Below are positions 1 to 64,000 of a stretch of 64,000 nucleotides of DNA, one piece after another. The stretch's first letter is position 1, and each line of letters begins with the position of its first letter. Source of the stretch: Mycolicibacterium gadium (GTDB taxonomy: Bacteria > Actinomycetota > Actinomycetes > Mycobacteriales > Mycobacteriaceae); assembly GCF_010728925.1 (NCBI RefSeq), contig NZ_AP022608.1:3844001-3908000 (forward strand), given 5' to 3'. Below the pieces are notes generated by a model. It did no database searches. It saw only the letters and a list, made by a program, of their open reading frames with translations, and was not told the origin of the DNA. Both the position numbers and the translations under genes were made by a program.

Positions 1-695
1 CGGGACTGGTTGTGACGCTGTCGGGTTGCGATGCGACGTCGGGCCCGACGGCTGCGCCGACTGCGGACTCCGACGTCCGGCAGGTCACCGTCGCGGGGTC
101 CGGCGAAGTCAAGGGCACGCCGGACACCTTGAACGTCAACGCGTCGATCGAGGCCATTGCACCCGACGTCACCGGAGCGATGAACCAGACCAGCGATCGT
201 CAGCAGGCGGTGATCAACGCACTGGTCGACGCGGGGGTCGACCGCAACGACATCAGCACCAGCCAGGTGAGCCTGCAGCCGCAGTTCGCACCGACCACCG
301 ACAGCACCACCATCTCCGGTTACCGGGCGAGCAACACCATCGACGTCAAGATCCGCCAGCTCGACGCCGCATCGCAGGCGCTGGCGCTGATCGTCAGCAC
401 CGGCGGCAACGCCACCAGGATCAACTCGGTGAACTACTCGATCGACGACGACTCCCAGCTGATCCGCGACGCCCGCAGCCGAGCTTTCAATGACGCCAAG
501 GACCGGGCCGAGCAGTACGCACAGCTGTCGGGTCTCACCCTGGGCAACGTGATCTCGATTTCGGAGGTGGCGGGAACTTCGCCGCCCGTGCCGATGCAGC
601 GTGACTCCGAGATGGCGATGGCCGCTCCCGTTCCGGTCGAGCCGGGTCAGCAGACCGTAGGTTTCAGCGTGACGGTGATCTGGGAGCTCACCTAA
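1..695 (+). CDS. SIMPL (DUF541) domain lipoprotein, 5' partial
   Basis: The frame is open from base 3, so the real start lies upstream of the window. The first visible residues are GLVVTLSGC, the end of a lipoprotein signal peptide with an L-S-G-C lipobox; the Cys would be lipidated. The rest matches the SIMPL/DUF541 family of extracytoplasmic proteins: a beta-rich start around GSGEVKGTPDTLNVN and a closing strand VGFSVTVIWELT. The biochemical role of the family is poorly defined. The stop overlaps the stop region of the convergent molybdopterin enzyme by 4 bases. The internal GTG at 12 is not a credible start because it would cut the signal peptide. Confidence 0.85.
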   Translation, partial: GLVVTLSGCDATSGPTAAPTADSDVRQVTVAGSGEVKGTPDTLNVNASIEAIAPDVTGAMNQTSDRQQAVINALVDAGVDRNDISTSQVSLQPQFAPTTDSTTISGYRASNTIDVKIRQLDAASQALALIVSTGGNATRINSVNYSIDDDSQLIRDARSRAFNDAKDRAEQYAQLSGLTLGNVISISEVAGTSPPVPMQRDSEMAMAAPVPVEPGQQTVGFSVTVIWELT

Positions 696-2920
696 CCCGC
701 GGGAGCGATGTCGACCGGGATCCCGTTCAACACCGCGGTGCCCGACAGCGGGTCGAGCCGGTTGCCCGCGTTGAGCTGATTGACGTTGACGCCGGGGTCG
801 CGGGACGCGACTTGGAGGCCGGTGCCGCCGCGGTCGTGACCCCACCCGTGCGGTAACGACACCACACCGCGCCGCATACCGTCGGTGAGCTCGATCGGGG
901 CCAGCAGTTCCCCACCGGGGCCCTTCACCACCGCGGTGTCGGTGAGGCCGAGTTCGGCGGCGTCGTCGGGGTGGATCCGCAGCGTGCACCGATTGCTGCC
1001 GCCCGCGAGTGCGGGCACGTTGTGCATCCAGCTGTTGTTAGATCGCAGATGCCGTCGTCCGATGAGCACGAACCGGTCGGCGCGGCGGTCGAGTGCCTCC
1101 CGCAGCCGCGCCGCCTCCTCGACGAGCAGCGGTGGCGCGAGTTCGATTCTCCCCGTTGGCGTTCGCAGTACCTGGGTCAGGCGCGGCTGCAGCGGCCCCA
1201 GGTCGACACCGTGCGGGTTCGCCCTCAGCCGCTGAAGCGTCAGACCGTCCGGGTTGGTGCCGAACGCGTCGCCGTAGGGCCCGAGCCGCAGCATCATGTC
1301 GAGGCGGCGCTCGTATCCCGGTCCTGGCGCGAGCATCGCGGTCAGTTCAGCCACATCGCGACCGGCGACCGGTGAGGTCGGGTCGGCGGTCTCCTTGGCC
1401 AATGTCGTTGCGATCACCTGATCGTCGACGGCGCCGGGATCGGCGTCGACGCCTGCGCCGAACAGCGCGAGCGCGATGCGCGACAGGATCTCGGGCTCGT
1501 CGGGCCGACCGTCGGCGGCCAGCACGGGCGGCGAGTAGCGCGCATTGTTGCGAACCGCGAGGTTGTTGAGCGCGAAGTCGAAATGAGCGGTCTGCGACGG
1601 CGGCGGTGGCGGCAGGATGACGTCGGCGTGGCGCGTCGTCTCGTTGAGGTACGGATCGATGCTCACCATGAAGCCGACGCGCTCCAGCGCGCGGTCGAGG
1701 CGATCGCCGTCGGGGGCCGACAGCACCGGGTTGCCCGCGATCGTGATCATCGCCTTGATCTGTCCGTCGCCGGGGGTGTCGATCTCCTCGGCGAGCGCAG
1801 CGGCCGGGAATTCGGACAGCGCCTCGGGATAGCCCGACACCCGGCTGTGCCAGCGGCCGATCGCGAAGCCGCGGCCGGCCTTCGGCGGGCGCGGCGCCTG
1901 CGCGGTCGGACCCAGCGGGAACATCGCTCCGCCGGGACGGTCCAGGTTGCCCGTCAGCACGTTGATGACATCGACCAGCCAGCTGCCGAGCGTTCCGAAT
2001 TCGACCGTGGACGTGCCGATGCGGCCGTAGACGGCGGCGGTCGGGGCGGCTGCGAGTTCGCGGGCCAGCGCGCGGATCTCGTCCGCGGTGACACCGCAGT
2101 ATTCGGCGACGGTGTCCGGCGCGAAATCGACTGCGACGGTGCGGACATCGTCGACGCCGTTGACATGGTCGGCCACCGTGCCGAGATCGACCAGGCCCTC
2201 GTCGAACAACACGTGCACGACCGCGAGCATCAGTGCGGGGTCGGTACCGGGGCGGGGCGCGATGTGGCGGTCGGCGAGTTCGGCGGTGCGGGTGCGGGCG
2301 GGATCGATGACGACGAGTCTGCCGCCGCGCTTACGCAGCGCGCGCAGTTTGCCGGGGAAGTCGGCGGCGGTGGCCAGACTGCCGTTGGACACAAGGGGAT
2401 TCGCGCCGATGACGACGAGGTAGTCGGTGCGGTCGAGATCGGGAACGGTGAACGCGACAGGGCTGCCGAACATCAGACCGAGCGCGACGTGCTTGGGCAT
2501 CTGGTCCAGCGTGCTGGCGGAAAACACCTGGCGGGTGCCGAGCGCGCGGATGATCACCGGCGGGTACAACGAGCCCGCGATCGTGTGCGCGCTGGGGTTA
2601 CCGAGGTACACCCCGACCGACGTGCCGCCGTGCTCACGGATGACCGCGCCGAGTCCGTCGGCGACCGCGGCGAACGCCTCGTCCCAGGTGGCTTCCGTCA
2701 GCACCCCGTCGCGCCGGACCAGTGGCCGCGCCAAGCGGTCGGGGTCGTTGTCGAGTTCGGCGAAGCTCGCCCCTTTGGGGCAGATGAAGCCGTGGCTGAA
2801 GACGTCCTCACGGTCGCCGCGGGCGCCGACGAGCTTGCCGTCGTCGATCGTGAGGGTCAGGCCGCAGGTGGCCTCACACAAGGGGCAGACCCGAAGGGCT
2901 GTTTCGGTCATGCCCAACAT
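692..2920 (-). CDS. Molybdopterin oxidoreductase (formate dehydrogenase/BisC-like)
   Basis: Large single-subunit oxidoreductase of the DMSO-reductase superfamily, expected to bind bis-MGD and one Fe-S cluster. The N-terminus has the cluster motif CPLCEATC followed about 28 residues later by FICPKG (C-x2-C-x3-C-xn-C). Blocks typical of the family follow (LGNPSAHT, GANPLVSN, VIDPARTRTAELAD, GRIGTSTVEFGTLGSWL, AGNPVLS). The C-terminal molydopterin-dinucleotide-binding domain starts near RHLRSNNSWMHN. There is no Tat signal, so it is probably cytoplasmic. Its length of 742 aa is normal. The substrate cannot be read from sequence. Start at 2920 or the next Met at 2911; it follows hpt by 10 bases on the same strand and may be co-transcribed with it. 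Confidence 0.85.
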   Translation of the reverse strand: MLGMTETALRVCPLCEATCGLTLTIDDGKLVGARGDREDVFSHGFICPKGASFAELDNDPDRLARPLVRRDGVLTEATWDEAFAAVADGLGAVIREHGGTSVGVYLGNPSAHTIAGSLYPPVIIRALGTRQVFSASTLDQMPKHVALGLMFGSPVAFTVPDLDRTDYLVVIGANPLVSNGSLATAADFPGKLRALRKRGGRLVVIDPARTRTAELADRHIAPRPGTDPALMLAVVHVLFDEGLVDLGTVADHVNGVDDVRTVAVDFAPDTVAEYCGVTADEIRALARELAAAPTAAVYGRIGTSTVEFGTLGSWLVDVINVLTGNLDRPGGAMFPLGPTAQAPRPPKAGRGFAIGRWHSRVSGYPEALSEFPAAALAEEIDTPGDGQIKAMITIAGNPVLSAPDGDRLDRALERVGFMVSIDPYLNETTRHADVILPPPPPSQTAHFDFALNNLAVRNNARYSPPVLAADGRPDEPEILSRIALALFGAGVDADPGAVDDQVIATTLAKETADPTSPVAGRDVAELTAMLAPGPGYERRLDMMLRLGPYGDAFGTNPDGLTLQRLRANPHGVDLGPLQPRLTQVLRTPTGRIELAPPLLVEEAARLREALDRRADRFVLIGRRHLRSNNSWMHNVPALAGGSNRCTLRIHPDDAAELGLTDTAVVKGPGGELLAPIELTDGMRRGVVSLPHGWGHDRGGTGLQVASRDPGVNVNQLNAGNRLDPLSGTAVLNGIPVDIAPAG

Positions 2921-2930
2921 CTTGCGCCGA

Positions 2931-3518
2931 CTACAGGTCTTCGTACACCTTGGGGTCCAGCGTGCCGATGTAGGGCAGGTCGCGGTAGCGCTCGGCGTAG
3001 TCGAGGCCGTACCCCACGACGAATTCGTTGGGGATGTCGAAGCCGACGTAGGCGATGTCGACGTCGGCGCGCACGGCGTCGGGCTTACGCATCAGCGTGC
3101 ACACCCGCAGCGAACGCGGATGGCGGGTCGCGAGGTTGCGCAGCAGCCAGGACAGCGTCAGACCGGAGTCGACGATGTCCTCGACGATCAGCACGTCGCG
3201 GTCGTTGATGTCGCGGTCGAGGTCCTTGAGGATCCGCACCACACCCGACGAGGACGTCGACGACCCGTAGGAGCTGACGGCCATGAACTCGAGCTGAGTT
3301 GGCAGCGGGATCGCCCTGGCCAGGTCCGTGACGAAGAAGACGGCGCCTTTGAGCACGGTGATGAGCAGAAGATCCTGACCGTTCTCGGCGAGGGTGTCGC
3401 GGTAGTCATCGCCGAGTTGCCCTCCGAGCTCAGCGACCTTCGCCTGGATCTCCTCCGACGAGAGCAGCACCGACTTGATGTCGCCCGGGTATGACTCGGT
3501 GGTTTCCGCCACGTGCAC
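2931..3518 (-). CDS. hpt: Hypoxanthine-guanine phosphoribosyltransferase
   Basis: Purine salvage enzyme that converts hypoxanthine or guanine plus PRPP to IMP or GMP. It has the PRPP-binding loop [14 protein letters not shown] with the acidic pair, the flexible-loop region [15 protein letters not shown] and the C-terminal [18 protein letters not shown] signature of bacterial HPRT. The length of 195 aa fits the family. The start is a GTG at 3518. The gene lies 13 bases downstream of tilS on the same strand, the conserved mycobacterial (and wider bacterial) tilS-hpt order. Confidence 0.95.
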
Positions 3519-3531
3519 AGCGTGCCATGTT

Positions 3532-4494
3532 TCACACGGGCTCGGTGTGCAGGGTCAGCATCCCATCGCGGCGGCCCGCGATCAGCCGCCTGCTGCGTAA
3601 CGGTGACCCCACCGCCACGCCGCCCTGTCCGCGCCATGCCGTGACCAGGGTGTCGACCCCGCGAATCTGCTTGTCGGTCAGACCGCTGGCGCCGCCGGCC
3701 AGCAACCAGCCCCGAATCACCCTGCGCCGAACGGCCTCCGGCAGGTTCACCAGACGAGCGGTGTCGAGGCCGCCTTCGGTCGACAACCCGGACAGCTCGC
3801 GGTCGGCGAGCGCGTCGAGCGTGTCGCTGTCCTCGCGCAGTGCCGCCGCGGTGCGGGCCAGCGCCTGGGCGACGCCACCGCCGAGCACGTCCTCCAGCAA
3901 GGGGAGCACCTCGGCACGCAACCGCACCCGGGTGTACCGCCGATCGGTGTTGTGCGGGTCCTGCCACGGCGTCAGGTTCAGCTCGTCGCACGCCGCGTGT
4001 GTCACCTCGCGCCGGACGCCGAGCAGCGGGCGGTACCACGGTGGGTCGTGCGGACGCATGCCGGCGATGGAACGGGCACCCGATCCGCGGCCGAGGCCGA
4101 GCAGCACGGTCTCGGCTTGATCGTCGAGCGTGTGCGCGAGCAGTACGGGCGCGTCGCCCCGCGCGGCGTCCAACGCCTCATAACGTGCGGTGCGCGCGGC
4201 GGCCTCGGGCCCACCGGCCGTCCCCACCTCGACGCAAAGAACTTGAGCGTCAACACATCCCAGCGACAGCGCTCGTTCCCGCGCCGTTTTCGCCACCTCG
4301 TCGGAGCCGGCTTGCAGTCGATGATCGACGATCAGCGCCGTCGTCGGTTTGACCTTCGCCGCGGCAGCCGTCAACGCCAGGGAATCGGCACCCCCGGACA
4401 GCGCCACACACCACCGCGGATCGGCGGTCGCGTAAGCGCGGGAGAACGCCGTGACGGCCGCATGCAGCGCGGCTACAGGACTCTGTCGATCCAC
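3532..4494 (-). CDS. tilS: tRNA(Ile)-lysidine synthetase
   Basis: ATP-dependent enzyme that converts C34 of the CAU-anticodon tRNA-Ile to lysidine, which changes both charging and decoding to isoleucine/AUA. The N-terminal PP-loop motif SGGADSLAL lies around residues 34-42, followed by IVDHRLQ and the [19 protein letters not shown] block typical of TilS. The 320 aa length fits the short actinobacterial form. Its 5' end overlaps the 3' end of the metalloprotease gene by 22 bases, which indicates translational coupling within the dacB-metalloprotease-tilS-hpt operon. Confidence 0.95.
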
Positions 4495-5528
4495 CGTTGT
4501 GGCTTGTCGATTTCCAGAGGCAGCGGCAAGGTTTCAGGACTGGACCAGACCGCGTTGAACCGCGTCATCCCGACCCGGGACACCACGTGGTCGACGAACG
4601 CCTTACCGCGGGTGTACTGGCTGAGCTTGGCGTCGAATCCGAGCAGCGCCCGCATGATTCGCTGCAGCGGCGGCTGTTTGCGTTGGCGCCGTTCGTCGAA
4701 GCGCCGCCGGATCGTCGCCACGGACGGCACCACTTTGGGCCCGACCGCGTCCATCACGTGATCGGCGTGGCCCTCCAGCAGCGTGCCGAGCACGAGCAGT
4801 TGGTCCAGCGCTTTGCGCTGCGGTTCGGCCTGCACGGCCCGCATCAGGCCGATCATGCCGGACGAATTCGGTTCCGTTTCAGCGTCAACCACATAGTCGC
4901 GCCGGCTGCGCAGATAGCCGGCCAGCCTGCCCACCATCTGTCCGATGTCGTCGCCGGCGTCCTGGGTGAGTACCGCCAGCGACTGCGACATATGGTCGGC
5001 CAGCCACGGATTGGCCCGGAACTGCACCCGGTGGGTGACTTCGTGCAGACACACCCACAACCTGAAATCGCTTGGGTCAACCCGCAATTGGCGTTCGACA
5101 CCGATGACGTTGGGATACACCAGCAGGAGCTCACCACCGTCGCCACCGAACGGGTCGTACTGACCGAGGATGCCCTGCGACACGTAGGCGAGCACCGCCC
5201 CGGTCTGCACACCGGTGATCCGGCCGCCGATGAAACTCTTGGGTTCCTCGGTACCGCCGGTCATCACCCGCATCGAGTTCGTTGCCGCCTTGATCCACTG
5301 AGGACGGTCGACGATGCGAGCTTCGGGGATCGCGCCGCCCTCGATGAGCCCGGTTACCTCACGCACCGGCACCTCGGCGTTGCGGGATGACTCCGTGAGT
5401 TGGTCGATCACCTGGCGTCGGGTGTAGTCCGAGGCGTCCGGACCCGGCCGCACCAGCTTCTGGCCGACGTCGGCGGCGAACTTCCAGTCGACGGCGTGGC
5501 CGACGCTGAGCGATGTGGAGGTACTCAT
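4473..5528 (-). CDS. Zinc-dependent metalloprotease, DUF2342 family (Rv3626c-like)
   Basis: Member of a zincin-like actinobacterial family (DUF2342, also called F420-biosynthesis-associated). The sequence shows the zinc-binding helix WVCLHEVTHRVQF (HExxH) near the middle and the second conserved block LEGHADHVMDAVGP towards the C-terminus, which probably supplies the third ligand. No signal peptide is visible. I place the start at the ATG at 5528 (MSTSTSLSVGH), whose bases overlap the dacB stop in an ATGA arrangement; a start at 5543 would run 15 bases further into dacB. The natural substrate is unknown. Confidence 0.88.
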   Translation of the reverse strand: MSTSTSLSVGHAVDWKFAADVGQKLVRPGPDASDYTRRQVIDQLTESSRNAEVPVREVTGLIEGGAIPEARIVDRPQWIKAATNSMRVMTGGTEEPKSFIGGRITGVQTGAVLAYVSQGILGQYDPFGGDGGELLLVYPNVIGVERQLRVDPSDFRLWVCLHEVTHRVQFRANPWLADHMSQSLAVLTQDAGDDIGQMVGRLAGYLRSRRDYVVDAETEPNSSGMIGLMRAVQAEPQRKALDQLLVLGTLLEGHADHVMDAVGPKVVPSVATIRRRFDERRQRKQPPLQRIMRALLGFDAKLSQYTRGKAFVDHVVSRVGMTRFNAVWSSPETLPLPLEIDKPQRWIDRVL

Positions 5529-6904
5529 GCGCTGCACCCGCACTTCCGCATGGCCGCGGCCAGCGTGTCCAGGGCGACGCGGCCCGTCGGCCCGGCGTCG
5601 TTGGAGATGAAGGCGAAGGTGAGCACCCGTCCACTGGCGTCGGTGATGATGCCCGCCAACGAGTTGGTGCCCGTCAGCGATCCGGTCTTGGCCCGTAGGA
5701 AACCGGCGGCCGACCGGCCCGCATCGGTGTCGAGATAGCGGTTGGACAGTGTGCCGCTGCCTCCCGCGATCGGCAGCGTTTCGACCAGCGGCCGCAGCCT
5801 GGGTTCGGCGCTGCCCGCGGCCGCGTTCACGACCTCGTCGAGCGTCTCCGCGGTCAGCCGGTCGTCGACGGACAGCCCGCTGGAGTCGAAGAGCCTGGCG
5901 TTGGTGGTGTCGATCTTGGCGTCGTCGAGTTCACCGAGCACCGCCTGCACCGCACCGGCGAAACTCTGCGGAAGCCCGACCTCGGCGGCGATCTCCCGGC
6001 CGATCGACTCGGCCATCACGTTGTCCGATGCGTTCATCATGTCGCGCAGGCGATCGATGAGCGGGGGCGACTGTACCGACCCGATCTCCTGGCCGCCGCG
6101 CGCGGCGCCCGGCACCACCGTCACCTTCCTGGGGTCGACGTCCAGCGCCGCCGCCAACGCGCGACCGGCATCCAGCGCCGGCGTCTTGGAGCGGGTGGAA
6201 TCGACGCTCACCGGTTGGGTGCGGCCACCGTCGAGCATCACCGATTCCATCGGCGCGATGTCTCCGCCGTCGATGTCCAACGGATCCCAGCCGGGCGCCA
6301 TCGTCGGGCCGGTGTAGGCGCTCACGTCCACCTGCACCGAGGTGGGCTCGATTCCTGCGTCCTCCACCTGTTCGGCCAGATCGCTGATGCGCGCGGCATC
6401 GCGATACCAGGTCTCCTCGTCCGGGGCGGCGGCGGACAGCGTCTGGTCACCGCCGCCTTTCAAAACGACGACGCCGACCTTGTCGGTACTGAAGACGCGG
6501 GTGATCAGCCGGTCGTCGCGGTCGAGAGCGAGCAGCGCCGCAGCGGCCGTCAGCGTCTTGTTGGTCGACGCGGGCTGCATCGGCACGTCGGCGCCCTGTG
6601 CCCACAATTCGGCGCCGGTGATCGCATCGCTGATGCGGCCGGTGAACTTGCCCAGGTTCGGATCGGCCAGCGCGGGCGCGAGCACAGCGGCCAGCCGGTC
6701 GGGGGTCGGCTTGGGGGCCGAATCGGCGACGGGCACGATGCCCGGGTTCGCGGTCGCCGCCGCCGGCGTCGGCCTGACAGCCGCCGCGTCGGGTGAACCC
6801 CCGCCGCTCAGCAGGGCCGACACCGCAACGACGACGGCGACAAGTACCAGCACCGCCGCGGCGATCAGCGCGTGGGTGGACCGCCTCCACGTGGTTGGCC
6901 GCAT
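5525..6904 (-). CDS. dacB: D-alanyl-D-alanine carboxypeptidase, S13/PBP4 class
   Basis: Penicillin-binding protein that trims the terminal D-Ala of peptidoglycan stem peptides outside the membrane. An N-terminal signal/anchor helix (ALIAAAVLVLVAVVVAVSALL) is followed by a Pro/Ala-rich linker. The three active-site motifs are present: STNK in PASTNKTLTAA (SxxK), SDN in ASDNVMAES (SxN) and KTG in RAKTGSLTGTNSLAG. The length of 459 aa is typical for mycobacterial DacB (Rv3627c). The gene is first in the minus-strand run; the divergent ppa starts 145 bases away. Confidence 0.94.
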   Translation of the reverse strand: MRPTTWRRSTHALIAAAVLVLVAVVVAVSALLSGGGSPDAAAVRPTPAAATANPGIVPVADSAPKPTPDRLAAVLAPALADPNLGKFTGRISDAITGAELWAQGADVPMQPASTNKTLTAAAALLALDRDDRLITRVFSTDKVGVVVLKGGGDQTLSAAAPDEETWYRDAARISDLAEQVEDAGIEPTSVQVDVSAYTGPTMAPGWDPLDIDGGDIAPMESVMLDGGRTQPVSVDSTRSKTPALDAGRALAAALDVDPRKVTVVPGAARGGQEIGSVQSPPLIDRLRDMMNASDNVMAESIGREIAAEVGLPQSFAGAVQAVLGELDDAKIDTTNARLFDSSGLSVDDRLTAETLDEVVNAAAGSAEPRLRPLVETLPIAGGSGTLSNRYLDTDAGRSAAGFLRAKTGSLTGTNSLAGIITDASGRVLTFAFISNDAGPTGRVALDTLAAAMRKCGCSA

Positions 6905-7049
6905 AGCTCAGGGTATCCGCTGGCCCCGATCAAGCCCGCCGGCGGCGTGACGGCGTGCGTCGTGCCTCCCCGAGTAGGTGGCGAGAATCCTGGGCGGTTT
7001 AGGGTGATGCCGTCCCCAATACCGCAGCACAGGGCAGGAAGGCGCCGCC

Positions 7050-7538
7050 GTGGAGTTCGACGTAGTCATCGAGATCCCGAAGGGTTCGCGCAACAAGTAC
7101 GAAGTGGACCACGACTCCGGGCGGGTGAAGCTCGATCGCTACCTGTACACCTCGATGGCCTACCCGGCCGATTACGGCTTCTTCGAGAACACGCTCGGCG
7201 AGGACGGCGATCCGCTGGACGCGCTGGTGTTGCTGCCGGAGTCGGTGTTTCCGGGCTGCATCGTCGAGGCGCGGCCGGTCGCGATGTTCCAGATGACCGA
7301 CGAGGCCGGCGGCGACGACAAGCTGCTGTGTGTGCCCGCCGGCGACGGCCGCTGGGACCACATCCAGGATCTCGAAGACGTGCCCGCATACGAACTCGAC
7401 GCGATCAAGCACTTCTTCGTGCACTACAAGGACCTCGAGCCGGGCAAGTTCGTCAAGGCCGCCGACTGGGTGGGACGCGAAAAGGCCGAGGCCGAACTGA
7501 AGGCCTCGGTCGAGCGGTTCAAGACCGCCGGTCACTGA
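7050..7538 (+). CDS. ppa: Inorganic pyrophosphatase, family I
   Basis: Soluble hexameric Mg2+-dependent enzyme that hydrolyses pyrophosphate and so pulls biosynthetic reactions forward. The 162 aa protein starts [20 protein letters not shown] and has the family signature [12 protein letters not shown] with its catalytic Asp residues, plus the [17 protein letters not shown] block. The start is GTG with a ribosome-binding site AGGAAGG seven bases upstream. It is divergent from dacB, as in M. tuberculosis (Rv3627c/Rv3628). Confidence 0.96.
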
Positions 7539-7606
7539 TATTTTTCACCGCCGTAACACGCGGTAACCCGGGCGTACCCTGCGCCTCCGATGATGACGCT
7601 GTGTTG

Positions 7607-8122
7607 ATGCATCAGGGGATCGGCCTGGAGGCGTTCAACGCCATGCCGATGCGGCGCGCGGTGCATGCCATCTACGAGTGCTGCTACAGCGTGCCGCTGG
7701 CAGCGGATTTGTGCCGTGGTCGGCCATTTGCCAACCACGACGAACTCTTCCGGTCGGCCGACGCGCTGCTGTTCGGGCTCTCCGAGGAGTCGATCGACAC
7801 GATCCTGCAGGCCTACCCCGACATCGGACGCAGGCCGGGCAGCGAGAAGTCAGCGGCCGAGCAGTGCGCCATCTGGTGCGATCAGCCCGAGGTGATGGCC
7901 CAGCTCGGAGAGGCCTCGGAACGCTACCTGGCGCACTTCGGCTTCGGCTTCATCATGTTCGTCAACGGATACACCGCGCAGGACGTGCTGTCGACGATGT
8001 CGGACCGGCTGCACAACGACATCGAGACCGAACGCAAGGTCGTGCGCAACGAACTCGCCCGCATCAACCGCACACGTCTCGAGCGCATGCTGGGCCCCGA
8101 GGGCGGCTACGACAACTGGTGA
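7607..8122 (+). CDS. OHCU decarboxylase-like protein (UraD fold), altered catalytic motif
   Basis: This 171 aa protein resembles 2-oxo-4-hydroxy-4-carboxy-5-ureidoimidazoline decarboxylase, the last step of uric acid to S-allantoin. Family landmarks are seen: a Cys-rich helix (AIYECCYSVPLAADL), RPFANHDELFRSADALLFGL, a PDIG block, the SAAEQ helix, and a long C-terminal amphipathic helix (FVNGYTAQDVLSTMSDRL). The proposed catalytic His of the usual H-P-[RD]-[IL]-G motif is Tyr here (AYPDIG), while the Glu of SAAEQ is kept. No other purine-degradation gene is nearby. Start chosen at ATG 7607 (GTG 7601 is possible). Enzyme activity is doubtful. Confidence 0.7.
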   Translation: MHQGIGLEAFNAMPMRRAVHAIYECCYSVPLAADLCRGRPFANHDELFRSADALLFGLSEESIDTILQAYPDIGRRPGSEKSAAEQCAIWCDQPEVMAQLGEASERYLAHFGFGFIMFVNGYTAQDVLSTMSDRLHNDIETERKVVRNELARINRTRLERMLGPEGGYDNW

Positions 8123-8174
8123 CGCTCGAGCGCGCCGAAACGAGTTGCCGGGCAGGCCAATTGACGCGGGGGTG

Positions 8175-8714
8175 CTAGACCCCCTGCCAGTCCTTGATCG
8201 CCGTGTCCTGCTTCTGCCCGAGCTCGGTCACGAAGTCCGGCGGCGCAGGATCGTTTGGCGGACCGTCGAACTCGATGGTGGTGGCCACGTTGCCCTCGGT
8301 GAACGACAGCACCGTCACCGAATCTGGCCCGCCCATCGACGTGCCGGAGACCATCGTGCCGCCGGTGCCCACCTGCGCGGGCGCCGACGTCGGATTGGCG
8401 ACGTCGGCTGCGGCCCCGGCGAGCGATCCCGTCGCTTCCTGAGCGCTGGGGAAGATCAGGATGGTGGTCGTGATCTGCCGGGTGCCGCCTTCGCGGTGGA
8501 CGTACCTGGCCGAGACGCCGCGCTGTCCGTTCGGATCGATGTCGAAGGGGTCAGCACTGTACGCCTGCGAATCCGTGATGAGGTTCGGATCGACCGGCAG
8601 CTGGCTGTAGTCGTTGGGTTGCGCTGCGGCAGAACCCAATCCGCCGATGGCGGCCGCCACCGCCACAGCAGCGAAAACGCCCCCGACCGTCGCACACACG
8701 TTCCGCCTCAGCAT
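8175..8714 (-). CDS. Secreted mycobacterial protein of unknown function
   Basis: This 179 aa protein has a clear Sec signal peptide (CATVGGVFAAVAVAAAIGG, cleavage probably after AAA-Q). The mature part has repeating features of mycobacterial secreted proteins of unknown function: DPNLITDSQAY near the N-terminus, a central TRQITTTILIFPSAQEA segment and a C-terminal DFVTELGQKQDTAIKDWQG. I recognise no catalytic motif. The ATG at 8714 lies within the last codons of the upstream small secreted-protein gene (7-base overlap), so the two are probably translated together. Confidence 0.7.
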   Translation of the reverse strand: MLRRNVCATVGGVFAAVAVAAAIGGLGSAAAQPNDYSQLPVDPNLITDSQAYSADPFDIDPNGQRGVSARYVHREGGTRQITTTILIFPSAQEATGSLAGAAADVANPTSAPAQVGTGGTMVSGTSMGGPDSVTVLSFTEGNVATTIEFDGPPNDPAPPDFVTELGQKQDTAIKDWQGV

Positions 8715-8947
8715 GGGTAGCACGCCCATCCGCGCCATCCGTCGCGCCAGAACCAGCCGGGCCCGCAACCCATGCTGCCGGTGGTGCCGTAGCAGTCCAG
8801 CGCCTGGACGCGAGGGCCCGCGGGCACCGAAGGCTGAGTGTGGGTGGTGGTGGTGTTGACCGATGCCGCTCCGGCTACTGGTGTTGCCGTCAGCACCGGC
8901 GCTGAAGCGAGCGCGGCCACGGCGACCGCCATCGTGAGTCTGTGCAT
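8708..8947 (-). CDS. Small secreted Cys/Trp-rich protein
   Basis: A 79 aa protein with a signal peptide (MHRLTMAVAVAALASAPVL, cleavage likely near AGA-A). The mature peptide has a Thr-rich stretch and ends in a compact block with four Cys, three Trp and several Gly (DCYGTTGSMGCGPGWFWRD then GWRGWACYPC). The Cys spacing suggests a disulfide-stabilised mini-domain. A strong ribosome-binding site (GAGGGGAGCGGAG directly before ATG 8947) supports the start. The last bases overlap the start of the next secreted-protein gene. The function is unknown; I recall similar short proteins in other mycobacteria but cannot verify homology here. Confidence 0.65.
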   Translation of the reverse strand: MHRLTMAVAVAALASAPVLTATPVAGAASVNTTTTHTQPSVPAGPRVQALDCYGTTGSMGCGPGWFWRDGWRGWACYPC

Positions 8948-9058
8948 CTCCGCTCCCCTCGACGTTGACACTCGGGTAAGCCGAAGGTACCTCTCCGACG
9001 CAATGGCCACTTCGCAATTGCCGGAACAAATCAGAGGCTGACACCGCATGATGTTCCG

Positions 9059-10210
9059 ATGCATGAAGTACTGCAGGGCTACTGTGATCCGCGCTTCGAC
9101 AAGGTCGCCGAGGCGCTCGCCGACGAAATCACCCGGGGTGAGGAACTCGGCGCATCGATCGCCGTTGACATCGACGGCGAGTACGTCGTCGACATTTGGG
9201 GCGGCCATGCGGACCGCGCCAAGACCGTGCCGTGGTCCGAGAACACCATCGTCAACTTCTGGTCGTGCACGAAGACAATCACAGCACTTGCGGCGTTGAT
9301 GCTCATCGACCGGCGCCTGCTCGATCCCTACGCTCCCGTCGCCGAGTACTGGCCGGAGTTCGCCCAGAACGGCAAGCAGGACATCGAGATACGTCACCTC
9401 TTGGCCCACACGTCGGGGGTGTCTGGATGGGATATGCCCTTCGACGTCGACGACGTCTACGACTGGGAGAAGTCGACCAGCCTCCTCGCTGGGCAGGCGC
9501 CGTGGTGGGAACCGGGTACGGCTTCGGGCTACCACGCGATCAACTATGGGCATCTGATCGGTGAGGTGATCCGGCGAATCAGCGGCAAGACTCTCAAGGC
9601 TTTCGTTCGCGAGGAGATCGCCGGTCCACTCGACGCGGACGTCCAGATCGGCGCCCGCGCCGAGGACGACCCGCGCATCGCCGAGCTGATTCCGCCGCCG
9701 CCTCTCGATCTGCCGTACGACGCGTTGCCCGCGGACCACCCGATGCTGAAGACATTCGCGGCGTTTCGGGCTGCCCCGGACTTCGCAGCGATAGCCGAGA
9801 CCACTGCGTGGCGCCGGGCGGACATCGGGGGCGCGAACGGGCATGGCAACGCCCGGGCACTGGCCCGCGCGTTGTCGCCGATCTCGTTGGGCGGTAAGGC
9901 AAACGGCGTTCAGCTACTCAGCCCGGCAACCATCGACTTGATCTTCGAGGAGCAATCCAACGGCGTCGACCAGGTGCTCTTCACGCCACTACGGTTCGGT
10001 ATCGGCTTCGGACTGCCCACTCCGGACAGCGTTCCCGCCGTTCCCGAGGGCAAGATCTGTTGGTGGGGAGGGTGGGGCGGTTCGGCGATCGTGATGAACC
10101 CCGAACATCGGGCCACGTTCGCTTATGTGATGAACAAGATGGGTCCCGGCACGGTCGGTACCGACCGAACGAACCGGTACGCGCGCCTCTTCTACGAGGC
10201 GTTGGCCTGA
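9059..10210 (+). CDS. Serine hydrolase, beta-lactamase/class C esterase family
   Basis: A 383 aa protein of the penicillin-binding-like serine hydrolase family that includes mycobacterial LipE/LipL-type esterases. The nucleophile motif is SCTK (S-x-x-K) in [17 protein letters not shown], followed by [14 protein letters not shown]. The Tyr motif is in [18 protein letters not shown], and the C-terminal [14 protein letters not shown] occupies the place of the KTG/HxG motif. There is no signal peptide, so it is probably cytoplasmic or peripheral, acting on esters rather than on peptidoglycan. The substrate is unknown. The gene is divergent from the small secreted pair and convergent with terC. 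Confidence 0.85.
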
Positions 10211-10216
10211 CCTCGA

Positions 10217-10242
10217 ATCGCCGGCCGGTCGGGCCTGGCGAT
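10217..10242. terminator. Hairpin between convergent genes
   Basis: ATCGCCGGCC at 10217 pairs with GGCCTGGCGAT ending at 10242 (one bulged base, short loop). It lies in the 31-base gap between the converging serine hydrolase and terC genes. There is no U-tract, so it may act as a transcript 3'-end stabiliser or as a non-canonical bidirectional terminator. Confidence 0.4.
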
Positions 10243-11294
10243 CAGTGCGAATCCACCGATTTCTCGGTTGCCTCCGGCGCGGTGCCCTTTCCGGTATCGC
10301 CGGTCTCGGCCACGCCGTCGCTGCCGTTCTTCACGTCGTGCACGCGCGTCTTGTACAGGCTGGCGACGGTCGTGATGAGCAGCGTCACGACGATCACGCC
10401 GAGGCTCGCCAACGTCGGGATCTCGGGCACCGGCACATGCTCACCACCGTTGATGAACGGCAGCTCGTTCTCGTGCAGCGCATGCAGGATCAGCTTCACA
10501 CCGATGAACGCGAGGATGATGGCCAGGCCCTGCGACAGGTAGACCAGCCGCTTCAACAGGTCGCCGAGTAGGAAGTACAGCTGACGCAGACCCATCAGCG
10601 CGAACACGTTCGCCGTGAACACCAGGTACGGCTCGCGCGTCAGGCCGTAGATCGCGGGGATCGAGTCCAGCGCGAAGAGCAGGTCGGTGGTGCCGAGAGC
10701 AACGATCACCAGGAACATCGGCGTCATCAGTCGCTTGCCGTTGTCCTTGATCCACATCTTCAGGCCGTGCCACTCGTCGGTCAGGCTCAGATGCTTACGT
10801 GCGAAGCGCACCACGAAGTTCTCGGCGTCGTCGTCGTGGTCGGTGTCGCGGACGAGCGTGATCGCGGTGTAGACCAGGAAAGCGCCGAATGCGTAGAAGA
10901 TCCACGAGAACTGGTTGATGGCCACCGCGCCGAGCGCGATGAAGATGCCGCGGAAGATCAGCGCCAGAATGATGCCGACCAGCAGTGCCTGCTGCTGGTA
11001 CTTCCTCGGCACGTTGAAGCTCGCCATGATGATCAAGAAGATGAACAGGTTGTCCACCGACAGGCTGTACTCGGTGAGCCAGCCCGTGAAGAACTCCAGG
11101 CCGAACTGGCTGCCGTGGAAGAACCACACCCAGATACCGAAGCCCACCGCCAGCGTGATGTAGATGGTGAGGTAAGTCGCGGTTTCGCGCCTCGACGGTT
11201 CGTGCGGCCGGCGCCCGATGATGATGACGTCGAACAGCAGAATCGCGACCGTCACGCCCAGCGTGATGATCCACTCGAGTTGAGAAACGTTCAC
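10242..11294 (-). CDS. TerC/Alx-family membrane protein, probable Mn2+ exporter
   Basis: Integral membrane protein (about 350 aa from the GTG at 11294) with the TerC fold: seven or more helices such as WIITLGVTVAILLFDVIII, LTIYITLAVGFGIWVWFF and LVIVALGTTDLLFALDSIPA. The conserved acidic membrane motifs YSLSVDNLFIFLII and DLLFALDSIPAIYG are the proposed metal site of this family. The C-terminus is a hydrophilic acidic tail. I reject longer starts up to 11471 because those codons form a riboswitch. A GGAGG ribosome-binding site lies 4 bases before GTG 11294. The Mn2+-sensing leader argues for a role in manganese detoxification, or metallation of exported proteins. Confidence 0.88.
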   Translation of the reverse strand: MNVSQLEWIITLGVTVAILLFDVIIIGRRPHEPSRRETATYLTIYITLAVGFGIWVWFFHGSQFGLEFFTGWLTEYSLSVDNLFIFLIIMASFNVPRKYQQQALLVGIILALIFRGIFIALGAVAINQFSWIFYAFGAFLVYTAITLVRDTDHDDDAENFVVRFARKHLSLTDEWHGLKMWIKDNGKRLMTPMFLVIVALGTTDLLFALDSIPAIYGLTREPYLVFTANVFALMGLRQLYFLLGDLLKRLVYLSQGLAIILAFIGVKLILHALHENELPFINGGEHVPVPEIPTLASLGVIVVTLLITTVASLYKTRVHDVKNGSDGVAETGDTGKGTAPEATEKSVDSH

Positions 11295-11342
11295 AAAACC
11301 TCCGGTCGCCGCGGCGGACAGCGGATGCAGCCCGAATAACGC

Positions 11343-11444
11343 CGGAGGTCTCTTCCACCGCATGTCGTACGCGGTCCGCAGCACCGGTCGTCCCATGCGG
11401 GTCAACGTGATGACGACGCTGCGGCGAAGGAATACTCCCCTCCG
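11343..11444 (-). promoter_or_regulatory. yybP-ykoY manganese riboswitch in the terC leader
   Basis: Read on the minus strand, helix P1 is CGGAGG (11444-11439) paired with CCUCCG (11348-11343). Directly inside P1 are the conserved GGAGUA (after the GG pair) on the 5' side and AGA on the 3' side, the aptamer core of the yybP-ykoY class. Between them are a GUCAUCACGUUGACC segment and a GUCGUC/GACGAC helix as in the family consensus. The 3' strand of P1 (ACCUCCGG) is complementary over 8 bases to the terC ribosome-binding region CCGGAGGU (11305-11298). When P1 is not formed, this strand can mask the Shine-Dalgarno, which predicts translational activation by Mn2+. Confidence 0.85.
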
Positions 11445-11535
11445 CACGTGATTCTGCCAGGTAACCGCCATTGACCGAAATCGAGGGAATCAAACCCACC
11501 GCGTGCGGCGCGCGTGCGCCGGCCGCACCGGTTAG

Positions 11536-11541
11536 TAGTTT
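11536..11541 (+). promoter_or_regulatory. -10 box for leaderless NRPS operon transcript
   Basis: TAGTTT (TANNNT) ends 7 bases before the GTG at 11549, the arrangement of leaderless mycobacterial mRNAs. No convincing -35 is seen. It lies back to back with the terC riboswitch leader. Confidence 0.5.
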
Positions 11542-11548
11542 TATAGCC

Positions 11549-14500
11549 GTGACTGGGGATGTTGGGCCCGAGGTACCTCGGCAGTATTTGCTGTCGCGGC
11601 ATGCTCCCGAGCCCAGAACGCTCATCGACATTCTCTATGAGACTGCCGGCCGTCATCCCGATTCGCCCGCCATCGACGACGGCGAAGTGCAGCTCACGTA
11701 TGCCGAGCTGATCTCCGACATCGAAGACAGCGTCGAGTGGCTCGCCGCCCGCGGGATCGGGCGCGGCGACCGCGTCGGTATCCGGATGCCGTCGGGCAGC
11801 TACGCGCTGTATGTGGCGATACTCGCGACGCTGGCCAGCGGTGCCGCCTACGTTCCGGTCGACGCCGACGATCCCGACGAACGGGCGGACCTGGTGTTCA
11901 CCGAGGCCAACGTCGTCGCGATCATCACCGAGGCCGGGCTGATCCGCGCGCAGGGTTCGTCGCGGGGGTGGCGCGCAGCGGCGCCGCTCGGCCGCGACGA
12001 CGCCTGGATCATCTTCACGTCCGGCTCCACCGGCACCCCCAAGGGCGTAGCCGTCACACACCGAAGTGCGGCGGCGTTCGTCGACGCGGAAGCACGAATG
12101 TTCCTGCAGGACAGCCCAATCGGGCCGAAAGATCGGGTGCTCGCCGGGTTGTCGGTGGCCTTCGATGCTTCGTGTGAGGAGATGTGGTTGGCCTGGCGGC
12201 ACGGCGCATGCCTGGTGCCTGCGCCGCGTTCGCTGGTGCGCAGCGGCATGGACCTGGGCCCGTGGCTGGTGTCGCGAGACATCACCGTCGTCTCCACGGT
12301 GCCGACGCTGGCGGCGCTGTGGCCCGCCGAGGCGCTCGAGGCGGTGCGCCTGTTGATCTTCGGTGGCGAGGCCTGCCCGCCGGAGCTGGCCGAGCGGCTC
12401 GCCGTCGAGGGGCGCGAGGTGTGGAACACCTACGGACCCACCGAGGCGACCGTCGTCGCATGTGCCGCGCGGCTGCGCGGTTGGGCTCCGGTGAGCATCG
12501 GGCGGCCGCTCCCGGGTTGGGACCTGGCGGTGGTCGACAAGTCGGGTATTCCGGTGGCTCTCGGCGAGGTCGGCGAACTCGTGATCGGTGGCGTCGGGCT
12601 GGCCCGGTACCTGGACCCGGAGAAGGACGCCGAGAAGTACGCGCCGATGCCCACCCTTGGATGGAGCCGCGCGTACCGCAGCGGCGACCTGGTGCGCCTC
12701 GAAGACGACGGCCTCTACTTCCAGGGGCGCGCCGACGATCAGGTCAAGGTGGGCGGCCGGCGGATCGAGCTTGGCGAGGTCGACTCCGCGCTGGTCCACC
12801 TCCCCGGCGTCAGCGGCGGCGCGGCCGCGGTGCGCCGCACCGCCAGCGGGACCCCGTTACTGGTCGGCTACATCGCGAGCGCCGAGCCCACCTTCGATCT
12901 CGCTGCCGCGCGGGCCACGCTCGCCGGGGCGTTGCCTGCCGCGCTGGTACCGCGGCTGGTGCTCGTCGACGAACTGCCGACGCGGACCTCCGGCAAGGTC
13001 GACCGCGATGCGCTGCCGTGGCCGCCACCCGGTGACCCCGAGGATGCGGACGCACCCGACCTCGGCGGCACGATGGGCTGGGTGGCGGGTCTGTGGCGCG
13101 ATGTCCTGGCCGCCCCCATTGAGGGGCCCGAGGCGGACTTCTTCGCGCTCGGCGGCGGATCTTTGTCGGCCGCCCAGCTGGTGACCGCCCTACGCCAGCG
13201 CTATCCGCAGGTGACCGTGGGCGACCTCTACGACCATCCGCGCCTCGGATCGCTGACCGGGTACCTCGATGAGTTGAAATCGCCACCGCGGGTAGAGACC
13301 CGTGTGGTCGAACCGACGCCGTGGCTATCCCAAGCAGTTCAGGTTGCGCTGACCCTCCCGCTGGCCACGCTTACGGCGCTGCAGTGGGTGGTCTGGCTGG
13401 CATTGGCCAACAACATCGCCGCGGAGTTGAACCTGGTGCCGTGGACGGCGCCCATCGGCTGGTGGTGGATCCTCGCGGGCTTCCTGCTTTTCGTCACACC
13501 GCTGGGCCGGATGGGCATCGCCGTGCTGTTCGCCCGGATGCTGCTGTCGGGGCTGGAACCCGGCACCTACCGTCGAGGTGGGCCGGAGCATCTGCGGGTG
13601 TGGTTCGCCGAGCGTCTCGCGGAGGCGAGCGGTGCGGAGAACCTGGCGGGCGCGCCGTGGCTGGTGTACTACGCGCGCGCGCTCGGAAACAAGGTCGGCA
13701 AGGGGGTCGACCTGCACTCGGCTCCACCGGTGACCGGCATGCTCAAGCTCGGTCACCGCAGTTCGGTAGAACCCGAAGTCGACCTGACGGGTCACTGGAT
13801 CGATGGCGACCAGTTCCACGTCGGCCGGATCAGCATCGGCAACGACGCCACGATCGGCGCCCGCACGACGCTGCACCCGGGCGCGGTCGTCGGCAAGAAC
13901 GCCGATGTCGCACCGGGCTCAGGTGTCGTCGGCAAAGTCAAGAACGGTCAGTATTGGAAGGGCTCACCCGCGGTGAAGTCCGGGAAGGCCCGCCATCCGT
14001 GGCCGGATCATCGGCCACACCGGGCACCGCTGTGGGTGGCGGTCTACGGGGCGACGTCGGTGCTGCTCGGCGCGGTTCCGCTGCTGGCGCTCGCTGTCGG
14101 TCTCGCCGTGATCGGCCACGGTGTCCGCGGCACCGACACTGTGACGGCCGCCATCGCCCCCGCCGCAATGTGGACTCCTGCCGCGACCCTGGCCGCGGTG
14201 CTGACCTATGCGCTGCTGACGATCGTCGGGGTGCGACTGCTCTCCCTGTGGCTCAGCGAGGGTTATCACCCGGTGCGCAGTCGCGTCGGGTGGCAGATAT
14301 GGGCCACCGAACGGCTGATGGATGCGGCGCGCAACTACCTCTTCCCCTTGTATGCCAGCCTGCTGACGCCGTGGTGGCTGCGGATACTCGGCGCGAAAGT
14401 GGGGCGTGGCACCGAGATCTCGACCGCGCTGCTGACGCCGAAGTTCACCGTGGTCGAAGACGGTGCGTTCCTGGCCGACGACACCATGGTCGCGTCGTAC

Positions 14501-15475
14501 GAACTCGGTGGCGGCTGGATACACGTCGCGAAGGCGACCATCGGCAAGCGGGCGTTCCTCGGCAACTCCGGAATCACCCAGCCCGGCCGCAAGGTGCCCG
14601 ACGACGGGTTGGTCGCGGTGCTGTCCGCTGCACCGCATAAGGCCAAGGCCGGATCGTCGTGGCTGGGCAGTCCGCCGGTACGGTTGCGGCGCAAGCCGAC
14701 AGCGGCGGACACGCTGCGCACATTTCACCCGTCGGTGCGACTCAAGATCCTGCGCTCCCTGGTGGAGACGTGCCGGATCGTTCCGCTGATCGTGACGTTC
14801 GCAATCGGCGTCGCCGTGCTGCTGACGCTGCAGTGGCTGGCGGTCACTTTCGGTTGGTCGTGGGCGGCGCTGGCAGGCGGCGTCGTCATGCTGACCGCGG
14901 GTGCAATCGCGGGCGGTATCGCCGTGGTCGCGAAATGGGTTGTGGTAGGCCGTATCCGGGCCATCGAGCATCCGTTGTGGTCCGCATTCGTGTGGCGCAA
15001 CGAGGTATCGGACACCTTCGTCGAGACCGTGGCGGCGCCCTGGTTCGCGCGCGCCGCCACCGGGACCCCCGTGATGAACCTGTGGCTGCGGGCGCTCGGC
15101 GCGTCGATCGGACGCGGCGTGTGGTGCGAGACGTACTGGCTGCCCGAGGCCGATCTGGTCACCCTCGGCAGGGGTTCGACGGTCAACCGCGGCTGCGTGG
15201 TCCAGACGCACCTGTTCCACGACCGCATCATGCGGATGGACACCGTTGTGCTGGAGGAGGGTGCGACGCTTGGTCCGCACTGTGTGGCGCTACCGGCCGC
15301 GCGGATCGGCGCGGGCGCGACGGTCGGCCCGGCCTCGCTGGTGATGCGCGGCGACGAGGTGCCGCCGTCGACCCGCTGGCTGGGCAATCCGATTGCACCG
15401 TGGAACCTGTTCCGTAAGAAGGGCGGTGGCAGCCCTGACCCGGCGCCCAAGAAGCCAGAAGACGCCGCAGCGTGA
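11549..15475 (+). CDS. Pls/PosA-family non-ribosomal peptide synthetase (membrane-bound, A-T-C1-C2-C3)
   Basis: About 1308 aa. The adenylation domain (residues about 25-500) has IIFTSGSTGTPKG near 154, FDASCEEMW at 205, NTYGPTEATVV near 293 and the catalytic Lys483 in TSGKVDRDALPW. The carrier domain has GGGSLSAAQ with pantetheinylated Ser538. Three pairs of membrane helices then alternate with three soluble hexapeptide-repeat domains (HVGRISIGNDATIG; IHVAKATIGKRAFLG; LEEGATLGPHCVALPAARIG). This is the plan of epsilon-poly-lysine synthetase Pls, which joins one amino acid repeatedly without condensation or thioesterase domains. Hand alignment to the GrsA pocket reads D-A-E-S-I-G-T-V-V-K, reminiscent of lysine codes. 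Start is GTG 11549; upstream in-frame TTG 11471 is unlikely. Confidence 0.88.
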   Translation: MTGDVGPEVPRQYLLSRHAPEPRTLIDILYETAGRHPDSPAIDDGEVQLTYAELISDIEDSVEWLAARGIGRGDRVGIRMPSGSYALYVAILATLASGAAYVPVDADDPDERADLVFTEANVVAIITEAGLIRAQGSSRGWRAAAPLGRDDAWIIFTSGSTGTPKGVAVTHRSAAAFVDAEARMFLQDSPIGPKDRVLAGLSVAFDASCEEMWLAWRHGACLVPAPRSLVRSGMDLGPWLVSRDITVVSTVPTLAALWPAEALEAVRLLIFGGEACPPELAERLAVEGREVWNTYGPTEATVVACAARLRGWAPVSIGRPLPGWDLAVVDKSGIPVALGEVGELVIGGVGLARYLDPEKDAEKYAPMPTLGWSRAYRSGDLVRLEDDGLYFQGRADDQVKVGGRRIELGEVDSALVHLPGVSGGAAAVRRTASGTPLLVGYIASAEPTFDLAAARATLAGALPAALVPRLVLVDELPTRTSGKVDRDALPWPPPGDPEDADAPDLGGTMGWVAGLWRDVLAAPIEGPEADFFALGGGSLSAAQLVTALRQRYPQVTVGDLYDHPRLGSLTGYLDELKSPPRVETRVVEPTPWLSQAVQVALTLPLATLTALQWVVWLALANNIAAELNLVPWTAPIGWWWILAGFLLFVTPLGRMGIAVLFARMLLSGLEPGTYRRGGPEHLRVWFAERLAEASGAENLAGAPWLVYYARALGNKVGKGVDLHSAPPVTGMLKLGHRSSVEPEVDLTGHWIDGDQFHVGRISIGNDATIGARTTLHPGAVVGKNADVAPGSGVVGKVKNGQYWKGSPAVKSGKARHPWPDHRPHRAPLWVAVYGATSVLLGAVPLLALAVGLAVIGHGVRGTDTVTAAIAPAAMWTPAATLAAVLTYALLTIVGVRLLSLWLSEGYHPVRSRVGWQIWATERLMDAARNYLFPLYASLLTPWWLRILGAKVGRGTEISTALLTPKFTVVEDGAFLADDTMVASYELGGGWIHVAKATIGKRAFLGNSGITQPGRKVPDDGLVAVLSAAPHKAKAGSSWLGSPPVRLRRKPTAADTLRTFHPSVRLKILRSLVETCRIVPLIVTFAIGVAVLLTLQWLAVTFGWSWAALAGGVVMLTAGAIAGGIAVVAKWVVVGRIRAIEHPLWSAFVWRNEVSDTFVETVAAPWFARAATGTPVMNLWLRALGASIGRGVWCETYWLPEADLVTLGRGSTVNRGCVVQTHLFHDRIMRMDTVVLEEGATLGPHCVALPAARIGAGATVGPASLVMRGDEVPPSTRWLGNPIAPWNLFRKKGGGSPDPAPKKPEDAAA

Positions 15476-16809
15476 CACGGAGCAAGAAGAAGGGAACCCT
15501 CCCCGTCATCGATCCATACATTCCGGCCAACGGCAATTTCGGTTACCGGGTATCGCGATACGAACTCGATCTGGAATACAAGGTGGCGATCAATCGGTTG
15601 ACGGGCACGGCCATCATCACCGCCGCGACGCTCGCCGCCTTGCGCAGTTTCACCCTCGACCTGTCCCATGCGCTTTCGGTGACGAAGGTGACCGTGAACG
15701 GTCGGCGGCCCGCACAGTTCCGGTCGTCTCAGAACAAGCTGCACATCGGGTTGGCGGAGGCCGTGCCCGCCGGGGCGGCGATGTCGATCGTCGTGCGGTA
15801 CGGCGGTTCTCCGCGGCCGATTCGCTCCCATTGGGGCGAGGTGGGTTTCGAGGAACTCACCGAAGGCGTGCTGGTGGCCGGTCAACCGAACGGCGCGGCT
15901 TCCTGGTTTCCCTGCGACGACCACCCCAGCGCGAAGGCGAGCTTCTCGATCCGGATCAGCACCGAGAGTCCGTACTACGCGCTGGCCAACGGCGAGCTGG
16001 TGTCCAAGCGGGCGCGGGCCGGAATGACGACCTGGACCTATGAGCAGGCGGAGCCGACGTCGACGTATCTCATGACGCTGCAGATCGGCGTGTACAGCAG
16101 ACACCGAATGGCCAAGAACGGTGTCCCGATGCACGCCCTCCTGCCGGACCGGTTGCGGCGCAACTTCGATCAGGACTTCGCCGACCAGCCGAAGATGATG
16201 AAACTGTTCGTCAAGCTGTTCGGCCCATACCCGCTGGCGACCGGATACACCGTGGTCATCACCGATGATGACCTCGAGATACCGCTGGAGGCGCAAGGTA
16301 TCTCGATCTTCGGTGCCAATCACTGCGATGGCCGGGGCAGCTCCGAGCGGCTGATTGCACATGAACTGGCCCATCAGTGGTTCGGCAATTCGGTCACCGC
16401 CCAACGGTGGCGGCACATCTGGCTGCACGAGGGCTTCGCCTGCTACGCGGAGTGGTTGTGGTCGGAACACTCGGGCGGCCGCACCGCTGACGAGTGGGCA
16501 CACCACTACTACCAGCGGTTGGCGGATTCGCCCCAGGACCTGCTGCTGGCCGACCCCGGCCCGCGCGACATGTTCGACGATCGCGTGTACAAGCGCGGCG
16601 CCATCACGCTTCATGTGCTGCGCCGGCGCATCGGTGACGACAATTTCTTTGCACTGCTTCGTGATTGGACGGAACGCCACCGGCACGGCACAGCCGTCAC
16701 CGACGACTTCACCGGGCTCGCCTCGAATTACACCAACGACTCCCTGCGGCCCCTGTGGGCTGCGTGGCTCTACTCCACGGAACTGCCTTCCCTGGACTTC
16801 TCCCCGTGA
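15472..16809 (+). CDS. M1-family zinc aminopeptidase
   Basis: A 445 aa metallopeptidase. The zinc site is complete: H297-E-L-A-H301 and E320 in WLHEGFACYAEW, with the usual 18-residue spacing. The exopeptidase-type GxMEN motif is replaced by GANH-like sequence (IPLEAQGISIFGANHCDG), so the N-terminal recognition may differ from classic PepN. The C-terminal ARM-repeat domain is short. There is no signal peptide. The GTG start overlaps the synthetase stop (GTGA), and its own stop overlaps the flippase start, so all three form one operon. In that context it may trim or recycle the amino-acid polymer or protect the cell from it (inference). Confidence 0.87.
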   Translation: MTRSKKKGTLPVIDPYIPANGNFGYRVSRYELDLEYKVAINRLTGTAIITAATLAALRSFTLDLSHALSVTKVTVNGRRPAQFRSSQNKLHIGLAEAVPAGAAMSIVVRYGGSPRPIRSHWGEVGFEELTEGVLVAGQPNGAASWFPCDDHPSAKASFSIRISTESPYYALANGELVSKRARAGMTTWTYEQAEPTSTYLMTLQIGVYSRHRMAKNGVPMHALLPDRLRRNFDQDFADQPKMMKLFVKLFGPYPLATGYTVVITDDDLEIPLEAQGISIFGANHCDGRGSSERLIAHELAHQWFGNSVTAQRWRHIWLHEGFACYAEWLWSEHSGGRTADEWAHHYYQRLADSPQDLLLADPGPRDMFDDRVYKRGAITLHVLRRRIGDDNFFALLRDWTERHRHGTAVTDDFTGLASNYTNDSLRPLWAAWLYSTELPSLDFSP

Positions 16810-18056
16810 CGGATGCGGGCACACCGGGTCCCGTCGCGCGCGCGAGCGTCGCACGGGTCGGCGTGGCGACGGCGCTGTCCGCGCTGTGCGGCTACACGGT
16901 GCTGTATCTGGCCGCCCGTGACCTCGAGCCGAGCGGGTTTGCGGTGTTCGGAGTCTTCTGGGGAGCCTTCGGACTGGTGACCGGCGCAGCGTTCGGCCTG
17001 TTGCAGGAGACGACGAGGGAGGTGCGCTCGGCCGGTTACATCGATATCGCCGATGGACCGCGGACCCACGCGATGAGGGTGGCAGCGATGGTCGGCGTGG
17101 CGGCGGCCGCGTTGATCGCGGTCAGTTCGCCGCTGTGGTCGGCGCATGTGTTCGCCGATGCGCGAATGCTGTCGATCGCGCTGCTAGCCGTCGGCCTCGC
17201 GGGTTTCTGTCTACATGCCACGCTGCTCGGCATGCTGGCGGGGCTGAACCGCTGGACGGCATACGGGTCGTTGATGGTGACCGACGCGGTGCTGCGGGTG
17301 ATCGTGGCCGTCGCAACGTTTCTGGTGGGTTGGGGCCTGGTCGGATATCTGTGGGCCACGGTGGCCGGGGCGATCGCCTGGCTGATCATGTTGATCGTCT
17401 CCCCCGCCACGCGCGATGCGGCCCGGCTGTTGACGCCAGGCGGCACGGTCACGTTCCTGCGCGGCGCGTCACATTCGATCGCTGCCGCGGGGGCGAGTGC
17501 GGTTCTGGTGATGGGCTTTCCGGTCCTGCTCAAGGCGACGTCAGGTGACCTGGGTGCGACGGGTGGCGTTGTCATTCTGGCCGTGACGCTCACCCGCGCA
17601 CCGTTGTTGGTACCCCTGACCGCAATGCAGGGCAATCTGATCGCGCATTTCGTCGACCAGCGCACCGAGCGCATGCAGGCGCTGATGAAACCGGTGGCCG
17701 CGGTGATCGGGCTGGGCCTGCTCGGTGTGGTGGCTGCCGGATTCTTCGGACCATGGCTGCTGCGCAACGCATTCGGCGCCGAGTACCGCGCCGACGGCGC
17801 GCTGCTGGCGTGGCTGACCGCGGCGGCGATCACGATCGCGTTGCTCACCCTGACCGGTGCCGCGACGGTGGCGGCGGCGTTGCACAGAGCGTATTCACTG
17901 GGATGGGTCTCGGCGACGGTCACATCGACGGCGTTGCTGACGCTGCCGTCGGACATCGAGACCCGCACCGTGGTCGCGCTGATGTGTGGGCCGCTCGTGG
18001 GCATCGCGGTGCACCTGAGTGCGCTGGCGCGTGCTCGCACGTCAGTCCTGCCGTGA
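16806..18056 (+). CDS. Polysaccharide/lipid flippase-like membrane protein (MOP superfamily)
   Basis: A 416 aa protein with about 12 predicted helices (e.g. VGVATALSALCGYTVLYLAA, GVAAAALIAVSSPLW, AVIGLGLLGVVAAGFFGPWLL), lacking charged catalytic motifs. Its overall pattern fits Wzx/MurJ-like flippases of the MOP exporter superfamily. The start is a GTG overlapping the aminopeptidase stop (GTGA). Its place in the synthetase-peptidase operon suggests it exports or flips the product or a carrier of it. The substrate is not readable from the sequence. The 3' end overlaps the convergent TetR gene by 15 bases. Confidence 0.75.
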   Translation: MTDAGTPGPVARASVARVGVATALSALCGYTVLYLAARDLEPSGFAVFGVFWGAFGLVTGAAFGLLQETTREVRSAGYIDIADGPRTHAMRVAAMVGVAAAALIAVSSPLWSAHVFADARMLSIALLAVGLAGFCLHATLLGMLAGLNRWTAYGSLMVTDAVLRVIVAVATFLVGWGLVGYLWATVAGAIAWLIMLIVSPATRDAARLLTPGGTVTFLRGASHSIAAAGASAVLVMGFPVLLKATSGDLGATGGVVILAVTLTRAPLLVPLTAMQGNLIAHFVDQRTERMQALMKPVAAVIGLGLLGVVAAGFFGPWLLRNAFGAEYRADGALLAWLTAAAITIALLTLTGAATVAAALHRAYSLGWVSATVTSTALLTLPSDIETRTVVALMCGPLVGIAVHLSALARARTSVLP

Positions 18057-18638
18057 TGCACCGGTCAGCAGTGTCGTGAGCAGCTCGATCCGCTTGTCCT
18101 CGAGCTCGGGCTGCGGCAGCACCGCACGCACGATCGCCGCACCGTCGAAAGTGTTGGTCAGAATCGCCGTCAGCGCAGCAAAAGTATCCTCGGGAAACTG
18201 ATCGGCACCGGGCAGTGCCCGCGCGGCCTCGTAGATGTTCGCGGCATACTCGGTCAGCACGCCTTGCAATGTCTCCCTGAGCTTTTCGTCAGTACGCGCG
18301 GCAACGAGCAGCTCGTACATCACGGTGTTGGTGGCGTTGCCTGTGACATCGCGCAGGACCGTCAGCGCGGCCTCGAGAGCCGGCTCGGTCGACGGTATCT
18401 CGGCGACGCGCTTCGAGAAGAGGCCGAGTTGGCGCCGCATCACCTCCTGCGCGGTGGCCGCCATGAAGTCGCCCACGGTGGGAAAGTGCCGGAACAGCGC
18501 GCCGTCGGAAACACCGGCGCGCCTGGCGATCACGGCCGCCGAAGCCCGCGCGTACCCCACCTCGACGATGGTGTCGATGCTGGCGTCGAGCAGTCGGGCG
18601 ATGGTTTCCTCACGACGCTGCTGTTGCGTCCTTGCCAT
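18042..18638 (-). CDS. TetR-family transcriptional regulator
   Basis: A 198 aa regulator. The N-terminal helix-turn-helix is clear: IARLLDASIDTIVEVGYARASAAVIARRAGVSDGALFRHF, split here by the usual TetR spacing with F-R-H-F at the end of the recognition helix. The C-terminal ligand domain is helical and not diagnostic. The ATG at 18638 lies 1 base after the stop of the amidohydrolase gene, so the two are co-transcribed. It probably controls its own operon through the palindrome near 20444 (inference). Confidence 0.88.
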   Translation of the reverse strand: MARTQQQRREETIARLLDASIDTIVEVGYARASAAVIARRAGVSDGALFRHFPTVGDFMAATAQEVMRRQLGLFSKRVAEIPSTEPALEAALTVLRDVTGNATNTVMYELLVAARTDEKLRETLQGVLTEYAANIYEAARALPGADQFPEDTFAALTAILTNTFDGAAIVRAVLPQPELEDKRIELLTTLLTGASRQD

Positions 18639-18639
18639 A

Positions 18640-20421
18640 TCAGACAAGCGCTTTCGCGGGCTCGGCCGCACCGGCCCGCAGGAAGTGCCCGGACTTGACC
18701 GTCGTTCCGTAGCCCTCACAGAACTCACCGTCACGGAACACGACGGTCCCGTTGACCGCCGTCGCAACCACCGTGGCGTCGTTGCGGTTCACCATGCGGC
18801 TCAGTCCGCCGTAGAACGGGACCGTGGCCTCGTGGTACGCATTCACCGATTCGTCGAGGTGCTCAGGATCGATGACGACGAAGTCGGCACGCTCACCTTC
18901 GCGCAGGGTGCCCGCGTCGAGGCCGAACCATTCGGCGACCTCGGCGGTGAGCCGGTGCACCGCCCGCTGTGTGGACAGGAAGGGGCTACCCGCCCGCTCG
19001 GCGTCGCGGACCCGCTTGAGTAACCGCAGCGAGAAGTTGTAGAACGCCATGTTGCGCAGATGGGCGCCGGCATCGGAGAACCCCATGTGGATGGCCGGTT
19101 CGGCGGCGAGCTTGTCGAGGTACCTGGGCCGGTGATTCGCGACGATCGTCGTCCACCGCACGTTGCGCTCGCCGTTCTCGACGAGCACGTCGAGGAAGGC
19201 GTCGAGCGGATGCAGCCCGCGCTCGTCGGCGATCTGGCCGAAGCTCTTGCCGATCAGCGTCTCATCGGGGCACTCGACGATCGTGGCGTCGTGGAAGTCG
19301 CGGTGCCACAACGACGGTCCGAGCTTCTTGCGGTCGAACGACTTGCGGAACCGGCGGCGGTAGTCGGTGTCGGCCAGCAGCTCGTTGCGTTCGATCTGGT
19401 CCCGCAGATGCAGCGCCGCGGTGCCCGCACCGAACTCTTCGAAGACCGGCAGGTCGATGCCGTCGGAGTACAACTCGAACGGCACCGGCAGATGCTGGAA
19501 CCGCACCAGTGAGTCGAGCACCTTGTTGAGCAGCCGGACGCCGGGCCCGAATACGTGCACTGCGCCGGTGGCGGACTTCGCGTCCGCCGAAACCAACAGG
19601 CTCATCCGCACGCCGGGCCGACGGCCGAACCCCTTGCTGCTCGTCAAAAAGAACATCAGCGCCGAGACCGGGCTCTTGGTGTTGGGCGCGCTCTGAAGGA
19701 TACGGTTGCGCTTGCGCAGGACCGAGATCAGTTTGCGGCGCTCGTGCCAGGTGGCGAAGGTCGAGGGCAGCGCCCGCGAACGGAACCGGTCGCCGTCGAG
19801 TTTGTCGATGGGGGCGTCCATCCCGGACAGTCCGAGAAGGCCTGCGTCGAGCGCCTTTTCGAGCTTCACCATCATGCGGTCGAGTTCGGCAGGAGTCGGC
19901 TTCACGCCCTCGGTCGTCGCGCGGTCGAGGCCCAGCACACTGGTGCGCAGGTCCGAATGTCCGAGCATCGAAGCGATGTTCGGGCCGAGGGGCAGATCGT
20001 CGATGGCACGGACGTAGGAGGCCGGGTCGGACCACGTCTTCTTGGCTTCGAGCGCGCCGTGGACGAAGCGGCGGGGCACCGCCTCGACGCGGCTGAACAG
20101 ATCGGCGGCGTCGTCGGTGTCGGCGTAGACCGTCGACAGCGAGCAGTTGCCGAGCAGCACCGTGGTGACGCCGTGGCGTACCGACTCGCGCAGGCCCGGA
20201 TCGAGCAGTACCTCGGCGTCGTAGTGCGTGTGCACGTCGATGAAGCCGGGGACGATCCACTTGCCCGCGGCGTCGATGACGTCGGGGCAGCCCGTCTCGT
20301 CCAGGGGTGCGGCGGACACCTTCGCGACGATCCCGTCGCGGATGCCCAGCGATCGCACCTGCGGGGCCGCGCCGGTCCCGTCGAACCAGAGGCCGTTGCG
20401 AACGATCACGTCGAAGGTCAT
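18640..20421 (-). CDS. N-acyl-D-amino-acid deacylase/amidohydrolase family protein
   Basis: A 593 aa metal-dependent amidohydrolase of the D-aminoacylase (AtzF/TRZ-like) branch. It begins with the beta-sandwich strand FDVIVRNGLWFDGTG and then DAAGKWIVPGFIDVHTHYDAEV, whose H-x-H is the first metal pair. Later features are GNCSLSTVYADTDDA, MGFSDAGAHLRNMAFYNFSL (conserved D-A-G-A-H near the metal site) and the C-terminal GTLREGERADFVVIDPEHL. It would hydrolyse an N-acyl or cyclic amide; the substrate is unknown. The TetR gene follows immediately; galE is divergent. Confidence 0.85.
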   Translation of the reverse strand: MTFDVIVRNGLWFDGTGAAPQVRSLGIRDGIVAKVSAAPLDETGCPDVIDAAGKWIVPGFIDVHTHYDAEVLLDPGLRESVRHGVTTVLLGNCSLSTVYADTDDAADLFSRVEAVPRRFVHGALEAKKTWSDPASYVRAIDDLPLGPNIASMLGHSDLRTSVLGLDRATTEGVKPTPAELDRMMVKLEKALDAGLLGLSGMDAPIDKLDGDRFRSRALPSTFATWHERRKLISVLRKRNRILQSAPNTKSPVSALMFFLTSSKGFGRRPGVRMSLLVSADAKSATGAVHVFGPGVRLLNKVLDSLVRFQHLPVPFELYSDGIDLPVFEEFGAGTAALHLRDQIERNELLADTDYRRRFRKSFDRKKLGPSLWHRDFHDATIVECPDETLIGKSFGQIADERGLHPLDAFLDVLVENGERNVRWTTIVANHRPRYLDKLAAEPAIHMGFSDAGAHLRNMAFYNFSLRLLKRVRDAERAGSPFLSTQRAVHRLTAEVAEWFGLDAGTLREGERADFVVIDPEHLDESVNAYHEATVPFYGGLSRMVNRNDATVVATAVNGTVVFRDGEFCEGYGTTVKSGHFLRAGAAEPAKALV

Positions 20422-20443
20422 GCCGGCGAGCGTACAACAGAAA

Positions 20444-20455
20444 GTAAGTACTCAC
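20444..20455. promoter_or_regulatory. Candidate TetR operator
   Basis: GTAAGTACTCAC is a 12-base palindrome with one mismatched pair, centred on AGTACT. It lies 23 bases upstream of the amidohydrolase start and 33 bases upstream of galE. Its size and place suit a TetR dimer. Confidence 0.45.
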
Positions 20456-20487
20456 AATCTTTTTTCGGCTCTAGACTCGGCTCCAAC

Positions 20488-21465
20488 ATGACGTGGATGG
20501 TGACGGGCGGGGCGGGCTACATCGGGTCACACGTGGTCCGCGCCCTCCAAGACGCCGAGATTCCGGTGGTGGTGCTCGACGACCTTTCGACCGGGCTGGA
20601 GCAGTTCGTACCCGAATCCGTGCCGTTCGTGCGCGGCACCCTGCTGGACGGTGACCTCGTCACGCAGACGCTGCGAGACCACGGCGTCGAGGGCGTCATC
20701 CACATCGCCGGCTACAAGTACGCCGGCGTTTCCGTCCGCCGACCACTGCACACCTACGAGCAGAACGTGTCGGCGATGGTGACGCTGCTCAAGGCGATGG
20801 ACGCCGAGGGCGTCAACAAGATGGTGTTCTCGTCGAGTGCGGCCACCTTCGGCACGCCGGACGTCGACATCGTCACCGAGGACACCCCGACCAGGCCGGA
20901 GTCGCCCTACGGCGAGACCAAGCTGATCGGCGAATGGCTGCTGCGCGACGCCGGGCGGGCCTCCGGTCTCGAGCACACCAGCCTGCGATATTTCAACGTG
21001 GTGGGCTCGGGTTCGACGGAACTGTTCGACGTGAGTCCGCACAACCTGTTCCCGTTGGTCTTCGACATGCTCTACCGGGGCGAGACCCCACAGATCAACG
21101 GCGACGACTATCCGACGCCGGACGGCACGTGTGTGCGCGACTACATCCACGTCTCCGATCTCGCGCTGGCTCACGTTGCCGCCGCGAAACGACTGACGGC
21201 CGGCCAGCCGGTCGAACCCGTCTACAACCTCGGCAGCGGCGACGGGACATCCGTGCGCGAGATCATGACGGCGATTCGGGAAGCGACCGGAATCGAGTTC
21301 GAACCAATCATCAAACCCCGTCGCCCCGGCGATCCGGCCCGCATCGTCGCGGCAGGCGATCTGGCCGCCCGGGACCTGGACTGGAAGATGCGGCATTCGC
21401 TCGGTGAGATGGTGGCGTCCGCGTGGGCGGCGCGCAGCCAAGCCGGCGACACATATCCGGCGTGA
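20488..21465 (+). CDS. galE: UDP-glucose 4-epimerase
   Basis: A 325 aa extended short-chain dehydrogenase that interconverts UDP-glucose and UDP-galactose for cell-wall arabinogalactan. The N-terminal Rossmann motif is MVTGGAGYIGSHVV; the catalytic Tyr/Lys motif is SPYGETKLIGEWLL, with Ser/Thr from VFSSSAATFG. The C-terminal block is VYNLGSGDGTSVREIM. Start at ATG 20488, with a possible -10 TAGACT ten bases upstream. The stop overlaps the GTG of the following membrane protein (GTGA). It corresponds to the galE1 (Rv3634c) position in M. tuberculosis. Confidence 0.93.
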   Translation: MTWMVTGGAGYIGSHVVRALQDAEIPVVVLDDLSTGLEQFVPESVPFVRGTLLDGDLVTQTLRDHGVEGVIHIAGYKYAGVSVRRPLHTYEQNVSAMVTLLKAMDAEGVNKMVFSSSAATFGTPDVDIVTEDTPTRPESPYGETKLIGEWLLRDAGRASGLEHTSLRYFNVVGSGSTELFDVSPHNLFPLVFDMLYRGETPQINGDDYPTPDGTCVRDYIHVSDLALAHVAAAKRLTAGQPVEPVYNLGSGDGTSVREIMTAIREATGIEFEPIIKPRRPGDPARIVAAGDLAARDLDWKMRHSLGEMVASAWAARSQAGDTYPA

Positions 21466-22982
21466 AAAGGATTACCGAGCAAGGCAACTGGGTCGCCCGC
21501 GCCGCTGTCGCGCTGGTCGCGGTGCAACTTGTCATTCGCGCGGTGCTCGCGTTCAGCGGCTACTTCTACTGGGACGACCTGATCCTCATCGGCCGCGCGG
21601 GCACCCAGAACCTGCTCTCGCCGGGCTACCTGTTCGACGACCACGACGGCCATGTCATGCCCGCGGCATTCTTGGTCGCCGGTGGGATCACGCGCCTGGC
21701 ACCGCTGCAATGGTTCCTGCCCGCGCTGAGCCTGATCGTGCTGCAGCTGCTGGCGTCGCTGGCGCTGCTACGGGCACTGCACGTGATTCTCGGCTGGCGC
21801 CCGGTCCTGTTGGTGCCGTTGACGTTCGCACTGTTCACCCCGATGGCCGTGCCCGGCTTCGCGTGGTGGGCGTCGGCGTTGAACTCCCTTCCCATGCTGG
21901 CGGCGCTGGCGTGGGTGTGCGGCGACGCCGTGCTGCTGGTGCGCACCGGCAATCAGCGCTATGCCGTGACGGGTCTGCTGGTGTTCGTCGGCGGTCTGCT
22001 GTTCTTCGAGAAGGCCGCGGTCGTCCCGTTCGTCGCGTTCGCGGTGGCGGCGCTGCTGGCCTATGTCACCGGCACGGGGTCGCCGATGACGGTGTGGCGT
22101 CGAGGTATTCGGCTCTGGGTCTCCTCGCTGGCGGTGACGGCCGCATGGATCGCGGTGTACCTCGCCGTCGTCGACCAGAAGCGGTGGACCCTCGACTGGT
22201 CGATGACGTGGGATCTGCTGACCCGGTCGGTGACGCACGGCATCGTGCCCGGACTCGTTGGTGGACCATGGGATTGGCAGCGGTGGGCGCCCGCATCGCC
22301 GTGGGGCACGCCGCCGGTGACCCTGATGGTGCTGGGCTGGATGGTGCTGGCGGCCGTGATCACACTGACCGTCGTGCGCAAGCGTCGTATCGGCGCGGTG
22401 TGGCTGGTCGCGGTCGGGTACGCGGTGGCCTGCCAGATACCGATCTATCTGATGCGCTCGTCACAGTTCACCGCGCTGGAGTTGGCACAGACGCTGCGAT
22501 ACCTGCCTGATCTCGTCGTCGTGCTGGCCCTGCTGGCGGCCGTCGGGCTGTGTGCCCCCAACCGGGAGGGAACCGAGTGGCTGGACGCCTCCCGCGCTCG
22601 AACGGCCGTGATGGTTGCCACACCCATTCATGCCAGCAGCGAACGGCGACGTGATCGACCAGTCGTTGCCACAACCGCATTCATGGCCAGCAGCCGCGCC
22701 GCACAAAGGTCCAGCGCGGCGATGCTCGATCAGGAGGTCACTGGTGCTGGCGTGCGACCAGGGCCAGCCACATGCTTCGCGCTGCCGGGACGGCCCGAAT
22801 TCGCCGAACCGACCTGCGCATGCTGGACAGCTCGGGCCGGCTGGTCGACGCGAAGGTCACGTGGGTGCGCAGCATCGATGCGAGGGCGCGGGTCGACCTC
22901 GGTCAGCGGGTGGTTGCCCGCTGCCCTGTCCGCTGCCCCCCAGATGGCCCGCTGGCGACTCCGGCGCCTGACGCGATGCTGA
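21462..22982 (+). CDS. Polytopic membrane protein (Rv3635-like), 3' part frameshifted
   Basis: The first about 380 residues are a convincing multi-helix membrane protein: AAVALVAVQLVIRAVLAFSG, then YFYWDDLILIGRAG with an Asp pair typical of GT-C-like glycosyltransferases, and further helices to LPDLVVVLALLAAVGLCAPN. After about base 22600 the frame loses homology-like character. In another frame, 22790-22870 reads DLRMLDSSGRLVDAKVTWVR, the expected continuation, so several indels separate the two halves. The complete relative in M. tuberculosis is about 590 aa. The GTG start overlaps the galE stop. Either the gene is a recent pseudogene or the sequence is damaged here. Confidence 0.65.
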   Translation: MKRITEQGNWVARAAVALVAVQLVIRAVLAFSGYFYWDDLILIGRAGTQNLLSPGYLFDDHDGHVMPAAFLVAGGITRLAPLQWFLPALSLIVLQLLASLALLRALHVILGWRPVLLVPLTFALFTPMAVPGFAWWASALNSLPMLAALAWVCGDAVLLVRTGNQRYAVTGLLVFVGGLLFFEKAAVVPFVAFAVAALLAYVTGTGSPMTVWRRGIRLWVSSLAVTAAWIAVYLAVVDQKRWTLDWSMTWDLLTRSVTHGIVPGLVGGPWDWQRWAPASPWGTPPVTLMVLGWMVLAAVITLTVVRKRRIGAVWLVAVGYAVACQIPIYLMRSSQFTALELAQTLRYLPDLVVVLALLAAVGLCAPNREGTEWLDASRARTAVMVATPIHASSERRRDRPVVATTAFMASSRAAQRSSAAMLDQEVTGAGVRPGPATCFALPGRPEFAEPTCACWTARAGWSTRRSRGCAASMRGRGSTSVSGWLPAALSAAPQMARWRLRRLTRC

Positions 22983-23164
22983 CAGGTCGGAAGCCAAGTG
23001 TGCACGCGGCGCTGAACCGGTGTTCAGGCGTCCCGGGCCGCGCAGCAACAGCGTCGTGGGCGTGCCATCGCGGCGACGGTGCGCGCCTAGTCCAGCCGGA
23101 TTTGCCAGTTGTCGCATGCCGGTCTGGACGTCCCCGCTGGTCTGCGCCTCCGACCCGGGCCGCT

Positions 23165-23500
23165 GACGTCACTACCTGGCCATACAGCTGGCTCGCCTGA
23201 CCGCGGCGACGACCGACAGGGTCCTCGAGCGCGCAGGTGGTGCCGGCCGCTGCGCGTGCTTCGTCGCGCCGCGGCGGGCGGCCTCGACCATGCGCGCGTG
23301 GCTTACGGTTGGGCGCTCGCGGGACACCTCGGTTCGCACGCGTAGGTGGCCAGCGCGCCGGCCGCGTCGTCGAGCACCGCACGCTCGCGCTTCTGCCCGC
23401 CAAGATCGAGCGCACCGGTCGTGCGCACCGTCCCGCGGTGCCCTCGGCGGTGACCGGCCCCGCGGTCGAGCTCCTGGCCTCGGTTCGGCGGTCACGGTCA
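23165..23500 (-). pseudogene. Decayed partial copy of topA
   Basis: This stretch is collinear with topA bases 27700-28150 in the same orientation. Blocks match in order: a 17-base identity beginning CCTGGCCATACAG (23175; topA 27703), CAGGGTC-TCGAG, GCCGCTGCGCG, GGCTTACGG, GACACCTCG, a 22-base identity beginning GGTGGCCAGCGC (23346; topA 27960), TCGTCGAGCACC, GCCCGCCAAG and TTCGGCGGTCAC. Many small gaps, mostly deletions, shrink the copy by about a quarter and leave no reading frame. It replaces the 3' end of holB. It may be a duplicated fragment or a misassembled low-quality read. Confidence 0.65.
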
Positions 23501-24287
23501 ACGACACCGCTTCCGCCTCGGCCGCGGCGACCAGTTCCTCCGCGGCGGCATAGGCCCGCGACGGCGTCGCAGCGTCGCGCGCCAATCCCAGCGCCCGCTG
23601 ACGGCGGTCACGCGCCTCCTGGTCGACGGCCAGCCGCCGCGCCCTGCCGACGTGTCCCCCGCTGACCGACGCCGCCCACCGGGCGTCATCCTCGGCCAGA
23701 CCATCGTTGGAGATCAACACCTGCGCGATGGCTTCGACCGGCGGCGTCACCAGTGCCACATGTCTGCACCGGGACCTCAGCGTGATCGCGATGTCCTCGG
23801 GGTCCACCGACGGTGCGCACAGCAGGAACACCGTCGACGGCGGCGGTTCCTCGACGACCTTGAGCAGCGCGTTCGCCGCACCCTCGGTCAGCCGGTCGGC
23901 ATCCTCGATCAGCACCACCTGCCAGCGTCCCGTTCCCGGCCGACGCGACGCGATCTGCACGATGGCGCGCATCTCGTCCACGCCGATCGACAGACCCTCG
24001 GGCACGATCCGGCGCACATCGGCGTGGGTGCCGGCCATCGCCGTCGAACAGGCGCGGCACTGCCCGCAGCCCGGAACGCCGTCGCCGGTGCATTGCAGGG
24101 CGGCGGCAAAGCACAGCGCGGCGATCGATCGGCCCGACCCGGGCGGCCCGGTGATCAACCACGCGTGTGTCATCGTCCCCGTCGCGGCTGCGCTGTGAGC
24201 CGAATCACCGCGCGCGGCCTGCGCGGCGGCGATCAACTCCGCTTCCACGGCGTGCTGGCCCACCAGACGCGAAAAGACACCCGTCAT
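23172..24287 (-). CDS. holB: DNA polymerase III delta' subunit, C-terminus lost
   Basis: Clamp-loader subunit. The start is ATG 24287 (MTGVFSRLVGQHAVEAEL). Residues to about 257 are normal: P-loop region TGPPGSGRSIAA, the Cys zinc module CTGDGVPGCGQCRAC, LIEDADRLTEGAANALLKVVEEPP and the SRC motif LRSRCRHVALV. After AEAEAVSLT (about base 23515) the frame changes into Arg/Pro-rich sequence. The expected C-terminal collar domain (about 110-130 residues) is missing and the DNA resembles topA instead. As this gene is normally essential, a sequence or assembly fault should be considered before true loss. Confidence 0.75.
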   Translation of the reverse strand: MTGVFSRLVGQHAVEAELIAAAQAARGDSAHSAAATGTMTHAWLITGPPGSGRSIAALCFAAALQCTGDGVPGCGQCRACSTAMAGTHADVRRIVPEGLSIGVDEMRAIVQIASRRPGTGRWQVVLIEDADRLTEGAANALLKVVEEPPPSTVFLLCAPSVDPEDIAITLRSRCRHVALVTPPVEAIAQVLISNDGLAEDDARWAASVSGGHVGRARRLAVDQEARDRRQRALGLARDAATPSRAYAAAEELVAAAEAEAVSLTVTAEPRPGARPRGRSPPRAPRDGAHDRCARSWRAEARACGARRRGRRAGHLRVRTEVSRERPTVSHARMVEAARRGATKHAQRPAPPARSRTLSVVAAVRRASCMAR

Positions 24288-24367
24288 CGCAGATAACAGT
24301 AGTGCTGCGAAGCGACACGTCCGCCCCACAGGGCTCGTTTGCGCCTTTTCCCGTCCCCATTGACCGA

Positions 24368-24373
24368 TACGGT
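24368..24373 (+). promoter_or_regulatory. Possible -10 box of the cyclase gene
   Basis: TACGGT ends 6 bases before GTG 24380, consistent with a leaderless transcript. No -35 at normal spacing is visible. Confidence 0.35.
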
Positions 24374-24379
24374 TGATCG

Positions 24380-25989
24380 GTGACCACTGGGGCCATACCC
24401 GTCAGGCGAATCGGCGCATTCGTCCGCTGGGTCGCGCGCACACCGTGGCCGGTGTTCACCCTCGGGATGCTGCAGGCCGACATCATCGGCGCCCTGCTGG
24501 TCCTGAGCTTCCTGCGGTTCGGCCTGCCGCCCGAGGACCGCATCCAGCTGCAGGACCTGCCGGCGTTCAACCTGGCGGTGTTCCTGGGCTTCCTCTTCGT
24601 GTCGTTCACGACCGCGTCGTACCTGAGCCTGCGGCTGCTCATCCCGGTGATCCGCTGGCAACGCCGGGACACGCTGCTGACCGACAGCGACCCGGCCGTC
24701 ACCGAGCTGGCGCGCGTTCGTGCGCTGAAGATGCCCTACTACCGCACGATGATCAACGTCGCGAACTGGATGCTCGGGTCGGTGGTGTTCATCGTCGCCA
24801 GCTGGCCGGTGGCCAGCAAGTCGGCGCCGGTCGTGGCCGTCGCCAGCGGCCTCGGCGCCACCGCGACGGCGATCATCGGCTATCTGCAGTCGGAGCGGGT
24901 GTTGCGGCCGGTCGCCGTGGCCGCCCTGCGCGGCGGCGTCCCCGAGAACTTTCGCGCGCCCGGCGTGATCCAGCGCCAGGTCATGACGTGGGTGCTGTCG
25001 ACCGGAGTGCCCATCCTCGCGATCGTGTTGGCTCTGGTGGCCAGCAAGTTCGAGGTGCTCACCGCACCCGCCGACAAGCTGACCACGCCGATCCTGCTGC
25101 TGGCCATCGCCGCGCTGATCATCGGCCTGTTCGGCACCGTGCTGGTGGCCATGTCGATCGCCGACCCGCTGCGCCAGCTGCGCTGGGCACTGGGCGAGGT
25201 GCAGCGCGGCAACTACAACGCCCACATGCAGATCTACGACGCCAGCGAGCTGGGCCTGCTGCAGGCGGGCTTCAACGACATGGTCCGTGACCTCGCCGAG
25301 CGGCAGCGGCTGCGCGACCTGTTCGGCCGCTACGTCGGCGAGGACGTCGCCCGGCGGGCGCTGGAGCGCGGAACCGAACTCGGCGGCCAGGAGCGCGACG
25401 TCGCTGTGCTGTTCGTCGACCTCGTCGGCTCGACGCAGCTGGCGGCGACCATCCCGGCCGGCGAGGTGGTGAACCTCCTCAACGACTTCTTCCGGGTGGT
25501 CGTCGACACCGTCAACCGTCACGGCGGGTTCGTCAACAAGTTCCAGGGCGACGCGGCACTGGCCATCTTCGGCGCCCCGATCGAGCATCCGGATGCGTGT
25601 GGAGCAGCGCTGGCGGCGTCGCGCGAGCTACACGACGAAGTCATCAAGGTGCTGGGCCAGACCGAGTTCGGAATCGGGGTGTCGGCCGGCCGCGCCATCG
25701 CCGGGCACATCGGGGCGCAAGCGCGTTTCGAATACACCGTGATCGGCGACCCGGTCAACGAGGCGGCGCGGCTGACCGAATTGGCCAAGCTCGAGGCGGG
25801 TCATGTGCTCGCGTCGGCCATCGCGGTCAGCGGTGCACTCGACGCCGAAGCCCTGTGCTGGGACGTCGGCGAAATCGTCGAACTGCGCGGGCGGGTCGCC
25901 CCGACTCAGTTGGCCCGGCCGCTGAACCTGGTGACGCCGGAGGAGGCCGCCGCCGAACGCGAGCACGTCGTCGAGGAATCCCGGCCCCG

Positions 25990-25993
<4 letters not shown>
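24380..25993 (+). CDS. Membrane-bound class III adenylate cyclase (Rv3645-like)
   Basis: A 537 aa integral membrane cyclase that makes cAMP from ATP. Six predicted helices (e.g. FTLGMLQADIIGALLVLSFL, ILLLAIAALIIGLFGTVLVA) precede a HAMP linker (SIADPLRQLRWALGEVQRGN). The cyclase domain has both metal Asp residues, in LFVDLVGSTQLAAT and KFQGDAALAIFGAP, the ATP-selecting Lys (VNKFQGD) and the Asn/Arg pair GDPVNEAARL. It starts at GTG 24380, with TACGGT ending 6 bases upstream, possibly leaderless. The 3' end overlaps topA by 4 bases. It supplies cAMP for Crp, encoded 27 kb downstream. Confidence 0.92.
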
Positions 25994-28797
<2,804 letters not shown>

Positions 28798-28932
28798 CAG
28801 TGCCTTCGCTCCACTCTTTCTATTGCCTACAACGCCCGGTTACGCGCTCAATATGCGCCACGGCCTCGTCGGCAACTGACAATTTCGCATTCTGCGAGGG
28901 CCGACGCAAACTGACCCCCCGGTTGCGCAGCC

Positions 28933-29511
28933 TCAGATCCTGGGCCACTGGGCAAACGCGTCGACGTTCCCAGGTGGTTCCCCCACGTTCTCTACCAGGC
29001 GCGATAGTCGGCGGCGGCCGCTGATTCGCAGCGCTGGACGGGACCCTCTGGTTCCGATCAGAGTCGGGGCTATCCCGATTCGCATCATCGCCGACGCGAG
29101 TGGTGAATGCGTGTCAGGCGCGTGCGGGTCCAGTCCGAGGAGATAGCGGTCGGCCTCTGTGGTGCCTGCGGCGAGCGTCCAGGCCCGCAACTCCCTCGGC
29201 CCGGGTAACCACTGCGGCGGCACGGTCTTGACGGCGCCACGTGTCCAATCCGCCGCAATATCGACCAGGCGAGCATCGACGGCGGTGCGCACCAGCGGGT
29301 TGTTCTCGTCGGTGCGGGCGATCTCGGGCTCCAGGCCGGCCTCGATCATCATCTCGGCCAGCGCCTGGGCACGCCACACCTGGTCGACCACAACCGACAG
29401 GCGCGCGCCCGCACCCACCAGCACCACCTGACCCGGTGCGGCGAGTATCCCGGTCAAGTCGGCCACGGCGGGCGGCACCGACTCGGCAGAGAAGAAGGAC
29501 AGCTGGCTCAC
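28933..29511 (-). CDS. Conserved mycobacterial hypothetical protein (Rv3647c-like)
   Basis: A 192 aa cytoplasmic protein with no signal peptide or membrane helix. A hydrophobic strand VVLVGAGARLSVVVDQVW and a helix AQALAEMMIEAGLEPEI suggest a small alpha/beta fold. The C-terminal half is rich in conserved Gly/Arg (IGTRGSRPALRISGRRRL) and could contact nucleic acid. No catalytic motif is recognised. Its place between topA and cspA is conserved in mycobacteria; it is 135 bases upstream of topA on the same strand. Confidence 0.75.
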   Translation of the reverse strand: MSQLSFFSAESVPPAVADLTGILAAPGQVVLVGAGARLSVVVDQVWRAQALAEMMIEAGLEPEIARTDENNPLVRTAVDARLVDIAADWTRGAVKTVPPQWLPGPRELRAWTLAAGTTEADRYLLGLDPHAPDTHSPLASAMMRIGIAPTLIGTRGSRPALRISGRRRLSRLVENVGEPPGNVDAFAQWPRI

Positions 29512-29574
29512 GGTTCGACACTAAGCCAGGGACCGCCGCACCGGCGGATCGCCGGGCCGGGCGCCCCACAAACG

Positions 29575-29620
29575 AAAACACCCCCGCGGTGCTCGTTGTC
29601 GGAGCCGTGCGGGGGGTTTC
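29575..29620 (-). terminator. Intrinsic terminator of cspA
   Basis: On the minus strand GAAACCCCCCGC pairs with GCGGGGGTGTTTTC and the transcript ends in a U-rich run. It lies 16 bases past the cspA stop. Confidence 0.8.
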
Positions 29621-29635
29621 CTTCAAGTGTGTCGG

Positions 29636-29839
29636 TTAGACGGCGCGAACGCCTGTGGCCTGCGGGCCCTTGGGGCTCTGGCCAACCTCGAACTCGACCT
29701 TCTGGTTCTCCTCAAGGGTGCGGAAGCCGCTTCCTTGAATTTCCGTGTAGTGGACGAACACGTCAGCAGAACCGTCCTCGGGAGCGATGAACCCGAAGCC
29801 CTTTTCCGCGTTGAACCACTTCACAGTTCCCTGTGGCAT
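29636..29839 (-). CDS. cspA: Cold-shock protein
   Basis: A 67 aa single cold-shock domain that binds single-stranded RNA/DNA and acts as an RNA chaperone. RNP1 is KGFGFIAP and RNP2 is VFVHYTEI; the start [18 protein letters not shown] is canonical. The ribosome-binding site is AGAAGGAAAG upstream of ATG 29839. The gene is monocistronic with a strong terminator. The 273-base gap up to the divergent helicase (29840-30112) must hold both promoters and probably a long cspA 5' leader; I see no named RNA motif in it. Confidence 0.96.
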
Positions 29840-30112
29840 CTCTCGTACTTTCCTTCTCTTCTTACCGGGTGCGGTTCACCATTCCGGTGCACCGGGCCCG
29901 TTCCGACCGCCATACCTTCGTGGAGTGCTCGGAACTCGACCCGACCTACAACCCTCGCAGGAACCGCGATCGCAACGTCGATCCTGCGAGCGAAATAACG
30001 AACACAGAAGCTGCGACCGCGATCAGTCAATCACGTTCTGGGCTGCGGCGACAGTGGAGAAGCGATCGATTGGGGAACAATTCACGTACGGACCGTCTCA
30101 GGAGGGCATGTA

Positions 30113-32443
30113 ATGGCAGATTTCGGCCGCGAGCTGCTCGCTTGCGCGGTCGACGGGGCCACTGAGGGCGGGCACAACCCGTTGCGTCATGTCGCCGATC
30201 TGCCCCCGCGACAGGGACACCAACACAGCTGGCCCCAGTGGGCCGACCCAGATGTGGTGCAGGCGTTTGTTGATCGCGGTATCAAGGCGCCGTGGTCGCA
30301 TCAGCTCACCGCTGCCGACCTCGCCCACACCGGCCGCCACGTCGTGCTCAGCACGGGTACGGCCTCGGGCAAGTCGCTGGCCTACCAACTACCCATATTG
30401 ACGGCGCTGAAAAGTGATTCGCGCTCCCGGGTTCTGTATCTGTCGCCGACCAAGGCGCTCGGCCACGATCAGTTGCGCGCCGCGGTGGCACTCACCGAGG
30501 CGATACCCGCGCTGCACGATGTCGCCCCGAGCTCATACGACGGTGACAGCCCGACCGATGTGCGACGGTTCGCGCGCGAACGGTCGCGGTGGATCTTCTC
30601 CAATCCCGACATGATCCACCTTTCGCTGCTACGCAACCATGCCCGTTGGGCGGTCTTCCTGCGGAACCTGCGCTACGTCGTTGTCGACGAATGCCATTAC
30701 TACCGTGGTGTTTTCGGCTCCAACGTAGCCATGGTCCTAAGGCGACTACTGCGTTTGTGCACGCGCTATTCGGCGACCGGGTCGGGGCCCACGGTGATCT
30801 TCGCCAGCGCCACCACCGCCTCCCCAGCCATCACCGCGTCGGAGCTGATCGGCGAGACGGTCGCAGAGGTCACCCAGGACGGTTCTCCACAGGGCGCGCG
30901 CACCGTCGCGCTCTGGGAGCCGGCGCTGCTCGACGACATCGTCGGTGAAAACGGTGCGCCGGTGCGACGTTCGGCAGGTGCCGACGCGGCCCAGGTGATG
31001 GGGAATCTGATTGCCGAGGGTGCCCGCACCTTGACGTTCGTGCGCTCGCGGCGCGGCGCCGAACTCACCGCACTCGGTGCACGTGCACGGCTGGAAGAAC
31101 TCGCACCCGACCTCGCCGACCGGGTGGCGTCATACCGGGCGGGCTATCTGGCCGAAGACCGTCGCGCGCTGGAACGCGCACTCGCCGATGGCGAATTGCG
31201 GGGGTTGGCGACCACCAACGCCCTGGAGCTCGGCGTCGACATCGCAGGCCTCGATGCCGTCGTGCTGGCCGGATTCCCCGGCACGGTGACGTCCTTCTGG
31301 CAGCAGGCCGGTCGCGCCGGTCGCCGGGGTCAAAGTGCCCTGATCGTGTTGATCGCCCGCGACGATCCACTCGACACGTACCTCGTTCATCATCCGGCGG
31401 CGCTGTTGGACAAACCGATCGAGCGGGTGGTCATCGACCCGTCCAACCCGTATGTGCTTGGGCCGCAACTCCTCTGCGCCGCGACCGAACTACCGCTGAC
31501 CGAAGCCGAGGTGCGGATGTGGAACGCCGAGGCGGTCGTGGCCGCGCTCGTCGACGACGGTCTGCTGCGCAAGCGGCCCGCAGGCTACTTCGCCACTCCC
31601 GGTGTCGATCCACACCCGGCCGTCGACATCCGCGGCTCGTCGGGCGGCCAGATCGCGATACTGGAAGCCGGCACGGGCCGGATGCTGGGTAGTGCGGGGG
31701 CCGGCCAGGCGCCGGCGTCGGTTCATCCGGGGGCCGTCTACCTGCATCAGGGTGAGAGCTACGTCGTCGACTCGCTCGATTTCGAGGACGGTGTCGCGTT
31801 CGTCCACGCCGAGGATCCCGGCTACACCACGTTCGCGCGCGAACTGACCGACATCGCCGTCACCGGCGAGGGCGAGCGGAAGGCGTACGGGCCCGTCACG
31901 GTCGGGCTGGTCCCGGTGTCGGTGACGAACACCGTCATCGGGTACCTCCGTCGCCGGCTGACCGGTGAAGTCATCGACTTCGTCGAACTCGATATGCCGA
32001 CGCGTACTCTGGAGACCATGGCGGTGATGTGCACCATCACGCCTGAGACGTTGCAGCGCAACGGGATCGAGGCGCTGCGGGTTCCCGGCTCGTTGCACGC
32101 GGCCGAACACGCGGCAATCGGATTGCTGCCGTTGGTCGCCAGCTGCGATCGCGGCGACATCGGCGGGGTGTCGACCGCGATCGGCCCGGTCGACGGATTG
32201 CCGACGATATTCGTCTACGACGGCTACCCCGGCGGCGCGGGATTCGCCGACCGCGGTTTCGAGAAGATGGGTACCTGGTGGGCGGCGACCGCGGCGGCGA
32301 TCGAGGCCTGCGAGTGCGCAACGGGGTGCCCATCGTGCGTGCAATCACCGAAATGCGGAAACGGGAACGATCCACTCGACAAACACGGGGCGATCACCGT
32401 GCTGCGGCTGGTACTGGCCGAACTCGGGGGCGCGGGCCGGTGA
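30113..32443 (+). CDS. DEAD/DEAH-box helicase with C-terminal tetracysteine domain (MrfA/SftH family)
   Basis: A 776 aa superfamily II DNA helicase. Motif I is STGTASGKSLAYQLP, motif II is VVVDECHYYRG (DECH), motif III is FASATT, motif VI is QQAGRAGRRGQ. The C-terminal DUF1998-type region ends with a four-Cys metal site CECATGCPSCVQSPKCG. This layout matches Bacillus MrfA/YprA and mycobacterial SftH, 3'-to-5' translocases linked to DNA repair. ATG 30113 has AGGAGG 8 bases upstream. It corresponds to Rv3649. The next cistron, PE33 in M. tuberculosis, is missing here. Confidence 0.9.
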   Translation: MADFGRELLACAVDGATEGGHNPLRHVADLPPRQGHQHSWPQWADPDVVQAFVDRGIKAPWSHQLTAADLAHTGRHVVLSTGTASGKSLAYQLPILTALKSDSRSRVLYLSPTKALGHDQLRAAVALTEAIPALHDVAPSSYDGDSPTDVRRFARERSRWIFSNPDMIHLSLLRNHARWAVFLRNLRYVVVDECHYYRGVFGSNVAMVLRRLLRLCTRYSATGSGPTVIFASATTASPAITASELIGETVAEVTQDGSPQGARTVALWEPALLDDIVGENGAPVRRSAGADAAQVMGNLIAEGARTLTFVRSRRGAELTALGARARLEELAPDLADRVASYRAGYLAEDRRALERALADGELRGLATTNALELGVDIAGLDAVVLAGFPGTVTSFWQQAGRAGRRGQSALIVLIARDDPLDTYLVHHPAALLDKPIERVVIDPSNPYVLGPQLLCAATELPLTEAEVRMWNAEAVVAALVDDGLLRKRPAGYFATPGVDPHPAVDIRGSSGGQIAILEAGTGRMLGSAGAGQAPASVHPGAVYLHQGESYVVDSLDFEDGVAFVHAEDPGYTTFARELTDIAVTGEGERKAYGPVTVGLVPVSVTNTVIGYLRRRLTGEVIDFVELDMPTRTLETMAVMCTITPETLQRNGIEALRVPGSLHAAEHAAIGLLPLVASCDRGDIGGVSTAIGPVDGLPTIFVYDGYPGGAGFADRGFEKMGTWWAATAAAIEACECATGCPSCVQSPKCGNGNDPLDKHGAITVLRLVLAELGGAGR

Positions 32444-32453
32444 TACCGCCACA

Positions 32454-32483
32454 GGGGCGACTGACCCCTCGAACAGTCGCCCC
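32454..32483 (+). terminator. Perfect 10-bp hairpin after the helicase
   Basis: GGGGCGACTG pairs perfectly with CAGTCGCCCC around a 10-base loop, 11 bases past the helicase stop. There is no U-tract, as is common for mycobacterial terminator-like hairpins. Confidence 0.6.
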
Positions 32484-32738
32484 CGCGGTAACGCGGATGG
32501 AGCGCCTTACGCGTGGAAACGCCTGGCATTTCATTTGCGGAGAACAGTCGGACAACGCGATCCGTTCCCAAGTCCGGATAGACCGGGTGCAATCGCAAAT
32601 TACCTTGTCGGAGCGGGTGTTGCAACTCTGTTTGCGAGAAATAGCACCCCAAAAACCAACGAATTGCCATGCAGAACCGTCACGTTGCCACGGATTTCGT
32701 AGGCGACTGCTGGCTGCTGGAGATCTGGCGCTCGGCCC
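32484..32738. other. Gene-free spacer
   Basis: Between the helicase hairpin and the promoter of the sensor protein I see no credible gene, RNA or repeat. In M. tuberculosis a PE gene (Rv3650) occupies this position. GC content is slightly lower than in neighbours. Confidence 0.5.
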
Positions 32739-32744
32739 TAAACT
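32739..32744 (+). promoter_or_regulatory. -10 box, leaderless
   Basis: TAAACT ends 6 bases before ATG 32751, so the mRNA should start at or next to the start codon. Confidence 0.55.
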
Positions 32745-32750
32745 GCCCTA

Positions 32751-33734
32751 ATGAACCACGACTGGCTGCTCGTGGAAACTCTGGGCAGCGAACCCGCCGT
32801 GGTTGCCCAGGGTCGCCGGACCAAGAACCTGGTCCCGGTCAGCGCGTTCCTGCGGCGCAATCCGCATTTGATGGCGATCCAGACCGCTATCGGTGAGACC
32901 GTGCGGGCGAGACAGGGCTTGAGCAGCATCACGCCCAAAAACGACCGCGTAATCCGCACCGAGGTCGTCCAGATGACCGACGGGCGGATCCACGGTGTGC
33001 ACGTATGGATTGGCCCGCCCGACATGGAACCGCCCGCGCGCCCGGTCCCCGGCCCGCTGGTCTGGGACCTCACCAGCGGCACCGCGACCGACACCACGGA
33101 GTCGCTGCACAACAGCGGATGGGCGCCGGATAGTCAGGTGTTGCACGGCAGGGCGTTCGCCGAAGACCTGCCGAAGCGTGACCTCAATCCGAGCGAGGCA
33201 AAGGTCCTCTCGATGACGATCACGCGTGAACCGGGCCAAACGATCTGCAACTCCTGGGACGTCACGGACTATCGCGGCGAACCGATCACCATTGGCTTCG
33301 TCGCGCGTGTGCTCGCCGAGGAGGAGGACGACGGGAGCACCCGACTGATCCTCCGGGCGATGAACTGGCGGGGCGAACGCGACACCGACGGGGATTCACC
33401 CGACTACCTGGCGCAGCGCATCCTCAAGGGGCTCGCGCAGCCCGGCGCTCACCGTGCGCTCGTCGACCTGACGAACTGGACGCTGCTGAAGTGGCTCGAC
33501 GATCCCGCGCCCTTCTTCATCTGGCGCGCGAGCCTGGGCGGTGATCACCTCGTGCATCCCGACGATCGCACCCAGATCGCAAGAATGACAGAGGAATTCG
33601 TTAGCGGAAGTACGTCGGCCACGCTGCGACTGGCGGCCAACGACGGCGGGTGGGCGGCTGTGCACGTGACGATCAACCGTGTCGAGCTCGAGGACGACGT
33701 GTTCGCCGGACTGGCGACGCTACGTCAGGCCTGA
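32751..33734 (+). CDS. Triple sensor-domain protein (Rv3651-like, GAF/PAS)
   Basis: A 327 aa soluble protein without membrane helices or DNA-binding motif. It resembles Rv3651, described as having one GAF-like and two PAS-like sensor folds in tandem. Visible here are an N-terminal region VSAFLRRNPHLMAIQTAIGE, a middle part with TRLILRAMNWRGERD, and a C-terminal PAS-like core (WRASLGGDHLVHPDDRTQIARM) with the typical HPDD turn. The ligand and partner are unknown. The -10 box is directly upstream. The 3' end overlaps the TadE-like gene on the opposite strand by 15 bases. Confidence 0.8.
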   Translation: MNHDWLLVETLGSEPAVVAQGRRTKNLVPVSAFLRRNPHLMAIQTAIGETVRARQGLSSITPKNDRVIRTEVVQMTDGRIHGVHVWIGPPDMEPPARPVPGPLVWDLTSGTATDTTESLHNSGWAPDSQVLHGRAFAEDLPKRDLNPSEAKVLSMTITREPGQTICNSWDVTDYRGEPITIGFVARVLAEEEDDGSTRLILRAMNWRGERDTDGDSPDYLAQRILKGLAQPGAHRALVDLTNWTLLKWLDDPAPFFIWRASLGGDHLVHPDDRTQIARMTEEFVSGSTSATLRLAANDGGWAAVHVTINRVELEDDVFAGLATLRQA

Positions 33735-34049
33735 GTCGACGGGACCAGCCCGGGCGATCGCACGTGCGGTGCCGACACCAAACCGGCCCAGCACGGTAGG
33801 CACTTCGACGGCGACCACGACGTTGAGACCGCGCATCGAGCAGTCCGCGACCGACGAGCCCATCGCCTCGGCCACTGCGACCGCATGTCCGCACGCGGTC
33901 TGGGCCCCGTGTACGAGTCCACCCGCGGCCGCGAGCGCTGCGAGATCGGCCGCTGCCTGGGCACGATGGCGCGCGACGACGGCCGACCCGAGGTACACGC
34001 AGGCGATGCTGATCGCCAGCAGCACCGCCATCATCGCGACGGCGACCAA
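33720..34049 (-). CDS. Helicase/secretion-neighbourhood TadE-like protein (Rv3654c-like)
   Basis: Small pilin-like protein of the Tad locus. It has one N-terminal membrane helix (LVAVAMMAVLLAISIACVYLG) followed by VVARHRAQAAADLAALAAAGG, the hallmark of this family, and conserved Cys residues further on. The frame is open through a conserved-looking SAESGSVT block to about 34076 but has no ATG or GTG there; the first usable starts are TTG at 34049 or ATG at 34034. The stop of the preceding TadE gene (34066) lies just upstream. It is probably exported and processed with the pilin. Confidence 0.7.
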   Translation of the reverse strand: MVAVAMMAVLLAISIACVYLGSAVVARHRAQAAADLAALAAAGGLVHGAQTACGHAVAVAEAMGSSVADCSMRGLNVVVAVEVPTVLGRFGVGTARAIARAGPVDSGLT

Positions 34050-34065
34050 CGTGACCGACCCCGAC

Positions 34066-34392
34066 TCAGCGCTGACCAGGTTCCACCGCGGCGACGGCGC
34101 GGCCGGCGATGACGATCCCCGGAAGGAGAACCGATTGCGCCGAGACGGTCGCGACGACGTGGGCACCGTCTCGACGAAGGCGCACCGAAGCGCCCTCGGG
34201 CGCGATGGCTCGGGCGGCATTCGAGCCGTCGTCGCCACGCGCTGCCAGGCGTGCGGCCTCCCGGGCCGCGTCGACGCACCGGACGTGCATAGCAACTGCG
34301 GTGAGACCCGCTGCGCACAGCAGCAGCACCGCGACCAGGCCCGCAATCCCGAGCGCCGCTTCGACCGTGGCACCGCCGACCTCGCCGCCTAG
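34066..34392 (-). CDS. TadE-family pseudopilin (Rv3655c-like)
   Basis: About 108 aa. The N-terminal sequence GGATVEAALGIAGLVAVLLLCAAG carries the prepilin-type motif (Gly, then Glu five residues on, then a membrane helix), here split as G-A-T-V-E-A. It continues VRCVDAAREAARLAARGD, typical of TadE. The upstream boundary is uncertain: between the pilin stop and the motif the frame has no ATG, GTG or TTG, so the extent given starts at the CTA codon at 34392. Use of a rare start or an internal start in the pilin gene is possible. Confidence 0.65.
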   Translation of the reverse strand, partial: LGGEVGGATVEAALGIAGLVAVLLLCAAGLTAVAMHVRCVDAAREAARLAARGDDGSNAARAIAPEGASVRLRRDGAHVVATVSAQSVLLPGIVIAGRAVAAVEPGQR

Positions 34393-34592
34393 ACGTTGGT
34401 GTTCAGCGCGCGGTTGATGATGTTGGTCAACGCGCTGACGATCGAGTCTCCCGTCACGACGGTGTACAGAATCGCGCCGAACGCCGCCGCCGCGATGGTG
34501 CCGATCGCGTACTCGACCGTGGACATGCCACTGTCGTCCACGATCATCACGGTCATTCGCGCCTGCACCGAGCGAACCCATCTGCGTATCAA
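34389..34592 (-). CDS. Flp-type pilin subunit, DUF4244 (Rv3656c-like)
   Basis: A 67 aa prepilin. A basic N-terminus is followed by DDSGMSTVEYAIGTIAAAAFGAIL: Gly for cleavage, then Glu five residues later (STVEYA), then the assembly helix, as in Flp pilins. The start is TTG 34592, supported by GGGGAGG seven bases upstream. It is probably the major subunit of the pilus or pseudopilus made by the TadA/B/C-like proteins encoded upstream. No prepilin peptidase gene lies in this locus. Confidence 0.82.
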   Translation of the reverse strand: MIRRWVRSVQARMTVMIVDDSGMSTVEYAIGTIAAAAFGAILYTVVTGDSIVSALTNIINRALNTNV

Positions 34593-34621
34593 TTGATTTC
34601 CTCCCCATCACTCGAAACCCC

Positions 34622-35197
34622 TTACAACACACCGGAACGCAACACATCCCCCGCCAGCCCCGCCACGACGGGCACGATGCCCAGACATAGGAACGCCGGC
34701 AGATAGCACAGGCCCAGCGGCCCCGCGATCAGCACCGACGCCCGTTCGGCCGCGGCGCGGGCGGCGTCGGCGGCATCGTCGCGCGACTGCGAGGCCAACT
34801 CGGCGACGCCCTGCGCCAACGCGGCGCCCGAGGAGGCGGACCGACGGGCCAGGCGCACGAACGCGTCGGTCTGGCCGTCGGTGTTCGCAGGGTCCGACCA
34901 CGCCGTCGCTGGATCGGCCCCGAGCGCGAGCAGGTCTGCAGCGCGATTCAGGATTTGGCCGAGAGGGGGCGGCGCGGACGGCGCTGTCGCAGCTGCGGCT
35001 GCCGACACCGCCATTCCCGACCGCAGACACGCGGCCAGCACCTCCAGGGCCGACGCCGTGGCCAGCGGATCGTCCGCGGGGGCGGTGGTGCGGCGCCCCG
35101 GCCTCTCCACCCCGAGACCTCGCACCTGGATGCGAGTCCGCGAGCTCTCGGCGCTGAGCAGTATCGCGACGGCCAATAGCATTGCAGCGTAGGTCAT
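34622..35197 (-). CDS. Type II/IV secretion F-family protein, TadC-like (Rv3657c)
   Basis: A 191 aa inner-membrane platform protein. An N-terminal helix (YAAMLLAVAILLS) is followed by the GspF/TadC core (ALEVLAACLRSGMAVSAAAA, ALAQGVAELASQSRDDAADA) and a C-terminal hydrophobic pair (VLIAGPLGLCYLPAFLCLGIVPVVAGL). It anchors the pilus ATPase. The ATG at 35197 overlaps the TadB-like stop (ATGA). It is shorter than classic TadC. Confidence 0.82.
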   Translation of the reverse strand: MTYAAMLLAVAILLSAESSRTRIQVRGLGVERPGRRTTAPADDPLATASALEVLAACLRSGMAVSAAAAATAPSAPPPLGQILNRAADLLALGADPATAWSDPANTDGQTDAFVRLARRSASSGAALAQGVAELASQSRDDAADAARAAAERASVLIAGPLGLCYLPAFLCLGIVPVVAGLAGDVLRSGVL

Positions 35198-35988
35198 TTC
35201 ACCACCGCACAGGTGATCCGGTCGCACCACAGCAGACCGGCGCAGGCCAGCAGCACTCCCAGAATCAACAGCCATTCGCCGAATCCCCCGGCGAGGAGGA
35301 AGCCCAGCGGGTCGGCTCCGATCAGCTGTCCGAGTGCGATGCCGACGGCGGGCAGGCCCGCAAGCACGGTGGCGGTGGTGCGCGCTCCGGCCATACCGGC
35401 GTCGACACGGGAGGAGAACCTTTGCCGCTCAACCAGATCCCGCTGCGCGGTCTGCATGAGCGTGCCGATCGCCAGGCCGTGCGTCTGAGCCAGCTGCCAA
35501 CACACCGCGAGCCGCTCCCAGTGCGCGGGCAGCGACGACCGCCGCGCGACGCTGAGCATGCCCGCGACGACATCGGCGCCCAACCGTGCGCGCGCCGCGA
35601 TCGTCCGCAGCGCTGACGCGACGCCGCCGTCGGTGTCATCGGCGGCGACATCGAAGGCGGTGACGGGGTGGGCGCCGACCCGCAATTCTCCGACGAGGAC
35701 GTCCAGCGCACCCCTGAGCGCGGCGGCTTCGGCGTCGCGAGTCCGGCGCCGCCGCCGGCTTCGCCGCCGCATCTCGACGGTCGCGCCAACAATGGCCGCG
35801 GCGACAACAGCTCCGGTCGAGATGACCGCACCCAATGCGAGTGTCAACGCCACACCGCAGGGAACGAGAAGCCACATCGCGATTCTCGGTGAGGACGAGC
35901 CGGCGGGGACCCGCGAACGGAGTCGGTGCTGCGCTGGTCCAGGCGCCGTCAGCAGCGCGAGTGCCAGCGCCAGGGCTGCACCGCTCAT
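35194..35988 (-). CDS. Type II/IV secretion F-family protein, TadB-like (Rv3658c)
   Basis: A 264 aa membrane protein. The N-terminus has two helices (ALALALALLTAPG and LVPCGVALTLALGAVISTG), then a basic stretch [14 protein letters not shown] and the F-domain helices (LDVLVGELRVGAHPVTAFD; HWERLAVCWQLAQTHGLAI). The C-terminus has GFGEWLLILGVLLACAGLLW. With TadC it forms the membrane platform of the pilus machine. It overlaps both neighbours by ATGA. Confidence 0.83.
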   Translation of the reverse strand: MSGAALALALALLTAPGPAQHRLRSRVPAGSSSPRIAMWLLVPCGVALTLALGAVISTGAVVAAAIVGATVEMRRRSRRRRRTRDAEAAALRGALDVLVGELRVGAHPVTAFDVAADDTDGGVASALRTIAARARLGADVVAGMLSVARRSSLPAHWERLAVCWQLAQTHGLAIGTLMQTAQRDLVERQRFSSRVDAGMAGARTTATVLAGLPAVGIALGQLIGADPLGFLLAGGFGEWLLILGVLLACAGLLWCDRITCAVVK

Positions 35989-37151
35989 GCCTGCCGCCGC
36001 TCATGCACGAGCGTTCGCAGTTGCTCGGCGCCGCGATCGAATCCGATGCCCGTACGCCAGGCGGTCACTGCACGGACGCGGCCGTCGGCGGCGGCGGTGA
36101 GCACCGCGACCTCGCTGAGCCGGCGTCGACCGTCGCGATCACGGCTGACGTGGACGAGCACCTGCACGGCCGCCGCGAGCTGACTGTGCAGCGCACCCCG
36201 GTCCAGTCCGCCGACCGCAGCAAGCGCTTCGAGTCGCGCCGGCACCTCGGCCGGACTGTTGGCATGTACGGTCCCCGCTCCGCCGTCGTGACCGGTGTTG
36301 AGGGCGGCGAGCAAGTCGACCACCTCGGCGCCGCGAACCTCGCCGACGACGATTCGGTCAGGTCGCATCCGCAGAGCCTGCTTGACCAGGTCGCGCACGG
36401 TCACTTCGCCGACCCCCTCGACGTTTGCCGGTCGCGCAACGAGTTTCACCACATGCGGATGTGCCGGCTCCAGTTCGGCGGCGTCCTCGACACAGACGAC
36501 GCGCTCGTGCGCGGGAACCGCGCCGAGGATGGCGGCCAGCATCGTGGTCTTTCCCGCGCCAGTGCCCCCTGACACCAGCAGGGCAAGGCGTGCGGCGATG
36601 ACCTCGTTCAGCAGCGCAGCGGCCGACGGCTCGATGGCTCCCGTCCGCATCAGGGCGGCGAGATCCTGCGTAGCGGGTCGGAGCACCCGCAGGGACAGAC
36701 ACGTTCCCGCGGGGGCGATCGGCGACAGCACCGCGTGCAGACGCACGGTGCACTGCCCGCTGCCCAGTCCGGTCAGCTGGCCGTCCACCCAGGGTTGCGC
36801 CTCGTCGAGCCGACGTCCGGCCGACAACGCAAGGCGTTGCGCCAATCGCCGCACGGCATCGTCGTCGGCGAACCGAATCGACGTGCGCCGCAGGCCGTCA
36901 CCGTCGTCGACCCACACCGCGTCGGGCGCGGTGACCAGAACATCGGTGGTGCCCTCCGCACGCAGCAGCGGGTCGAGCACACCCGCTCCGGTGAGTTCGG
37001 TCTGCAATACGCGCAGGCTGCTGAGCACCTCGGCGTCCCCGAGCAGCCCGCCGGACTCCGCTCGGATGGCGGCCGCGACCGCGGTCGGCCGCAGGGGTCC
37101 GGACTCCGCGGCCAGCCGCTCGCGGACGCGCTCGACCAGCGAGGCGCTCAT
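35985..37151 (-). CDS. TadA-like secretion/conjugation ATPase (Rv3659c)
   Basis: A 388 aa hexameric ATPase powering pilus assembly. The Walker A motif is [17 protein letters not shown], followed by the Asp box [13 protein letters not shown], the Walker B region [29 protein letters not shown] split over two blocks, and the His-box. The N-terminal domain ([19 protein letters not shown]) fits the TadA/VirB11 subgroup. The ATG overlaps the ssd stop, so the chain ssd-tadA-tadB-tadC-pilin-tadE runs as one operon. Confidence 0.92.
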
Positions 37152-38221
37152 GCCGCGCTCACCACCGGATGCTGCTGCAATACCGCCATCACCCGGCGCG
37201 CGGCACCTGCGAGCGGGGACCGGCGGCGCAGCCGAAGACCACCGTGTTCCAGGGTCTCGGCGATGCCGGCTTGCGGTCGCATCGCGGCGAGGAGTGGAAG
37301 ACCGACGATCGCGGCGACGTCGGAGGATCGCAGCCCACCCGGCGCGGGCCCCCGCACGACCAGGCCCACGTTCGGGTTCACCGTGGAAACCCAGCGTGCG
37401 ACGCGTTCGGCCGCAGCGCAGGACCGCACATCGGCCGGGGTGACGAGAATGGCGAGATCCGCGGATTCGAGCGCGGTCTCGGCGGCCGCGGTCGATCGCC
37501 GCGGCACGTCGCAGATCACCGTCGCACCGCCCCGGCTGCCCGCATCCACGACGGCGCCGAGGGGCAGGGCGTCGACGTCACCGCCTCCACGACCGCCCGA
37601 GAGCACACAAACGCCGTGTTGCCTTGGCAGCGCATCGCGTAGGGCGGCATAGTTCAGCCGTCCGCCCTGCAGTGTCAGATCCGGCCAGCGCAGTCCGCCG
37701 TCCGCCTCGATCCCCAGCAGGAGGTCGATGCCGCCGCTCCACGGATCGGTGTCGATCAGCAGCGCCTCGTTCACCTGACCCGCGGTCTGCGCCAGCGCGG
37801 CCGCGAACACCGATGCGCCCGCTCCACCCCGTCCCGCGATGACTGCGGCCACCGCCCCGCGCGCGACGGCGGCCACTGCGGCTTCGGCAGCTTCGGACAG
37901 CTCGGCCATCAGCTCGCCGTCCTGGGCGGGCAGGGCCACGACGCGCTGCGCCCCGACTGCAATGGCGGCCTGGAAATCGGCAGGGCCGGGCTCCGACCGC
38001 GTGATCAGGATGACGGCACCGCGCCTCGGTAACAGCCGCTGCGCGCAGTGCTCGGCCGCCCCGCGGTCGAGCAGGACGGCCACCGCGGCCGTCCAGACCT
38101 TGCGACCGGACGGTTCGCTGGCGTGAACGACGGGGACACCGGCCGCGGCGGCGATGCGATCAACGTCGTCGCGCAGCTCAGCGTCGCCCGTCAGAGCGAG
38201 AATCCCGGCGGTGGTTCCCAT
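37148..38221 (-). CDS. ssd: Septum-site determining protein Ssd / CpaE-like (Rv3660c)
   Basis: A 357 aa ParA/MinD-superfamily protein. An N-terminal receiver-like domain ([23 protein letters not shown]) precedes a deviant Walker [20 protein letters not shown], where the usual K-T/S is A-S. Then come [19 protein letters not shown] and the Walker B-like VICDVPRRS. In M. tuberculosis Ssd alters septum formation and stress responses. Its link to tadA also fits CpaE, which positions the pilus apparatus. Start is ATG 38221. It is the first gene of the Tad operon. Confidence 0.88.
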
Positions 38222-38435
38222 GAGCCCACCATGCGGGCTGTCGCTAACCCCGCGCCACGGTCAACCCGGACTCTGTGGATGAACCGCAAATTGGGGACAA
38301 CCGGCAAAAATTGACGGCGAAAACCATATTCCGCAACTTCGGAGCGTCGGACCATCTGTCCGAAAGACGAACCTTGCGACAATGAGGACCCGGCCCGCAA
38401 ACGGAGCGGCTGGGCGACGGAAAGCGGGCACCCCG

Positions 38436-38533
38436 GAAAAAGGGACGACCCCCGCCAGGGGGGGAGGAGGCGGAGGTCGTCGTGTATCAGCCCCGGGGGG
38501 TCGGGCTGATGCACACCCGGCATAAGCCGAGTA
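38436..38533 (-). ncRNA. 6C small RNA (B11 in M. tuberculosis)
   Basis: On the minus strand two hairpins with C-run loops are seen. The first is AUCAGCCC/GGGCUGAU closing a loop with CCCCCC. The second is a 13-base stem starting GACGACC, with one mismatch, whose loop holds CCCCCCC, and it is followed by a five-U run (38441-38437). This is the two-C-loop pattern of the conserved actinobacterial 6C RNA, which in M. tuberculosis lies in this same Rv3660c-Rv3661 gap and is about 93 nt long. The second hairpin plus U-run is its terminator. The RNA is thought to act on mRNAs through its C-rich loops. Confidence 0.9.
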
Positions 38534-38539
38534 ACACTC

Positions 38540-38545
38540 ACTATA
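38540..38545 (-). promoter_or_regulatory. -10 box of the 6C RNA
   Basis: TATAGT on the minus strand; transcription would begin near 38533. A weak -35 (TTGCGC, 38570-38565) lies 19 bases upstream. Confidence 0.65.
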
Positions 38546-38681
38546 CACACGGCAACATGGATGGGCGCAAGTGTCGCGCCTGTTAAGAAAGCATGGGTGT
38601 AGCAGGAAAAATGCAGTCACCGACACCTGTCGGGGACTGTCATTTCACAGACTCTCTTTCGTCCGGTCCGGCGCACCGCCC

Positions 38682-38687
38682 TATGCT
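38682..38687 (+). promoter_or_regulatory. -10 box of the HAD gene, leaderless
   Basis: TATGCT ends 6 bases before the in-frame GTG at 38694, which supports this codon as the start rather than ATG 38742. Confidence 0.6.
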
Positions 38688-38693
38688 GGTGAT

Positions 38694-39551
38694 GTGGCCG
38701 CATCCCGCCCCATCTTAGAAGGGCCAAATGAGGCGCAAACGATGCACCAGGCTACCGAACCGGTCCGCACCGCAGCCTTCTTCGATCTTGACAAGACGGT
38801 CATCGCTAAGTCGAGCACGCTAGCGTTCAGCAAACCTTTCTTCGATCAGGGGCTAATCAATCGGCGGACAGTTTTGAAGTCCGCGTACGCCCAGTTCCTC
38901 TTCCTGATGTCGGGCGCCGACCACGATCAGATGGACCGGATGCGCTCCTATCTGACGAACATGTGCACCGGGTGGGATGTCGAGCAGGTGAAGTCGATCG
39001 TCGGGGAGACACTGCACGAGATCGTCAACCCTCTGGTGTTCGCCGAGGCCGCCGAACTCATTGCCGACCACAAACTGTGCGGTCGGGATGTGGTGGTCGT
39101 TTCCGCCTCTGGCGAGGAGATTGTTGCTCCGATCGCCCGCGCGCTCGGGGCCACCCATGCTATGGCGACCCGCATGGTCGTCGAGGACGGGAAGTACACC
39201 GGCGACATTGCCTTCTACTGCTTTGGCGAAGGCAAGGTGGAGGCGATCCGCGAGCTCGCGGCCCGCGAGGGATACGCGCTCGAACATTGCTACGCCTACT
39301 CCGACTCGGTCACCGATGTGCCGATGCTCGAGACGGTCGGCCACCCCACCGTGGTAAACCCGGATCGCACATTGCGCAAAGAAGCATCGGCGCGTGGCTG
39401 GCCGGTGCTGACGTTCTCCAAGCCGGTGTCGTTGCGGGACCGCATCCCAGCACCGTCGGGAGCGGCCATGGCAACCACCGCCGCGGTCGGCGTCAGCGCA
39501 CTGGCCGCCGGCGCGCTGACGTACTCGTTGTTGCGCCGTTTCGCCTTCTGA
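38694..39551 (+). CDS. HAD-superfamily hydrolase, SerB-like (Rv3661)
   Basis: A 285 aa phosphatase of the HAD-IB group. The nucleophile motif is AAFFDLDKTVIAKSS (D-x-D-x-T), motif II is VVVSASGEEIVAP, and motifs III/IV are Lys in GEGKVEAIRE and YSDSVTDVPMLE (S-D-x-x-x-D). The C-terminus has a hydrophobic helix (ATTAAVGVSALAAGALTYSLL) that could tether it to the membrane. The substrate is unknown. I choose GTG 38694 because of the -10 box and because the total length matches Rv3661; ATG 38742 would give 269 aa. It is flanked by two small RNAs. Confidence 0.9.
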   Translation: MAASRPILEGPNEAQTMHQATEPVRTAAFFDLDKTVIAKSSTLAFSKPFFDQGLINRRTVLKSAYAQFLFLMSGADHDQMDRMRSYLTNMCTGWDVEQVKSIVGETLHEIVNPLVFAEAAELIADHKLCGRDVVVVSASGEEIVAPIARALGATHAMATRMVVEDGKYTGDIAFYCFGEGKVEAIRELAAREGYALEHCYAYSDSVTDVPMLETVGHPTVVNPDRTLRKEASARGWPVLTFSKPVSLRDRIPAPSGAAMATTAAVGVSALAAGALTYSLLRRFAF

Positions 39552-39622
39552 TCGGGCCGCACGGTTGCCCTGCGTTTCCGCGCAGCACCGCGTAACGATC
39601 TGGAGACGCGGCCATTTGCCCC

Positions 39623-39651
39623 TTGATGTGACCGCGGTCACGGAGTACAAA
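39623..39651 (+). promoter_or_regulatory. Promoter of the Ms1 RNA
   Basis: TTGATG (39623-39628) and TACAAA (39646-39651) are separated by 17 bases. This puts the RNA 5' end near 39658. Confidence 0.55.
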
Positions 39652-39657
39652 GGAATC

Positions 39658-39960
39658 ACGGAAGCTTGGTGAGGCCAAGGCCGAGCCGGAAGAGAAGGCT
39701 CGGATCTCCCGAACCAGGCTCCCCAGCACGGATCCCGGCACCCACGCGGAGCACATGCCGCGGAATAGGCAAAAGTGTTGCGGGCCTGCGTAATTGCGAT
39801 AGCGGACGGCCACGACGGCCCCTTGGGTGGGGTTGCAGCCGGAGCGCACCGACAAGACGCCGAGGCCACCCACGCAACCCAAAAGAGCACGCATGGTAAC
39901 CGGAGTCCGTGCTAGCGGGCGGCGAGCCGAATCAGTTCGGAACGCCGCCCGCTTTACTTT
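39658..39960 (+). ncRNA. Ms1/MTS2823 RNA (RNA-polymerase-core-binding RNA)
   Basis: A gene-free, highly structured region of about 303 nt in the Rv3661-Rv3662c gap, exactly where M. tuberculosis encodes MTS2823 and M. smegmatis the about 304-nt Ms1. It begins after a promoter-like pair and contains hairpins such as CCGAGCC/GGCTCGG and a long-range GGGTTGC/GCAACCC pairing. It ends at a strong intrinsic terminator. Ms1 binds core RNA polymerase without sigma in stationary phase and is very abundant. Assignment rests on synteny, length and terminator; an Rfam search would confirm it. Confidence 0.82.
39914..39958 (+). terminator. Intrinsic terminator of Ms1
   Basis: AGCGGGCGGCG pairs perfectly with CGCCGCCCGCT (11 bp) and is followed by TTACTTT. 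The loop contains the stop codon of the convergent gene at 39932, so both transcripts share this element. Confidence 0.85.
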
Positions 39961-40714
39961 GCTGAGGGCCCTCGCCCGCGCTGCCCTGCGCGATCGACAA
40001 CGCCTCGCGCGCACCGGCGTGCAGCGCCCGACAACTCATCAGCACCCAGGCGGTGAGACCGTCAGGGGTGCCGGACGCGAACCCACGCGCGGCAGCGCGA
40101 TAGTCGCCGGACTGGCGCATCCAATACACCTCGGGCACGCCCAGGCCATGCGGGTCCAGCCCGCTGGAGATCGTCACCAACCGGGAAACTGCCCGCGCCA
40201 CCACTCCGTCTGCGCTACCGAAGGGGGCCAGCGTCAGCAGTTCACCGTGCACGACGGCGGCGAGCACCGGCGCGGGCACTTTGGTCCCGCCGGTCACGAT
40301 GGCGGCCAGCAGCTCCAGACGACGGCCGACGTCGGTGTCCGCACGCGGGCGGCCCAGGTGGTCGTCGTCGGCGATATCGGCGGCCGCCAGTGCATGCAGT
40401 TTCGCGATGGCCTGCATCGGGGCGCGCTGCCACACCCCGACCAAGGAGGTCGCTCCGCCCTCCAGCGATTCGGATACGCGCAGGGCGCCGGCGAGTATCG
40501 GGTCTGGGCCCTCCTCCGACAACTGCAGCGCGCCGCCGTCCAGAACCGACGACGCCCGCGCCGCCCGCAGCCCCGCCTCGGCGGCGTTCGTCGGCCACCC
40601 GCGAAGGTTGGCGCGGTGCCGGTGCGCCCGCCCCAGTGCGTCGCTGGCTTCGGCACACGCTTGCGCCACCCCTGGCAGCTCTGCCAGGGGGGCCAATGGG
40701 TCGGCGGTGCTCAC
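39932..40714 (-). CDS. Fic-like protein with degenerate motif (Rv3662c-like)
   Basis: A 260 aa soluble protein usually left as hypothetical. I see the outline of a Fic fold: an N-terminal helix EAGLRAARASSVLDGG resembles the E-A-x-x-S-S-x-I-E-G segment of Fic/DOC N-domains, and HGELLTLAPFGSADGVVARAVSRL aligns with the core H-P-F-x-D-G-N-G-R-x-x-R. The core His is not at its usual place and the D-G-N-G-R is S-A-D-G-V, so AMP transfer is unlikely. It may be a pseudo-enzyme or another nucleotide binder. The 3' end is inside the Ms1 terminator. Confidence 0.7.
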   Translation of the reverse strand: MSTADPLAPLAELPGVAQACAEASDALGRAHRHRANLRGWPTNAAEAGLRAARASSVLDGGALQLSEEGPDPILAGALRVSESLEGGATSLVGVWQRAPMQAIAKLHALAAADIADDDHLGRPRADTDVGRRLELLAAIVTGGTKVPAPVLAAVVHGELLTLAPFGSADGVVARAVSRLVTISSGLDPHGLGVPEVYWMRQSGDYRAAARGFASGTPDGLTAWVLMSCRALHAGAREALSIAQGSAGEGPQQSKAGGVPN

Positions 40715-40821
40715 GGCAGCACACGCTAGCCGACCGCTGGGCCCGTCTGTCGCGACGTTCGGCGCTCGCCACGTGCCGCCCGCGGAGCGAGCTGTGACTT
40801 GCAGTCCTGATCATCGGCGTG

Positions 40822-40837
40822 GGTGACTACGCTCACA
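40822..40837 (+). promoter_or_regulatory. Crp (cAMP receptor protein) site over the acs promoter
   Basis: GGTGA-N6-TCACA matches the mycobacterial/E. coli Crp palindrome TGTGA-N6-TCACA at 9 of 10 positions. The -10 box TACGCT lies inside it, so bound Crp would block RNA polymerase, predicting repression by Crp-cAMP. Confidence 0.65.
40828..40833 (+). promoter_or_regulatory. -10 box of acs, leaderless
   Basis: TACGCT ends 7 bases before ATG 40841. Confidence 0.55.
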
Positions 40838-40840
40838 CAT

Positions 40841-42829
<1,989 letters not shown>

Positions 42830-42848
42830 GCAGTGCACGAGGAGGGCG

Positions 42849-44159
42849 ATGGACACAACCGGATCCGCAGTCGACAGGACGATCGCCCCGTCGCTCCCTG
42901 CCGCACTGCGCCGGGCGCATGAGTTGTTCGTCGCAGGTCAAGTCGACGCGTCCTACCTGGCCGCCGCGGCCATTCGCCGCGTGGTGGTCGAGAGCTGGCA
43001 GCGCAGCATCGCCACCGGTGTGGACCCTGACCTGAGCGGTTCACCAGCGGCGGAGGCGTTGTGCCGCAACGAGACCACCCTCGCCGAGATGCGTGCCTGC
43101 CACCCGTTGGCAGCGACGTTGCCGATAATCCGTCGGTTGCTCGTCAACGACGCTGCCGATTCCGGAGTGGTTGTAGCGGTCTCGGCGGCTAACGGCACTC
43201 TGCTGTGGGTCGAGGGTGACGCCGCAGCATGCCGCCGGGCCGAATCGATGAACTTCGTTCCCGGTGCCGACTGGAGTGAACGCGGTGCGGGGACCAACGC
43301 TCCAGGGACCGCGCTGGCGCTCGACCGCGAAATCCAGATCCGCGAATCCGAGCACTTCTCTCGAATCGTCCAACCCTGGACTTGCACCGCGGTCCCCGTC
43401 CATGACCCGGTAACCGGGGCCCTCATCGGCGCCGTCGACCTGACCGGCGACGGCCAGGTCGCCTCGCCTCAGGCACTCGGTCTGGTTCGCGCAACGGTGG
43501 CGGCGGTCGAAGGCCAGTTGGCGCTGATGCATCTGACGGCCTCGAAGACGACGCCGGCAACGGCACAGCCGCGACTGGCCGTGCTGGGCGGTGATCGTCC
43601 CCGCTGGATCGCGCCCGACAACGACGGCCGAGTCCAATCGCTGTCGTTGACCGGCCGTCACGCCGACATCCTCGTTCTGCTGACCCGCCACCCCGAGGGG
43701 CTTTCCGCCGACCACCTCGCATTGCTGCTCGACGAGAAGGATCTCGACGTCGTCACCGTGCGCGCGGAGATGTCGCGACTGCGCCGTGTAATCGGTCCAC
43801 ACCACCTGGATTCGCGTCCCTACCGATTGACCGGGTTGGTCAGCAGCGACGTCAGCGAGGTGTTCGACGCACTGGCCGCCGACGATGTCGAGGAAGCGCT
43901 CCGCTGCTATGCGGGTCCGCTTCTGCCGCAATCGGTGTCACCGGCGATCGCGCGCGTACGCACCGAACTTTCCATGAGTGTTCGCGGCGCGGTGCTGACC
44001 GCTGGACGACCCGCCCTGCTGCGCCGCTGGCTGGAGACGCCGGAAGGCCGCGATGACCGAGACGGATGGCAGATGCTTCACGATGTCGCTGGAACGGGAC
44101 CAGCGGCGCGTGCACGGGCCAGCGGGCACCTGGCCGGCCTTGACCTCGAATTGGGTTAG
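42849..44159 (+). CDS. GAF-domain transcriptional regulator of the C2 cluster
   Basis: A 436 aa protein. The middle part (about residues 80-220) is a GAF-type sensor with the block [22 protein letters not shown] and [19 protein letters not shown], as in AcoR-like activators, but no AAA+ domain follows. The C-terminal part ([20 protein letters not shown] to [14 protein letters not shown]) looks like a winged helix. AcoR-like sensors respond to small carbon compounds such as acetaldehyde or acetoin. Start is ATG 42849 with GAGGAGG close upstream, 19 bases after acs. It probably regulates the aldehyde and alcohol dehydrogenases downstream. Confidence 0.8.
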
Positions 44160-44241
44160 TCGCCGCCGCCCAACCGCTGCGAAAGCGTGCAACCGTGCTG
44201 CAACCCTTTCTTTCCTACCTTCAGTGACGTGCGCCACAGCT

Positions 44242-44256
44242 GGTGTCGGCGACACC
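44242..44256. promoter_or_regulatory. 15-base perfect palindrome before the aldehyde dehydrogenase gene
   Basis: GGTGTCG-G-CGACACC lies 18 bases before ATG 44275. It could be the operator of the upstream GAF regulator or form a hairpin in the leader. Two copies of a TGCAACC motif lie about 50 bases further upstream. Confidence 0.4.
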
Positions 44257-44274
44257 GGACAGGGAAGGAAATCC

Positions 44275-45798
<1,524 letters not shown>

Positions 45799-45846
45799 TT
45801 CCCAACGAAACAACGACCATCCCGCCAACCAACAAGGAGTACGAAC

Positions 45847-46911
45847 ATGACACAGACACTCGACAACAACGTCACCGGCGACCCCTCCGTCGCCACGATG
45901 CGCGCCGCGGTGGTCACAGAATTCGGTGCGCCACTGGACATCACCGATGTGGAACTACCTGTGCCCGGATACGGCGAAGCCCTCGTCAAGCTGGAGACCT
46001 CGGGCATTTGCCACACCGATTTGCATGCGGCGCACGGTGACTGGCCGGTCAAGCCGGCTCCGCCTTTCGTGCCCGGGCACGAGGGATACGGCACCGTGGT
46101 GGCACTCGGCGAGGGAGTGCAGGATCTCGCCGTCGGCGACAAGGTCGGCAACGCGTGGCTGTGGTCGGCGTGCGGCAGCTGCGAATTCTGCCGCACCGGC
46201 TGGGAGACGCTGTGCGAGAGCCAACGTAACGGCGGCTATTCAGTGGACGGCAGCTTCGGCACCTACATGGTGGTGAACGCCGCCTATGCGGCGCGCATCC
46301 CAGAGGGCGCCGATCCGCTGGAGGTTGCTCCGATCCTGTGTGCCGGTGTGACCGTGTACAAGGGGCTCAAGGTCACCGACACCCGACCCGGTCAGTGGGT
46401 CGCGATCTCGGGCATCGGCGGTCTGGGTCATATCGCGGTGCAATATGCGCGAGCCATGGGGCTTCGCGTGGTGGCCGTGGACATCGACGACGCGAAGCTG
46501 GCACTTGCCGAACAACTCGGTGCCGAGGTCACTGTGAACGCCAAGACCCAGGAGGCGATTGCCGAAGTGCAGAAGGCGACCGGTGGAGTGCATGGCGTGC
46601 TCGTCACCGCGGTGCATCCGCAGGCGTTCGGGCAGGCGATCGGCCTGACGCGACGAGGCGGCACCATCGTCTTCAACGGTCTTCCGCCAGGCGACTTTCC
46701 GGCACCCATATTCGACATCGTCCTCAAGGGGCTCACCATTCGCGGCTCGATCGTCGGCACCCGCCAGGACATGGCCGAGGCGCTCGACTTCTACACCCGC
46801 GGGCTCATCCACCCCACCGTCACGAGCGCGGCCCTCGACGACGTCAATGAGGTGTTCGAGCGGATGGAGCGCGGCCAGATCGATGGTCGCGTCGTCATCG
46901 ACTACCGGTAG
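45847..46911 (+). CDS. Zinc-dependent alcohol dehydrogenase (AdhA/AdhP-like)
   Basis: A 354 aa medium-chain dehydrogenase. Catalytic zinc ligands are C in SGICHTDLH, H-E in VPGHEGYG and C in ILCAGVTVYKGLK; the structural zinc loop is CGSCEFCRTGWETLCE (four Cys). NAD binding is by GIGGLGHIAVQYA, with Asp at the end of strand 2 (VAVDIDD). It converts primary alcohols such as ethanol to aldehydes. AAGGAG lies 8 bases before ATG 45847, and the gap to the aldehyde dehydrogenase is 48 bases, so they are an operon. Confidence 0.94.
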   Translation: MTQTLDNNVTGDPSVATMRAAVVTEFGAPLDITDVELPVPGYGEALVKLETSGICHTDLHAAHGDWPVKPAPPFVPGHEGYGTVVALGEGVQDLAVGDKVGNAWLWSACGSCEFCRTGWETLCESQRNGGYSVDGSFGTYMVVNAAYAARIPEGADPLEVAPILCAGVTVYKGLKVTDTRPGQWVAISGIGGLGHIAVQYARAMGLRVVAVDIDDAKLALAEQLGAEVTVNAKTQEAIAEVQKATGGVHGVLVTAVHPQAFGQAIGLTRRGGTIVFNGLPPGDFPAPIFDIVLKGLTIRGSIVGTRQDMAEALDFYTRGLIHPTVTSAALDDVNEVFERMERGQIDGRVVIDYR

Positions 46912-46933
46912 GCGATCCCGGCAAGGCCAGGAC

Positions 46934-47647
46934 TCAGGCGGCCGGTGCTGCACCGACGGGAACGAAGCCGGAGCCGGGCCGGTTCTTGGCGACGATGTCG
47001 GCCAACTGGGTATTGAACGACATGTTCACTGCGGGCGTGTGTAGTGGGATGTATTTGATGATGCACGTCGGAAGCTCTTCGGAGAACGCGCCGTGGATCA
47101 TGCCGACCAGCCGGTTGTTGACGGTCACTGGTGCGCCGGAGTCGCCCGGCTGACCGCACACCTGGTTGATGAAGGTGCCCGGCTCGTCGCCCGGCCCCCA
47201 GGTGACGCCGCACGAGTACCCGGTGGTGCGGCCGAGCTTGCAGGCGATGTCGCCGACGACGGGGTCGGGGCCGAGGCCGTCGATCTGGAAACCGTCGATG
47301 TTGTTGACCGGACGCACCTTCTGCGGGTCGAACTCGATGACCGCGTAGTCGAGAAGGTCGTTGCCCGCCACCATCGTGCCGAGCACGCCGGCATCCTCGT
47401 GGCCCTCCGCGGCGACCTGCGCGCCGGGACCACCGCAGTGCGCGGAAGTGAATCCGATCAGGCTGCCCCGGTTGTCGTTGCCGATCGCAGTGAGCGTGCA
47501 GAACGTCTCGCCGTTGACCACCAGCCCCGAGCCACCGCCCAGCGTGACGGGATCCTGGGCATGCGCGATCGCGGCGGTCGGCACGAACGACGCGATCAGG
47601 GTGGCGACAACCACTGGGATCCGCAGGCAGCGGCCGCTGCTCCTCAA
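46934..47647 (-). CDS. Secreted trypsin-like serine protease (Rv3668c-like)
   Basis: A 237 aa exported protein. The signal peptide is LRIPVVVATLIASFVPTAAIAHA. The catalytic triad is visible as His in FTSAHCGG, Asp in NDLLDYAVIEFD and Ser in VCGQPGDSGAPV; several Cys could form disulfides. I choose the TTG at 47647 because GAGGAGG lies 8 bases upstream and the signal peptide then starts cleanly; starts further upstream (ATG 47686 or 47989) add non-signal sequence. The 3' end faces the alcohol dehydrogenase gene. Confidence 0.85.
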   Translation of the reverse strand: MRSSGRCLRIPVVVATLIASFVPTAAIAHAQDPVTLGGGSGLVVNGETFCTLTAIGNDNRGSLIGFTSAHCGGPGAQVAAEGHEDAGVLGTMVAGNDLLDYAVIEFDPQKVRPVNNIDGFQIDGLGPDPVVGDIACKLGRTTGYSCGVTWGPGDEPGTFINQVCGQPGDSGAPVTVNNRLVGMIHGAFSEELPTCIIKYIPLHTPAVNMSFNTQLADIVAKNRPGSGFVPVGAAPAA

Positions 47648-47780
47648 CTGAAGAACCTCCTCGACTCGCCCGACCTGCGATCCCATTCGTCGCTCAAGTC
47701 TAACGTCGGCCGGAATCGTTTGGCCGCGCGCCGCATGGCAACATGAACCGCAGACCGACATGAATGCGGGAGGAATTGTC

Positions 47781-48308
47781 GTGAGCGATCGCAGGAATGG
47801 CGTGCCGACCACCGTGACCTCGATACCACTGGTCGACCCGCATGCTCCCAAGCCCGACCCGTCGATCGGCGACCTCGTCAAAGACGCCACCGCGCAGGTG
47901 TCCACGCTGGTACGCGCCGAGGTGGAACTCGCCAAGGCCGAGATCACCCGCGACGTCAAGAAGGGCCTCACGGGCAGCGTCTTCTTCATCCTCGCGCTCG
48001 TGGTGCTGTTCTACTCCACCTTCTTTTTCTTCTTCTTCGCCGCCGAGCTGCTCGACACCTGGCTGTGGCGATGGGCGGCATTCCTGATCGTGTTCGGGGT
48101 GATGGTCCTGGTCACCGCGATCTTCGCGCTCCTCGGCTATCTCAAGGTCCGTCGCATCAGGGGACCGCAGAAGACGATCGAATCGGTCAAGGAACTGCCC
48201 GAGGCGCTGACACCGGGCCACGATCGGGCCGGCGCCGTGGCGATCGAGTCGAACGGCGACGGAAAGTCCGGCAAGCCGGCGTCGACCTCTGACCCGTCAG
48301 GCTGGTAA
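47781..48308 (+). CDS. DUF1469 / 'phage holin family' membrane protein (Rv3669-like)
   Basis: A 175 aa protein with a cytoplasmic N-terminus (PSIGDLVKDATAQVSTLVRAEVELAKAEI), two closely spaced helices (FFILALVVLFYSTFFFFFFAA and AAFLIVFGVMVLVTAIFALLG) and a charged C-terminal tail. Despite the family name it is a chromosomal actinobacterial protein, not a prophage remnant. The GTG at 47781 has GGGAGG 7 bases before it, better than the ATG at 47760. The stop overlaps the next start (TAATG). Confidence 0.82.
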   Translation: MSDRRNGVPTTVTSIPLVDPHAPKPDPSIGDLVKDATAQVSTLVRAEVELAKAEITRDVKKGLTGSVFFILALVVLFYSTFFFFFFAAELLDTWLWRWAAFLIVFGVMVLVTAIFALLGYLKVRRIRGPQKTIESVKELPEALTPGHDRAGAVAIESNGDGKSGKPASTSDPSGW

Positions 48309-49258
48309 TGCCACCCGATCCGTCGGTCGTTCGGATCGACGGTCCCTGGAACCATCTCCAGGTGCACGCGAATGGAATTCGTTTCCATGTGGTCGAGGCG
48401 CAATCCCGGGACTCATCGTCCATACCGGTCACGGAGCGCCCGCTGGTCATCCTGCTGCATGGGTTCGGATCATTCTGGTGGTCATGGCGTCACCAACTCC
48501 GCGGGTTGACGGGTGCGCGGGTGGTGGCCGTCGACCTGCGCGGCTACGGCGGCAGTGACAAACCACCACGCGGTTACGACGGTTGGACGCTGGCCGGCGA
48601 CACCGCCGGGCTGGTCCGCGCGCTCGGCCACAAGGCCGCGACGCTGGTCGGCCATGCAGACGGCGGCCTGGTCTGCTGGGCGACCGCGGTGCTGCATCCG
48701 CGCATGGTCCGGTCGATCGCGGTTGTCAGCTCGCCACATCCGGTCGCACTGCGCGCTTCGGCGCTGACACGACGAGACCAGGGGCGGGCGCTGCTGCCGT
48801 GGATGCTGCGCTACCAGATTCCGGCATGGCCCGAGCACTCCTTGACACGCCACAACGGCGAGGAACTCGAGCGGCTGGTCCGCAGCCGCGCAGGCGGGAA
48901 ATGGCTTGCCTCCGAAGACTTTTCCGAGACGATCTCCTACATGCGGTGTGCGATCCAGATTCCCTCGGCCGCGCATTCGGCGTTGGAATACCAGCGCTGG
49001 GCGGTGCGTAGCCAGTTCCGCGGTGAAGGGCGGCGGTTCATGCGCTCGATGCGGCGGCCCATCCATGTGCCGGTGCTGCACCTGCGCGGCGACGCCGACC
49101 CGTACGTCCTCGCCGACCCGGTGTATCGAACCCAGCACTACGCACCGCATGGCCGCTACGTATCGATCGCCGGCGCAGGGCATTTCGCACACGAGGAAGC
49201 GCCAGAAGCGGTCAACGACCAGCTGTCGCGCTACGTGGCGCAGGTGTACGGCGCCTGA
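48308..49258 (+). CDS. ephE: Alpha/beta hydrolase, epoxide-hydrolase family (EphE, Rv3670)
   Basis: A 316 aa alpha/beta-hydrolase. The oxyanion motif is LLHGFGSFWWSWR; the nucleophile elbow is VGHADGGL with Asp, as in epoxide hydrolases; the catalytic His is in GAGHFAHEEAPE. The acidic residue is probably in RGDADPYV. The cap-domain Tyr expected to protonate the epoxide cannot be assigned with certainty. It is translationally coupled to the DUF1469 protein. The natural substrate is unknown; fatty-acid epoxides are typical of this group. Confidence 0.87.
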   Translation: MPPDPSVVRIDGPWNHLQVHANGIRFHVVEAQSRDSSSIPVTERPLVILLHGFGSFWWSWRHQLRGLTGARVVAVDLRGYGGSDKPPRGYDGWTLAGDTAGLVRALGHKAATLVGHADGGLVCWATAVLHPRMVRSIAVVSSPHPVALRASALTRRDQGRALLPWMLRYQIPAWPEHSLTRHNGEELERLVRSRAGGKWLASEDFSETISYMRCAIQIPSAAHSALEYQRWAVRSQFRGEGRRFMRSMRRPIHVPVLHLRGDADPYVLADPVYRTQHYAPHGRYVSIAGAGHFAHEEAPEAVNDQLSRYVAQVYGA

Positions 49259-50446
49259 CTAGGTGACACAGGATCCCGTGGCGACGCGCTGGGTGTTGTT
49301 GATCTTGTCGAACTGGCGCCCGACCTCCTCGGCTGTCAGCACGAAGCCGGTGTCGGCGTCGTCTACTGCCGCACCGAAGACCACACCGAGTACCTTACCG
49401 GTGCGGTCGATCATTGGTCCACCTGAATTACCTTGTCGCACACTGCCTCTGACGGTGTACACCTGACGCGTGACGGTGGTGTTGCGGTAGATGTCGGGAC
49501 CGTTGAGCTCGATGGTCTCGCGGATACGGGCAGGCGTCGCGACGAAGTCGCCACCACCCGGATAACCCATCACAACGGCGTCCGTCCCAGTGGCGGCCTC
49601 GCCCTGGGTGAATTCCAGCGGTGTGGCGGTCAGGTCGGGAACGTCGAGGATCGAGATGTCGGCCTGCGGATCGTAGGAGACGACATACGCGTCGTATGTC
49701 CGGCCGTCGACCTCGACGGTGGCACTTTCCGCACCGGCGACGACGTGCGCGTTGGACATCACCCGATTCGGCGCCACGACGAATCCGGTGCCCTCGAGCA
49801 CCTTCTGACATCCGGGCGCGACACCGCGGATCTTGACCACGCTGGGCCGCGTCGCCGTAACGGCGGGGTCGCCCGCAAGCGCGGCGTCAGGAGCGTCGAC
49901 GGCGACGATCGGGGTGCGCCCGAACGGCTGCAATACGTCGGGTAGGCCGGAGGTGTCCAGCAGCGCCGACAGCCGCGTCGGCACGGACCTCAGCCAGCTC
50001 GGCGCAACGTCATCCACTTCCTTGAGCACCACCGATCCGCGTACGGCGGCGGCCAGGTTCGGCTGGTCGGAGGTTTGCAGCGGGTAGGTGAGCATCCACG
50101 CGGCGACAAGCACGGCGACGATTTGCAGCGCCACCCCGATGGTGGAGTCCAGCGTCCGCACCCCGGGGTTGCGAATGGCGCCCCGCACGGCCCGGCCGAG
50201 CACCACGCCCGCGATCTCACCGACGACCACCAGCGCGAGGATCAGGAAGAGCGTGACGAAGAGCTTGGTGCGCGGACCTTCGAGGTTGGCGACGACGTGC
50301 GGGGCCAGCAGGACACCGGCCACCGCGCCGAGCACCACGCCCACGAAGGACAGCAGCGATCCGAGCGCGCCGGAGCGCCATCCCGAGACGGCGGCGATGA
50401 ACGCCACCGCGAGGACGGCGAGGTCGAGCCATTGCGACGATGTCAT
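49259..50446 (-). CDS. marP: Membrane-anchored serine protease MarP (acid resistance)
   Basis: A 395 aa protein. Four N-terminal helices (LAVLAVAFIAAVSGW, LLSFVGVVLGAVAGVLLAP, LFVTLFLILALVVVGEIAGVV, GVALQIVAVLVAAWML) of the CvpA-like type are followed by a periplasmic trypsin-like domain. The triad is His in VMSNAHVVAGAE, Asp in DPQADISILDV and Ser in RQGNSGGPMID. Cys residues flank the protease domain (GCQKV and C-terminal GSCVT) and can form the redox-sensitive disulfide. MarP is needed for pH homeostasis in acid through cleavage of the RipA hydrolase. It is the last gene of the nth operon. Confidence 0.95.
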   Translation of the reverse strand: MTSSQWLDLAVLAVAFIAAVSGWRSGALGSLLSFVGVVLGAVAGVLLAPHVVANLEGPRTKLFVTLFLILALVVVGEIAGVVLGRAVRGAIRNPGVRTLDSTIGVALQIVAVLVAAWMLTYPLQTSDQPNLAAAVRGSVVLKEVDDVAPSWLRSVPTRLSALLDTSGLPDVLQPFGRTPIVAVDAPDAALAGDPAVTATRPSVVKIRGVAPGCQKVLEGTGFVVAPNRVMSNAHVVAGAESATVEVDGRTYDAYVVSYDPQADISILDVPDLTATPLEFTQGEAATGTDAVVMGYPGGGDFVATPARIRETIELNGPDIYRNTTVTRQVYTVRGSVRQGNSGGPMIDRTGKVLGVVFGAAVDDADTGFVLTAEEVGRQFDKINNTQRVATGSCVT

Positions 50447-51225
50447 GGTTGCGCCTTACCGTAGTCGTCGTCCCATCCGACTTGCGCCATTGCGTCCTCT
50501 AGTTCGCGGATGTCGTCGGTGTTCCACGACCGCGCCCAGCCTGCGACGTCGAGCATCGCCGAGACCACCTGCCCGGTGAATCCCCACACCAGCATCTCGT
50601 TCAGCAGGAACGCCGGGCCGGCGGTGCGGCGCGTGTTCTCCTTGCGGTAGACCATGATTCGGTTCTCGGGATTGACGAACGCCCGGACCGGGACCCGCGC
50701 CACGACCGCCGTTTCGGACTCGTCGATCACCGCCACCGGCCCTGGATCGGGCGAGTAGGCGAGCACCGGCACCACGTGAAAGCCCGACGGCGGGATGAAC
50801 ATCCGCTCGAGGGTGGCCAGCGGCTGCAACCGGGTCTGGTCGATGCCGGTTTCCTCGGTGGCCTCGCGCAGCGCGGTGAACACCGGTCCGGTGTCGCCTG
50901 GATCGGCGGCCCCACCCGGGAAGGCGGCTTGTCCGGCGTGGTGACGCAGGGTGGACGCACGCACGGTCACCAGCAGATCGGCGTCGTCGGGAAGGCCACC
51001 GGACGGTGAATCGGTCGGGCCGGAGAACAGCACCAGCACCGCGGCGTCACGTCGGGCCCCAGTGACCGCTGCCTTCGTGTTCGCGGCGGTGACCATCGCC
51101 AGCACCTCGGGAGGCACCCGCCTGCGGTAGGCGTGCTTGATGTCTTTGGCGTTGTCGACCAGCGGTTTTAGCCACGATGGGGCCGCATCGGGAACGAGTC
51201 GGCTCCCTTCGCTGGCCCAACTCAC
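50443..51225 (-). CDS. NUDIX hydrolase, CoA-pyrophosphatase-like (Rv3672c)
   Basis: A 260 aa protein. The Nudix box is present as GGAADPGDTGPVFTALREATEETGI; the helix REATEETG is intact, while the first Glu of the general consensus is shifted to Asp as in CoA-type NUDIX enzymes. The preceding TLRHHAGQAAFPGG fits the NuCoA motif. It would cleave CoA or acyl-CoA to 4'-phosphopantetheine and ADP. The GTG start and the stop overlap both neighbours by 4 bases in the nth-TlpA-NUDIX-marP operon. Confidence 0.88.
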   Translation of the reverse strand: MSWASEGSRLVPDAAPSWLKPLVDNAKDIKHAYRRRVPPEVLAMVTAANTKAAVTGARRDAAVLVLFSGPTDSPSGGLPDDADLLVTVRASTLRHHAGQAAFPGGAADPGDTGPVFTALREATEETGIDQTRLQPLATLERMFIPPSGFHVVPVLAYSPDPGPVAVIDESETAVVARVPVRAFVNPENRIMVYRKENTRRTAGPAFLLNEMLVWGFTGQVVSAMLDVAGWARSWNTDDIRELEDAMAQVGWDDDYGKAQP

Positions 51226-51869
51226 CCCGGCTCTCCTAACTCTGGGTCGATGGCGGCCGCGATCTCGTCGGCGTCGGCGAAGGACCGCGGCAGGATTGCG
51301 GCAACGCTACCGTTCGCACGCAGCACAACCGTCGCGGGCATGACGTTCGGAACCTTCAGCGCGGCCGCGATGCGCCTACGCCCGTCCTGCAGCGTCGGCA
51401 GGTGTACGCCCAGCTCAGCCAGTCGCAGCAGGGCAGCTGTCTCGTTCTCGTCCTGATGCACCGTCAGCACCGTCACCTCCGAACCGACCCGGCGCTGGTA
51501 CTCGGCCATTGCGGGCAGTTCCTGGGCGCACGGCGCGCACCAGTAGGCCCACAGGTTGAGCACGACCGTGCGGCCCGCCACCGCCTTCGCGACATCGACG
51601 CTGGACCCGTCACCGGCGCATTCCAGGATGATGCCGCGCAACGCCTGCGGACCTTCCCCGACACCCGTCGTCGGACATGGCATCAGGTCGGCGCTGGCGC
51701 GGGGTTCGGCCAGCGCCTCCGCGGTGTCGGCGTCGCGCCGGTCGCGGGAGGTGCCCAGACCCGTCGAGCCCGGCTGGGATTCGTCGCCGCCGAGCTGGGT
51801 CCACAGCGCGGCACCGAGGGCGACCACCACGGCCATCACGGCCACGGTCCAGCGGGTCGAGGTGGTCAT
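51222..51869 (-). CDS. Membrane-anchored thioredoxin-like protein (TlpA family, Rv3673c)
   Basis: A 215 aa extracytoplasmic protein. The N-terminal helix WTVAVMAVVVALGAALWTQL is an anchor. The redoxin domain has the active site LWAYWCAPCAQELPAM (C-x-x-C) and a cis-Pro region NVMPATVVL. A pair of extra Cys (MPCPTTG, ILECAGDG) lies before the domain. It probably keeps disulfides of secreted proteins correct, possibly including those of MarP encoded two genes downstream (inference). Confidence 0.9.
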   Translation of the reverse strand: MTTSTRWTVAVMAVVVALGAALWTQLGGDESQPGSTGLGTSRDRRDADTAEALAEPRASADLMPCPTTGVGEGPQALRGIILECAGDGSSVDVAKAVAGRTVVLNLWAYWCAPCAQELPAMAEYQRRVGSEVTVLTVHQDENETAALLRLAELGVHLPTLQDGRRRIAAALKVPNVMPATVVLRANGSVAAILPRSFADADEIAAAIDPELGEPG

Positions 51870-51888
51870 CGGTGCGTCGGGGCGGCGG

Positions 51889-52641
51889 CTAGAGACCGGC
51901 CAGTGCCAGCAGGTGCTCGGTTTCGGGGCCCTTGACCAGAGGCGCGGCGATCAGCGGGTCGGTGGGGCCTGCGCCGAAGGACGGGCAGTCCTTGGCGAGG
52001 ACACATACGCCGCAGGCGGGCTTGCGGGCGTGGCAGACGCGGCGGCCGTGGAAGATCACGCGGTGGCTCAGGTCGGTCCACTCACTGCGCTCGATGAGCT
52101 CACCGACCGCATGCTCGACCTTCACCGGATCCTCTTCCGTGGTCCACCCCCAGCGCCGGACGAGCCTGCCGAAATGGGTGTCGACGGTGATGCCCGGAAT
52201 GCCGAAGGCGTTTCCGAGGATGACGTTGGCGGTCTTGCGACCGATACCGGGCAGCGTGACGAGCTCTTCGAGAGTCGCGGGCACCTGTCCGTCGAACCGC
52301 TCGACGAGTTCTTGGCCCAACCGCATCAACGAGTTGGCTTTGTTGCGGTAGAAGCCGGTGCGCCGGATCAGTTCCTCTAGCTCGGTGCGGTCGGCCTGCG
52401 CATAGTCGAGCGCGGTCCGGTACTTCTTGAACAGCGCGGGGGTCGCGAGGTTGACGCCCTTGTCGGTGCTTTGTGCCGACAGAATTGTGGCGACGGCCAA
52501 CTCGAGCGGATTGGTGAAGTCCAATTCGCAATACACATGTGGAAATGCCTGTGCCAGCTCACGATTCATTCGCCGCGCCCGACGGACGAGACCAAGGCGG
52601 GTCTCACCGTCTCTTTTGCGGGCGCGCTTGGGCACAGTCAC
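51889..52641 (-). CDS. nth: Endonuclease III (DNA glycosylase/AP lyase)
   Basis: Base-excision repair enzyme for oxidised pyrimidines. The 250 aa protein has the helix-hairpin-helix [18 protein letters not shown], the catalytic Lys preceding it in the [13 protein letters not shown] region, the catalytic Asp in TVDTHFGRL, and the 4Fe-4S loop C-x6-C-x2-C-x5-C in [17 protein letters not shown]. The residue after the signature and the N-terminal basic stretch are normal. It starts at 52641 and heads the four-gene minus-strand operon ending with marP. Confidence 0.95.
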
Positions 52642-52746
52642 GGAAACAGCCTACTGATCGGGACCGACAGGCCGTGCCCGAACACTGCGCGGACCGGTGA
52701 CAATTCGTAATCCCGCTGAGACCTTGGGCGTGTTTACTTCTGCGTT

Positions 52747-53079
52747 GTGTCTTGGTTGCTCGTGGCCCTAATTCCGGGGCTGCTGATGATGGCAACTTTC
52801 GCGCTGGAACGGCTCGAGACGAGCCTGTCCCGCGACACGGTGTCGTCCAGCGACGTGGCAGCGTTTCTCGAACAAGCCGAGGCTGACGACGTCAACACAC
52901 TTGCGCGAGACGGCATGAGCCGCGCCATCGACCGCCAGCATCGGCGATTGCACGGGGAAGCCTCGAAACAAAATGACCGAATACCGGCCGCGGACGACGG
53001 TGGTTTGCCGACGCGGGTGTATGTCCACAGCGGGATGAATCCTGAATTTCAGCGGACTCGGCAACCCAATCGTGTGTAG
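52747..53079 (+). CDS. Small membrane protein (Rv3675-like)
   Basis: A 110 aa protein with one N-terminal membrane helix ([18 protein letters not shown]) directly followed by an acidic cytoplasmic part ([31 protein letters not shown]). It starts at GTG 52747. No catalytic motif is seen. The conserved position between nth and crp supports it as a real gene; its function is unknown. A small palindrome AGCGTG-GGCT-CACGCT covers its stop codon. Confidence 0.72.
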
Positions 53080-53204
53080 CGTGGGCTCACGCTGGAGGCG
53101 CAATGCCGACAACGTCGGCGGGGCCCACCTCTAGACTGATCTCGCTAACCAATTTGAGGTCGGCTCGCGCATGTCATATCAGCCAACAGCTTAAGAGGGG
53201 CAAC

Positions 53205-53879
53205 GTGGACGAGATCCTGGCGAGGGCCGGAATCTTCCAGGGAGTCGAACCCAGCGCCGTTTCAGCGCTGACCAAACAACTGCAGCCCGTCGACTTCCCA
53301 CGTGGGCACACCGTGTTCGCAGAGGGGGAACCCGGCGACCGGCTGTACATCATCGTTTCCGGCAAGGTGAAGATCGGTCGCCGCTCGCCCGATGGCCGTG
53401 AGAATCTGCTCACGATCATGGGCCCGTCGGACATGTTCGGCGAGCTGTCGATCTTCGACCCCGGTCCGCGGACGTCCAGCGCCACGACGATCACCGACGT
53501 GCGCGCCGTCTCGATGGACCGCGACGCCCTGCGCGCGTGGATCGCCGACCGCCCGGAGATCGCCGAGCAGCTGTTGCGCGTGCTGGCCCGCCGGCTGCGC
53601 CGCACCAATAACAACCTCGCCGACCTGATCTTCACCGACGTGCCCGGCCGCGTGGCCAAGCAGCTGCTGCAGCTGGCCCAGCGCTTCGGCACCCAGGAGG
53701 GCGGCGCGCTGCGCGTCACCCACGACCTGACGCAGGAAGAGATCGCTCAGCTCGTCGGCGCATCGCGCGAGACCGTCAACAAAGCGCTCGCCGACTTCGC
53801 TCATCGCGGCTGGATTCGTCTGGAAGGTAAGAGCGTTCTGATCTCCGACAGCGAGCGCCTGGCTCGCAGGGCCCGCTAG
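53205..53879 (+). CDS. crp: cAMP receptor protein, CRP/FNR family (Rv3676)
   Basis: A 224 aa global regulator. The N-terminal cyclic-nucleotide-binding domain has the phosphate-binding cassette [21 protein letters not shown] split by the usual E...R-T-S; the long C-helix ([22 protein letters not shown]) mediates dimerisation. The helix-turn-helix is [27 protein letters not shown] 53205 has GAGGGG upstream. In mycobacteria it binds TGTGA-N6-TCACA and controls carbon and resuscitation genes. Candidate sites occur in this window before acs and between whiB4 and ponA2. Confidence 0.96.
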
Positions 53880-53883
53880 CTCT

Positions 53884-53936
53884 GCGATTTCGGTGTAGTC
53901 GGTCGCGGTCAGCGCGACCAGCTACACCGAAATCGC
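53884..53936. terminator. Long symmetrical hairpin between convergent crp and metallo-hydrolase genes
   Basis: A 15-base arm GCGATTTCGGTGTAG is repeated inverted and perfect at 53922-53936, with an inner GGTCGCG/CGCGACC stem; a two-base internal loop separates the two. The element fills the whole gap and should act as a bidirectional terminator or 3'-end stabiliser. Confidence 0.65.
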
Positions 53937-54713
53937 CTAGGAACGCAGATAGTCGACCTGGGCTTGGACGCTCCATTCCGCTGCGTCCCACAGTTTTTCG
54001 TCGACGTCGGTGTACACATGCTCGACGATCTGTCGCGCGGTGGCGTCGTCGCCGAGCTCGCGAAGCGCCACCCGCACCTGGTCGAGTCGCTCCTCGCGAT
54101 GCGCCAGGTACGTATCGCTGACCGCTTCCAGGTCGGCGAGCTCAGGGCCGTGGCCCGGCAGGACCGTCCGGTGGCCGATGCCACGCAGCCGCCGAAGCGA
54201 TTCCAGGTAGTCCCGCAGGCTGCCGTCTTCCTTGTCGATGACGGTCGTGCCGCGGCCCAGCACGGTATCGGCGGTCAGTACCGCGTCGTCGAGCAGAAAT
54301 GACACTGAATCCGCGGTGTGCCCCGGCGTGGCCACCACCGTGATGCGCAGGCCGGCCGCGTCGATGACCTCACCGTCGGTCAACGGTCCACCGAGGCCCC
54401 GCAGGAAGCCGCTGCCGACGGAGCGCACCACTGCGCCGGTACGGTCGACGATCTTGTCGATAGCCCCGGTGTGGTCCTCGTGCTTGTGGCTGATGAGCAC
54501 CAATGGGATCTTGCCCAGGCCCACGATCAGGTCGATGTGCTCGTCGTCCTCGGGCCCGGGGTCGACGATGACCATCTCGTCGCTGCCCGGCCCCTGCAGC
54601 ACCCACGTGTTGGTGCCCTCGAGGGTCAACAGGCCGGGGTTGTCGCACAGCAGCACCGACGCGGTTTCCGTCACCGGCCGGAGTTTCTTGTACGCGGGGT
54701 GCTCGAGGGTCAC
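53937..54713 (-). CDS. Metallo-beta-lactamase-fold hydrolase (Rv3677c, LACTB2-like)
   Basis: A 258 aa cytoplasmic protein. Zinc motifs are LISHKHEDHTGA (H-x-H-x-D-H), VVATPGHTADSVSF, DAVLTADTVLG and VLPGHGPELADLE. The C-terminal helical part (TYLAHREERLDQVRVAL, IVEHVYTDVDE) matches the LACTB2-like branch, whose members are RNA endonucleases or thioester hydrolases. The gene overlaps or abuts the RidA and DUF4177 genes and is first to be transcribed after them (same strand). Confidence 0.88.
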   Translation of the reverse strand: MTLEHPAYKKLRPVTETASVLLCDNPGLLTLEGTNTWVLQGPGSDEMVIVDPGPEDDEHIDLIVGLGKIPLVLISHKHEDHTGAIDKIVDRTGAVVRSVGSGFLRGLGGPLTDGEVIDAAGLRITVVATPGHTADSVSFLLDDAVLTADTVLGRGTTVIDKEDGSLRDYLESLRRLRGIGHRTVLPGHGPELADLEAVSDTYLAHREERLDQVRVALRELGDDATARQIVEHVYTDVDEKLWDAAEWSVQAQVDYLRS

Positions 54714-54717
54714 GCGC

Positions 54718-55173
54718 TCACGCGACCTCGAAGATCACTTCGACCTCGACCGGGGCGTCCAGCGGCAGCTCCGAGACGCCGACGGCCGACCGGGCATGTG
54801 CCCCGGCGTCGCCGAAAACCTCACCGAACAGCTGCGACGCCCCATTGATGACGGCGGGCTGGCCGTTGAAGCCGGGCGCGGAGGCGACGAAGCCCACCAC
54901 CTTGACCACGCGGGTCACCGAATCGATGCCGACCAGCGAGTGCACCGCGGCCATCGCATTGAGTGCGCACACCCGCGCCAGCGCCTTGCCGTCCTCCGGT
55001 GTGACCTGGGCGCCCACCTTGCCGGCCTGGAGCAGGCTTCCCGCCTCCATGGGCAGCTGACCGGCGGTGTAGACCAGGTTCCCCGTCCGCGCCGCGGGCA
55101 CATATGCAGCCAGCGGCGGCACCACGTCGGGCAGCGTTATGCCCAGCTCGGCGAGCTTGGCCGACGGGCTCAT
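54718..55173 (-). CDS. RidA-family enamine/imine deaminase-like protein (Rv3678c)
   Basis: A 151 aa protein of the YjgF/RidA superfamily, subgroup with the RutC-like insertion. It has the typical YTAGQLPMEAG entry, ARVCALNAMAAVHSLVG and the C-terminal GVSELPLDAPVEVEVIFEV. The catalytic Arg of canonical RidA (ARxxVxV near the C-terminus) is in HARSAVGVSEL, so activity is plausible. Its start overlaps the DUF4177 stop (ATGA). Confidence 0.9.
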   Translation of the reverse strand: MSPSAKLAELGITLPDVVPPLAAYVPAARTGNLVYTAGQLPMEAGSLLQAGKVGAQVTPEDGKALARVCALNAMAAVHSLVGIDSVTRVVKVVGFVASAPGFNGQPAVINGASQLFGEVFGDAGAHARSAVGVSELPLDAPVEVEVIFEVA

Positions 55174-55331
55174 TTTGGTCGCTTGAGATAGGCGACGTGC
55201 TGCTCACCGGTCGGTCCTTGGAGCACCGACACCAGCTCCCAGCCGTCTTCTCCCCACTGATCGAGGATCTGTTTGGTCGCGTGCGTGAGCAGCGGAACGG
55301 TGGCGTACTCCCAGCGGGTCGGTTCGCTCAT
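55170..55331 (-). CDS. Small DUF4177 protein (Rv3678A-like)
   Basis: A 53 aa protein, MSEPTRWEYATVPLLTH to HVAYLKRPK. The W-E-Y start and D-G-W-E-L-V-S-V motif identify the DUF4177 family, single-domain proteins of unknown function. The longer frame to 55448 lacks similarity in its N-terminal part and overlaps the divergent promoter, so ATG 55331 is chosen. It is the first gene of the DUF4177-RidA-metallohydrolase operon. Confidence 0.8.
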   Translation of the reverse strand: MSEPTRWEYATVPLLTHATKQILDQWGEDGWELVSVLQGPTGEQHVAYLKRPK

Positions 55332-55367
55332 GTTGCTGAGCTTATCGGGCAGCCAAGTGCACTTGGT

Positions 55368-55373
55368 TAGCAT
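55368..55373 (+). promoter_or_regulatory. -10 box of the ArsA-like operon, leaderless
   Basis: TAGCAT ends 6 bases before GTG 55380. Confidence 0.55.
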
Positions 55374-55379
55374 GCACGG

Positions 55380-56399
55380 GTGGGCACCACCTCTGAAGAT
55401 CGAAGCGGGGTCGGATGGCCGTCGCGCCTGACCAAGGCGCGGCTGCACTTCGTCACCGGTAAGGGCGGAACCGGTAAGTCGACCGTCGCCGCCGCACTAG
55501 CGCTGGCGCTCGCCGCGGGCGGGCGCAAGGTGCTGCTGGTGGAAGTCGAAGGGCGACAAGGCATTGCGCAGCTGTTCGACGTGCCGCCGCTGCCCTACGA
55601 GGAGGTCAAGATCGCCACGGCGGACGGTGGCGGCACCGTCAACGCGCTGGCAATCGACACCGAGGCGGCGTTCCTCGAGTACCTCGAGATGTTCTACAAC
55701 CTGGGCATCGCCGGCCGCGCGATGCGGCGGATCGGGGCGGTCGAGTTCGCCACGACCATCGCACCGGGCCTGCGTGACGTGCTGCTCACCGGCAAGATCC
55801 GCGAGATCGTCACCCGTGCCGAGAAGGGAAAACAGCCGGTGTACGACGCCGTCGTCGTCGACTCGCCGCCGACGGGCCGTATCTCCCGCTTCCTCGACGT
55901 CACCAAGGCCGTCTCGCAACTGGCCAAGGGCGGCCCCGTGCACTCGCAGGCCGAGAGCGTCGTGAAGGTGCTGCACTCCGACCTCACCGCGATCCATCTC
56001 GTGACGCTGCTCGAAGCGTTACCGATACAGGAGACGCTGGAGGCCATCGACGAGCTCAAGGAGTTGGGCCTGCCGATCGGCAGTGTCATCGTCAACCGCA
56101 ACATCCCCTCCTACCTGTCTCCGGATGACCTGGCCAAGGCCGCCGAGGGTGTGATCGACGCCGACGCCATACGCGCAGGACTCAGCGACGCGGGAATCAC
56201 GTTGTCCGACAACGACTTCGCGGGACTGTTGACGGAGACCATCCAGCACGCCACCCGGATCCAGGCGCGTGCCGAGAGTGCCGAGCAACTCGACGCGCTC
56301 GACGTGGCCCGTCTGGAGTTGCCGCAGATCGCCGATGGCGTAGATCTCGGTAGCCTCTACGAACTCGCCGAAGCGCTCGCTCACCAGGGGGTCAGATGA
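55380..56399 (+). CDS. ArsA/GET3-like ATPase, first subunit (Rv3679)
   Basis: A 339 aa P-loop ATPase of the ArsA/Get3 class. The deviant Walker A is [22 protein letters not shown] (signature Lys before G-G-T-G-K-S), switch I is [13 protein letters not shown] and switch II is [16 protein letters not shown]. The metal-binding Cys residues of true arsenite pumps are absent. In M. tuberculosis the Rv3679-Rv3680 pair (BagA/BagB) forms a complex that protects against nitric-oxide- and glycerol-related stress. The start codon overlaps its promoter region (leaderless), and the stop overlaps the next start (ATGA). Confidence 0.9.
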
Positions 56400-57526
56400 G
56401 TACGACACCGCCCGCACTCGACATGGCCTCGATCCTGGCCGACACGTCCAACCGCGTCGTGGTGTGTTGCGGTGCAGGCGGTGTCGGCAAGACCACCACC
56501 GCTGCCGCGATGGCGTTGCGTGCCGCTGAATACGGGCGCACGGTCGTGGTGCTGACCATCGACCCGGCCAAGCGGCTGGCGCAGGCGCTGGGAATCAAGG
56601 ATCTGGGCAATACGCCGCAGCGGGTGCCGTTGGCCCCCGAGGTGTCGGGAGAGCTTTACGCGATGATGCTCGACATGCGCCGCACGTTCGACGAAATGGT
56701 GATCCAGTACTCCGGAAAAGAACGCGCACAAGAGATTCTGGACAACCAGTTTTATCAAACCGTCGCGACGTCGCTGGCGGGCACGCAGGAATACATGGCG
56801 ATGGAGAAGTTGGGCCAGCTGCTCTCCGAGGACCGCTGGGACCTCGTCGTCGTCGACACTCCCCCATCGCGTAACGCGCTCGACTTCCTTGATGCGCCAA
56901 AACGGTTGGGCGGCTTCATGGATAGTCGGCTGTGGAAGCTGCTGCTGGGGCCGGGCCGCGGTATCGGCAAGTTGGTGACGGGCGCGATGGGGCTGGCAAT
57001 GCGAGCACTCTCGACCGTGCTCGGCTCTCAGATGCTCGGCGATGCAGCGGCTTTCGTTCAGTCGCTGGACGCCACGTTCGGCGGGTTCCGGGAGAAGGCC
57101 GACCGCACCTACGAGTTGTTGAAGCGCCGCGGCACCCAGTTCGTCGTGGTCTCCGCCGCCGAACCCGACGCGCTGCGTGAGGCGTCGTTCTTCATCGACC
57201 GGCTCTCACAGGAGCACATGCCGCTGTCGGGACTCATCCTCAACCGCACCCACCCGATGTTGTCGTCGTTGCATGCCGACAAGGCCGACGAGGCCGCGGA
57301 TGCCATCGCAGCCGTCGACCCCGACTCGGTGACCGCGGCGGCCCTGCGGATCCACTCCGACCGTGCGGGACGGTCCAAGCGGGAGATCAGGCTGCTGTCG
57401 CGCTTCACGGGCGCCAATCCACATGTGGCGATAGTGGGTGTGCCGTCGTTGCCGTTCGACGTCTCCGACCTGGAGGCGTTGCGGGCGATCGCCGATCAGA
57501 TCACCGGCGAGACTTCCGCGGCTTAG
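56396..57526 (+). CDS. ArsA/GET3-like ATPase, second subunit (Rv3680)
   Basis: A 376 aa partner of the preceding ATPase. Walker A is [20 protein letters not shown], here with Ala in place of the signature Lys of the upstream subunit; the later motifs are [15 protein letters not shown] and [20 protein letters not shown] hydrophobic patch ([23 protein letters not shown]) resembles the groove of tail-anchored-protein chaperones. The different P-loops suggest the two subunits are not equivalent in ATP hydrolysis. It ends 4 bases inside the convergent whiB4. Confidence 0.9.
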
Positions 57527-57879
57527 ACAGCGCTGCGGTGCTTGCGCTGGGCAGCGAAGAACTCGGCCCAGGAAACCACCTCGGGGTGCTGCTTGAGCAG
57601 GGCACGGCGCTGGCGTTCGGTCATGCCTCCCCACACACCGAACTCCACCCGGTTGTCGAGCGCATCGGCGCCACATTCCAGGATCACCGGGCAATGCCTG
57701 CAGATCACGGCTGCTTTACGCTGCGCGGCTCCGCGGACGAAAAGCTCATCGGGGTCGGCCTGACGGCAGCGTGCCTGTGAAACCCAGGCGATGCGTGCCT
57801 CAGCCTCGGCGCCTTGGACGACACTGGGGGCAGTAATTGTCATGCTTGTCCTCCGCACTGCGGGCCTCGTACCGGACAC
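57523..57879 (-). CDS. whiB4: WhiB-family Fe-S redox regulator WhiB4
   Basis: A 118 aa protein. Four cluster Cys are seen: one in [10 protein letters not shown] and three in [11 protein letters not shown] (C-x2-C-x5-C). The WhiB signature [16 protein letters not shown] follows. The C-terminus [11 protein letters not shown] is WhiB4-specific. It holds an O2- and NO-sensitive 4Fe-4S cluster and regulates antioxidant genes and nucleoid compaction in M. tuberculosis. The start at 57879 gives [11 protein letters not shown], matching the known N-terminus. The proximity of the BagAB-like pair links this region to redox stress. Confidence 0.95.
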
Positions 57880-57973
57880 CAGCGTTCCCCTTCGTTCCGG
57901 CCGCCCCCCGACGACGGCTTACTCTCCTGGTGCAGAGCGCTTTGGTGCGTTCCACGTCACATTGCGACGGTCT

Positions 57974-57993
57974 AGTGTGACCTGCATCGCACT
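57974..57993. promoter_or_regulatory. Candidate Crp site between whiB4 and ponA2
   Basis: AGTGTGA-CCTGCA-TCGCACT is a near-perfect palindrome that matches TGTGA-N6-TCACA except for one base. A GTCACA (57956) forms an additional inverted repeat with its TGTGAC. It lies 95 bases upstream of whiB4 and about 185 upstream of ponA2. Confidence 0.45.
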
Positions 57994-58165
57994 GTCAGCA
58001 CAACTTAAGTGGTCAGGACGCTTCTGCGCAATACGTAGAAGGCCACTTTTTTGGGACAACCGTGCAGTCCTTGACGAAAATTGACGCGCGCGCAGGTCGG
58101 AGAGCTAACAAAGGGCGGCGTAACCCCGGGGGAATCTGCGAATTTTGCCTGCGGAATCCGCTAGC

Positions 58166-58171
58166 TACTCT
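58166..58171 (+). promoter_or_regulatory. -10 box of ponA2, leaderless
   Basis: TACTCT ends 6 bases before ATG 58178. Confidence 0.55.
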
Positions 58172-58177
58172 GTACCC

Positions 58178-60652
58178 ATGCCCGAGACCCCACCGTCCCA
58201 GCCGCCGACCGCGGTCACGGTGATCAAGCTCGCGTGGTGCTGTGTGTTGGCCAGCGTCGTCCTCGCGGCGCTGATGTTCCCCGTGGTCGGAGGGTTCGGA
58301 CTGGTCTCGAACCGGGCCTCGGACGTAGTGGCCAACGGTTCGGCGCAACTGGTGGAGGGTGAGGTGCCGCAGGTGTCGACGATGGTCGACGCCAAGGGCA
58401 ACGTCATCGCATGGCTCTACAGCCAGCGTCGGTTCGAGGTGCAAAGCGACCAGATCGCCAACACCATGAAACTGGCGATCGTGTCCATCGAGGACAAGCG
58501 GTTCGCCGAGCACAACGGCGTGGACGTGCAGGGCACGCTCACCGGTCTTTCCGGTTATCTGTCCGGAAACCTCGACACCCGCGGCGGCTCCACGATCGAG
58601 CAGCAGTATGTGAAGAACTATCAGTTGTTGGTCATCGCGCAGACCGACGCAGAAAAGCGGGCGGCCATCGAGACCACTCCGGCCCGCAAGCTGCGTGAGA
58701 TCCGGATGGCCCTGACGCTGGACAAGACCTTCACCAAGCCCGAGATCCTGACCCGCTATCTGAATCTCGTCTCGTTCGGCAACGGCGCGTTCGGCGTGCA
58801 GGACGCCGCGCAGACGTACTTCGGCGTCAACGCCTCCGAGCTGAACTGGGAACAGGCCGCACTGCTGGCCGGCATGGTGCAGTCGACCAGCACCCTCAAT
58901 CCGTACACGAATCCCGAGGGTGCCCTGGCCCGTCGCAACGTGGTGCTGGACACCATGATCGAGAACATCCCCGAGGAAGCCGCGGCGCTGCGGGCGGCGA
59001 AGGAGAAGCCGCTGGGCGTCCTGCCGGTGCCCAAGGAGTTGCCGCGCGGGTGTATCGCCGCGGGCGATCGCGCGTTCTTCTGCGATTACGTCCTCGAATA
59101 TCTCGCGCGCGCGGGCATAAGCAAGGATCAGGTCGCCAGGGGTGGCTACCTGATCAAGACCACCCTCGATCCCGATGTGCAGATCCCGGTGAAGACGGCG
59201 ATCAACGAGATCGCCAGCCCCGACCTCGACGGTGTCGCCAGCGTCATGAGCGTGATCAAGCCGGGCAAGGAATCCCATCCGGTGCTCGCGATGGCGAGCA
59301 ACCGCACCTACGGCCTGAACCTCGAGGCCGGGGAGACCATGCAGCCCCAGCCCTTCTCGCTGGTAGGCGACGGCGCAGGGTCGGTCTTCAAGATCTTCAC
59401 CACCGCCGCCGCGATGGACATGGGTATGGGCATCAACGCTCAGCTCGACGCGCCGGCTCGGTTCCAGGCCAAGGGTTTGGGCAGCGGCGGTGCTCGGGGC
59501 TGCCCACCCGCGACGTGGTGTGTGCAGAACGGCGGCAACTACCGCGGCACCATGAGCGTCACCGATGCGCTGGCCACGTCGCCGAACACGGCCTTCGCCA
59601 AGCTGATCTCGCAGGTGGGTGTGCAGCGCACCGTCGACATGGCGGTCAAGCTCGGTCTGCGGTCCTACGCGTTGCCCGGTACCGCCCGTGATTACGACCC
59701 GGAGAGCAACGAAAGCCTGGCCGACTTCGTCAAACGGCAGAATCTCGGCTCGTTCACGCTGGGCCCCATCGAGGTCAACGCCTTGGAGTTGTCGAACGTC
59801 GCGGCCACGCTGGCGTCCGGTGGCATGTGGTGCCCGCCCAATCCGATCGCCGAGGTGATCGACCGCGACGGCAAGCAGGTGTCGGTGACGACCGAGACAT
59901 GTGAACAGGTCGTCCCCGAGGGCCTGGCCAACACTCTCGCCAATGCGATGAGCAAGGACGACACGGGCGCGGGCACCGCCGCCGGTGCCGCCGGCTCGGT
60001 CGGCTGGAATCTTCCGATGTCGGGCAAGACCGGCACGACCGAGGCCAGCCGCTCGGCGGGCTTCCTCGGTTTCACGAACCAGTACGCGGCCGCCAACTAC
60101 ATCTACGACGACTCGCCGGCGCCGGGCGCGTTGTGCTCCTACCCGCTGCGCCAGTGTGGCGGCGACGGCAACCTGTTCGGCGGCAATGAGCCCGCGCGGA
60201 CGTGGTTCACCGCAATGATGCCGATCGCCAACAACTTCGGTCCCGTCACGCTGCCCCCGACCGACCCCCGCTACGTCGATGGCGCGCCGGGCTCGCGGGT
60301 GCCCAGTGTCTCCGGGATGAGCGAGAGCACCGCGCGGCAGCGGCTGCGCGACGCGGGATTCCAGGTCGCCAACGAGTCGACGCCGGTGAACAGCACCGCA
60401 TCGTACGGAGCTGTGGTGGGTACGTCGCCGGCCGGTCAGACGGTGCCCGGATCGATCATCACGATCCAGATCTCCAACGGCATCCCGCCCGCACCGCCTC
60501 CCCCGCCGCCGGGAGCGATACCGGGTCTGCCACCGCCAGTCGGGCAGACGGTGGTCCAAATTCCTGGACTGCCGCCGATCACGGTGCCGGTGCTGGGTCC
60601 GCCACCACCGCCGCCACCACCGGGGGCCCCGCCGCCACCACCACCGCCGTGA
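58178..60652 (+). CDS. ponA2: Bifunctional class A penicillin-binding protein PonA2
   Basis: An 824 aa murein synthase. The N-terminal helix (LAWCCVLASVVLAALMFPVV) anchors it; the GT51 domain has the catalytic Glu105 in IVSIEDKRFAEHNGVD and GGSTIEQQYVKN. The transpeptidase domain has S402-V-F-K (SxxK), SPN in ATSPNTAFAK (SxN) and KTG in MSGKTGTTEAS. A PASTA domain (VPSVSGMSESTARQRLRDAG) follows, then a long Pro-rich tail with runs of 7-9 Pro. In mycobacteria PonA2 supports survival in non-replicating and stress conditions. The ATG at 58178 has a -10 box directly upstream. Confidence 0.96.
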   Translation: MPETPPSQPPTAVTVIKLAWCCVLASVVLAALMFPVVGGFGLVSNRASDVVANGSAQLVEGEVPQVSTMVDAKGNVIAWLYSQRRFEVQSDQIANTMKLAIVSIEDKRFAEHNGVDVQGTLTGLSGYLSGNLDTRGGSTIEQQYVKNYQLLVIAQTDAEKRAAIETTPARKLREIRMALTLDKTFTKPEILTRYLNLVSFGNGAFGVQDAAQTYFGVNASELNWEQAALLAGMVQSTSTLNPYTNPEGALARRNVVLDTMIENIPEEAAALRAAKEKPLGVLPVPKELPRGCIAAGDRAFFCDYVLEYLARAGISKDQVARGGYLIKTTLDPDVQIPVKTAINEIASPDLDGVASVMSVIKPGKESHPVLAMASNRTYGLNLEAGETMQPQPFSLVGDGAGSVFKIFTTAAAMDMGMGINAQLDAPARFQAKGLGSGGARGCPPATWCVQNGGNYRGTMSVTDALATSPNTAFAKLISQVGVQRTVDMAVKLGLRSYALPGTARDYDPESNESLADFVKRQNLGSFTLGPIEVNALELSNVAATLASGGMWCPPNPIAEVIDRDGKQVSVTTETCEQVVPEGLANTLANAMSKDDTGAGTAAGAAGSVGWNLPMSGKTGTTEASRSAGFLGFTNQYAAANYIYDDSPAPGALCSYPLRQCGGDGNLFGGNEPARTWFTAMMPIANNFGPVTLPPTDPRYVDGAPGSRVPSVSGMSESTARQRLRDAGFQVANESTPVNSTASYGAVVGTSPAGQTVPGSIITIQISNGIPPAPPPPPPGAIPGLPPPVGQTVVQIPGLPPITVPVLGPPPPPPPPGAPPPPPPP

Positions 60653-60726
60653 TGGCCTTGTGGTCTGGCCCACGCTGACCGCGGTGAAATCGCAGTGAAC
60701 GGCGGGCTGGCAGTAAGCTCTGCTGC

Positions 60727-61683
60727 ATGCCCGCGTCTTCGATTTTGAAGAATTCCGCAGTCGCCGCCGCCGGTTCGCTGGCTGCGGGGATCGGCTATGC
60801 GTCGCTCATCGAGCGCAATGCATTCGCCGTGCGTGAAGTGACTATGCCGGTGCTCTCTCCCGGATCGTCACCGCTGAAGGTGCTGCACATCAGCGACATC
60901 CACATGCGTCCGCAGCAGCGCCGCAAGCAAGACTGGTTGCGGGAGTTGGCGCGGCTAAAGCCGGACCTCGTCGTCAACACCGGCGACAACCTCGCCCACC
61001 CGAAGGCCGTGCCCGCCGTCGTGCAGGCACTCGGCGACCTGCTCGCCGTGCCTGGGGTTTTCGTGTTCGGCAGCAACGACTACTTCGGTCCGAAGCCGAA
61101 GAACCCGCTGAACTACCTGACCAATCCGACGCGTCGCCTACACGGCGAGCCGCTGCCCTGGCAGGACCTTCGCGCGGCGTTCACCGAGCGCGGCTGGCTG
61201 GACATGACGCACACCCGGCGCGAGTTCGAGGTGAGCGGCCTGCTGGTGGCGGCCGCGGGCGTCGACGATCCGCACCTCAAGCGTGACCGCTACGAGACGA
61301 TCGCCGGACCCGCCAACCCGGCGGTGAACCTGCGGCTGGGCCTGACCCATTCGCCGGAACCGCGGGTGCTCGACCGTTTCGCCGCCGACGGCTATCAGCT
61401 GATCATGGCCGGCCACACCCACGGCGGACAGCTGTGCCTACCGTTCTACGGCGCGATCGTCACCAACTGCGATCTCGACAGGTCGCGGGCCAAGGGTGCC
61501 TCCCAGTGGGGCGCCCACGCGCAGCTGCACGTGTCCGCGGGCATCGGCACCTCGCCGTATGCGCCGCTGCGGTTCTGCTGCCGTCCCGAGGCCACGCTGC
61601 TGACGCTGGTCGCCGCACCGATCGGCGGGTCCTTCACCGGCATCCAAGAGGGCCAGTCCCACCCGAGCGTCTCGGTGCGCTGA
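60727..61683 (+). CDS. Metallophosphoesterase (Rv3683-like)
   Basis: A 318 aa calcineurin-like phosphoesterase with an N-terminal signal anchor ([19 protein letters not shown]). Metal motifs are [10 protein letters not shown] (D-x-H), [10 protein letters not shown] (G-D-N), FGSNDYFGP (the usual G-N-H-D has Ser/Asn-Asp, so the catalytic His is missing there), GLTHSPEP and [10 protein letters not shown]. It is similar to the YkuE/UDP-diacylglucosamine pyrophosphatase-like branch and probably acts at the membrane. The substrate is unknown. It is the second gene after ponA2. Confidence 0.88.
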
Positions 61684-61688
61684 GCGCC

Positions 61689-62792
61689 TTGAGCGCGGCA
61701 GCGAGCGCCAGCCGGGGCCGGCCACGCACGTGGGTCGACAACGCGGTTCGGTTGATCGAGGCCGACGCGCGCCGCAGCGCCGACACCCACCTGCTGCGCT
61801 ATCCGCTGCCGGCCGCGTGGTGCGACACGGTTGATGTCGCGCTCTACCTCAAGGACGAGACCACCCACATCACCGGCAGCCTCAAGCACCGGCTGGCGCG
61901 GTCGTTGTTCCTGTATGCGCTGTGCAACGGCTGGATCGACGAGAACACCACCGTCATCGAGGCGTCGTCAGGGTCGACGGCGGTGTCGGAGGCGTATTTC
62001 GCGGCGCTGCTGGGTTTGCCGTTCATCGCGGTGATGCCGAGCTCGACGAGCGCCAGCAAGATCGCCTTGATCGAATCACAAGGCGGCCGTTGCCATTTCG
62101 TCGCCGAGTCGTCGCAGGTGTATTCCGAGGCCGAGCGGCTGGCCGCGGAGACCGGTGGCCATTATCTCGACCAGTTCACCAACGCCGAACGCGCCACCGA
62201 CTGGCGCGGCAACAACAACATCGCCGAGTCGATCTTCGATCAGATGCGCGACGAGGCTCACCCTGTGCCCGACTGGATCGTGGTGGGCGCGGGCACCGGC
62301 GGCACCAGCGCGACGATCGGCCGGTTCATCCGGTATCGCCGCTACGCGACGCGCTTGTGTGTGGTCGACCCGGAGAACTCGGCGTTCTTCCCCTCCTATG
62401 CGCAGGGGCGCGGCGACATCGTGACGGGCATGTCGTCGCGGATCGAGGGCATCGGCCGTCCACGGGTGGAGCCGTCGTTTCTGCCCGACGTGGTGGATCG
62501 GATGGTCGTCGTGCCCGATGCGGCGTCGGTCGCTGCCGCGGGGCATGCGAGCGCCGTGTTGGGGCGACGCGTGGGTCCGTCCACCGGCACGAACTTGTGG
62601 GGCGCCTTCGGGCTACTCGCGGAAATGGTCGCCAACGGACGCAGCGGGTCAGTGGTGACCCTGCTCGCCGACAGCGGCGACCGCTACGCGGACACCTACT
62701 TCTGCGACGAGTGGCTTACCAGCCACGGACTGGACCCCTCGGCGTGGGCCGAGGTCCTGGTCGAATTCGAACGCTCGGGCCGCTGGGCCTGA
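61689..62792 (+). CDS. PLP-dependent cysteine synthase family protein (Rv3684-like)
   Basis: A 367 aa fold-type II PLP enzyme. The PLP Lys is in [16 protein letters not shown], the phosphate-binding loop is [17 protein letters not shown], and the substrate loop [15 protein letters not shown] resembles S-S-G-N of cysteine synthases. The family is described as a cysteine desulfhydrase/lyase-type enzyme in M. tuberculosis (Cds1), which makes H2S from cysteine. The start is uncertain: TTG 61689 lies 5 bases after the preceding stop; no ATG or GTG is closer to the conserved [17 protein letters not shown]. The end overlaps a possible antisense mini-gene. Confidence 0.88.
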
Positions 62793-62893
62793 TCCTCGGA
62801 CCGGCCCATGAGGGGACCGTCAGACGTCAGGAACAGCCACAAGGCGGCCAGGACGAAGAATCCCAGATAGATCGAAGCACCCAGCCCGGTCAT
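62696..62893 (-). CDS. Possible small membrane protein
   Basis: A 65 aa frame starting [22 protein letters not shown], a good single membrane helix, with GAGGCGAG close before ATG 62893. The C-terminal half overlaps the end of the cysteine-synthase-like gene on the other strand, which lowers confidence. No family is recognised. Confidence 0.35.
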
Positions 62894-63047
62894 TTCTCGC
62901 CTCACTTAGTCGTTTTCCACCGTCAGTTTGCATAACGCCACCGACAACCCAAATGCATCCACCGGCGTGTCGTGACGTGCACCTCAATGCGGCCGGGCGC
63001 GTTTGGTGTCACACCGTCGGGGTGCGATACGCTGTCGTGGCTTCACT

Positions 63048-63121
63048 CGGGGTGTGGCGCAGCTTGGTAGCGTGCTTCGTTCGGGACGAAGAGGTCGTGG
63101 GTTCAAATCCCGCCACCCCGA
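63048..63121 (+). tRNA. tRNA-Pro (anticodon CGG)
   Basis: A 74-base cloverleaf. The acceptor stem CGGGGTG/CACCCCG is perfect with discriminator A; the anticodon stem CTTCG/CGAAG closes the loop TTCGGGA, giving anticodon CGG. The T-arm is GTGGG-TTCAAAT-CCCGC. No CCA is encoded. A -10-like TACGCT (63028-63033) precedes it. It decodes CCG, a very frequent Pro codon in this genome. Confidence 0.95.
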
Positions 63122-63139
63122 CTCTGTGATTTCAGGTAG

Positions 63140-63173
63140 ACGCCCTGACTCGGCTCAGCCGGTCGGGGCGTTT
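63140..63173 (+). terminator. Terminator of the tRNA gene
   Basis: ACGCCCTGAC pairs with GTCGGGGCGT (one wobble/mismatch) and is followed by a short T run. Confidence 0.6.
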
Positions 63174-63179
63174 CCGTCG

Positions 63180-63566
63180 CTAGGTGCTTCTGGTCAGGAC
63201 CAGCGCCGCCTCGTTGTAGGGGAACAGGCGATAGAAAGTGCGGCCCGGCCCGATGACGAGGGGTGCCGCCTCGGCCTTGCTCATCAGCCGCGGTTTTGTC
63301 AGCGCAACATCCTCGCCGCGCTTGTGCAGGACGGCCGGTCCACCGGCCAACACGTTTTTCACCCAGTCCGTTTCGGGCCCGTACCCGATGAGGACGACGA
63401 ACCCGTCCGCGGTCGGAAAAACCAACAGCGGTGTGCGGTACCGCTTACCCGACTTTCGTCCGACGTGCTCGAGCGTGCCTTGACCGGGCAGCCACGGAGT
63501 TATCGCGCGAGCGGCGGGATTGGTGACCCGACGATTGAAGTTTGCGACCGCGCGAGGCATCCGCAT
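63180..63566 (-). CDS. Deazaflavin (F420)-dependent nitroreductase-family protein
   Basis: A 128 aa member of the DDN/FDOR-B-like split-barrel family (nitroreductase family deazaflavin-dependent oxidoreductase), abundant in mycobacteria. Features are the N-terminal helix RAVANFNRRVTNPAAR, the strand block HVGRKSGKRYRTPLLVFPTADGFVVLIGYG and DWVKNVLAGGPAVL (the W-x-K/R-N segment near the cofactor). It has no signal peptide. The reduced F420 probably serves as hydride donor; the substrate is unknown. Confidence 0.87.
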   Translation of the reverse strand: MRMPRAVANFNRRVTNPAARAITPWLPGQGTLEHVGRKSGKRYRTPLLVFPTADGFVVLIGYGPETDWVKNVLAGGPAVLHKRGEDVALTKPRLMSKAEAAPLVIGPGRTFYRLFPYNEAALVLTRST

Positions 63567-63690
63567 GAGACCCCCTCACCGGAAAGACTGGCCACAGAAC
63601 TGGCACCCGACTGTCGGATAGTAGCGCTGTCTTCTCCAGGGGACCAGGCTGCCGAGGTTTGACCGGTGACCAGCCGGGAATCACACCGCT

Positions 63691-64000
63691 GTGACGTTGC
63701 CATCAACTCTGGTCGAACCTGCTCTCCCCCGCGCTGCCGGGCCCGTCTCGGCGGCGATCGTCGACATGCTTGCGCGTCAGCGCCCGGCCCTGCCCGTGCG
63801 CCCGCTCGAGGTTCCCGTCTACGAGGCGGATCCGTATGGACTCGACCTGCAACTCGCGCTGTGCGTCTGCTACGAGTTGCACTACCGCGGCTTTCGTTCG
63901 GTCAATCCGCGCTGGGAGTGGAACCCCGCTCTGCTCCACTTGCGCGGCCGCCTCGAGGAGGCGTTCCTGGAGGCCGTTCGGCGCGATGTCGGGGACATCA
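63691..64000 (+). CDS. Iron-containing redox enzyme family protein, 3' partial
   Basis: The first 103 residues of a protein beginning MTLPSTLVEPALPRA at GTG 63691. The block ADPYGLDLQLALCVCYELHY, then RGFRSVNPRWEWNPALLHLR, is characteristic of the actinobacterial iron-containing redox enzyme family (haem-oxygenase-like di-iron fold). The E and H of CYELHY are probable metal ligands. The gene is cut by the window end, so the later ligands cannot be checked. Confidence 0.75.
   Translation, partial: MTLPSTLVEPALPRAAGPVSAAIVDMLARQRPALPVRPLEVPVYEADPYGLDLQLALCVCYELHYRGFRSVNPRWEWNPALLHLRGRLEEAFLEAVRRDVGDI

What the first reader, a model, noticed from the sequence alone, without database searches (positions are those of the whole stretch)
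11549..18056. Pls/PosA-type poly-amino-acid synthetase operon with a lysine-like selectivity code
The 1308-aa synthetase has the A-T-(2 TM-hexapeptide domain)x3 layout of epsilon-poly-lysine synthetase. Hand alignment with the GrsA pocket gives D-A-E-S-I-G-T-V-V-K, which as I remember starts like published lysine codes (DAESIG...). It is followed, with two 4-base GTGA overlaps, by an M1 aminopeptidase and a flippase-like protein. The peptidase and flippase suggest a dedicated make-modify-export system for an isopeptide homopolymer or mono-aminoacyl conjugate in a mycobacterium. I know of no characterised mycobacterial product.
Basis: partly seen in the sequence, partly recalled or inferred. 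Interest (0 to 1): 0.82.

Follow-up and report, generated by a model that had tools for sequence, protein, structure and literature searches.

The report
Mycobacterial polylysine synthetase with degrading peptidase
This mycobacterium carries the gene pair that in other bacteria makes and breaks down epsilon-poly-lysine (a natural food preservative), a pair found in about three quarters of the mycobacterial genomes checked although I found no report of a mycobacterial product, while the neighbouring transporter gene probably belongs to cell-wall sugar decoration instead.

Summary
11549-15475 (+) encodes an intact 1308-aa epsilon-poly-L-lysine synthetase (Pls): TIGR02353 747 bits (cut-off 423), A domain 65% identical to the solved S. 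albulus Pls A domain (7WEW), pocket DAESIGTVVK identical to it, and placed in the Pls clade apart from PosA and other relatives. The M1 gene (15472-16809) is a homologue of PldII, the epsilon-PL-degrading peptidase that overlaps pls by 4 bp in S. albulus, so the 'modifier' is most likely a degrader. The pair travels together: 218 of 297 mycobacterial genomes have both, 76 neither, 3 only one. The third gene does not depend on it: its orthologue is in 292 of 297 genomes, including 73 of the 76 without the pair. It has a MATE/Wzx-type (MOP) fold and often precedes ppgS, the gene for lipid-linked GalNAc used on arabinogalactan, whose flippase is reported as unidentified. So this is a known kind of operon, unexpectedly widespread in mycobacteria. 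Worth testing: whether mycobacteria make epsilon-PL (here with a peptidase lacking an export signal, unlike Streptomyces relatives), and whether the third gene is the missing flippase. Product and activities are inferred, not shown.

The parts
11549..15475 (+). Pls: epsilon-poly-L-lysine synthetase (A-T-three membrane-linked tandem domains), 1308 aa
   Evidence: TIGR02353 747 bits; 7WEW 632 bits; tree; 325 of 327 columns invariant in 26 other Pls-clade rows are kept
11576..13030 (+). adenylation domain (residues 10-494); pocket residues 206, 207, 210, 249, 270, 272, 294, 302, 303 and 483 = DAESIGTVVK
13079..13267 (+). carrier (T) domain, residues 511-573, GGGSLS with the phosphopantetheine serine
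   Evidence: PF00550 E 2e-12; the serine column S538 is invariant
13337..15394 (+). membrane-linked tandem C1-C3 region, residues 597-1282
   Evidence: TIGR02353 stretch; hydrophobic pairs
15472..15475 (+). GTGA start/stop overlap pls-M1, the same length of overlap (4 bp) as reported for pls-pldII in S. albulus
   Evidence: overlap in 55 of 79 related loci
15472..16809 (+). M1-family metallopeptidase, homologue of the epsilon-PL-degrading PldII but without an N-terminal export signal
   Evidence: PF01433/PF17900; downstream of pls in 79 of 80 loci; N-termini
16360..16431 (+). zinc motif HELAH-X18-E, residues 297-320 of the peptidase
   Evidence: 102 of 102 aligned M1 rows keep HExxH and the E (some rows are the same gene fetched twice)
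16806..18056 (+). MOP-superfamily (MATE/Wzx-fold) membrane protein; neighbour, probably not part of the pls system
   Evidence: AF2 pLDDT 90.3; Foldseek/VIA matches to MATE and WzxE; near-core distribution
10242..11471 (-). TerC/Alx-family gene; left boundary. In 2 of 4 fetched genomes without the pair, TerC lies directly beside the MOP gene
   Evidence: L147 and L148 yes, L144 and L145 no TerC match nearby
20440..21465 (+). galE, the next sugar gene after the MOP gene; directly after it in relatives such as L003 (context of the third gene)

Best explanation
The first two genes are a mycobacterial pls-pldII-type operon. [quoted passage not shown] The translationally coupled M1 metallopeptidase hydrolyses the polymer. 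Because it has no export signal, it most likely acts on the cytosolic side, as self-protection, chain-length control or lysine recycling. The third gene is a separate MOP flippase of a cell-envelope sugar-decoration locus. Shown here: architecture, code identity, phylogeny, coupling, linked presence and absence, lack of a signal, independence of the third gene. Inferred: polymer identity, length, fate and peptidase activity.
For: Best solved-structure match is the S. albulus epsilon-PL synthetase A domain (632 bits), 311 of 477 = 65.2% identical, pocket 10 of 10 identical. Code DAESIGTVVK in 135 of 142 rows that include the window, 7WEW and some repeats of the same gene; 5 rows are cut by contig ends and 2 rows are one exceptional gene. 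In an A-domain tree with 7 outgroups the Pls clade holds the window with support 100/100, apart from PosA, a PDAB-type enzyme with dat and ask beside it, and five others. 325 of 327 columns invariant in 26 other Pls-clade rows are kept. M1 gene downstream in 79 of 80 loci (the 80th ends with its contig), 4-base overlap in 55 of 79. In 297 genus genomes: both 218, Pls only 2 (G182; G257, whose pls match runs to within 6 bases of a contig end), M1 only 1 (G125, 63% complete, with a partial pls match), neither 76. Published: S. albulus pldII overlaps pls by 4 bp and degrades epsilon-PL (passages); a Corynebacterium Pls 51% identical to that of Streptomyces, in an operon with a peptidase, made epsilon-PL of 26-35 residues in S. 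coelicolor (section read).
Against: No mycobacterial polymer turned up in the papers I could search. C. variabile itself made no detectable epsilon-PL in culture, and neither did its gene expressed in C. glutamicum, so carrying the gene does not show production. The PldII-like protein lacks the N-terminal signal seen in S. albulus-type relatives, so the exported-antibiotic model does not transfer unchanged. P0001 is only about 52% identical over its full length to Streptomyces Pls of the S. albulus group. Deletion of Pld and PldII is reported not to change epsilon-PL yield or length in Streptomyces (review passage), while a CRISPRi study reports longer chains, so even the peptidase's known role is disputed. 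The S. albulus Pls C-terminal half and PldII themselves were not in hand; two Streptomyces relatives stood in for them.
Confidence: 0.8

Rival explanations
1. Pls makes short lysyl or oligolysyl groups that stay bound to an envelope lipid or polysaccharide, not a free secreted polymer.
For: The pair is kept in 218 of 297 genomes, one per species, more like an envelope function than an optional antibiotic. In Mycolicibacterium, Williamsia and Speluncibacter loci it lies beside an arabinogalactan-decoration locus. The peptidase has no export signal.
Against: The enzyme is intact and nested among Pls proteins, and a published Corynebacterium relative makes 26-35-mers. In 9 compared mycobacterial genomes pls lies 164-227 kb from that locus.
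Confidence: 0.12
2. The three genes are one dedicated make-modify-export system, with the MOP protein exporting the polymer.
For: The M1 and MOP genes also overlap by GTGA in the window. Of 76 related loci with room after M1, 30 have the MOP gene within 134 bases, including Williamsia and Speluncibacter. In G182, where M1 is gone, the MOP gene directly follows the eroded pls.
Against: MOP orthologue in 292 of 297 genomes, 73 of 76 lacking pls and M1. It lies next to ppgS in 26 of 26 pls-lacking genomes whose MOP and ppgS rows are both listed in the capped tables, and in 9 of 9 chosen genomes where pls is 164-227 kb away. No MOP match beside pls-M1 in the Streptomyces loci L132 and L133 or the Kitasatospora locus L131.
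Confidence: 0.05
3. The operon is silent or vestigial in this species.
For: C. variabile Pls was not detected in whole-cell proteomics and no polymer was found. One mycobacterial genome (G182) carries an eroded Pls without the peptidase, so decay does happen.
Against: The window gene keeps 325 of 327 otherwise invariant columns and the zinc motif is intact.
Confidence: 0.06
4. Another diamino acid (ornithine, diaminobutyrate) is polymerised.
For: The wider family does this; PosA uses ornithine (abstract and sections).
Against: The code is identical to Pls and differs from PosA DMEHNGTVSK and PDAB-type DFECLSAVTK. Ala at code position 2 is the published lysine-size determinant. No dat, ask or other diamino-acid supply gene was recognised among the flanking genes scanned (only part of the window).
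Confidence: 0.04

Closest known systems
Streptomyces albulus pls-pldII (epsilon-poly-L-lysine synthetase and type II degrading enzyme)
   Same: A-T-C1-C2-C3 layout, identical 10-residue code, downstream peptidase with a 4-bp overlap
   Different: A domain 65% identical; the peptidase here has no N-terminal signal, while Streptomyces relatives (L132, L133) have an N-terminal hydrophobic stretch preceded by a double arginine and a paper places PldII outside the membrane
Corynebacterium variabile Pls with operon peptidase (PMC8117764, results section read)
   Same: same order (recalled), peptidase operon, Pls clade; product proven by heterologous expression
   Different: sequence not in hand; the main text does not mention mycobacteria
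Nocardia Pls homologue nfa3790 (PMC4035055, passages)
   Same: Pls homologue in a related genus, 55% to S. albulus Pls
   Different: product predicted only
PosA, delta-poly-L-ornithine synthetase of Acinetobacter baumannii (PMC10522769, abstract and four sections)
   Same: same TIGR02353-type architecture
   Different: 30% identical, code DMEHNGTVSK, no M1 peptidase annotated beside the copy fetched
MOP-superfamily transporters (MATE, WzxE, MurJ) for the third gene
   Different: about 10-20% identity, no Pfam or NCBIfam family matched

Membership tests
epsilon-poly-L-lysine synthetase (Pls) | A and T domains followed by three tandem domains linked by six transmembrane segments | tested here: met
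   TIGR02353 747 bits; three pairs of hydrophobic segments
epsilon-poly-L-lysine synthetase (Pls) | lysine pocket code of characterised Pls | tested here: met
   DAESIGTVVK, 10 of 10 identical to 7WEW; mapping validated on PosA
epsilon-poly-L-lysine synthetase (Pls) | groups with Pls rather than PosA, PDAB or other members | tested here: met
   40-row A-domain tree, split 100/100; the outgroup branches are long and the tool warns about joins among them
epsilon-poly-L-lysine synthetase (Pls) | polymerises L-lysine through the epsilon-amine | not testable with these tools
   needs enzyme assay and mass spectrometry
PldII, epsilon-PL-degrading aminopeptidase | M1 metallopeptidase coupled to pls | tested here: met
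   PF01433, HELAH-X18-E, GTGA overlap
PldII, epsilon-PL-degrading aminopeptidase | located outside the membrane (as reported for S. albulus) | tested here: not met
   no hydrophobic N-terminal stretch (best 15-residue mean 0.28); 91 of 94 homologue N-termini likewise. It is therefore called PldII-like; a hydropathy test cannot exclude non-classical export
PldII, epsilon-PL-degrading aminopeptidase | hydrolyses epsilon-PL | not testable with these tools
   needs enzyme assay
MOP-superfamily flippase (third gene) | MATE/Wzx-type fold | tested here: met
MOP-superfamily flippase (third gene) | flips a lipid-linked sugar or exports a solute | not testable with these tools
   substrate unknown
   292 of 297 genomes, 73 of 76 without pls and M1

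The most novel reading that the evidence does not exclude
In mycobacteria and their relatives Pls and its cytosolic PldII-like partner are not an antibiotic system but a standing envelope or storage cycle: epsilon-oligolysine is made at the membrane as a cationic envelope component (beside the locus that adds cationic galactosamine to arabinogalactan) or as a lysine/nitrogen reserve, and the cytosolic peptidase returns it to lysine.
Probability: 0.13. Interest if true: 0.85.

Novelty: new member of a known kind. Interest (0 to 1): 0.47.

Why it matters
A synthetase for a cationic antimicrobial polymer, complete with its degrading partner, sits in about three quarters of the sampled mycobacterial genomes and both genes are missing together in nearly all the rest, yet I found no product on record in the open-access papers searched. 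If epsilon-PL is made it would be an overlooked mycobacterial natural product; if it is not secreted, the role of Pls outside Streptomyces needs rethinking. The third gene, freed from the polymer story, becomes a testable candidate for the flippase of lipid-linked GalNAc in arabinogalactan decoration, a step that a 2022 paper calls unidentified.

Tried and rejected
Dedicated export flippase: rejected on distribution. Other pocket specificities: rejected on code and tree. Fold of P0003 from a shallow alignment of near-identical sequences (A1) failed, pLDDT 37.6; a broader alignment (A2) gave 90.3. Pfam at E up to 10 and a sequence profile against the PDB gave only weak, unrelated matches for P0003. 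ppgS cannot by itself define the third gene's role: the window's own genome has no ppgS over cut-off, 71 of 74 genomes without a ppgS match at E 1e-80 keep the MOP gene, and of 39 MOP rows (the window included, one gene counted twice) 23 have ppgS within 110 bases, 3 within 1.0-1.6 kb and 13 none in the stretch held. So GalNAc-lipid cannot be its only substrate, or another enzyme stands in there. A reading of the eroded Pls of G182 as a C-domain kept for another job was not supported: its C-terminal region is no better kept than its A domain (A 71%, C 59% to the window). The 2x2 counts were read off the per-genome rows by hand and agree with the tool's tallies (219 over cut-off plus G175, whose pls is split over two contigs; 219 for M1); the Fisher values ignore relatedness and are not used as probabilities. 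The MOP-ppgS gaps come from coordinates typed off capped tables: all 26 pls-lacking genomes with both rows listed, and 9 genomes chosen because pls is remote. Rows left out's count: of 32 Pls-clade rows other than the window, 26 were used; L028 (near-identical), L134 (eroded), 7WEW, L095 and L097 (partial) and L003 were left out, the last for no strong reason. In one search the overlap count was too low because of a bug in my script; one search replaces it.
Full report
What is there. Window 11549-18056 holds three plus-strand genes with two GTGA overlaps, in a 5.96-Mb single-contig genome. The closest named records that encode a relative are Mycolicibacterium and Mycobacterium, and a Mycobacteriaceae metagenome bin (L028) encodes a 98% identical protein.

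Gene 1 is an epsilon-poly-L-lysine synthetase by each sequence test I ran. It scores 747 bits against NCBI's Pls/PosA model (cut-off 423), and its best solved relative is the A domain of S. albulus Pls, 7WEW (632 bits; 311 of 477 = 65.2% identical). The ten pocket residues are identical to that enzyme. The column mapping was checked on an A. baumannii PosA, where it returns the published DMEHNGTVSK. In a 40-row A-domain tree, the 32 rows with DAESIGTVVK plus one eroded gene form one side of a 100/100 branch; PosA, a PDAB-type enzyme flanked by dat and ask, and five others form the other side (the outgroup branches are long). The window protein keeps 325 of the 327 columns that are invariant in 26 other Pls-clade rows, so it is not decaying. 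Hydrophobic pairs at about 599-662, 828-903 and 1070-1134 match the published three-domain membrane layout (layout).

Gene 2 is the PldII-like peptidase. It is an M1 protein with HELAH-X18-E. In S. albulus, pldII overlaps pls by 4 bp in one operon and its product is the main epsilon-PL degrader (passages of PMC4361855 and PMC9223678). A Streptomyces plasmid with an A domain 82% identical to 7WEW has the same 4-base overlap with an 'M1 family metallopeptidase', which is 41% identical to the window's. Among 80 loci found with the window's Pls (the best 80 of 586 confirmed stretches, themselves a capped list), 79 have the M1 gene downstream and the 80th ends with its contig. Of the 79, 55 have the 4-base overlap, while in Tsukamurella and Williamsia the gene lies 0.6-2.2 kb away. 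One difference matters: S. albulus-type relatives (L132, L133) have a hydrophobic N-terminus after two arginines, whereas the window's M1 and 91 of 94 homologue N-termini tested have none (a simple hydropathy test, starts chosen by rule, some genes counted twice). The mycobacterial enzyme is therefore probably cytosolic.

The pair is a unit. In 297 genomes of the genus, Pls (TIGR02353 at E below 1e-60) is in 220 and the M1 protein (E at most 1e-60) in 219: both in 218, one alone in 3, neither in 76. Of the three discordant genomes, G257's pls match runs to within 6 bases of a contig end, G125 is 63% complete and has a partial pls match, and G182 looks real: there A-domain core motifs and code residues are lost, and the peptidase is gone too. 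Of four pls-lacking genomes whose MOP region I fetched, two (L147, L148) have TerC directly beside the third gene, so pls and the M1 gene are missing together at the window's site; in the other two (L144, L145) no TerC match lies in the stretch. Outside mycobacteria the pair is not universal: plasmid copies of pls in M. avium and R. opacus have no M1 gene beside them. Of 394 genomes across the class, 95 have a match to the Pls A domain at E 1e-100.

Gene 3 is a neighbour. A confident model (pLDDT 90.3) has the MATE/Wzx fold, so 'flippase-like' was right. But the orthologue is in 292 of 297 genomes, including 73 of the 76 without pls and M1. In 26 of 26 pls-lacking genomes with both rows listed in capped tables it is followed within 32-88 bases by ppgS (polyprenyl-phospho-GalNAc synthase; NCBIfam NF058614), and the same holds (46-89 bases) in 9 of 9 chosen genomes where pls is 164-227 kb away. 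DUF2304, the Rv3632-type partner by recall and position, follows ppgS. In the window's own type ppgS is missing and galE is the next sugar gene. [quoted passage not shown] this protein is a candidate. Against that: 71 of 74 genomes without a ppgS match still keep it, and 13 of 39 MOP rows have no ppgS in the stretch held, so it must have another or wider substrate there.

How it most likely works. Lysine is adenylated, loaded on the carrier serine and polymerised at the membrane; the coupled peptidase removes polymer on the cytosolic side. The polymer's length, location and use are not shown. A close precedent both supports and cautions: the C. variabile gene made epsilon-PL of 26-35 residues in S. 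coelicolor, but none was seen in C. variabile or in C. glutamicum (section read).

Known or new. The operon type is known in Streptomyces and Corynebacterium, and Pls is annotated in Nocardia; NCBI-derived annotation already names mycobacterial plasmid copies 'Pls/PosA family'. What I did not find in print is any mycobacterial product or a survey showing how common the pair is in mycobacteria (paper searches; open-access PMC only, listings and passages). I therefore call it a new member of a known kind.

Noticed in passing
window 16806-18056; L144-L149; genomes: The MOP-fold protein directly precedes ppgS in 26 of 26 pls-lacking genomes compared and is a candidate for the unidentified flippase of polyprenyl-phosphate-GalNAc; yet 71 of 74 genomes without a ppgS match keep it.
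   Followed up: partly
L130 (M. avium plasmid pMAH135) and H1-H5: M. avium and M. intracellulare plasmids carry a pls (74% identical). In L130, the one read, it has the lysine code, sits among large NRPS genes next to a PLP-dependent cysteine-synthase-type gene, and has no M1 peptidase beside it.
   Followed up: partly
L134 (genome G182): A full-length but eroded Pls: A-domain core motifs and the Glu and Lys of the code are lost and the M1 gene is absent, while the MOP gene and galE remain next to it.
   Followed up: partly
L141 (Rhodococcus opacus B4 plasmid pROB01): A plasmid pls without the M1 gene, after a response regulator and a MarR gene and near phoU and pstB.
   Followed up: no
L157 (Streptomyces sp. 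NBC_00648 plasmid), L158, L160, L155: Other Pls/PosA codes: DSECYGGVTK (the code of the Bdellovibrionales enzyme that showed modest arginine activity in PMC10522769), DLEDIGTVVK and DLEDIGSVVK, DFEYLGTVTK.
   Followed up: no
L047 (Williamsia) and L055 (Speluncibacter): Order Pls-M1-MOP-about 1 kb-PpgS-DUF2304 also outside mycobacteria, so the closeness of the polylysine pair to the arabinogalactan-decoration locus is old.
   Followed up: partly
control genome Corynebacterium glutamicum: The only one of 14 control genomes with TIGR02353 over its cut-off, and also with ppgS over cut-off; a laboratory species that may carry a Pls-type gene of its own.
   Followed up: no
window 6872-8122 (+): The UraD (OHCU decarboxylase) frame has about 245 N-terminal residues without a family match, either an extension or a wrong start.
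   Followed up: no
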